Source of the DNA: Cyanobacteria bacterium M_surface_10_m2_119
GTDB lineage: Bacteria > Cyanobacteriota > Cyanobacteriia > PCC-6307 > Cyanobiaceae
DNA: 33,307 bases
Direction of reading: 5' to 3'
NCBI GenBank assembly: GCA_016882525.1
Contig: VGPU01000025.1
Location: 1-33,307, forward strand
Shown here: positions 1-33,307 of the stretch, piece by piece
How the letters are laid out: each line of letters starts with the position of its first letter
Position numbering within the stretch: the first letter of the stretch is position 1
Notes under the pieces: generated by a model
Told to the model about the DNA's origin: nothing
What the model saw: only the letters and a program-made list of their open reading frames with translations
The model's database searches: none
Translations under genes and position numbers: made by a program

Positions 1-113
1 CTCCCCAAGGCGCCTCTCGGCTCCCTCGGCTCGTGCTCGGTTTCCCGCGCAGTCCAAAACCATAACACCTCACCCCTCGCTCTCGCAACCTTGGCGGGGA
101 GTCCCAGGACGGT

Positions 114-914
114 TCAGCCCACCAGTGCCTCTCCCCAGGGCAGGAAACGCTCCAGGGTCTCAGGACGATCTGCTGCCAACACCGGGAAATCGGCCTGGGT
201 GAGGTCAGCCCCGGGTTCCAGGTGTTCAGGACTGCGCACCAGCCAGCGGATCGGACAGTTGAGCTCGCTCAAAACCAGCCAGGCTGCCGCCAGATCCCAG
301 ATCTTGGGGGTCGCCTCCAGGGCAGCGACCGTCTGCCCCGTCGCCACACTCACCAGATTGAGACTGGCAACGCCAAGGAGCCGGATCTTGCCTGGGAAGC
401 GCTGCTCCGGCAACTTCTGCAAGACCCCGATCGAACGGCTGCACAGGGAGGCGCACCCGGCAGGGTGGCGTTGCTCGGATGGAGGGCTGAGGGGCTTGCC
501 GTTGCGCCAGGCCCCCAGTCCACGGACGGCGACGATCCGCTGGCGCAGAGGCGGCACATCAAGAATCGCCAGGACCGGCACGCCGTCTTCGAAGCGGGCC
601 AGGGAAATGGCCCAGTAGGGAATACCCGCCGTGAAATTGGTGGTGCCATCGAGGGGATCGACCACCCAGAAGGCCCGTGACGTAGGCACCCGACGATCTC
701 CTTCCTCGCTCAGCACACCCTCCTGGGGATAGAGGGTGGCCAGCCCCTCCACCAAGGTGGCGTCACTCCAGCGATCGCAGGCGGTGATCAGGCTGCCATC
801 CGCCTTGAGATCGGAAGCCACATGGCCGAAGTCGTGCCGCTGGCGCTCGCCCACCCGATCGAGCATGGCCGTCAGGCCGGGATGCAGATCGGGGGAGGGA
901 ACGGTGACTGTCAT
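114..914 (-). CDS. Inositol monophosphatase family protein
   Basis: A 266-residue protein of the Mg-dependent inositol/sugar monophosphatase superfamily. Metal-binding signatures are visible: a Glu-Glu pair at residues 70-71, the DPLDGTT motif at 86-92, and a WDLAA motif at 206-210 carrying the third metal-ligand aspartate. The length is normal for the family. Its ATG overlaps the stop of the upstream PucC-like gene in an ATGA, so the two are probably translationally coupled, and it is the last gene of a TolC-PucC-IMPase operon. Substrate cannot be read from sequence: inositol phosphate, histidinol phosphate, fructose-1,6-bisphosphate and PAP phosphatases all share these motifs. Family call is firm; the physiological role is open. 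Confidence 0.9.
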   Translation of the reverse strand: MTVTVPSPDLHPGLTAMLDRVGERQRHDFGHVASDLKADGSLITACDRWSDATLVEGLATLYPQEGVLSEEGDRRVPTSRAFWVVDPLDGTTNFTAGIPYWAISLARFEDGVPVLAILDVPPLRQRIVAVRGLGAWRNGKPLSPPSEQRHPAGCASLCSRSIGVLQKLPEQRFPGKIRLLGVASLNLVSVATGQTVAALEATPKIWDLAAAWLVLSELNCPIRWLVRSPEHLEPGADLTQADFPVLAADRPETLERFLPWGEALVG

Positions 915-2338
915 CCGAGCTCGAGGGCGAGCACCTTGGTGAGACTTCTGCCCGTATCCTCCCTGAACTGTCGCAGGTTGACGCGACCAAGGGCGACAAG
1001 GGCGGCGAGGGCAACCACCACTTCGACGGCCAGCACCAGGGCAAAGGCCGGAAACGGCTGGTCGGCGAGACCGACCCGGGCACTCAGCCAGCGGCCCAGA
1101 TCCAGCAGCCCGCCTCCGAAGACCTTGCCCAAGGCCCGGGAGAGCGCCTGGGCCAGTCCCCAGACACCGACAAAGGTGCCGGCAGCCTCAGGCAGGGTGA
1201 GGTCGAGCATCAACACCAGGGCACTGTTGGTGCCGATGCCCGCGGCAACACCAAACAGGACCATGACCAGCTTGAGAAGGGTGACCTGTGCCGTGAACCC
1301 GCACAGCAGCAGAGCCATCAACGTGCCGGCAATCAGCTGACAGCCCAGGCGAGCAGTGGCCAGCTTGCCCAGCCGAGGCACCACCCATAGCCCGGCGAAC
1401 AGCAACCCGGCCAGGGTGCCGCTGCCCCAGAGGGCGTTGAGCGAAGCCGTGGCGGCGATCGGCATGGCGAACACCTCGGCGCCGTAGCTCTCCAGCACGG
1501 GGTCCTGGAGGAAGAGGCCGAGGGTGAAGAGCACCAGGAACACGAAGAAGACGAGGACCTGGCGACTGGAGGTCATCAGAGCCCAGGCCTGGCGCAGGGT
1601 GATCGCGTCATCCCGGCCCTCCGCGCGCTGAAGCCGCTGCCCGGATCGGCCTGACCGGGGGGCCTCCATGCCCGCCGTGGCCACCAGGGTGATCACCAGC
1701 ACGGTGAGCGCCACCCTCCCCATGAACCGCAGCAAGGCTGGTTCCAGAAGGCCCGGGTCCGTGACACCGTCGAGGCCGCGCAATGCAATGGCCGTGGCGA
1801 TGGCTCCGACCACAATGCCCACGGTGAGGAGGCACCAGATGATCCCCACTGCCCGGGAGCGCTCCTCTTCGCAGGTGCGATCAATCACCAGGGCAAGGTA
1901 GGGGGTGCTGGCCATCGAAACCGCAAGGCCATAGAGGGCAAACAGGCCGCAGAGACCGGCCACCCCTCCCGCGAGCTGCCAGGGCGAGGCGCTGTCGAGA
2001 AGACGGCCCACATGAAAGATCAGGGGAACCGAGAGCACGGCCAGGCCACTGAACAGCAGGCTGCCGAGCCAGATGTAGGGGAGACGGTGGCGGCCACCGA
2101 TCGGCCTGGCATCCGAAAGCTGACCGAACAACACCCGCGCCGGAGCCACGAACTGTTCAAAGGCCAGGGCTGAACCCACCAGCAGGGCCGGGAAGCCCAG
2201 CTCGCTGATCATCACCCGGTTCATCAGGCCGGCAAAAACGACCGCCAGGCAGCCCAGACAGCCCTGGAACAGTCCAAGGCGGAGGGTGGCGGCCAGGCCG
2301 AAACGGGCGGGGGGAGCGGGCAAGGACTGGAGCGCCAA
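911..2338 (-). CDS. BCD/PucC-family major facilitator (chlorophyll-related carrier)
   Basis: A 475-residue, very hydrophobic protein with about twelve predicted membrane segments. The N-terminal stretch (FQGCLGC..LMNRVMISELGFPALLVG, residues 25-55) and the following VLFGQLSD-like loop are typical of the PucC/LhaA/BCD family of the MFS. In purple bacteria PucC assists light-harvesting complex assembly; cyanobacterial homologues are linked to chlorophyll or chlorophyll-protein delivery. The start is TTG, eight bases after the TolC stop, with only a weak GAAGAG upstream; no ATG/GTG is available before the first membrane segment. It lies between a TolC-like channel and an IMPase and overlaps the latter by four bases. 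Transported substrate is not shown by sequence. Confidence 0.85.
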   Translation of the reverse strand: MALQSLPAPPARFGLAATLRLGLFQGCLGCLAVVFAGLMNRVMISELGFPALLVGSALAFEQFVAPARVLFGQLSDARPIGGRHRLPYIWLGSLLFSGLAVLSVPLIFHVGRLLDSASPWQLAGGVAGLCGLFALYGLAVSMASTPYLALVIDRTCEEERSRAVGIIWCLLTVGIVVGAIATAIALRGLDGVTDPGLLEPALLRFMGRVALTVLVITLVATAGMEAPRSGRSGQRLQRAEGRDDAITLRQAWALMTSSRQVLVFFVFLVLFTLGLFLQDPVLESYGAEVFAMPIAATASLNALWGSGTLAGLLFAGLWVVPRLGKLATARLGCQLIAGTLMALLLCGFTAQVTLLKLVMVLFGVAAGIGTNSALVLMLDLTLPEAAGTFVGVWGLAQALSRALGKVFGGGLLDLGRWLSARVGLADQPFPAFALVLAVEVVVALAALVALGRVNLRQFREDTGRSLTKVLALELG

Positions 2339-2346
2339 GAGACTCT

Positions 2347-4092
2347 TCAGACCGGGCCTGGATTGGCCGCCTGACAGGCCGGCAGCAACCGGGATGGTTC
2401 CACCGGAACGTCGGAAGCACCGACCGGCTTGACGGCCGGCAAGGTCTGGGCGGGGCAGGTCACGATCTGGTCGAGGCCTGTGCGGCGACGCAACTCCGCC
2501 AAGCGCTTGTTGTAGTCGGTGATGGCGTTGGAGAAGCGCACCTCGGCATTCGTGAGGTCTCGCTGGTTATCCACCACCTCACGCTGGGTGGTCACACCGG
2601 CCTGGAAACGCAGGCGGGCCAGACGCAAGGACTCGCGGGCCGAGATCACTTCCCGGGATGTGGTGGTGATGTTGCGGTTGTTTTTCTCCAGCTCGTAGAA
2701 GCTGTCTTCCACCTCCAAGCGGATGGCATCACGCCGCTGGGCAAAGCGGAAGCTGTTTTCCTGGGCCAACTGGCGATTCTGGCGGGCCTGGGCAGCGGCG
2801 GCACCGCCATCGAACAGCCTCCAGCTGAGATTGAGCCCCACCGTGGTGTCGTAGTTGCCACCGGAAACCACATCCCGGTTGCCGACGACAGGCTGGTTGC
2901 CATCGAACCAGCCCCCCTCAAAACCGGCAAAGATGTTCAGGAAGGGCTGCACCTCAGCCAAGGCGGCATTGGCCTGGCTATTGGCGATGGAGATGTCGAG
3001 CAGCACCTGATCGAGCTCCTCGCGGAAGGCGTAGGCCGCCACGATGCTCTCTTGGAGGGAGGGCTGCCACACGCCCAGCACCCGGGATGGATCCTGGGCG
3101 GTGGGGGTGACGGTCTGGGGGAGATCCAGCAGGGAGGCCAGCGCCCGCCGGGCCACCGACTGACTGGCCAGGGCGGTGGTGAGCAGCTGCTGGTCGCGGG
3201 CGAGCTGGGTCTCGGCCTCCAGTACCTCCAGCTTGGTGGCCACACCAGCCTGGAAACGGGCGCGGGAATCACGCAGGCTCACCAGGGAAGCCCGCACCGA
3301 CTCCTGGCCGATCCGCACCTGGTCGTCGGCCTGCTGCAGGTCGAAATAGGCCTGGGCGGCCTGCAGACGCAAGTCGCGCAGAGCAATCACGTACTGGTAT
3401 TTGGCCCGTTCAAACTGATCGCGGGCCGCCGCGATCGTGGGGTTGCGCTGGGGATTGATCAGGGACCACTGGGCCGTGATGGAGGCCGCCGCCGCCCACC
3501 GATCAGCGTTCAACAGAACCGTGGAGCCGTCCCGCAGGCGATTGCGGGTCTGTCCATCGTTGTAGATGGGCAGGGAATTGGCTTCCAGATTGAGGTTGGG
3601 ATACCACTGGGAAATCTGGGCCCGCAGGTTGCTCTGGGCCTGATCCACCTGGCTGGCGATCGCCTTGAGGTTGGGGTTGTTCACCTCGGCCAGGTTCTCC
3701 ACCTGGGCCAGGGAGAGGGGCCGCAGCTCCTTGATCATCACCTGGTCGGGCCGGGTGGGCAGAGCCAGGGAATCCGGAGCGGGCAGGTCGTTGACGGCTG
3801 GCGCCAGCTCGGTGGCCGCCGGAGTGACGAGCTTCGGGTTCACGCGGGGGCGCTGGCCCTTGACCTCGGGGGCCAAGGGGAGCGGCAGCAGGGGGAGAGG
3901 CGTCTCGGCGGCGGCAGCCGGAGCGGCGGGGGCAGGGGCTGGAGATGCAGCAGCGGCGGGGGCTGCTGCGGAGCTGGGGGCGGCCTGAGCCGACTGCTCG
4001 ACTGGAACAGCGTCCTTGGCGACAACAGCCCCACCGAGCAAGGGAAGACCCAGCGCGCTCAGCAGAGCCAGTTGGGTAGCGGGATTGGACAC
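2347..4092 (-). CDS. TolC-family outer membrane channel protein
   Basis: A 581-residue protein with an N-terminal hydrophobic export signal (residues about 7-25), an Ala/Pro-rich low-complexity linker (about 35-75), then two copies of the outer-membrane efflux (OEP) repeat, roughly 130-330 and 340-545. The paired helical repeats RLQAAQAYFDLQQADDQV and AIRLEVEDSFYELEKNN occupy equivalent positions in the two halves, as in TolC. The Pro/Ala linker may cross peptidoglycan. Starts with GTG at 4092, with no strong ribosome site. It is the first gene of an operon with a PucC-like carrier eight bases downstream. TolC trimers act with inner-membrane transporters in export of proteins or small molecules; no adaptor protein (HlyD type) is encoded nearby. 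Confidence 0.88.
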   Translation of the reverse strand: MSNPATQLALLSALGLPLLGGAVVAKDAVPVEQSAQAAPSSAAAPAAAASPAPAPAAPAAAAETPLPLLPLPLAPEVKGQRPRVNPKLVTPAATELAPAVNDLPAPDSLALPTRPDQVMIKELRPLSLAQVENLAEVNNPNLKAIASQVDQAQSNLRAQISQWYPNLNLEANSLPIYNDGQTRNRLRDGSTVLLNADRWAAAASITAQWSLINPQRNPTIAAARDQFERAKYQYVIALRDLRLQAAQAYFDLQQADDQVRIGQESVRASLVSLRDSRARFQAGVATKLEVLEAETQLARDQQLLTTALASQSVARRALASLLDLPQTVTPTAQDPSRVLGVWQPSLQESIVAAYAFREELDQVLLDISIANSQANAALAEVQPFLNIFAGFEGGWFDGNQPVVGNRDVVSGGNYDTTVGLNLSWRLFDGGAAAAQARQNRQLAQENSFRFAQRRDAIRLEVEDSFYELEKNNRNITTTSREVISARESLRLARLRFQAGVTTQREVVDNQRDLTNAEVRFSNAITDYNKRLAELRRRTGLDQIVTCPAQTLPAVKPVGASDVPVEPSRLLPACQAANPGPV

Positions 4093-4137
4093 ACCGAGCT
4101 CGGAACTTTTGCGCGGAGTTTAGAGATCCCCGCCGGT

Positions 4138-5529
4138 TTATCCGAGACAGACAGCCACCAGATCAGCCGCACCCTGCACCAGCTGCACCGGCACCGGCAA
4201 CCGGCGCTCGAGCTCCTCCAGCCGCAGATCGTCGAGAAACACCAGCTCTCCCTGGCGCAGCATCACCGCCGGCAGCAGCAGGGCCTCACCCAGGTCGCGA
4301 TCCGCCAGGCCGCTGAGCAGGTCCGAACCTGTGAGCAGTCCGGTGACCACCTGCTCCTGCCCCCAGTAGGGACTGGGTAGGCCATGGAGGATCAGCTCCA
4401 CCCCCTCCACGGCATTAAGCCGCTCCACCACTGGCGCCAAGGCCTCGGCCACCAGCTGGCCCACCACCCAGCTCAGCCGCCGCGGCCGCTCAACCCGCTG
4501 CGGCAGATCCGTCGTGGCCTGATCCAGCTCCTCCAGGAAGGCGCGGATGCTGCCCACGCCGTTTTCCTGCTGGGGGAGGTCTTCGTAGTCGGCCCGGGGG
4601 GGCAGGGGCAGGCCCGCAATCAGATACCACTCATCGGAGAGCCAGGCGAAGCGGCTGCCCAGCCGCTGTTGAAACTCCTTCTGCAGCGGCTCCACCCGGG
4701 CGATCACCGCCCGCGCCGCCGCCCGGTCCACCGGCACCAGGCCATCGCCGGGCGGGCGGAAGCGGGTGAGGCCCACAGGCACCACCGCGGCTGAAAGCAC
4801 CGCCGGCCAGTCGCCCCCGCCGAAATCCGCCAGATCCCGCAGGGTGCGCTCCAGGGCTGCCCCGTCGTTGAGCCCGGGGCACACCACCACCTGGGCGTGA
4901 ATCTGCAGATCCCGCTCCTGGAACCAGCGCAGCTGCTCCAGCAGCAGACCGGCGCGGGGATTCACCAGCAGACGGCTGCGCAGTTCAGGCTCAGTGGCGT
5001 GCACCGACACGAACAGGGGCGACAGGCGCTGGGCCTCGATCCGGCGCCAGTCGGCCTCGCTGAGGTTGGTGAGGGTGAGATAGGAGCCGTAGAGAAAGCT
5101 GAGGCGGTAGTCGTCGTCCTTGAGGTAGAGGCTGCGGCGTTTGCCGGGCGGCTGCTGGTCGATGAAGCAGAACGGACAGGCGTTGTTGCACTGCCTGAGC
5201 CCGTCGAACAGGGCTTCGGTGAACCCCAGGCCCAGGCCCTCGTCGAGGTCCTTCTCCAGCTCCACGGTGTGCAGGGTGCCGTCAGGGTCCTCCACTTCCA
5301 GCACCAGCTCCTCCTCGCCCACGAGGAACTGCAGATCGATCAGGTCGCGGGGGCGCTGGCCGTTGATGCTCAGCAGCTTGTCGCCCGGCTGGAAGCCCAG
5401 CTCCTCACCGATCGAGCCGGGCTCCACCGTGGCGACCACCGCCGGCTGGGGCAGGCGCGGGGCATGGCCGCCGGCGTTGGCGGCTTCAGCAGCGGCAACG
5501 GCGATGCCGGCGGAGGGTTCGTTCCACAT
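4138..5529 (-). CDS. TIGR03279-type PDZ/radical SAM protein (DUF512)
   Basis: A 463-residue protein of the cyanobacterial family with a PDZ-like N-terminus (about 30-90, containing GSIGEELGFQPGDKLLSING), a radical-SAM-like core and a C-terminal DUF512 domain. The cluster motif is CNNACPFC (Cys114, Cys118, Cys121), a CX3CX2C arrangement. The family is annotated only as a putative Fe-S oxidoreductase and I know of no proven reaction. It starts 24 bases after the uppP stop on the same strand, so co-transcription is likely. A 45-base gap separates it from the TolC gene, which may have its own promoter. Family identification is confident, function unknown. Confidence 0.88.
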   Translation of the reverse strand: MWNEPSAGIAVAAAEAANAGGHAPRLPQPAVVATVEPGSIGEELGFQPGDKLLSINGQRPRDLIDLQFLVGEEELVLEVEDPDGTLHTVELEKDLDEGLGLGFTEALFDGLRQCNNACPFCFIDQQPPGKRRSLYLKDDDYRLSFLYGSYLTLTNLSEADWRRIEAQRLSPLFVSVHATEPELRSRLLVNPRAGLLLEQLRWFQERDLQIHAQVVVCPGLNDGAALERTLRDLADFGGGDWPAVLSAAVVPVGLTRFRPPGDGLVPVDRAAARAVIARVEPLQKEFQQRLGSRFAWLSDEWYLIAGLPLPPRADYEDLPQQENGVGSIRAFLEELDQATTDLPQRVERPRRLSWVVGQLVAEALAPVVERLNAVEGVELILHGLPSPYWGQEQVVTGLLTGSDLLSGLADRDLGEALLLPAVMLRQGELVFLDDLRLEELERRLPVPVQLVQGAADLVAVCLG

Positions 5530-5553
5530 CGGCGGCGGGGCTGGCCTGGCGCT

Positions 5554-6426
5554 CTACCCCTCCACTGTGGCGCGCAGCCAGAGCAGGATGGCCACGCCGA
5601 AGGCCAGGCGGTAGGCCACGAAGATCCAGGTGCTGTGGCGCTGCAGGAAGCGCAACAGCCAGGCGATCGCCAGCCACGACACCACCGCGGCCGAGACGAT
5701 CCCCACCAGCAGCGGGATCGGGCCGCCGTTCGCCGGGGCCGCCAGGGCGCCCTTGAGCTCCACCAGGCCCGCCAGGGTGATCGCCGGCAACCCCAGCAAA
5801 AAGGAAAACCGTGCCGCCGCAGCCCGCTCCCAGCCGTCGAACAGGGAAGCGGTGAGGGTGCTGCCCGAACGCGACACCCCCGGCACCAGGGCCAGGGCCT
5901 GGGCCAGGCCCACCAGCACGCCATCGATCGGTCGCACCGCCTCCAGGGTGCGCCGGCGCCGACCGACGAGTTCGGCCAGGGCCAGCAGCAGGGCCATCAC
6001 GATCGAGACGATGGCGATCGAACCCATGCTGCGCACCGGGGCGTTGTCGTAGTCGGGGACCCAGAGCTTGAGGGCCAGGCCGCCCAGGACGATCGGCACG
6101 GTGCCCAGGGCCATGGCCAGGCCCAGGCGCGCGGAGGGATCGCCCCACTGGCCAAAGCGGAAGGCTCGGGCAATGCCGCGGCCCACCTCCAGCAGGTCGC
6201 GGCGGAAGAAGGCCAGCACGGCAGCGATGCTGCCTAGCTGGATGACGGCGGTCACCGACACGCCGGGATCGCCCCAGCCCAACAGCACCGGCACCACCTT
6301 GAGATGGGCGGTGCTGCTGATCGGCAGAAATTCAGTGAGTCCCTGCACCACCCCCAGCACCAGGGAACGCCAGCAGGCCTCCACCAGGGAGAGCGGCGCG
6401 GCGGCAGACGATCCGAGCAGGAGCAC
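5554..6426 (-). CDS. uppP: Undecaprenyl-diphosphatase UppP/BacA
   Basis: A 290-residue polytopic membrane protein that dephosphorylates undecaprenyl diphosphate, recycling the lipid carrier of peptidoglycan and surface polysaccharides. Diagnostic motifs: QGLTEFLPISSTAH, holding the catalytic (Q/E)xxxE pair Gln28/Glu32, and VPGVSRSGST, the PGxSRSxxT signature, in the middle. The start is GTG at 6426; residues before the first helix are variable, so a slightly later start cannot be excluded. It is the first gene of a minus-strand unit with the TIGR03279 protein and is divergent from the DUF3120 gene across about 80 bases, which should hold both promoters. Confidence 0.95.
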   Translation of the reverse strand: MLLLGSSAAAPLSLVEACWRSLVLGVVQGLTEFLPISSTAHLKVVPVLLGWGDPGVSVTAVIQLGSIAAVLAFFRRDLLEVGRGIARAFRFGQWGDPSARLGLAMALGTVPIVLGGLALKLWVPDYDNAPVRSMGSIAIVSIVMALLLALAELVGRRRRTLEAVRPIDGVLVGLAQALALVPGVSRSGSTLTASLFDGWERAAAARFSFLLGLPAITLAGLVELKGALAAPANGGPIPLLVGIVSAAVVSWLAIAWLLRFLQRHSTWIFVAYRLAFGVAILLWLRATVEG

Positions 6427-6507
6427 AGCAGCGAGGCGACTGAGCGACCCTATGGCGGCACATCACCCCGCACCCCTTAAGGTTGCACAACTTTCTTCAC
6501 AAGCCGG

Positions 6508-7284
6508 GTGATCGGGGTCCGTCCCAGCACGCTGACACCGTCCTCCGGTGCAACGTCCCAGTCCTGGCCCCTCGGCCTGCCGAGCCCTGGGGAGGCCCTG
6601 AGCCACTGGCCCTTGCAGCGGCTGACCGGCGCCCCGCAGGCGGCCGCCGTGGCCTTCACGGGCCTGCTCGTGGCCCTGCCGGTCTTCGTTCAGGCGCCCT
6701 GGGTGCGCCATGCACCGTTCAGCGCCTGTCTGTTCACCGTGGTGCTGCTGGCCAGTGGACTGCTGCTGGCCCGCAGCGAGCGGCCCATCACCCGGCAGGC
6801 CGGAGAGCTGCTGGTGGGTTTCTCCGGCAGCTGGTTGGCGGGCTCGCTGTTCTGGGGGTGGGCCCGCCTGCACCCCCTTTGCCACCTGCCGGTCGAAGCC
6901 GTGGCTCTGCCCCTGGCCCTCGGTGGCCTCCGAACCCGCTGGCGCCTCGCCTGCGGCTTCTATCTGGGATCACTTCTGGGCACCGCAGCCACCGATGCCG
7001 CCATCGCCGCCACGGGCTTGATGCCGCTGTGGCCGTCGGCCCTGGCTGCCGCACCGGCCGAGGCTGTCCTGGTGCTGCAGAAAGCTGCCGGCCAGGTGCT
7101 CCAGCCCGCCTCCCTGCTGTTGGTGGGCGCCTTTGCGCTCACCCTCACTCAGCTCAGCCGCTGGCTGTGGCAGCGGGGCGAGACCGGCCGGGTCGCCGGC
7201 GCAGCATTCGCCTCCACCCTGATCGTGGACGGGCTGTTCCTGCTGGCGGCCCTGGTCGCCCCTCACCTGAGCGGGCTGATCTGA
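6508..7284 (+). CDS. DUF3120 membrane protein
   Basis: A 258-residue integral membrane protein with five to six hydrophobic segments. The segments LPVFVQAPWVRHAPFSA and WLAGSLFWGWARLHPLCHLP, then VEAVALPLALGGLRTRWR, match what I recall of the cyanobacteria-specific DUF3120 family. No function is established. The start used is GTG at 6508; the first 40 residues look non-conserved, and the true start may lie nearer the first helix, for example a GTG around 6649. It is divergent from uppP and precedes psbU by about 110 bases; psbU appears to have its own leader. Confidence 0.72.
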   Translation: MIGVRPSTLTPSSGATSQSWPLGLPSPGEALSHWPLQRLTGAPQAAAVAFTGLLVALPVFVQAPWVRHAPFSACLFTVVLLASGLLLARSERPITRQAGELLVGFSGSWLAGSLFWGWARLHPLCHLPVEAVALPLALGGLRTRWRLACGFYLGSLLGTAATDAAIAATGLMPLWPSALAAAPAEAVLVLQKAAGQVLQPASLLLVGAFALTLTQLSRWLWQRGETGRVAGAAFASTLIVDGLFLLAALVAPHLSGLI

Positions 7285-7382
7285 AGATCTGCAAACGCCC
7301 CCGTCCATCCATTGGTTGCACTTCCAGACGTTCTGTAGCGTTGGCGGTCGGTGGGATGTCCACCTGCTTCTCCCATCCTTCC

Positions 7383-7388
7383 AAGGAG
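7383..7388 (+). promoter_or_regulatory. Ribosome binding site of psbU
   Basis: AAGGAG seven bases before the ATG at 7396. It decides the psbU start: the upstream in-frame ATG at 7351 would add 15 residues before the signal peptide and has no such site. Confidence 0.8.
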
Positions 7389-7395
7389 TGTTGCG

Positions 7396-7773
7396 ATGAA
7401 ACGGCTGGTTGCCTGGCTGACAACTGGAGTTTTGCTGGCCGGTCTGCTGGTGACCCTGATGCTGCCCCCTGCAGCCCAGGCGGCCGAGCTGCGCAACCGT
7501 GCGGACGACAAGCGGGCCGAGCTCAACGGCAAGGTGGACCTGAACAACAGCTCCGTGCGCCGCTTCCAGAGCTTCCCCGGCATGTACCCCACCCTGGCCG
7601 GCAAGATCGTGCTGGGCGGCCCCTACAGCTCGGTCGACGACGTGCTGAATCTCGATCTGACCGACCGGCAGCGGGAACTGTTCAACAAGTACAAGGGCAG
7701 CTTCATCATCACCCCGCCGGAAATCGCCCTGAATGAGGGTTTTGACCGCATCAACGACGGTCAGTACCGCTGA
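7396..7773 (+). CDS. psbU: Photosystem II extrinsic 12 kDa protein PsbU
   Basis: A 125-residue lumenal subunit of cyanobacterial photosystem II that stabilises the oxygen-evolving Mn4CaO5 cluster and chloride/calcium retention. Residues 1-29 form a signal peptide with a hydrophobic core (VAWLTTGVLLAGLL) and an AQA cleavage site. The mature part has the PsbU helix-hairpin-helix-like core: KVDLNNSSVRRFQSFPGMYP and a second half beginning YSSVDDVLNLDLTDRQ. The start is fixed by an AAGGAG site. It appears monocistronic, with a 110-base leader region and an intrinsic terminator after the stop. PsbU is typical of Synechococcus/Cyanobium and missing from most Prochlorococcus. Confidence 0.97.
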   Translation: MKRLVAWLTTGVLLAGLLVTLMLPPAAQAAELRNRADDKRAELNGKVDLNNSSVRRFQSFPGMYPTLAGKIVLGGPYSSVDDVLNLDLTDRQRELFNKYKGSFIITPPEIALNEGFDRINDGQYR

Positions 7774-7805
7774 GTCGAGCTGTTTAAGCTCTCCGGGCCG
7801 TTGCA

Positions 7806-7833
7806 CGCCGTCGGGCCGACCGGCGGCTTTTTT
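7806..7833 (+). terminator. Intrinsic terminator after psbU
   Basis: CGCCG (7806-7810) can pair with CGGCG (7821-7825) across a ten-base loop, which can itself extend the stem, followed by GC and six T (7828-7833). It lies 33 bases past the psbU stop and before nadB. Confidence 0.75.
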
Positions 7834-7868
7834 GTGGCCGGCGCTGCCGCCGGAGGGAGCCAGCCGCA

Positions 7869-9563
7869 ATGGCGGACGACATGGACAGACGGGAGCAGGG
7901 CTCCGGCTGGGACAGGGACCTGACGCAGCCCTGGGACGTGGTGGTCGTGGGCGGTGGGGCAGCGGGCCTGATGGCCTGCCTGGAGCTGCCTGCGCCCCTG
8001 CGGGTGCTCCTGCTGAGCAAGGAGCGCAAGCCGCGTTCCGCCAGTCGCTGGGCCCAGGGAGGCATCGCGGCCGTCACGGCAGCTGACGACAGCTTCGCCA
8101 GCCATATCGCCGACACCCTGGCCGCCGGGGCCGGCCTCTGCAACGTCGATGCCGTGGACCTGCTGGTGCACGAGGCCCCGGACTGCGTGCGGCGGTTGCT
8201 TGAGCTCGGCATGGCCTTCGACCGCGATGGGGCCGGGCTGAGCACCACCCTGGAGGCGGCCCACAGCCACCGGAGGGTGCTGCACGCCCAGGACCGCACC
8301 GGCGGAGCCCTGGTGGATGCCCTGGAGCGGGAGGTTCGGCGGCGGCCGGGCCTGGTGCAGCGCGACAACGTGGTGGCGCTGCAGCTCTGGATGGAGGCAG
8401 GACGCTGCTGCGGCCTGCAACTGCTGGCCGAGGGCGAGGTCGGCTGGATCCGGGCCAGGGCCGTGGTGCTCGCCACTGGCGGCGGCGGCCACCTGTTCGC
8501 CCACACCACCAACCCGGCCCAGGCCAGCGGCGATGGCGTGGCGATGGCCTGGCAGGCGGGGGCCGCCCTGCACGACCTGGAGTTCGTGCAGTTCCACCCG
8601 ACAGCCCTGATGCTCCCGGGCGCCCCCCACTTCCTGATCTCCGAGGCCGTGCGCGGCGAGGGGGCCCGGTTGCTGGACAGCACGGGCCAAAGCCCGGTTC
8701 GCCATCTACCGGGCGGGGATCTGGCCCCCCGCGACCAGGTGAGCCGAGCCCTGGCCCGCCGGATGCAGGCGCAGGGGGTGGAACATCTGTGGCTTGACCT
8801 ACGGCCCGTGGGCCAGGAGCGGCTGGAACGCCAATTCCCCACGATCCTCGGCCGCTGCCGCGACCTGGGCCTGGAGCCGACCCGGGAGCCCCTGCCGGTG
8901 GCCCCGGCGGCCCACTACTGGATGGGGGGCGTCGCCACCGATCTGGGGGCCGCCACGAACCTGCCCGGGCTCTATGCCGTGGGAGAAGTGGCCTGCACAG
9001 GCGTGCATGGCGCCAACCGGCTGGCCAGCAACTCGCTGATGGAGTGCCTGGTCTTTGCCCGGCAACTGCGCCGGATCGAGCTGCCACCCCCAGGAGCTGG
9101 GGCCCCTGGGGGGGATGGGCAGTCGCTTCGAGCGCTGGCGGTGGCACCGCCGCCGCGGCAGATGCTGCAGGCGGCCATTCACGGGCTCAGGGAGCTCTGC
9201 TGGTCGATGGCCGGCGTGGAGCGCCAGGGCCATGCCCTGGTGGCGGCCCTCGGGGCGGTGCGCCAGCAGCGATCCGCTCTGGAGCAGGAACGCAGCTGGC
9301 GCGCGGTGCAGGAGCTGCCGAAAAGTGCCCGTCTGGCCCTCGACCGGGAGCAGGGGGAGAGGGTCGCCCTGCAGCAGGAATGGCACCAGCGCCTGAGTCT
9401 GGCCGAACTGCTCATGGAGGCGGCCCTCTTCCGCCAGGAAAGTCGGGGCGGGCACTTCCGGACGGACGCCCCTGCAACCCAGGGCTTCTGGCAGCGCCAC
9501 AGCTGTCAGCAGCGCGGGCAGACGATCCGGACCGTTGCTCTTACCTGGACGCGGGAGGGGTGA
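7869..9563 (+). CDS. nadB: L-aspartate oxidase NadB
   Basis: A 564-residue flavoenzyme catalysing L-aspartate to iminoaspartate, first step of de novo NAD synthesis with NadA. An FAD-binding GGGAAGL lies at 28-34; further signatures are SRWAQGGIAA near residue 60, HSHRRVLHAQDRTG near 135, and GVHGANRLASNSLMECLVF near 380, all characteristic of NadB over succinate dehydrogenase flavoproteins. The C-terminal helical domain (about 430-560) is complete, with RGGHFRTD conserved near the end. Start ATG 7869 follows a purine-rich GGAGGGAG. Its last 23 bases overlap the convergent VKOR gene. nadA and nadC are not in the window. Confidence 0.95.
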   Translation: MADDMDRREQGSGWDRDLTQPWDVVVVGGGAAGLMACLELPAPLRVLLLSKERKPRSASRWAQGGIAAVTAADDSFASHIADTLAAGAGLCNVDAVDLLVHEAPDCVRRLLELGMAFDRDGAGLSTTLEAAHSHRRVLHAQDRTGGALVDALEREVRRRPGLVQRDNVVALQLWMEAGRCCGLQLLAEGEVGWIRARAVVLATGGGGHLFAHTTNPAQASGDGVAMAWQAGAALHDLEFVQFHPTALMLPGAPHFLISEAVRGEGARLLDSTGQSPVRHLPGGDLAPRDQVSRALARRMQAQGVEHLWLDLRPVGQERLERQFPTILGRCRDLGLEPTREPLPVAPAAHYWMGGVATDLGAATNLPGLYAVGEVACTGVHGANRLASNSLMECLVFARQLRRIELPPPGAGAPGGDGQSLRALAVAPPPRQMLQAAIHGLRELCWSMAGVERQGHALVAALGAVRQQRSALEQERSWRAVQELPKSARLALDREQGERVALQQEWHQRLSLAELLMEAALFRQESRGGHFRTDAPATQGFWQRHSCQQRGQTIRTVALTWTREG

Positions 9564-10470
9564 AGCCGCTCAGCTCGGCCAGGCGTTCGAGGGGTTTGAC
9601 ACCCGAATCAATCGTTCCATTGATCTCCCAGCTGGGGAATCCTTGGAGACCCTTGGCATCACAGCGCTGCTTCTGGCTGTTCTGGCCATCCGCGGCACAC
9701 TCCACGATGGTGAGGCGGGCGGTGGCCTCCTTGCCGAACAGCTGCTTCTGCTCGTGGCAGTGGGGGCACCACCAGGCTGAATACATCACCGCTCCCTTGG
9801 CGCTGAGGTGTTCGGCCAGGGCGATCGCCTCGGGGCTGCTCTGGGTGGTGACCGCCGGAGGAATGCCGGCGCGCGGCAGGCCATCAGGCCGGTCGACCGC
9901 AGCCGCCCAGCCCAGGCCGGAGAGCCCCACCACGAGCGCCAGCAGCACCACCCGGAAGAGCAGCTGGCCCCGATCCGGCCACTCCCCGCCCACCAGGCTG
10001 AGCACGAACAGGGCCAGGCTCAGGCAGGCCGAAAGCACGCAGAAGAAACAGAAGGCCTGGATCTTGAGGACCATCACCCCCATCAGCACCAGGCTGAACA
10101 CCGCCATGCCGGTGCTCACCAGCAGCAGTCCCCACCAGCTGAGGGGACCGATGCGGGCCTTGCTCTCCCCGCGCAGCACCAGGGGCAACAGGGCCAGGAT
10201 CAGCACCGCGCCATAGGCCAGCAGGCCATAGACCGACAGGGGTTGGCCCAGCAGAGTGCCCCATGGGCTGGCGAGCACCTTGTCGCAGCCGTCAGCACCG
10301 CCTGGACATGACAGGTTGCCGAGCCATCCCCAGCGCTCCAGGGTGATGGAGCCGGTGTCAATCGCGCCCACCGTGGCCAGCACGGCCATCACCACCCGCA
10401 GCCAGCGATTGCCGGTGTCGCTGCGGCGGCGGGTGGAGCTGAGACGCTCGCTGAGACGGCTGGAGGTCAC
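9541..10470 (-). CDS. VKOR-thioredoxin fusion (disulfide-forming enzyme)
   Basis: A 309-residue quinone-linked thiol oxidase: an N-terminal vitamin K epoxide reductase domain of five membrane helices (about 25-190) fused to an exported thioredoxin-like domain (about 205-305), as in the structurally solved Synechococcus homologue. Redox cysteines are all present: loop pair Cys55/Cys62, membrane CFFC (Cys141/Cys144), thioredoxin CPHC (Cys235/Cys238) and Cys258/Cys270. It should form disulfides in lumenal and periplasmic proteins and pass electrons to plastoquinone. The reading frame stays open far upstream across rimO, but homology begins just before residue 25; I chose GTG at 10470, with ATG 10524 as alternative. 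It is divergent from rimO and convergent with nadB. Confidence 0.9.
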
Positions 10471-10551
10471 GGGCTTGAGGCGATCCCCGGATTCTTGCAG
10501 CCTCTGCGGTTCCTGCCGCCCCATAGGGTGGAGGGTCGGCCCCTGCGCACC

Positions 10552-11925
10552 ATGACCAAGAAAACCGTGGCCTTCGCCCACCTGGGCTGCGAGAAGAACC
10601 GGGTGGACACGGAGCACATGCTCGGCCTGCTGGCCGAGGCCGGCTATGGGGTGAGCGCCGATGAGGCCGACGCCACCGTGGTGGTGGTGAACACCTGCAG
10701 CTTCATCCAGGACGCCCGTGAAGAATCGGTGCGCACCCTGGTGGAACTGGCCGAGCAGGGCAAGGAGCTGATCATCGCCGGCTGCCTGGCCCAGCACTTC
10801 CAGGAGGAGCTGCTCGAAAGCCTGCCCGAGGCGAAGGCGATCGTGGGCACGGGCGACTACCAGCACATCGTGAGCGTGCTGGAGCGGGTGGAGGCGGGCG
10901 AGCGCGTGAATCAGGTGAGCGCCAACCCCACCTTCGTGGGCGATGAGCACCTGCCCCGCTATCGCACCACCAGCGAGGCCATTGCCTACCTGAAGGTGGC
11001 CGAGGGCTGCGACTACCGCTGCGCCTTCTGCATCATTCCCCACCTGCGGGGCGACCAGCGCTCCCGTCCGATCGAAAGCATCGTGGCCGAAGCGCAACAG
11101 CTGGCGGCCCAGGGGGTGCAGGAGCTGGTGCTGATCAGCCAGATCACCACCAACTACGGCCTCGACCTCTACGGCAAGCCCCAGCTGGCTCAGCTGCTGC
11201 GGGCCCTGGGTGAGGTGGAGATCCCTTGGATCCGCGTGCACTACGCCTATCCCACCGGGCTCACCCCCGAGGTGCTGACGGCCTACAGGGAGGTCCCCAA
11301 CGTGCTGCCCTATCTGGATCTGCCGCTGCAGCACAGCCACCCGGCGGTGCTGCGGGCGATGAACCGCCCCTGGCAGGCCGAGGTGACCGGCGGCCTGTTG
11401 CGCCGCATCCGCGAGCAGCTGCCCGACGCGGTGCTGCGCACCACCTTCATCGTGGGCTTTCCCGGCGAAACGGAAGAGCACTTCGAGCACCTGCTCGACT
11501 TCGTGGCCGAGCAGCAGTTCGACCATGTGGGCGTGTTCACCTTCTCGCCGGAGGACGGCACCCCAGCCGCCGAGCTGCCCGATCAGGTGCCCGCGGCGGT
11601 GGCTGCCGAACGCAAGGACCGGCTGATGGCGCTGCAGCAGCCGATTGCCGCGGCACGCAACGCCGCCTGGGTCGGCCGCATTGTGGACGTGCTCATCGAG
11701 CAGGAAAACCCCAGCACCGGGGAGATGCTGGGCCGCTGCGCACGTTTTGCCCCCGAGGTGGATGGGGAGGTGCGGGTACTCCCCGGGGAAGGGGGCCTGT
11801 GCGCCGCACCGGGCACGATGGTGCCGGTGCGGATCACGGCCGCTGACACCTACGACCTCATCGGTGAGGTGGTGGGAGCAAGGGCCATGGTGGACGAGGC
11901 CTTGAGCGCGATCAGATCAGCTTGA
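10552..11925 (+). CDS. rimO: Ribosomal protein uS12 methylthiotransferase RimO
   Basis: A 457-residue radical-SAM methylthiotransferase that thiomethylates an aspartate of ribosomal protein S12. The N-terminal UPF0004 domain ligates a second Fe-S cluster through Cys13, Cys49 and Cys78; the radical-SAM motif CDYRCAFC gives Cys153, Cys157 and Cys160, followed by [12 protein letters not shown], typical of RimO rather than MiaB. A TRAM domain occupies about 390-457. ATG 10552 is preferred to an upstream TTG at 10495 because homology begins with [15 protein letters not shown]. Divergent from the VKOR gene; its last 14 bases overlap the convergent petL. Confidence 0.93.
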
Positions 11926-12004
11926 TGCCACGCAGCACGAAGGAAGCCGCCACGGCGAGGGTGAGTCCGCCACCCACCAGGGCCAGATAAATCGCCGCGG
12001 CCAT
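11912..12004 (-). CDS. petL: Cytochrome b6f complex subunit PetL
   Basis: A 30-residue single-helix protein beginning [12 protein letters not shown] and ending LRGIKLI. Size, one hydrophobic span and the conserved basic-IxL end resemble cyanobacterial PetL, a small subunit at the edge of the cytochrome b6f complex in the thylakoid. ATG at 12004 is preceded by GGAAG eight bases upstream. A longer in-frame extension to 12100 adds a basic, Cys-containing segment that does not resemble the family, so I reject it. The 3' end overlaps rimO by 14 bases. Identification rests on a very short sequence; another one-helix thylakoid peptide is the alternative. Confidence 0.72.
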
Positions 12005-12197
12005 CGCTGCTGCTTCCAGAACGTCGAGGCCATTACAGCAGACCCCACGGCTCCAGGAGGGGTGCGCCGACCGGGCGGACCTGCCGGTCCTTCGAGCCAA
12101 TTCCGAATCCCCCGGTGAAATCTGCCTAGATTGAGCTGACAGCCAGTCCAGTCACAGCGCCTGCGACCGGGGCCCCTTCTCTTCAGTAGCCCGTCCG

Positions 12198-13859
12198 ATG
12201 CGCACCCTGTTCATTTACCCAGAGTTTCCCAAGACCTTCTGGAGTTACGAAAAGATCCTGGAGCTGGTCGATCGCAAGGTGCTGCTCCCTCCCCTGGGGC
12301 TGGTGACCGTGGCAGCGCTGCTGCCCCAGCACTGGGACATGAAGCTCGTCGACCGCAACGTGCGCGAGGTGCGCGAGGACGAATGGGCCTGGGCCGAGCT
12401 GGTGGTGATCTCCGGCATGATCGTGCAGAAGGCGGATATGGCCGAGCAGATCGCCCGCGCCAAGGCGCGGGGGTTGCCCGTGGCTGTGGGTGGACCCTTC
12501 GCCAGTTCCACCCCCGATGCCCCCGAACTCGACGGGGCCGATTTCAAGGTGCTCGATGAAGGCGAGATCACCCTGCCGCTGTTTGTGGCTGCCCTGGAGC
12601 GGGGTGAAACCAGCGGCCGCTTCACCGCAGACGGCGAAAAGCCAGACGTGACCTCCACGCCGGTGCCGCGCTACGACCTGCTGGAGCTCGACGCCTACTC
12701 GGAGATGTCGGTGCAGTTCTCGCGGGGCTGCCCGTTCAACTGCGAGTTCTGCGACATCATCGTGCTCTACGGGCGCAAGCCGCGCACCAAGGCTCCCGAG
12801 CAGCTGATCGCCGAGCTGCAGCGCCTCTACGACCTGGGCTGGCGGCGCTCGGTGTTTCTGGTGGACGACAACTTCATCGGCAACAAGCGCAACGTGAAGC
12901 AGCTGCTCCCGGCCCTGCGCCAGTGGCAGATCGAGCACGGCTACCCCTTCAGCTTCGCCACCGAGGCCTCGGTGGATCTGGCGGCCGATCAGGAGCTGAT
13001 GGACCTGATGACCGAATGCCGCTTCGAGAGCGTGTTCCTGGGCATCGAAACCCCCGATGCCGCCAGCCTGGAAACCGCCCGCAAGCTGCAGAACACCCGC
13101 AGCTCCCTGGAGGAGTCGGTGGAGAAGATCACCGCCAGCGGCCTGCGGGTGATGGCCGGCTTCATCATCGGCTTCGACGGCGAACAGCGTGGCGCCGGCA
13201 ACCGGATCGTGGAGTTCGTGACCCGCACCGGCATCCCCCACGCGATGATGGGCATGTTGCAGGCCCTGCCCAACACCGCCATGTGGACGCGGCTGGAGCA
13301 GGAGGGCCGCCTGATCCAGGACACCGCTGCGGCCAAGGGTGTGAACCAGACCAACCTGCTCAACTTCTTGCCCACCCGGCCGATCCAGGACATCGCCACC
13401 GAATACATGGAGGCGTTCTCGGCGCTGTATGAACCCAACGCCTACATCGACCGGGTGTACAGCTATTTCCTCAAGCTGCCGCCCCAGCGCTACAAGCAGA
13501 TTCTCAGGCAGCAGGCCGCCCATGCAGCCGGCGGCGCCATGCCGAGCGAATCCGCGCAGACGCTGACCCCGAATGGCAAGAAAGGGATGTCCTGGGTGGA
13601 TCTGCGGGCGCTGGGGATCGTGGTGTGGCGCCAGGGGATCAAGCGCAACACCCGCTGGCGGTTCTGGCGTGCCCTGGCCGGCATGTGGCGTCACAATCCA
13701 GCCCGTTTCAAGGGCTTCATCTCGATCCTGGCCCACAGCGAGCACTTCCTCGAGTACCGCCAGATCGTGCGCAGCGAGATTCAGGAACAGCTGGCAGGCC
13801 TGCCCCCGGATCCCTCCCACTCCCTGATGGTGGCGCCACCCCAGATGGTGGCGGGCTAG
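12198..13859 (+). CDS. B12-binding-domain radical SAM protein (DUF4070 type)
   Basis: A 553-residue protein with an N-terminal cobalamin-binding-like Rossmann domain (about 1-140), a radical-SAM core with CPFNCEFC (Cys178, Cys182, Cys185) followed by DIIVLYGRKPR, and a C-terminal DUF4070-like region from about 380. The N-terminal domain lacks an obvious DxHxxG motif for lower-ligand histidine binding, as in several BchE/HpnP-like enzymes. The nearest characterised relative I can name is HpnP (hopanoid C-2 methylase), but no hopanoid gene is nearby and many cyanobacteria have paralogues of unknown function, so I do not assign that activity. Monocistronic; its TAG stop is interleaved with that of DUF4346 in a shared CTAG. 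Confidence 0.85.
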   Translation: MRTLFIYPEFPKTFWSYEKILELVDRKVLLPPLGLVTVAALLPQHWDMKLVDRNVREVREDEWAWAELVVISGMIVQKADMAEQIARAKARGLPVAVGGPFASSTPDAPELDGADFKVLDEGEITLPLFVAALERGETSGRFTADGEKPDVTSTPVPRYDLLELDAYSEMSVQFSRGCPFNCEFCDIIVLYGRKPRTKAPEQLIAELQRLYDLGWRRSVFLVDDNFIGNKRNVKQLLPALRQWQIEHGYPFSFATEASVDLAADQELMDLMTECRFESVFLGIETPDAASLETARKLQNTRSSLEESVEKITASGLRVMAGFIIGFDGEQRGAGNRIVEFVTRTGIPHAMMGMLQALPNTAMWTRLEQEGRLIQDTAAAKGVNQTNLLNFLPTRPIQDIATEYMEAFSALYEPNAYIDRVYSYFLKLPPQRYKQILRQQAAHAAGGAMPSESAQTLTPNGKKGMSWVDLRALGIVVWRQGIKRNTRWRFWRALAGMWRHNPARFKGFISILAHSEHFLEYRQIVRSEIQEQLAGLPPDPSHSLMVAPPQMVAG

Positions 13860-14245
13860 TCCTGCTGGTAGTCGGCCCCGGATTCCAGGGCGGCTTCCGC
13901 CTTCTGCAGCTCCCGACCCAGGTAGAGGGCGTGGTCGAGGGCACTGAGGGGGTGGGGGCCCGGACCCTCGGTGAGGGCGATACCCAACTCCTTGGCGCTG
14001 CGGGCCCGGTAGGTGGCCAGCGGCGCACGGGGGCCCGCGCCGTGGCAGCTGATCACCTCGCCGGTTTCAGGGTCGGTGGCCAGGCCCCGCTCGTTGATGC
14101 CGTTGCCGTAGTGCTCGGCGATCAGCTCGCCAGTGGTGCGGTCGAGCTTGATCAGGAAATAGCCCGCCGGATCGAGGGCGATGGAGCGCTGGGAGAGCTG
14201 ATCGTCAAGCTCACGCCGCTGGCTGGGATCGAAGGGCTGGGGCAT
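13856..14245 (-). CDS. DUF4346 protein
   Basis: A 129-residue soluble protein of the cyanobacterial DUF4346 family; the segments ALDPAGYFLIKLDR, GLATDPETGEVI and ARSAKELGIALTE are the recognisable conserved parts. No activity is established to my knowledge. ATG 14245 (MPQPFDPSQRR) is chosen because homology begins shortly after; a longer frame to 14317 is only overlap with the upstream gene. The start lies 35 bases inside the end of the FemAB/GNAT-like gene on the same strand, implying coupled translation, and its stop shares CTAG with the convergent radical-SAM gene. Confidence 0.8.
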   Translation of the reverse strand: MPQPFDPSQRRELDDQLSQRSIALDPAGYFLIKLDRTTGELIAEHYGNGINERGLATDPETGEVISCHGAGPRAPLATYRARSAKELGIALTEGPGPHPLSALDHALYLGRELQKAEAALESGADYQQD

Positions 14246-15428
14246 GGGGTGGATCGTAGGCAGCGGTGAACGGCAGCTCGGCGTTGATCGCCTCGATCTC
14301 CCGTGCCATCTCCGCATTGGCGCCCGGCAGCCAGCCCTGCAGGATCGCCCCGAAGCGGGGGTCGCTCCAGCGGTGCAGGCTCACGCGTGGCTGAGCCACG
14401 AAGCCCCGGCGGCGCTTGTGGCTGCCGCCTGCGCCGGGGTCGAAGTGGCGGATGCCCTGGGCGATCGCCCAGGCGATCGGCGCGTAGTAGCAGACCTCAA
14501 AGTGCAGGCAGTCGATCTCCACATCGCTACCCCAGTAGCGGCCCCAGAGGTGGTCGCCGCCGCGCACGCACAGTGACATCGCCACAGGGTCGCCGGGATC
14601 GCCGCGGTGGGCGCTGAACAGCACCAGATGGCGGCGCAGGGCAGGGTCGGCGGCGAGGGCCTCGAAGAAGGCCTCACTGAGGTATTTGCTGCCCCACGGA
14701 CCCCAGCGGGCGCAGTGCTGCTCATAGAAACCGTGCATGCGACCCACCAGGGCCGGCGCGATCGCCTCGCCCACCAGCGGCTCCACCGCCAGGCCCGCTG
14801 CTGCCACAGCCTTGCGCTCCCGTTTGATGTTGCGGCGCTGGTTGGCGTTGAAACTGGCCAGGTAGCCCTCGAAATCCCCGTGGCCGGGGTTGCTCCACTG
14901 GCTCTGCTGGTTCACCCAGGCGGCGCAGCCGGCCGCCTCGGCCAGGGGCTGCCAGGCCGGATCCACATAGAGAAAGTTGCAGCTGAGGATGCGCTGCTCG
15001 CGGCAGAAGCGGTCGATCAGCTCCAGCAGCAGGGCCGTGACCTCGCCGGCGTCCTCCGCCGGGGCAATCAGAAAGCGGTAGCCCTGCACCGGGCTCACCG
15101 GGCTCATGCCCACCAGCTTGGGGTAGTAGCGCAGGCCCAGCTGGCCCGCAAGCTGGGCAAAGCTCTGGTCGAAGACGAACTCTCCATAGCTGTGGCCCTT
15201 GAGATACAGGGGAGCCGCGGCAATCAACTCACTTCCGCGCCAGAGGCCTAGGTGCAGGGGTTGCCATCCCTGGCGAGGGGCAATGCTGCCGCTGGCCTCC
15301 AGCTGCTGCAGCCAGCGCCAGCGGTAGAAGGGCAGCTCCTGGGGCACCGCCGCGGCAAGCAAGCCATCCCAGGCAGCCTCAGGGATCTCACCGATGCCCT
15401 GGTGCCAGCGGGCTTGGAGCTCAGCCAT
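14211..15428 (-). CDS. FemAB/GNAT-like acyltransferase (COG3146, DUF482)
   Basis: A 405-residue soluble protein resembling the COG3146 (peptidogalycan biosynthesis/recognition, DUF482) family, which has a GNAT/FemAB-like fold. Supporting segments: FNANQRRNIKRERKAV near 190-210, a family signature; GRYWGSDVEIDCLHFEVCYY near 305; and FDPGAGGSHKRRRGF near 345. No enzyme activity is demonstrated for cyanobacterial members; FemAB relatives add amino acids to peptidoglycan bridges. ATG 15428. It is the promoter-proximal gene of a two-gene unit with DUF4346 and divergent, across 85 bases, from the small secreted-protein gene. Confidence 0.83.
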   Translation of the reverse strand: MAELQARWHQGIGEIPEAAWDGLLAAAVPQELPFYRWRWLQQLEASGSIAPRQGWQPLHLGLWRGSELIAAAPLYLKGHSYGEFVFDQSFAQLAGQLGLRYYPKLVGMSPVSPVQGYRFLIAPAEDAGEVTALLLELIDRFCREQRILSCNFLYVDPAWQPLAEAAGCAAWVNQQSQWSNPGHGDFEGYLASFNANQRRNIKRERKAVAAAGLAVEPLVGEAIAPALVGRMHGFYEQHCARWGPWGSKYLSEAFFEALAADPALRRHLVLFSAHRGDPGDPVAMSLCVRGGDHLWGRYWGSDVEIDCLHFEVCYYAPIAWAIAQGIRHFDPGAGGSHKRRRGFVAQPRVSLHRWSDPRFGAILQGWLPGANAEMAREIEAINAELPFTAAYDPPHAPALRSQPAA

Positions 15429-15513
15429 GGCCGCAGCGCCGGGCAGGAGGGTGCAGGAGCAAAACTAACCACCGTGATCGCGAAGCGGGCCGCCCCGGCC
15501 TGTTCCCTGCCCC

Positions 15514-15960
15514 ATGGCTCCATCCCCCCGGATCCCTGTCCCGCGCTGGCTGCTCGCCGGCCTGTTGGTCAGTCCGCTCGGGGGGGGCTTCGGCACACCG
15601 CCCCCAGCCCAGGCCAGCGTGATGCGGCCTGTACTCGAGCTGATCCGCCCACAGGTGGAACAGCGGATCTCCAGCCTCTGTCTGGAGAAGGCTGCCGCAG
15701 GCCAGGCCGGGCTGCGGCAGCAGCTGGAGCAGCCGTGCCGCCAGCTGGCTCGCACCACCAGCCGCTGCCTGGTGGACGAAACCGAGGCGAGCGGCAAGAC
15801 CCTGGAGGTGGTGGGGGAACTGCTGAGGCAGCAGCTGGGCCCGGAGGGCGAGCGCATTGCCAAACGCTGCCTGGCCCGGCTGGTGGGACTGCCGCCCAAC
15901 AGCCTGGAGGCCATTCCCCTGCGCCAGATCACCGGTGCATTCGTGGGCCGGCAGCGCTAG
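15514..15960 (+). CDS. Exported hypothetical protein with four cysteines
   Basis: I do not recognise a named family. The 148-residue product has a signal peptide (hydrophobic 12-22, likely cleavage after PAQA at about residue 34), then a mostly helical mature part of about 114 residues with four cysteines (56, 75, 85, 119), suited to two disulfides in lumen or periplasm. No membrane segment follows the signal. The gene is single, flanked by divergent FemAB-like and convergent RibD-C genes; its TAG stop ends one base before the neighbour's stop codon. Codon use matches surrounding genes, so it is probably real; the VKOR protein in this window could supply its disulfides. Confidence 0.72.
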   Translation: MAPSPRIPVPRWLLAGLLVSPLGGGFGTPPPAQASVMRPVLELIRPQVEQRISSLCLEKAAAGQAGLRQQLEQPCRQLARTTSRCLVDETEASGKTLEVVGELLRQQLGPEGERIAKRCLARLVGLPPNSLEAIPLRQITGAFVGRQR

Positions 15961-16614
15961 CTAGACCCGGCGCCGGTAGCGCAGCAACAGTTCGTCGCCC
16001 CCGAGGGGCCGCTGCTCCTGCAACTGCCAGCTCGCAGCGGCAGTCTGCGGGCCAGGCAGCAGGGGTTCGGCAGGGAGCCAGCTGTGGGACCCGCCCAGCA
16101 GCAGGGGGCAGAGGGTGAGCTGCAGCTCATCCACCAGCCCCTCCGCCAGCAAGCTGCCGGCCAGGGCGGCGCCACCCAGCAGCACCAGCCGCTGCAGACC
16201 GGCATCCGCCAACGCCGCCAGCATCTCGGACCAGCCCGCTTGGCACACATGCCGATGGAACCCCTGCGGCGGGGCGGCCCGATCGGCAGGGGGATGGGGC
16301 ATCAGCAGCCAGCGCTGCAGCGGCTGCCGCCAGAACGCCAGATCGGTCGGGAAACGGCCACTGCGGCTCACCACCAGGGCCGTCGGCTGGGGCGGCCGGC
16401 CGCAGCGCTGGCGCTCCGCCAGCAGATCAGCGGCATGGATCAGGCAGGTGCTGCCATGACAGCGCAGGGTTTCAGCGCCGAGAAGGGCACCATCGGCCCA
16501 GGCAAGGGCCTCTTCGAGGGCACGGCGATCGCCTGGTCCCCCCAGCTGGGCCGCCCCACCGGTGGCTGGAGCCAGGCGGCCATCCAGGCTGACCGCCAGC
16601 ACCAGACGCAGCAT
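15961..16614 (-). CDS. RibD C-terminal/DHFR-like reductase
   Basis: A 217-residue stand-alone RibD_C domain (DHFR-like fold, NADPH-dependent). It begins LRLVLAVSLDGRLA, the family's first strand, followed by DGALLGAETLRCHG (about 42-55), and LVLLGGAALAGSLLAEGLVDELQLTLCP (two parts, about 140-170), the nucleotide-binding GG motif plus VDE. No deaminase domain is fused, so it is not a full RibD. It starts five bases after the pterin synthase stop, so they share an operon. Riboflavin-pathway reductase is the default family reading; a pteridine reductase is a context-based alternative discussed in the findings. Confidence 0.82.
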   Translation of the reverse strand: MLRLVLAVSLDGRLAPATGGAAQLGGPGDRRALEEALAWADGALLGAETLRCHGSTCLIHAADLLAERQRCGRPPQPTALVVSRSGRFPTDLAFWRQPLQRWLLMPHPPADRAAPPQGFHRHVCQAGWSEMLAALADAGLQRLVLLGGAALAGSLLAEGLVDELQLTLCPLLLGGSHSWLPAEPLLPGPQTAAASWQLQEQRPLGGDELLLRYRRRV

Positions 16615-16619
16615 CAGGT

Positions 16620-17669
16620 TCAGCCCGCGACCGCCAGATCCAGGGCTGCCGGCACCATCTCCAGCTGGGGAGTCTCGGCGAACACCTCGGCCGCGTTGTT
16701 GGGGCTTTCCTGCAGGCGCACCTTGTGCAGCCGGGCACCGGCCGCGGCAATGGGCCCGGTGAGCAGATCGGCGATGTGCAGGGCGATGTTCTCGGCCGTG
16801 GGCACCGTGGTGGCGAAATGCTCCACGTCCTTGTTGAGGAAGGTGTGATCGAAGGGCTCCACCACCAGATCGTCAACCAGGCGCTGGAGGGTGGCCAGAT
16901 CGCATACCATGCCGGTGCGGGGATCGATGCGGCCGCGCACGGTCACATCCAGCAGGTAGTTGTGGCCGTGGCCGTGGGGCCGGGCGCACTTGCCATAGAT
17001 CGCCTCGTTTTCGGCCTGGCTGAGCTCGGCCCTGGCCAACCGATGGGCAGCGGCGAAGTGGGTGCGGATCGAGAGGAAGGCTTCCATCGGGGCAACAGGC
17101 TGAGCGGTGGACAGGTCGGCTTGGGCAGGGGCAACGGCAGGGCCGGGAGGGAGCAGGTCCACCCAGAGATCGGGTTGCTCGTAGAGGCGCAGTCCCATCA
17201 GCGGCAGATGGGGGGCCAGGCGGATCCAGATGGCGCGGCAGACCGCCTCGGTGGTGGGCAGGCAGCCCTCGGGCCGGCTCAGATCAAAGTCCGGCCAGGC
17301 CTCATTGAGGAAGCGGAAGTTGAGCTGGTCAGTGACCTCAGCACGGATGGCGTGCTTCACCTCCGAGAGGTTGAGCACCATGCCGTCGCCATCCAGCGGC
17401 CCGCCCATCGCCACGATCAGCTCGTAGTTGTGACCATGGCCAGGAGCGAGGCTGCAGGGCCCGAAGCGGGCCCGGTTGTCGTCGTCGCTGAGCTCGGGCA
17501 GCCAGTAGCGGTGGCTGGCGCTGAAGGTGGCGCGGCGGGTGATGACACAGGGGCGCCCCTGGCCGTGGGGGCCTCCCCGCTGCGGAGGCATCGGCGCACC
17601 GGGGAGCGCGTTGCCTGAATCCGTATCACCTAATTCCGTGGTGCGGGGAGCTGCGGCGCTTGCCGTCAT
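16620..17669 (-). CDS. Tandem-domain 6-pyruvoyl/6-carboxy-tetrahydropterin synthase
   Basis: A 349-residue protein with two PTPS/QueD domains, about 43-175 and 196-335, each using dihydroneopterin-triphosphate chemistry in the family. Zinc histidines are present in both: His53, His78, His80 and His209, His234, His236. The catalytic Cys occurs in both as C-x5-HGH (Cys72, Cys228), a spacing like animal PTPS rather than E. coli QueD (C-x3-HGH). The Asp-His dyad is intact in domain 2 (FDHTFLN, Asp274/His275) but replaced in domain 1 by LNFRFLN (Asn117/Phe118). Thus only domain 2 looks fully competent. ATG 17669 gives a 40-residue leader that looks unstructured; ATG at residue 28 is an alternative. 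Confidence 0.88.
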   Translation of the reverse strand: MTASAAAPRTTELGDTDSGNALPGAPMPPQRGGPHGQGRPCVITRRATFSASHRYWLPELSDDDNRARFGPCSLAPGHGHNYELIVAMGGPLDGDGMVLNLSEVKHAIRAEVTDQLNFRFLNEAWPDFDLSRPEGCLPTTEAVCRAIWIRLAPHLPLMGLRLYEQPDLWVDLLPPGPAVAPAQADLSTAQPVAPMEAFLSIRTHFAAAHRLARAELSQAENEAIYGKCARPHGHGHNYLLDVTVRGRIDPRTGMVCDLATLQRLVDDLVVEPFDHTFLNKDVEHFATTVPTAENIALHIADLLTGPIAAAGARLHKVRLQESPNNAAEVFAETPQLEMVPAALDLAVAG

Positions 17670-17728
17670 CGCCGGAGTCCGGGGTAGCCCATCCTAGGAA
17701 TAGGTCCGAATTGCCTGCCGAACCAGCC

Positions 17729-18355
17729 GTGACGGCCGCCTCCCACGCCTCCCTGGCCCGCCGCCTCGAGGGACTCAACCTCTACCTGGTGGGAATGATG
17801 GGCACCGGCAAGAGCGCCGTGGGGCGCCCCCTGGCCGAGGCCCTCGGCTACCGGTTCGTAGACGCGGATGCGGTGCTGGAGCAGGCGGCGGGACGCACCA
17901 TTCCGGAGATCTTCGCCAGCGACGGCGAGGAGGGCTTCCGGGCCCTGGAGACAGCGGTGCTGGGGCAGATCAGCAGCTGGCATTCCCTGGTGGTGGCCAC
18001 CGGGGGAGGGGTGGTGACCCGGCCGGAGAACTGGGGCCACATGCAGCAGGGGGTGGTGGTATGGCTGGAGGCCCCGGCCGCCCTGCTGCTGGAGCGCCTG
18101 CAGGCCGATCCCACGCCACGGCCGCTGATGGCCGCCAGCGACCCCCGGGCCCGGCTGGAGGCCCTGCTGGCCGAGCGATCACCGCTCTACAGCCAGGCCG
18201 ACCTCACCATCAGCCAGGACGGCGCTCCCCCGGCCGCCGTCGCCGAGCAGGTGCTTGAGGCCCTGCCCAGCGTGATCAGGAGCCGGCCAGCCCCCCCAGC
18301 CCAACCGGCGGTCCTCCAGAACGACGAGGGTCAGTTCACCCAATCCCTCAACTGA
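17729..18355 (+). CDS. aroK: Shikimate kinase AroK
   Basis: A 208-residue P-loop kinase phosphorylating shikimate at the 3-hydroxyl in the chorismate pathway. Walker A is GMMGTGKS (22-29); shikimate-binding residues include Asp45/Asp47, Arg71 and the Gly triplet GGG at 92-94. The lid region contains PRPLM. I use GTG 17729, which puts the P-loop at the usual distance; the frame extends upstream via TTG 17711 and TTG 17660, but that part overlaps the divergent pterin synthase start. The C-terminal 35 residues are a Pro/Ala-rich tail beyond the normal kinase length of about 170-190. Confidence 0.92.
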   Translation: MTAASHASLARRLEGLNLYLVGMMGTGKSAVGRPLAEALGYRFVDADAVLEQAAGRTIPEIFASDGEEGFRALETAVLGQISSWHSLVVATGGGVVTRPENWGHMQQGVVVWLEAPAALLLERLQADPTPRPLMAASDPRARLEALLAERSPLYSQADLTISQDGAPPAAVAEQVLEALPSVIRSRPAPPAQPAVLQNDEGQFTQSLN

Positions 18356-18358
18356 CAA

Positions 18359-18381
18359 CCTCCGGCGCCTTCAACCGGAGG
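18359..18381. terminator. Hairpin between convergent aroK and CRR7-like genes
   Basis: A perfect seven-base stem CCTCCGG/CCGGAGG (18359-18365 with 18375-18381) and a nine-base loop, in the 15-base gap and the first codons of the converging gene end. There is no strong T-run on either side, so termination is inferred from position only. Confidence 0.4.
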
Positions 18382-18634
18382 GGGGCTCCAGCCGCACTGC
18401 GAACCACTGCACCGTTCGGCCGGGCTCTAGCTCGAGCTGACAGGCGGTCTCCAGCAACCGTTCCGCCTGGGCCGCCGCACCGGGCAAGCCCGCCAGATCA
18501 GCAGGCGGCTCAGGGAGGGTCTGGAGCTGCCGCTCCAGCCAGGCGAGGGTCTCGGCCGCCGTGAGGATCCTCTCGGCACCAACCGGCTCCAGCACCACGT
18601 AATGATCGAGTTCCCGCAGCAGGGGATCAGACAT
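18371..18634 (-). CDS. CRR7-like NDH-1 assembly protein
   Basis: An 87-residue soluble protein beginning MSDPLLRELDHYVVLEP, which I recognise as resembling cyanobacterial chlororespiratory reduction 7 (CRR7) proteins; the end (VQWFAVRLEPP) also fits. In plants CRR7 is needed to assemble the stromal arm of the chloroplast NDH complex; a similar role in cyanobacterial NDH-1 is inferred. ATG 18634 is chosen on homology; the frame is open to 18802 but that part is antisense to the neighbour. Its start codon shares a CATG with the divergent DUF6816-like start. ndhO, also an NDH-1 gene, lies about 11 kb away in this window. Confidence 0.68.
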   Translation of the reverse strand: MSDPLLRELDHYVVLEPVGAERILTAAETLAWLERQLQTLPEPPADLAGLPGAAAQAERLLETACQLELEPGRTVQWFAVRLEPPSG

Positions 18635-19397
18635 GCCCGCGTCGCCGTTGCACCCCATCCTGGCGAGGGCCGCCGCGCTGGTGGCCATGGGGGTCATGGC
18701 TGGGGCCGCGCTGGTGGCCCTGCTGGGGACAGCGCTGGGAAGCGTGCCGCCGGCCCTGGCCCTGGAGCCCCCGGCTGGCCAGACCCCGGCCACACCGGTC
18801 ACGCCACTGGAGCGACGTCTGGCGCAATGGCCCGACTGGGCATTGCCAGCCCCCCTGCCGCGGCCGGGCAGCGGCGACCTGCTCTACCCGGACTGGTTTC
18901 TGGGGAGCTGGCAGGTGAGCAGCAGTGACGGGGCGCAGTACACGGTGCGGTTCGTCTCCGGCCCCACCGGCGTGGTGGGGGACCGGGCCTTCAACGCCGC
19001 CGCCGTCGGCCGGGCGGTGCTCGGGGACCGACTGCGCTCCGTCGCCAACGATCCAGACAACCCCAATCGCCAGATCGCTCGCCTGCAGGCTGGCTCAGGT
19101 CCGCCCCTGAGCCTGGAATCCACCGTGGTGGGCCGGCGGCGGGAGCAGCCCGACGCGGATGGGCTGCTGGTGGATGAGCTGGCTCTGCAGATCGTGCGGG
19201 GCCGCGGCGAACCGACCGTGAGCCGGGTGGAAACCCTCAGCCGGTTTGAGCGCCAGGGCAGCGACCGCATCGCGGTCAGCCAATGGCAGGCCACCTACCC
19301 CTCGCCGGCGGAGGGTCTGCGGGCCCGGCCCCGGAGCGCCGGCCAGCTGACCCTCAGGCTCGCGCGAGGGGGGCCACCAGGCGGTCCCGCCAGCTGA
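18633..19397 (+). CDS. Probable thylakoid-lumen/periplasmic protein, DUF6816-like
   Basis: A 254-residue exported protein. Residues 1-45 hold a long signal peptide (hydrophobic about 12-36, ALA cleavage near 44), the mature part starts LEPPAG. The core has YPDWFLGSWQVSS (about 90-102), then YTVRFVSGPTG and VVGDRAFNAAAVGRAVLGD, a beta-rich lipocalin-like pattern that I associate tentatively with the cyanobacterial/plastid DUF6816 family. No catalytic motif is evident. ATG 18633 overlaps the divergent start of the CRR7-like gene; internal ATGs at 18687 and nearby could also give a signal peptide. The last 44 bases overlap the convergent GST gene. Confidence 0.6.
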   Translation: MPASPLHPILARAAALVAMGVMAGAALVALLGTALGSVPPALALEPPAGQTPATPVTPLERRLAQWPDWALPAPLPRPGSGDLLYPDWFLGSWQVSSSDGAQYTVRFVSGPTGVVGDRAFNAAAVGRAVLGDRLRSVANDPDNPNRQIARLQAGSGPPLSLESTVVGRRREQPDADGLLVDELALQIVRGRGEPTVSRVETLSRFERQGSDRIAVSQWQATYPSPAEGLRARPRSAGQLTLRLARGGPPGGPAS

Positions 19398-20073
19398 AAA
19401 GAGGCTCGAGCAACGGGTTATCGGCAATTCCGCTGGCGCCACGACCCGCCAGGGGCGCCCCACTGGAGGCGGGGAAGCGCAGCAGGGAGAGCTGGGCCGC
19501 CACGGCGAGATCGGCCAGGGTGAGCTGGTCACCGACCAGATAGGGGCGATCGGCGGTGAGCACGGCCAGTTGCTCGAGGTTGCTCTGCAACTGCTGGCGT
19601 TCGTGACCGGCCAGCAGGCCACTGGCCGTCTCCCCCATGCCCCCGAGCAGCCCGGTCGGCAGGGCACCCACCAACTGGCGCAGGGGCCCTGGTGTGGCCT
19701 CCGGCAACAGCGCCTGGCGCAGCACCGGGTCGGCGGCGACCGCCTGCAGGAGCGCCAGGCGGCAACCGGCAGCCAGGGCCGTATCGGCCCAGTCCTCGAG
19801 CAGGAGCACCCGGGCCCTCAGCTGCAGGTCGGCCGGCAGCAGGGAGGGGGTGGGATGGTGGCGCTCCAAATGCAGGGCGATCGCCGTGGAGTCGGCGATC
19901 ACCTCGGTGCCGTCCACCAGCACGGGGACCTGCCGCTGGCCAGAGAGCCGGAAGAGGTCGAGCTGGCCGAGGCCGGGGGTGACCTCCACCACGTTGTAGT
20001 CGAGCCCCTTGGCGGCCAGCACCAGGCGCACCTTCTCGCAGAAGGCCGAATGGCGGAACTGGTGAAGCTGCAT
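19354..20073 (-). CDS. Glutathione S-transferase family protein
   Basis: A 239-residue soluble protein with an N-terminal thioredoxin-like GST domain (about 1-78; MQLHQFRHSAFCEKVRLVL, with a single active-site-region Cys12, then RQVPVLVDGTEVIADSTAI, the cis-Pro and Glu/Asp-Ser glutathione site) and a helical C-terminal domain (about 90-235; YLVGDQLTLADLAVAAQL is the N-capping box). The chosen ATG 20073 matches the fold start; the open frame to 20352 is antisense to DUF751. Substrate unknown. Divergent from DUF751 across 63 bases and convergent, overlapping by 44 bases, with the DUF6816-like gene. Confidence 0.87.
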   Translation of the reverse strand: MQLHQFRHSAFCEKVRLVLAAKGLDYNVVEVTPGLGQLDLFRLSGQRQVPVLVDGTEVIADSTAIALHLERHHPTPSLLPADLQLRARVLLLEDWADTALAAGCRLALLQAVAADPVLRQALLPEATPGPLRQLVGALPTGLLGGMGETASGLLAGHERQQLQSNLEQLAVLTADRPYLVGDQLTLADLAVAAQLSLLRFPASSGAPLAGRGASGIADNPLLEPLFSWRDRLVAPLARA

Positions 20074-20136
20074 GCGCCAGGCCTCGTTGCCAGGCGGCAG
20101 AGTAGCCAGCAGCAGTGGTGAGCGGCTTCGGCGGCG

Positions 20137-20343
20137 ATGAAGGAATTCTTCCTGAATGTGACGCGCTATCCGCGCTATCTGATCGCCTTCGGGCTGGGGG
20201 TGGCCAACTCCGTGTTCGAACCCCTGGCGGCCCGCGGCCGCAACCCGGTCACAGCGGTGGCGCTGATCGGTGCCGCCATCAGCGGTCTGCTGAGCCTGGT
20301 TCTGGTCCTGCGTGCGATGGTGACTGTCCAACCGGTGGCATAG
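20137..20343 (+). CDS. DUF751 (Ycf33-like) membrane protein
   Basis: A 68-residue protein with two hydrophobic helices (about 14-30 and 39-62) and the family opening [18 protein letters not shown] followed by [11 protein letters not shown]. The family includes the plastid-encoded Ycf33; no function is known to me. It lies two bases upstream of rbfA and is the first gene of the DUF751-rbfA-nagZ run. ATG 20137 has no strong ribosome site (GGCGGCG precedes it). Confidence 0.87.
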
Positions 20344-20345
20344 GC

Positions 20346-20774
20346 ATGGCACAGGGCCGACGGGTGGAGCGGGTGGCCTCCCTAATCCGCCGTGAGATGA
20401 GCGAGCTGCTCCGGGGCGGCATCAAGGACGAGCGGGTGGGGCATGGCCTGGTGAGCGTCACCCACGTGGAGGTGGCCGGCGATCTCCAACACTGCAAGAT
20501 TTTTGTGAGCGTGTTCGGCTCCGACGCCGACCGAGAGGAGGCGATGGCCGGCCTGCGTTCGGCCGCCCCCTACGTGAAGGGGGAACTGGCACGCCGCCTG
20601 CAGATGCGCCGCACCCCCGAGGTGGTGTTCATGCTCGATCGGGGCATGGAGCGGGGCACGTCCGTGCTCAGCCTGCTCAACCAATTGGAGCGGGATCGCC
20701 TGGCCCGCGAGGGGGCCGATGAGGGTTCCGATGCCGCCGGTGAACCCTCGCCGGACAGCGACCCGGCATCGTGA
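20346..20774 (+). CDS. rbfA: 30S ribosome-binding factor RbfA
   Basis: A 142-residue ribosome maturation factor acting on 16S rRNA 5' helix processing and cold adaptation. The KH-like fold is visible: [18 protein letters not shown], then [30 protein letters not shown], and [16 protein letters not shown] with [12 protein letters not shown]. The C-terminal 25 residues are acidic ([18 protein letters not shown]) and disordered. ATG 20346 is used; the upstream extension of this frame to 20115 is a DUF751 shadow. It overlaps the nagZ start by four bases (GTGA), indicating coupled translation. Confidence 0.94.
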
Positions 20775-22390
20775 GGGCAGGCGGCCCTGACGACGGCCAG
20801 CTGCGCCGGCTGATCGCCTCCCTGGTGGTGGTGCGGGCCAGCGGGACCCTGGCTGATCACCAGCGCAGCTACCCCCAATGGGAGCTGCCCAACCGCAGCC
20901 TGCAGGAGCTGCTGGGGCAGGGCGTCGGTGGTGTGATCCTCCTCGGGGGCACGGCCACCGAACTCGCCTTGCGCACCCGCCAGCTGCGGAGCTGGAGCAC
21001 GGCACCGCTGCTGCTCTGCGCCGATGTGGAGGAGGGCGTCGGCCAGCGCTTTGAAGGGGCCAGCTGGCTGGTGCCCCCCCTGGCGCTGGGGCGGCTCTAC
21101 GGCCGCGACCGCGAGCAGGCCCTGCGGCTGGCGGAGCGCTATGGCGCCTGCTGCGGCCGCGAGGCCAGGGCCGTGGGGCTGAACTGGGTGCTGGGGCCGG
21201 TGTGCGACGTGAACAACAACCCCGCCAACCCGGTGATCAACGTGCGGGCCTGGGGGGAGGAGCCGGCAGTGGCCGGCGCCCTGGCCGCGGCCTTCGTGCG
21301 GGGGCTGCAGGCCACGGGGGTGCTGGGCTGCGCCAAGCACTTCCCCGGCCATGGCGACACCTGCAGCGACTCCCACCTGGAACTGCCCCTGCTGCCCCAC
21401 AGCCGTCCCCGGCTCGACCAGGTGGAGTTGCCCCCCTTCCGGCAGGCCATCGCCGCCGGCGTGAGCGCGGTGATGACCGCCCACCTGCTGCTGCCGGCCC
21501 TCGACCCGGATCGGCCGGCCACGCTCTCACCGGCCGTCCTCGACCAGCTGCTGCGCCGCGAGCTGGGGTTTGAGGGGCTCGTGGTCACCGATGCGCTGGT
21601 GATGGAGGCGATCGCGGCCCACACCGGAGCCGGGGAAGCGGCCGTGCAGGCCCTGGAGGCCGGTGCCGACCTGGTGCTGATGCCCGCCGATGCCCTGGAG
21701 GCCATCACGGCGATCGCGGCGGCGGTAGAGAGCGGCCGGCTGCAGCGCTCCCGCCTGGAAGCCAGCGCCCAGCGGCGGCAGCAGGCCCTGGCCCGCTGCG
21801 CCCCGCCGGCGGCCGACCCCCTGCAGGCGGCGGCCGCCGATCCGGTGCTGGCCCAGGCGTTGATCACGGCAACCCTGGAGGTGAGCGGACAAGCCGGCGG
21901 CCTGGGGCGTTTCGCCCAGGCGGCAAGCGGGGGCGTGAATCTGGTGCGCGTGGATCAGGCGCTGCAATCGCCGCTGCAGGCCACCGATGCCCAGGCCCTC
22001 ACGCTGCCGGGGGCAGCAGGTCTGGCCCCGTGCCTGGTCGGCACCGACACCCCCTCGATCTGGACTGCCAGCAGCGACGAACCGCTGGCGTTGGAACGCC
22101 TGGGGCCGGGGCCGGTGCTGCTGCAACTCTTTGTGCGGGGCAATCCCTTCCGCGGCCGGGCGGGCTGCACCGAGCCCTGGCCGGCAGCGATCCGGCAGCT
22201 GCTGGCGGCCGGTCGGCTGGCCGGGCTGGCGGTTTATGGCAGTCCCTACCTCTGGGATGCGCTGCGCGCCGAGCTGCCGGCCAGCCTGCCGGCGGCCTAC
22301 AGCCCGGGCCAGATGCCGGCCGCCCAGGCGGCGGTGCTCACCGCCCTGGGGCTGGGGGAGCAGGGCCAGGCGGGCGACTTCACCGACTGA
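20771..22390 (+). CDS. nagZ: Glycoside hydrolase family 3, beta-N-acetylhexosaminidase NagZ-like
   Basis: A 539-residue GH3 enzyme that should remove GlcNAc from muropeptides in peptidoglycan recycling. The NagZ signature [12 protein letters not shown] occupies 189-202 and includes the Asp200/His202 dyad used as general acid/base; the nucleophile is Asp274 in VVTDALVM. The core (about 1-340) is the TIM-barrel; residues about 360-539 form a second, less conserved alpha/beta domain, making it longer than the 340-residue E. coli NagZ. GTG start overlaps the rbfA stop. No signal peptide is evident, agreeing with a cytosolic NagZ. Broader GH3 beta-glucosidase activity is less likely given the motif. 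Confidence 0.87.
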
Positions 22391-22394
22391 GGAA
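22389..22394 (+). promoter_or_regulatory. Ribosome binding site of the glycosyltransferase gene
   Basis: GAGGAA overlapping the nagZ TGA stop, seven bases before ATG 22402. It fixes the start; the frame is open upstream to 22030 but that part is out of phase with nagZ coding. Confidence 0.75.
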
Positions 22395-22401
22395 CGGCCG
22401 G

Positions 22402-23631
22402 ATGCACCTGAGCCTGTCGATGATCGTGCGCAACGAGGCGGAACGGCTGGAGCGCTGCCTGGCCTCCGTGGCTGACTTCGTCGACGAGATGGTGCTGCTC
22501 GACACGGGCTCCAGCGACGCCACCGTGGCCATCGCCGAGCGCTGCGGCGCCACGGTGCATCACGTGCCCTGGCCCGGCGACTTCGCCCCCGCCCGCAATG
22601 CGGCCCTGGATCTGGTGCGCGGCGACTGGGTGCTGGTGCTCGATGCCGACGAACAACTGCGCCAGGAGGCCCGCGGGCCGCTGCGCGAGCTGATGGCGCG
22701 GCCGGATCTGCTGGTGGTGAATCTGCTGCGCCTGGAGCAGGGGGCGCGCCAATCGCCCTACTCCCGGGTGAGCCGGCTGTTTCGACGCCATCCGGCAATC
22801 CGCTGGAGTCGGCCGTACCACTCGATGATTGACGACAGCGTGCTGGCGCTGCTGGAGCGGGAACCCGGCTGGGCCGTGGCCGACTGCCCCATCCCCGCCC
22901 TCGACCACGAGGGCTACCGCCCGGAGCTGCTGGCAGCGGGGGACAAGGCGGTGCGGCTCCGGCGTGCGATGGAGGCCGACCTGGCGCGCCATCCGGGCGA
23001 CCCCTACGTGTGCGCCAAGCTCGGCAGCCTGGAGGTGAGCGAAGGACGGCTGAACCGGGGCCTGCAATTGCTGCGCACCGGCCTGCGGCACTGCCGGCCC
23101 GAGGCCGTTCCCGAACGCTACGAACTGCTGCTGAATCTGGGCCTGGCGGAAGCCCGGCGCAGCCCAAGGCAGGCGGCCGAGCACTACCGCCAGGCCCTGG
23201 AGCTGCCCCTGGAGCCGCGGGTCACACTGGCCGCCCGCCTCAATCTGGCCGCCCTGCTGCAGGAGAACGCAGCCGACCTCCCGGCAGGCCCCCGGGGCGG
23301 TGCGCCCCTGGAGGAGGCCGTGCAGCTCTGCCGGGACGCCTGTGCCGCCGCCCCTGAACTGTCCCTCACCTGGGCGGCCCTGGGACAGGCCGAGCGGCGC
23401 CGGGGCCAACCCCAGGCCGCCATCGCTGCCTACCGGCAGGCGATCGCCCGCGATCCGGGGCAGCCGGAACTCCACCAGAACCTCGCGGCCGCCTCCCTCC
23501 TGACAGGCGACATCCTCAGTGCCCGGGAGGGCTTTCAGCGGGCCATCACCCTGCTCCAGCAACGGGGCCAGGCGGCTGCCGCGGCGGAGCTGCGCAGCCG
23601 GGTGAGCCCCCTGGTGACCCTCGATCCCTGA
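22402..23631 (+). CDS. Family 2 glycosyltransferase with C-terminal TPR repeats
   Basis: A 409-residue cytosolic protein: a GT2 (GT-A fold) domain, about 1-190, and a tetratricopeptide region, about 195-400. The sequence opens LSLSMIVRNEAERLERCL; nucleotide-sugar signature DTGSSDAT is at 34-41 and the metal-binding DxD motif DAD at 81-83. This is the SunS-like/waaE-like class often annotated glycosyltransferase plus TPR. No membrane helix is present. Acceptor and sugar are not readable. It follows nagZ by 11 bases, and hemD is 41 bases downstream, so it belongs to the plus-strand run even though the functions differ. Confidence 0.88.
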   Translation: MHLSLSMIVRNEAERLERCLASVADFVDEMVLLDTGSSDATVAIAERCGATVHHVPWPGDFAPARNAALDLVRGDWVLVLDADEQLRQEARGPLRELMARPDLLVVNLLRLEQGARQSPYSRVSRLFRRHPAIRWSRPYHSMIDDSVLALLEREPGWAVADCPIPALDHEGYRPELLAAGDKAVRLRRAMEADLARHPGDPYVCAKLGSLEVSEGRLNRGLQLLRTGLRHCRPEAVPERYELLLNLGLAEARRSPRQAAEHYRQALELPLEPRVTLAARLNLAALLQENAADLPAGPRGGAPLEEAVQLCRDACAAAPELSLTWAALGQAERRRGQPQAAIAAYRQAIARDPGQPELHQNLAAASLLTGDILSAREGFQRAITLLQQRGQAAAAAELRSRVSPLVTLDP

Positions 23632-23672
23632 GCCCCACGCCCCTCCTCGCCCGCCCCCTCCACCCCAACCCC

Positions 23673-24509
23673 ATGCCGGCCCCCCTCTCCTCTGCTGCTG
23701 ACCGGCCCCTGCTCGGGCGGCGCATCGCCATCACCCGGGCTGAGAGCCAGCTGGGCGCGGCCCGCCAGCTGTTTGAGGCCGCCGGAGCGGACGTGGTGGA
23801 TCTGCCCGCCCTGGTGGTCACGCCACCCGACAGCTGGGGTCCCCTGGATGACGCCCTGGAGGAGTGGGACGCCTTCCATTGGCTGGTGTTCTCCAGCAGC
23901 AATGGGGTCGACGCCGTGGAGGAGCGCCTGCGGCGGCAGGGGCGCTGCCTGGCCCACCGCCCGCGCAGCCTGCGGCTGGCAGCGGTGGGGCGCAAGACCG
24001 CGGCCCGGCTCGAGGAGCTGGGGGCCCCTGCTGATTTCGTGCCCCCCGCCTTCGTCGCCGACAGCCTGGTGGAGCACTTTCCCGTGTCGGGATGGGGACT
24101 GCGCCTGCTGCTGCCGCGGGTGCAGAGCGGCGGTCGCACCCTGCTGGCGGAAGCCTTTGCCGAGGCGGGGGCCCGGGTGGTGGAGGTGCCGGCCTACGAG
24201 ACACGCTGCCCCGCCAGCCTGCCGACGGCGGCGTTGGCGGCCCTGGAGCAGGGACGGCTCGACGCGATCACCTTCAGCAGCGGCAAGACCGTGCGGCACA
24301 CAGCCCAGTTGCTGGACGCGGCCTTCGGGGGCGACTGGGCGACACGCCTGGAAGACACCGCCATCGTCTCGATCGGACCGCAGACCAGCAGCAGCTGCCG
24401 GACGGCGTTGGGCCGGGTGGATGCGGAAGCCGACCCCTACGACCTGGACGGCCTTCTGCAGGCCTGCATCAGCGTGCTGCAGGGGCGCCCGCTCAGAGCT
24501 CAGCCGTGA
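23673..24509 (+). CDS. hemD: Uroporphyrinogen-III synthase HemD
   Basis: A 278-residue enzyme cyclising hydroxymethylbilane to uroporphyrinogen III, the branch point toward heme, chlorophyll and cobalamin. The family is poorly conserved, but GRRIAITRAESQLGAARQL (start of domain 1), WLVFSSSNGVDAVEERL (about 70-86), LAAVGRKTAARLEELG (about 105-120), and in the second domain YETRCP and ITFSSGKTVRH, then SIGPQTSSSC, are recognisable. Size is normal. ATG 23673 lies 41 bases past the glycosyltransferase stop. The last 17 bases overlap the convergent lipoprotein gene. Confidence 0.92.
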   Translation: MPAPLSSAADRPLLGRRIAITRAESQLGAARQLFEAAGADVVDLPALVVTPPDSWGPLDDALEEWDAFHWLVFSSSNGVDAVEERLRRQGRCLAHRPRSLRLAAVGRKTAARLEELGAPADFVPPAFVADSLVEHFPVSGWGLRLLLPRVQSGGRTLLAEAFAEAGARVVEVPAYETRCPASLPTAALAALEQGRLDAITFSSGKTVRHTAQLLDAAFGGDWATRLEDTAIVSIGPQTSSSCRTALGRVDAEADPYDLDGLLQACISVLQGRPLRAQP

Positions 24510-25047
24510 TCGACTGCTTGCCCTGGCGCAGGGTGAGGCGCCCGCGGTCGACATCGATGGCCGCCACGCTCCAGCCAGCGGGCAACAGGGCCTCCAATCC
24601 CGAACCCGGGCAGGCCCCCCGGGGGCCCGGACAGATGGGACCAGTCTGATCGCCGATCTGCACCAGCGCCTGGGGCCTGGAGCCACTGCGGATCACGCCG
24701 CTGAAGCGAAAGCCCGCCGGCAGGGTGAGCGGAGCCGGAGGCTTGGCTGGGCCACCATCGGCCCCCAGGGGAGTGCCCCCTGGCGCGAAGGGATCGGCAC
24801 GGCCGGTGGAGACGGCCGCAATCACCTGGTTGGCGCTGGGCAGGGGCGTAAAGCCCGTGGCCAGCGCAGGCTTGGCGGGGGAGGAAGGAGCGGGAGCCTG
24901 CGCCGCCGGCGGACGGGGGGGGGTCGGCTGGGCCGGCTTGACGCCGCCATCCGCCTTGGGTTGCGAACACGCCCCGAGCAGAGCACAGGCGACGGCGAGA
25001 ACGGCCAGGCCGCCGCGTTCACGCCGGCGTGTCTTCAACCAGGTCAC
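24493..25047 (-). CDS. Lipoprotein resembling PilP (uncharacterised)
   Basis: A product of about 184 residues. The N-terminus has basic residues, a hydrophobic core and a lipobox LGAC (Cys about 27), predicting a lipoprotein. A Pro/Ala-rich linker follows (about 33-65), then TGRADPFAP (about 81-89) and a compact domain FRFSGVIRSGSRPQALVQIGD and GWSVAAIDVDRGRLTLRQG. A lipoprotein with an (R)xDPF motif and a small beta domain in which the carried peptide ends in a dual strand resembles PilP/GspC-type proteins. Similarity is by eye. Starts are uncertain: GTG 25047 chosen, TTG 25059 and TTG 25038 possible; all overlap the SRPBCC gene. It overlaps hemD by 17 bases at its end. Confidence 0.7.
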   Translation of the reverse strand: MTWLKTRRRERGGLAVLAVACALLGACSQPKADGGVKPAQPTPPRPPAAQAPAPSSPAKPALATGFTPLPSANQVIAAVSTGRADPFAPGGTPLGADGGPAKPPAPLTLPAGFRFSGVIRSGSRPQALVQIGDQTGPICPGPRGACPGSGLEALLPAGWSVAAIDVDRGRLTLRQGKQSITAEL

Positions 25048-25462
25048 GAAAACGGTCAAGGTTGGCCTGCAGTTCTTTGGTGACGATGCCCCCCAGGATG
25101 CTTGGTTCCATCAACGGTGCCAAGACCCCGGGCAGCTCATAGCTGACGCTGAGCTTGACGGCGGTCTGGCCATTCTCCTGGGGATAGAAGCGCACGGCGC
25201 CCTTGGTGGGCAGTCCGCCCACCGATTCCCAGTGCAACTGCTGGGCCTCCACCCGCAGCGTGATCCGGGCCTTCCAGTGGAAGCGGAAACCCTGGGCGGC
25301 GAGGGTCCAGTCGGTGAGATCGGGGTTGCCCGGCTCGGTGACGACCGATTCGATCCAGCGCATCCACCTGGGCATGGCCTCCAGATCACTCCACACCGCC
25401 CACACCCGCTCCACGGGTGCGTTGATCGCGGTGGTGACGCTGTGCTCAAGCCAACGGCCCAT
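25019..25462 (-). CDS. SRPBCC (START/polyketide cyclase-like) family protein
   Basis: A 147-residue soluble helix-grip protein: HSVTTAINAPVERVWAVWSD at the start, MPRWMRWIESV, and a long final helix TKELQANLDRFRDLVED. The fold encloses a hydrophobic ligand. It lies ten bases after crtQ on the same strand and carries its own GAGGAA site that overlaps the crtQ stop, so it is in the crtQ operon; a link with carotenoids is an inference from position. ATG 25462 is decided by that site; a longer frame to 25543 is a crtQ shadow. Its 3' end overlaps the lipoprotein gene start. Confidence 0.87.
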   Translation of the reverse strand: MGRWLEHSVTTAINAPVERVWAVWSDLEAMPRWMRWIESVVTEPGNPDLTDWTLAAQGFRFHWKARITLRVEAQQLHWESVGGLPTKGAVRFYPQENGQTAVKLSVSYELPGVLAPLMEPSILGGIVTKELQANLDRFRDLVEDTPA

Positions 25463-25468
25463 GGGAGG

Positions 25469-25474
25469 TTCCTC
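25469..25474 (-). promoter_or_regulatory. Ribosome binding site of the SRPBCC gene
   Basis: On the minus strand, GAGGAA six bases before ATG 25462, overlapping the crtQ TGA stop (25473-25475). The same stop-plus-site arrangement occurs at nagZ/glycosyltransferase. Confidence 0.75.
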
Positions 25475-26966
25475 AGGCGACCGCGGCGTTGGTGGCCAGC
25501 CGGGCCTCGGAGCCCAGGATGGCAGCCGCCGCCAGCCGGCCACTCATGGTGGCGCCCTCCATCGAGTCGATGTAGTCCTGCCTGGTGTAGCTGCCGGCCA
25601 GGAAGAAGTTGGCCACCGGCGTGCGCTGATCGGGGCGGTAGGGCTCCATTCCCGGCGCCTCGCGGTAGAGCGACTGGGCCAGCTTCACCACGTTGCTCCA
25701 CACCAGCGTGAGGCCGGCAGCCGAGGGGAAAAGCTTGCGCACCTGAGCATCGGTGTGGGCCACGATCTCCTCGGTTTTCTTCGGGATCCAGGGATCGCCG
25801 GGGGTGAGCACGCACTGCAGCAGCGAGCCCAGGCCCTCCTTGCGGTAATCGACGGGGCTGGCGAGGGCCAGATCGGCGAAGCAGCTGAAGTCGGCGTCGG
25901 CCGTGTAGAGCAGGTTGTCCAGGCCCGTGGGCTGGTGCACATCCGCGCGGGCTGCCTGGGCTGCGGGGCTGTCGCCCAGCTCGGTGACCCAGCCGTCGTA
26001 GCGCAGCTGCACGGTGGCCACCGGCACCGCTTCGAGCTTGTAGATGTTGTCGAACAGGGGCCAGCGGCGCCAGGCCTCCGGCACCATGCGTTGGATGCCG
26101 GGCACATCGCAGGCCGCCAGATAAGTGTCGGCCTGAACGGTGATCTCGCCCTCGGGGGTGCCGAGCCTGAGGCCGCTCACCCGGGTGCTGGGTTGGCCAT
26201 CCGCGCCACGGGCACCCTCCTCAAACAGCACCTCGCTCACGCGGTGGCGCAGGTGCAGCTGGCCGCCGCGCTGGGTGATGTAGTCGAGGATCGGGCCGGT
26301 GAGCCAGCGGTGGGGCGAACCCTTGAGCAGGTTGAGCTTGGAGGCCTCGGTTTTGGCCGCGAACATCATGAAGATGGTGAGCATGCAGCGGGCCGAGATC
26401 GCCTCGCAATCGATGAAGCCGAGGGCATAGGCGATCGGATTCCACATCCGCCTGATGCTCTGCTCGCTGCCGCCGTGGCCCACAAACCACTGCTGGAAAC
26501 TGATGCGGTCGAGGTCGCGGATCACCTTCATCGCCCCCTCGTAGTCCACCAGGCCGCGCACGATCGGGCTGGTGCCCAGGGCCAGGGCATTGCGCAGCTT
26601 GTCGATCCAGTCGAGCTGGGGCGTGGTGAAGAAGGCCTTGAGCCCGTTGAACGGCGCACCGAGGGCGAAGCGGAAGTCGAGCTCGCGCAGATCGCCGCCG
26701 GTGTTCACGAAAAGGTGGGTGTGGTCCTTGGGGAGCAGGTTCTCGAACGCCCCCACCTTGCGCAGCAGGGCAAAAAGGTTGGCGTAGTTGAAGAAGAACA
26801 CATGCAGCCCCATCTCGATGTGGTTGCCGCCCTCATCCACCCAGCTGCCCACCTTGCCGCCCATGAACGGCCGGGCCTCGTAGAGATCCACCTGGTGGCC
26901 GGCATCCACCAGATCCACCGCCGCCGCCAGTCCGGCCAGTCCCGCTCCAACGATGGCGACCCGCAC
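25473..26966 (-). CDS. crtQ: Zeta-carotene desaturase CrtQ (Zds)
   Basis: A 497-residue FAD enzyme converting 9,9'-di-cis-zeta-carotene to prolycopene via neurosporene, in plant-type carotenoid synthesis with PDS and CRTISO. The dinucleotide-binding motif GAGLAG is at 7-12, then [31 protein letters not shown] and [20 protein letters not shown] distinguish Zds from phytoene desaturase; the C-terminal FAD/carotenoid motif [19 protein letters not shown] is present. Length is normal. It is the first gene of a crtQ-SRPBCC-lipoprotein unit, divergent from the SufA-like gene across 123 bases. Confidence 0.95.
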
Positions 26967-27052
26967 CCTGCATGCTCCCGCTGTTGCGGCACGACTCTAT
27001 GGAGAGGAGGGCTACGGCAGCGGGCCGGGGTCGGCCAGGCAACCGCTCCACA

Positions 27053-27071
27053 GGCTCCATACAGTGGAGCC
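27053..27071. repeat. Perfect inverted repeat upstream of the SufA-like gene
   Basis: GGCTCCA/TGGAGCC seven-base arms with a five-base loop (TACAG), ending 18 bases before ATG 27090. It could be an mRNA stem-loop or a protein-binding palindrome. It does not match the SufR motif CAAC-N6-GTTG as I know it. Function is unknown. Confidence 0.55.
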
Positions 27072-27089
27072 AGCAGGCCTGCGAGCACG

Positions 27090-27527
27090 ATGAGCACCGA
27101 GATGGCTTCCCTCCAGACCGCGCCGGCGGAAGCTGGCACGGGCAGGGCCCCGGCGGCAGCTACCCACACCGCCCGGGATGGCAAGGGGATCCAGATCACC
27201 GAGCCGGCCATGAAGCAGCTGGCCGCCCTGATGCAGCAACAGGGCAGCGACAAGGTGCTGCGGGTGGGCGTGCGCTCGGGTGGCTGCAGCGGCATGAGCT
27301 ACACGATGGACTTCATCGAGAGCGGCGACATCCAGCCCGACGATGAGCGCTACACCTACGAACCGGCCGGGGTTCCCAGCTTCGAGGTGGTGTGCGATCC
27401 CAAGAGCCTGCTCTACATCTATGGGATGCAGCTCGATTTCTCCTCCGCGCTGATCGGCGGCGGCTTCAACTTCACCAATCCCAATGCCACCCAGACCTGC
27501 GGCTGCGGCAGCTCCTTTGCCGTGTGA
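27090..27527 (+). CDS. Fe-S cluster assembly accessory protein, SufA/IscA type
   Basis: A 145-residue A-type carrier for iron-sulfur clusters. The three ligand cysteines are Cys66 (SGGCSGMSY), Cys137 and Cys139 (TCGCGSSF). The conserved start of the domain is IQITEPAMKQLAALM at 35. About 30 residues precede it, Ala/Thr-rich and likely disordered. It acts in the cytoplasm, transferring clusters to ferredoxin-type and photosystem I-type clients in general terms. Divergent from crtQ. In cyanobacteria one such gene is usually called sufA and another iscA; I cannot tell which from sequence alone. Confidence 0.92.
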   Translation: MSTEMASLQTAPAEAGTGRAPAAATHTARDGKGIQITEPAMKQLAALMQQQGSDKVLRVGVRSGGCSGMSYTMDFIESGDIQPDDERYTYEPAGVPSFEVVCDPKSLLYIYGMQLDFSSALIGGGFNFTNPNATQTCGCGSSFAV

Positions 27528-27571
27528 GCGCCGGGTGGCAATCTGAGGGCACGACCGGGCCTGCCTCCACG

Positions 27572-28039
27572 ATGACCGTGACTAACGCCACCGCCTCGGA
27601 CGCCACCGCATCCGACGCCACCGCCTCGACCGACAGCTCGCTGTTCGAGCAGGCCATCGGTCGCTACAACGCCGGGGCCTCCGCTGGGGAGCTCATCCCC
27701 GACTTCCTCGCCATCACCCAGCAGGCGCCGCGCCAGTCGGCCGGCTGGACCTGCCTGGCCTGGCTGCAACTGCTGGATGGCCAGCCGCTGGAGGCCCTGC
27801 GGGCGGCCCGCACGGCGGTGAAGCTGAACCCGCAGGATCCCCAGGCCCGCATCAACCTCAGCCTGGCCATGCTGGAGACCGGCGCCAAGGGCGTGCGCGA
27901 GCACATTGAGATCGTGCAGCGGGTGATGGTGATGGCACCGGAACTGGCGACCGAACTGCAGGAGTCGATTGCCGATGGCCTCCAGCGGCGGCCGGGCTGG
28001 GCAGCTCTGGAGAAGGTGAAGGCCTGGATCGATGGCTGA
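27572..28039 (+). CDS. TPR-repeat protein
   Basis: A 155-residue protein with an N-terminal (N/D)ATAS repeated linker (residues 5-19), then about two TPR-like helical hairpins (WTCLAWLQLLDGQPLEALRAARTAVKLNPQDPQARINLSL in two parts, about 50-95). No signal or membrane segment. ATG 27572 is 45 bases beyond the SufA-like stop. It overlaps the next gene by eight bases (ATGGCTGA), so a shared transcript is likely. The role is unknown; TPRs suggest protein binding. Confidence 0.8.
   Translation: MTVTNATASDATASDATASTDSSLFEQAIGRYNAGASAGELIPDFLAITQQAPRQSAGWTCLAWLQLLDGQPLEALRAARTAVKLNPQDPQARINLSLAMLETGAKGVREHIEIVQRVMVMAPELATELQESIADGLQRRPGWAALEKVKAWIDG
27584..27628 (+). repeat. Three tandem 15-base units in the TPR gene
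   Basis: Units at 27584-27598, 27599-27613 and 27614-27628, each reading roughly (A/G)ACGCCACCGCCTCG, encode NATAS, DATAS, DATAS in frame. Copies differ only at a few bases, so the copy number may vary between strains without frameshift. Confidence 0.85.
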
Positions 28040-28295
28040 ACGCGAGCTCCAGGCTCCCCTGCAGCGCCTGAAGGGACTCCTGGATCTCCTGCTGGTGATC
28101 GATGTGTTCGTGGTGATCGCCGGAGCCGGCTGGTTCGGCCTGGCAGTGGTGCTCCACAGTCAGCACGTCGAGGGCCCGCTCCAGCTGTTTCAGCTGCTCT
28201 GGGAGCCCCTGTTCACCCCGGCCATCGGTCTGCTAATGGCGGCCGCCCTGCTCAGCGGGGCCCTGGGGTGGTGGCAGCGGCGAGCGCTCCGCTGA
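28032..28295 (+). CDS. Small two-helix membrane protein, uncharacterised
   Basis: An 87-residue protein with two hydrophobic segments (about 17-42 and 62-80). I recognise no family. It overlaps the TPR gene by eight bases, with an ATG in the ATGGCTGA junction, and its final 44 bases overlap the convergent TIGR01777 oxidoreductase. Coupling with the TPR gene suggests a joint function that I cannot name. Codon use matches neighbours; the coding call is supported by the overlap and helix pattern but not by homology. Confidence 0.65.
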   Translation: MAERELQAPLQRLKGLLDLLLVIDVFVVIAGAGWFGLAVVLHSQHVEGPLQLFQLLWEPLFTPAIGLLMAAALLSGALGWWQRRALR

Positions 28296-29187
28296 GCTCG
28301 GGATAGCTGAAGGCGAAGCCTTGCTCCAGCAGCCGCTGGGGACTGACGTGCTGGCCCTCCAGCACCACCTGGGCCCCATCGCCGAGCAGCAGCTGCAGCA
28401 CAGGCCCCGGCACGGGCAGGAGGCTGGGGCGCCCCAGGACCCGGCCCAGACCGGCCGCAAACGCACTCATGCTGGTGGGCTGGGGCGCGACGGCGTTGTA
28501 GACCCCGGCATAGCTCGGGTCATCGAGGGAGGCGGCCACCAGGCGGCAGAGGTCATGGCGGTGAATCCAGCTCATCCACTGACGGCCACTGCCGACAGGA
28601 CCGCCAAAGCCCATCCGGAACACAGGCAGCATCTTGCCGAGGGCGCCCCCATCGGGGCCCAGCACGATGCCGATCCGCAGGATCACCAGGCGGCAGCTGG
28701 CAGGCCGGGCAGCAGCAGCCTCCTCCCAGCGCTGGCAGATCTCGGCCAGCAGGTCGCCGCCGGCGGGGCTGCTCTCGGCAAAGCGTCCCTCGGCACTGGT
28801 GCCGTAGTAGCCGACGGCCGAGGCGTTCACCAGCACCCGGGGAGGCTGGTCCAGCGCCGCCATCGCCTGCACCAACAGCTCCGTGGTGCGCACCCGGCTG
28901 TCGATCAGCAGCTGGCGATGGGCTGCGGTCCAGCGCTTTTCGGCAATCGGCTCCCCCGCGAGATTCACCACCCCCTCGGCAGCCGCCAAGGCCTGCAGCA
29001 AGCCGTCGTGCTGCCAGCTGGCGGGATCCGAGGGATCGGCCTGAAGGGTGACCAGGCGCTCCCCCACCAGGGCGGGGAAGGGCTGGCTCTGGCGGCTCAC
29101 CACTGTGAGCTCATGACCGAGTTCAAGAAGGAAGGGCACCAGCTCCCGGCCCACGAACCCCGAACACCCCAACAGCAGCAGACGCAC
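28252..29187 (-). CDS. TIGR01777 NAD(P)-dependent epimerase/dehydratase-like protein
   Basis: A 311-residue extended short-chain dehydrogenase of the TIGR01777/YfcH family. The nucleotide motif at 8-14 is GCSGFVG, where most relatives read GATGFIG; the family pattern VVNLAGEPI, AEKRWTAAHRQLLIDSRV, LVNASAVGYYG and a C-terminal FSYPELSGAL are present. The Tyr-x3-Lys pair seen in classical SDRs is replaced by SAVGYYG, as usual in TIGR01777. Substrate unknown. ATG 29187. Its 3' end overlaps the small membrane protein gene by 44 bases. Confidence 0.9.
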   Translation of the reverse strand: MRLLLLGCSGFVGRELVPFLLELGHELTVVSRQSQPFPALVGERLVTLQADPSDPASWQHDGLLQALAAAEGVVNLAGEPIAEKRWTAAHRQLLIDSRVRTTELLVQAMAALDQPPRVLVNASAVGYYGTSAEGRFAESSPAGGDLLAEICQRWEEAAAARPASCRLVILRIGIVLGPDGGALGKMLPVFRMGFGGPVGSGRQWMSWIHRHDLCRLVAASLDDPSYAGVYNAVAPQPTSMSAFAAGLGRVLGRPSLLPVPGPVLQLLLGDGAQVVLEGQHVSPQRLLEQGFAFSYPELSGALAAATTPGPR

Positions 29188-29234
29188 GCCAGCAACTCTC
29201 CGCAGTGACGCGAGGCTAGGAGGTTCCTGGCCTC

Positions 29235-29254
29235 CCCCTGGCGATCCGCAGGGG
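29235..29254. repeat. Inverted repeat in the ndhO upstream region
   Basis: CCCCTG (29235-29240) and CAGGGG (29249-29254), a six-base perfect stem with an eight-base loop, in the 125-base space between the divergent TIGR01777 and ndhO starts. Function unknown; it could be an operator or a leader hairpin. Confidence 0.35.
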
Positions 29255-29312
29255 CAGATCAGCCCTCGGGGATCGGCGGGAGCCTTAGCCTGCTGGGAGC
29301 TCGATCAGCCCC

Positions 29313-29570
29313 ATGGCTCCAGACGCCAGCCCCCCTGCATCCGCTGCGCTGCCCACCCTCAAGAAAGGCGCTCTGGTGCGGGTGAACCGGCAGGCCTATC
29401 GGAACAGCCTCGAGGCCCAGGCCAGTGATCGACAAGCGCCGGACTACATCTTCGAAGGGCCCGGCGAGGTGCTGCTGGTGAAGGGCGACTACGCCCAGCT
29501 GCGCTGGCGACGGCCCGTTCCCGACGTGTGGCTGCGTCTCGACCAGCTGGAGGCCTATCCGGACTCCTGA
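29313..29570 (+). CDS. ndhO: NAD(P)H-quinone oxidoreductase subunit O (NdhO)
   Basis: An 85-residue soluble subunit of cyanobacterial NDH-1, on the peripheral arm near the ferredoxin docking site, contributing to cyclic electron flow and respiration. The core LKKGALVRVNRQAYRNSLEA and YIFEGPGEVLLVKGDYAQLRWRRPVPDVWLRLDQLE (two parts, about 16-36 and 47-82) is the NdhO pattern. The first 15 residues are Ala/Pro-rich. ATG 29313. Eight bases separate its stop from the stop of the convergent J-domain gene. Confidence 0.93.
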   Translation: MAPDASPPASAALPTLKKGALVRVNRQAYRNSLEAQASDRQAPDYIFEGPGEVLLVKGDYAQLRWRRPVPDVWLRLDQLEAYPDS

Positions 29571-29578
29571 AGGCGGCA

Positions 29579-30277
29579 TCAACGGCGGAGATGGCGACAG
29601 CGCTGCTGCAGGCTTGCCCGTCTTGCCTTGGCCTGGCGGAGCAATTCCCGCCCATCCCGGAGGTAGCTGTCCACATAGCCCAGCGTGAAGCGCTCCAGAT
29701 CCACCAGGGCGTCCTTCATCAGGCTGAGGCAGTGGTAGAGATCGAGCCCCAGCTCCTGCAGGCCCGCCGGACAGGGCTGGGAGCGGTAGAGGGTTTCCAC
29801 CCGGGCCAGCCGGGCCTGGCACTGCTCAAGGAAGGCGCAGAACGCCTCCATCAGGGTGTCGTCGTAGGGGTCGGCGGCCAGGGACCGTAGCTGGGCCGGG
29901 AAGGGATTCACCACCTGGCCGAGGAGGCGGTCCGCCGGCCCGTAGACCTGCTGCAGCCAGAGAGTGATCTCCTCCTCGCTGGCCGCGGCTGCTCCGGCAC
30001 GGGCTCCGGGCCCACGGGCCAGGTCCTGGCTCCTGGGGGCCGCGGTGCGTGCCGGCAGCCGTTGGGCGTCGTAATGGCGGCGTCGGTCGCCGTCGCCCAG
30101 CACCTCCCAGGCGGCATTGAGGGCCAGGATCGTGCTGGCATCCCCGCCGGCATCCGGATGGTGTCGCTTCACCAGGGCGCGGTAAGCCGCCTTGATCTCG
30201 GCGCCGCTGGCCTGGGGTGAGACCCCCAGCACCCGATAGGGGTCGGACTCGACCGGAGCAGAGCGGGGGCGAGGCAA
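29579..30277 (-). CDS. J-domain (DnaJ-like) protein
   Basis: A 232-residue protein with an N-terminal J domain (about 12-72; DPYRVLGVSPQASGAEIKAAY, then KRHHPDAGGD, with the HPD tripeptide at 39-41). No G/F region or zinc-finger follows, so it is a type III J protein, probably a specialised HSP70 partner. The rest is helical, with no recognised domain. The start is TTG 30277: an in-frame TAG at 30305-30307 precludes extension, and no ATG or GTG precedes the J domain. Convergent with ndhO. Confidence 0.88.
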   Translation of the reverse strand: MPRPRSAPVESDPYRVLGVSPQASGAEIKAAYRALVKRHHPDAGGDASTILALNAAWEVLGDGDRRRHYDAQRLPARTAAPRSQDLARGPGARAGAAAASEEEITLWLQQVYGPADRLLGQVVNPFPAQLRSLAADPYDDTLMEAFCAFLEQCQARLARVETLYRSQPCPAGLQELGLDLYHCLSLMKDALVDLERFTLGYVDSYLRDGRELLRQAKARRASLQQRCRHLRR

Positions 30278-30334
30278 GCGCTGGCGACGGGCAGGGTCTT
30301 CAACCTAGACAACCCCTGCCGGCAGGGCGCCATG

Positions 30335-30357
30335 AAAAAACCCCGGCAAAGCCGGGG
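30335..30357 (-). terminator. Intrinsic terminator of the 30472-31929 porin gene
   Basis: On the minus strand, CCCCGGC-TTT-GCCGGGG (30341-30357) followed by six T (30335-30340), a perfect seven-base stem with a three-base loop. It lies about 115 bases past the porin stop. Confidence 0.88.
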
Positions 30358-30471
30358 AGGGAGGCCTGAGGAAGGGCCTCCGGATTGGGGTGTGGTGAGA
30401 AGTGCTGGAAGGCGGAAGGGCTGGAGATGTGTGAGGAGACCAGCCCTGGCCGCCAACCGGGTTCTGAAGGA

Positions 30472-31929
30472 TCAGAACTTGAAGGTGGTCTTGACCAGAC
30501 CGCCGTAGGTGTCGTCCACACCGTCGTTCTGCACCCAGAAGAAGGCGGGGGTCACGCTGATGTTGTCGGTGACCTGGAACTTGTACCAGAGTTCGTAGGC
30601 CAGGGTTTCTTGGCCGTTGGGCAGCCAGATGCCGCCGGTGCAGTTAGCACCACCGAAGCGGGCGCACTTGCCCTTGTCAGCCGAACCGGCGCTGCCGAGG
30701 GCCATGCCCAGGGCATTGCCCTGCATGAAGGCGTCAGCCCACTGCAGGCCCACCATCCAGCTCCAGGCGTCGTCGTTGCCGTTGCGGAAGGGGTTGTCGC
30801 GATCGGAGAAGCCGAAGCCGGCGCTGATCGAGGGAGCCCAGCTGGCCGAGATGGGCGACCAGTAGCCGCTCAGGCCGAGGCTGTTGAAGTCGAAGCCACC
30901 GAAGTCGGTGTAGGTGTAAGCGAAGGCGGCACCCCAGTTGCTGCCGGCGTAGCCGAGCTGCACGGTGCCGGTCAGATCTTCGCCAGCGCCGATCAAGGAA
31001 TCCTCAGCGGCAGCCTCGTTGGAGACGTAGTTGGCGCTGATGCTGAAGCCGTCCTTCTGATACCAGATACCGACACCGGCACCCAGATTCAGGCTGTAGG
31101 TGGCGCGGGCGCCGGCGTAGGTGAACAGGTCGAGGACCGAGTCAGCCGGGTAGGCGCTGGGCCACATGGCCAGCATGTCGTCCTGACGGACCTTGGCACC
31201 GACGGTGGCGGTGAAGTTCTTGCCAACGGGGAACTGGTAGAAGAGGCGGTTGATGCCGACGGTGTCAACACCAGGGGCGCCGGTCTGATCTTCCTGGAAA
31301 GCGACTTCCAGAGCGGTGTTGCCGTTGTTGAACACCGAGTCAGCGAAGTTGCCGGAGCGCAGGGTGGTGCGCAGCAGGTCCTTGCCGGTGAAGCTGGTGT
31401 CGAAGTTCAGGCGAACGTCATAGTTCACCGTCACGTTGTCGCCGAAGCCGGTGTTACCGGCGCCGCCGATCACCATGGTGGCGATGCCCTTCAGCTTGGT
31501 GGTGGTGGAGAACTGGTTGGCCTCCAGTTCACCCACCTTGGCCTCGAGGCCATCCACGCGGCCCTTGAGCACGGCGAGTTCCTTCTCGAACTCGGCCATC
31601 AGGCGCTTGAGCTCGTCGGTCAAGTCGGTGACGCGGTCGAGGCAGGCGTTGAGCAGGGCAGCCGCTTCATAGCGGGTCATGGCCTGACCGCCCTTGAAGG
31701 TGCCGTTGGGGTAGCCGGCGACGCAGCCGTAGGTCTCCACCAAGTTGGAGAGAGCCTGGTAGGCCCAGTCGGTGGGGCGAACGTCGGAAAACTGGGAGAT
31801 GCTGGTGACTTGCTCCTCGCTGGCGTACTGGTTGACGCCAGCCAGGTTCACTTCGGAAGCGGTGGCGGCCACGGGGGCCAGCAGGCCGAGGGCCGCCGGA
31901 GCCACCAGCAGTTGCTGGAAAAGTTTCAT
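30472..31929 (-). CDS. SLH-domain porin (cyanobacterial OprB/SomA-type, iron-uptake-porin family)
   Basis: A 485-residue outer-membrane porin. Residues 1-25 are a signal peptide (cleavage after ATA). An SLH domain (about 45-95; FSDVRPTDWAYQALSNLV, GYPNGTFKGGQAMTRYEAA) should bind the cell-wall polymer, followed by a coiled coil (about 100-135) and a beta-barrel of the OprB/SomA kind ending with KTTFKF, whose final Phe is the usual BAM signal. Two cysteines lie in a predicted loop near 400-415. ATG 31929 follows GAGGAAA. A paralogue with the same orientation lies just upstream (32115-33307). Substrate: small solutes or inorganic ions; iron uptake is only a family label. Confidence 0.92.
   Translation of the reverse strand: MKLFQQLLVAPAALGLLAPVAATASEVNLAGVNQYASEEQVTSISQFSDVRPTDWAYQALSNLVETYGCVAGYPNGTFKGGQAMTRYEAAALLNACLDRVTDLTDELKRLMAEFEKELAVLKGRVDGLEAKVGELEANQFSTTTKLKGIATMVIGGAGNTGFGDNVTVNYDVRLNFDTSFTGKDLLRTTLRSGNFADSVFNNGNTALEVAFQEDQTGAPGVDTVGINRLFYQFPVGKNFTATVGAKVRQDDMLAMWPSAYPADSVLDLFTYAGARATYSLNLGAGVGIWYQKDGFSISANYVSNEAAAEDSLIGAGEDLTGTVQLGYAGSNWGAAFAYTYTDFGGFDFNSLGLSGYWSPISASWAPSISAGFGFSDRDNPFRNGNDDAWSWMVGLQWADAFMQGNALGMALGSAGSADKGKCARFGGANCTGGIWLPNGQETLAYELWYKFQVTDNISVTPAFFWVQNDGVDDTYGGLVKTTFKF
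31547..31673 (-). repeat. Segment near-identical to 33181-33307
   Basis: 127 bases match 33181-33307 (offset 1634) with three mismatches, in a cluster at 31621-31624. It covers the end of the SLH domain and the coiled coil. The surrounding porin genes diverge more, especially in the barrel loops. Confidence 0.9.
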
Positions 31930-31935
31930 GGTGGG

Positions 31936-31942
31936 TTTCCTC
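31936..31942 (-). promoter_or_regulatory. Ribosome binding site of the porin gene
   Basis: On the minus strand, GAGGAAA six bases before ATG 31929. It rules out the in-frame GTG at 31944 as the start. Confidence 0.8.
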
Positions 31943-32034
31943 ACACAAAGGGCGCAAGGCGCCGACCACAGTGTGCGGCCCTATCACCGCGACATCCCGC
32001 CGGCCTGTGCCAGAGCGCACAATGGCCCGTGCCG

Positions 32035-32042
32035 GCGATCGC
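32035..32042. repeat. HIP1 palindrome GCGATCGC between the porin genes
   Basis: The highly iterated palindrome of cyanobacteria, here the only intergenic copy I found; eleven more lie inside genes in the window (positions in the findings). Confidence 0.85.
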
Positions 32043-32047
32043 CCAGC

Positions 32048-32072
32048 AAAAAGCCCCGGCCAGAGCCGGGGC
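32048..32072 (-). terminator. Intrinsic terminator of the upstream porin gene
   Basis: On the minus strand, GCCCCGGC-TCTG-GCCGGGGC (32053-32072), a perfect eight-base stem with a four-base loop, followed by five T (32048-32052). It lies 43 bases past the stop at 32115. Confidence 0.9.
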
Positions 32073-32114
32073 CAGGAGGGCAGCCGGGCCGCGCAAGCGG
32101 CCTGGCCAGTGAGA

Positions 32115-33307
32115 TCAGAAGCGGAAGGTGGTCTTGACCAGGCCGCCGAAGGTGTCGTCCGCGCCGTCGTTCTGGATCCAGAAGAAGGCGGGGGTCACGC
32201 TGATGTTGTCGGTGACCTGGAACTTGTACCAGAGCTCGTAGGCCAGGGTCACGTTGCCGCCATCGACCCAGATGCCACCGGTGCAGATGGCACCGGTGCC
32301 GCACTTGCCGTCGTTGACCGAACCAGCGCTGCCGATGGCCATGCCCAGGGCGTTGCCCTTGAGGAAGGCGTCAGCCCACTGCAGGCCCACCATCCAGCTC
32401 CAGGCGTCGTCGTTGTTGGCGACGAAGCGATCGGAATCCGACCAGCCGAAGCCGGCGCTGATCGAGGGCGCCCAGCTGGCGGCCAGGGGCGACCAGTAGC
32501 CGCTCAGGCCGATGCTGTTGACATCAAAGGGGGTGAAGTCGGTGTAGGTGTAGGCGAAGGCTGCACCCCAGTTGCTGCCGGCGTAGCCCACCTGGGCGGT
32601 GGCGGTGTAGTTCTCACCCACGCCCAGCTCCGAATCCTCCGAGGTGGCCTCGTTGGACACGTAATTGGCGCTGAGGCTGAAGCCGTCCTTCTTGTAGGAG
32701 AGGCCCAGGCCGGCGCCGAGGTTCTTGCTGTAGGTGGCGCGGGCGCCGGCGAAGGTGAACAGGTTCAGGATCGAATCGGCCGGGTAGGCGCTGGGCCAGA
32801 TGGCCAGCATGTCGTCCTGACGGACCTTGGCACCCACCACCGCGGTGAAGTTGTCGCCGACGGGGAACTTGTAGAAGAGGCGGTTGATGCCGACGGTGTC
32901 CACACCAGGAGCGCCCGTCTGGTCTTCCTGGAAGGCCACCTCGAGGCGGGTGTTGCCGTTGCCGAACACGGAGTCGGCGAAGTTGCCACTACGCAGGGTG
33001 GTGCGCAGCAGGTCCTTGCCGGTGAAGCTGGTGTCGAAGATCAGGCGAACGTCATAGTTCACCGTCACGTTGTCGCCGAAGCCGGTGTCACCAGCGCCGC
33101 CGAGCACCATGGTGGCGATACCCTTCAGCTTGGTGGTGGTGGAGAACTGGTTGGCCTCCAGCTCGCCCACCTTGGCCTCCAGGCCATCCACGCGGCCCTT
33201 GAGCACGGCGAGTTCCTTCTCGAACTCGGCCATCAGGCGCTTGAGCTCGTCGGTGACCTCGGTGACGCGGTCGAGGCAGGCGTTGAGCAGGGCAGCCGCT
33301 TCATAGC
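32115..33307 (-). CDS. SLH-domain porin, paralogue, 5' end outside window
   Basis: 397 codons of a second outer-membrane porin, closed at its 3' end and running off the window at 33307. The visible part starts inside the SLH domain (YEAAALLNACLDRV) and goes through the coiled coil and the whole barrel to KTTFRF. Barrel strands are very similar to the 30472-31929 porin (ELWYKFQVTDNISVTPAFFW shared), while loops differ: for example GKCGTGAICTGGIW here against a longer cysteine loop in the other. An upstream signal peptide and SLH start are expected beyond the edge. Terminator at 32048-32072. An unmarked tandem duplication explains the pair. Confidence 0.93.
   Translation of the reverse strand, partial: YEAAALLNACLDRVTEVTDELKRLMAEFEKELAVLKGRVDGLEAKVGELEANQFSTTTKLKGIATMVLGGAGDTGFGDNVTVNYDVRLIFDTSFTGKDLLRTTLRSGNFADSVFGNGNTRLEVAFQEDQTGAPGVDTVGINRLFYKFPVGDNFTAVVGAKVRQDDMLAIWPSAYPADSILNLFTFAGARATYSKNLGAGLGLSYKKDGFSLSANYVSNEATSEDSELGVGENYTATAQVGYAGSNWGAAFAYTYTDFTPFDVNSIGLSGYWSPLAASWAPSISAGFGWSDSDRFVANNDDAWSWMVGLQWADAFLKGNALGMAIGSAGSVNDGKCGTGAICTGGIWVDGGNVTLAYELWYKFQVTDNISVTPAFFWIQNDGADDTFGGLVKTTFRF

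Follow-up and report, generated by a model that had tools for sequence, protein, structure and literature searches.

A two-module PTPS-II of a cyanobacterium with a complete second module and an incomplete first

What does the front half of a pterin synthase contribute when its active site lacks a catalytic residue and a second, complete module follows it in the same chain? The question is raised by a gene within a 33,307-nucleotide stretch of contig VGPU01000025.1 from Cyanobacteria bacterium M_surface_10_m2_119, referred to here as the window. Sequence comparison and structural modelling together suggest that the protein is probably a bimodular PTPS-II, in which module 2 would be catalytic and module 1 would be an ancient pseudo-module that completes the barrel and whose metal site is still used.

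The gene and its two modules

The gene occupies positions 16620-17669 on the minus strand, which also carries every other feature of the window given below, and encodes 349 residues with no internal stop before the TGA at 16620-16622. The Pfam PTPS profile matches two stretches of the protein (7.3e-58; domain scores 119.7 and 79 bits), and a single chain thus carries two PF01242 modules. Module 1, the incomplete one, spans residues 39-175 (17145-17555) and is joined to module 2 by a linker of residues 176-194 (17088-17144), which is predicted to be disordered and is longer than in most cyanobacteria. Module 2, which is complete and closest to human and rat PTPS, spans residues 195-333 (16671-17087).

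The earlier note on this DNA had seen zinc histidines and the cysteine of a C-x5-HGH motif in both domains, and both are present. The zinc ligands of module 1 are His53, His78 and His80, the latter two lying with Cys72 in the motif at 17430-17456; those of module 2 are His209, His234 and His236, with Cys228, His234 and His236 in the motif at 16962-16988. The residue numbers given for the catalytic dyad also proved exact when the codons were checked: Asp274-His275 in module 2 (motif FDHTFLN, 16845-16850), and Asn117-Phe118 in the corresponding position of module 1 (motif LNFRFLN, 17316-17321). In rat PTPS the pterin is anchored by Glu107 and Glu133, which we take to be the equivalents of Glu141/Glu164 in module 1 and Glu293/Glu321 in module 2. 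Module 2 contains the full PTPS-II catalytic set of zinc His, Cys, Asp-His and two Glu, whereas in module 1 the dyad His is missing.

Conservation and loss of the module 1 site

Conservation was assessed in 129 distinct tandem sequences including the window's own, a sample heavy in close relatives, with about 107 from one family. The proposal of one complete and one incomplete domain in a single chain is borne out throughout: module 2 never varies at the Cys, the Asp, the His, any of the three zinc His or either of the two Glu (129/129), and module 1 lacks the dyad His in all 129, with Phe at its position in 124 sequences and Tyr in the other 5. That the whole dyad is replaced in domain 1, as the earlier note had it, is right for this protein; among the homologues the His is lost everywhere, and Asn117 is a minority state at a position that usually holds Asp (Asp 112, Asn 16 and Gly 1 of 129). 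As judged from the alignment, the universal change in module 1 is the loss of the dyad His, rather than of the Asp.

The rest of the module 1 site is largely kept. None of the 129 homologues departs from its three zinc His, Glu141 or Glu164, and neither does any row of a second, broader alignment of 37, where the dyad-His position holds Phe in 31, Tyr in 5 and Ser in 1. Cys72 is more variable, being retained in 121 and lost in 8 of the 129, and retained in 27 and lost in 10 of the 37 rows; in the proteins that have lost it, the standard triad would be unusable by module 1. Overall conservation of the modules is about equal, with 41 of 137 columns invariant in module 1 and 53 of 139 in module 2. 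With its zinc and Glu residues invariant in most lineages, module 1 appears from these comparisons to be more than a case of simple decay. An alternative Asp/His pair filling the site, which the earlier note had named as the observation that would speak against its reading of domain 1, is absent among the conserved residues: the sequence search found only the zinc ligands as invariant His in module 1, and in 112 of 130 rows the stretch between residues 107 and 136 lacks His altogether. Such a replacement pair was rejected on this sequence comparison.

What, then, is module 1 kept for? One indication comes from family f9 (five genomes), where module 1 has lost every zinc ligand, the Cys, Glu164 and the dyad His, with Glu141 remaining, and yet the module itself is retained beside an intact module 2. 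Retention after the loss of nearly the whole site argues for a structural role, which agrees with the earlier suggestion of a structural domain 1, and it means that complete sites in f9 could be formed only from module 2 together with module 2. Against a purely structural part, the invariant zinc and Glu residues of module 1 in nearly all two-module forms exceed what a mere spacer would need.

These same residues leave room for another reading, partly compatible with that of a bimodular enzyme with a pseudo-module, in which module 1 has a different chemistry of its own or serves as a pterin-binding regulatory site, its zinc and Glu residues holding the pterin and an aromatic residue standing in for the base. 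The invariance of the zinc His, Glu141 and Glu164 (129/129) and the almost constant replacement of the dyad His by an aromatic residue are consistent with this, and zinc-ligand loss in three-module forms (below) suggests a function that can be replaced. The site is nevertheless dispensable in f9 and the ligand binding is putative, a prediction from sequence, so that we regard this reading as possible but rather unlikely.

The three-module forms occur in family f7, where 16 of 145 genomes (loci L202-L217) encode a PTPS of about 430 residues. The module inserted in the middle of these proteins carries a complete triad and QueD-like C-x3-HGH spacing, and it clusters in the tree with PTPS-II module 2 (94/86). 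At least one module 1 zinc ligand is lost in 16 of 16 three-module proteins, which come from related genomes and do not represent 16 independent events, against 0 of the 14 two-module f7 relatives sampled. The losses differ among these proteins (H53R; H53C, H53G or H53S; H78Q), and this variety suggests that the constraint on module 1 may have been relaxed once the middle module arrived.

Predicted fold and ring geometry

In urate oxidase and GTP cyclohydrolase IB, the two T-fold modules of a chain lie next to each other within the same barrel. An AlphaFold2 model of the window protein (pLDDT 84, pTM 0.79), in which the N-terminus and the linker are disordered, aligns with both enzymes across its two modules: with urate oxidase at Z 12.9 over 231 residues (4.1 Å), and with GTP cyclohydrolase IB at Z 11.7 over 202 residues. 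They resemble the window protein in having two T-fold modules per chain, but are only 5-11% identical to it and unrelated in sequence and chemistry. Modelled module 2 alone matches PTPS structures at Z 17.8 and 1.9 Å. The W169-H204 spacing is just 16 residues in 95 of 130 rows, so that the flanking strands are only about 4-6 residues apart. This short link, together with the tandem T-fold alignments, leads us to favour a model in which modules 1 and 2 would sit side by side in the ring. Module 1 would then complete the T-fold barrel beside module 2, with its metal site being of secondary use.

In PTPS, as recorded in UniProt and in papers on the rat enzyme, the Cys comes from one subunit and the Asp-His pair from another. 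The title of Burgisser 1995 speaks of an "intersubunit catalytic triad", and PTPS assembles as a dimer of trimers whose sites lie between three monomers (PMC7546909). Because the triad forms between subunits, complete sites in the two-module protein would most likely arise where one module 2 contacts another, and the zinc, Cys, Asp-His and pterin-binding Glu would all be supplied by module 2. An active window protein, an inactive module 1 and module 2/module 2 pairing are, on this comparison, the most likely state of affairs. Complete sites would in that case be carried by half of the modules, in line with the half-sites oligomer that the earlier note proposed.

A PTPS ring consists of three subunits, and two-module chains therefore cannot tile it symmetrically. 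The fusion could instead have altered the geometry, giving a four-module ring like that of urate oxidase in which module 1 is an obligate pseudo-subunit with its zinc site still used; the third module present elsewhere would then allow one chain to form a ring of three, freeing the module 1 zinc site. We consider this geometry unlikely, if worth stating.

Less likely still is a complementation between unlike modules, in which Asp274-His275 of a module 2 would reach across the interface to complete a working site with the zinc and Cys of module 1. The intersubunit triad named in Burgisser's title would permit it, the module 1 zinc and Glu residues never vary in two-module forms outside f9, and, with the same exception, the module 1 zinc site decays only alongside a third, complete module. 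However, module 2 never loses its own zinc and Cys, which would sit idle, the module 1 Cys is lost in 10 of the 37 rows of the broader set, and the zinc site of module 1 is wholly absent in f9. As a general rule this arrangement was rejected on the strength of f9 and the Cys72 losses, and we hold it to be very improbable.

Enzyme identity, pathway context and distribution

Among solved structures, the best relatives of the window protein are the PTPS enzymes of human, C. elegans and rat, each of which matches module 2. Rat and human PTPS (1gtq, 3i2b) are 41-44% identical to it and share its C-x5-HGH, Asp-His, zinc His and Glu residues, but they are single-module proteins forming a hexamer of identical subunits, whereas the window protein has two modules per chain. 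C-x5-HGH is the published signature of PTPS-II and C-x3-HGH that of QueD (PMC5041015); both modules carry the former and neither carries the latter, in keeping with the earlier note's choice of PTPS over QueD from this spacing. That a QueD (queuosine) enzyme has been misread as PTPS is extremely improbable, for although the NCBIfam QueD model TIGR03367 is matched (109.8 bits, cut-off 89.25), the motif and the human and rat relatives disagree with the assignment, and a QueD-like gene of one domain is present elsewhere in the genome, as is QueC. E. coli QueD (4ntk) has superfamily and fold in common with the window protein, but differs from it in its C-x3-HGH motif, single module and place in the queuosine pathway.

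A single-domain COG0720 protein of this genome (L233:641-1105, contig C12 of genome G000) has HGY in place of HGH in its zinc motif and scores under the QueD cut-off. Standing in a QueC-bearing genome, it is a candidate for an unusual QueD or for a member of another subfamily.

As a PTPS-II, the protein would make 6-pyruvoyltetrahydropterin from dihydroneopterin triphosphate, on the way to biopterin-type pterins. The genome contains folE, and an SDR gene (NF005672) ends 8 bp upstream (L232:1385-2871, contig C6 of G000). Its product scores 66 bits against the sepiapterin reductase model TIGR01500, far under the cut-off of 206.55, and is likely a pterin reductase as judged by position. With folE and this SDR side by side, and with QueC and the QueD-like gene separate, PTPS-II fits a biopterin-type pathway.

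Within the window, a RibD_C-type reductase gene with RibD_C only (15961-16614, minus strand) follows the PTPS gene downstream after a gap of 5 bp. The reductase lies within about 85 bp downstream in all of about 107 same-family loci except L078, with some frames overlapping, and about 0.6 kb downstream in one genome of family f10 (G399). Most cyanobacteria have, in addition to a full RibD, homologues that are unlinked and about 40% identical. The product of the window gene is a candidate pterin reductase. Outside the window's taxonomic family, no conserved PTPS neighbour was common to the 20 loci sampled.

Of the 213 genomes in the class, 209 match the window protein; those re-examined include three that have a single-domain paralogue only. 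In the tree, the module 1 sequences of cyanobacteria fall into one clade and the module 2 sequences into another (100/100 and 95/86), which points to a single old duplication or fusion predating the spread of the cyanobacteria sampled, although the long branch leading to module 1 makes its root placement unsure. Module 1 would accordingly have begun as an ancient paralogue, fused ahead of module 2, and would have lost its dyad His while keeping its zinc and pterin-anchoring residues. A phage origin was also considered and dropped, with a single weak partial match among 50,697 phage records.

The dual-domain PTPS-II of Synechococcus sp. PCC 7942 is likewise cyanobacterial and two-module, and its activity is reportedly above that of the human enzyme. 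It goes back to Kong et al. 2006 (FEBS Lett 580:4900), as cited by PMC5041015 and PMC3546692; PMC5041015 gives it PTPS activity in vitro, and none of the features described for it there differs from the window protein. Nearly all cyanobacteria have a two-module PTPS and the tandem was already known, so that the window gene is ordinary, a standard cyanobacterial pterin gene.

The most interesting part of the analysis is the three-module comparison. The series of one-, two- and three-module proteins, with its graded loss of the module 1 site, may be a natural experiment in the evolution of a pseudo-subunit inside one chain, of relevance to oligomeric enzymes whose sites lie between subunits.
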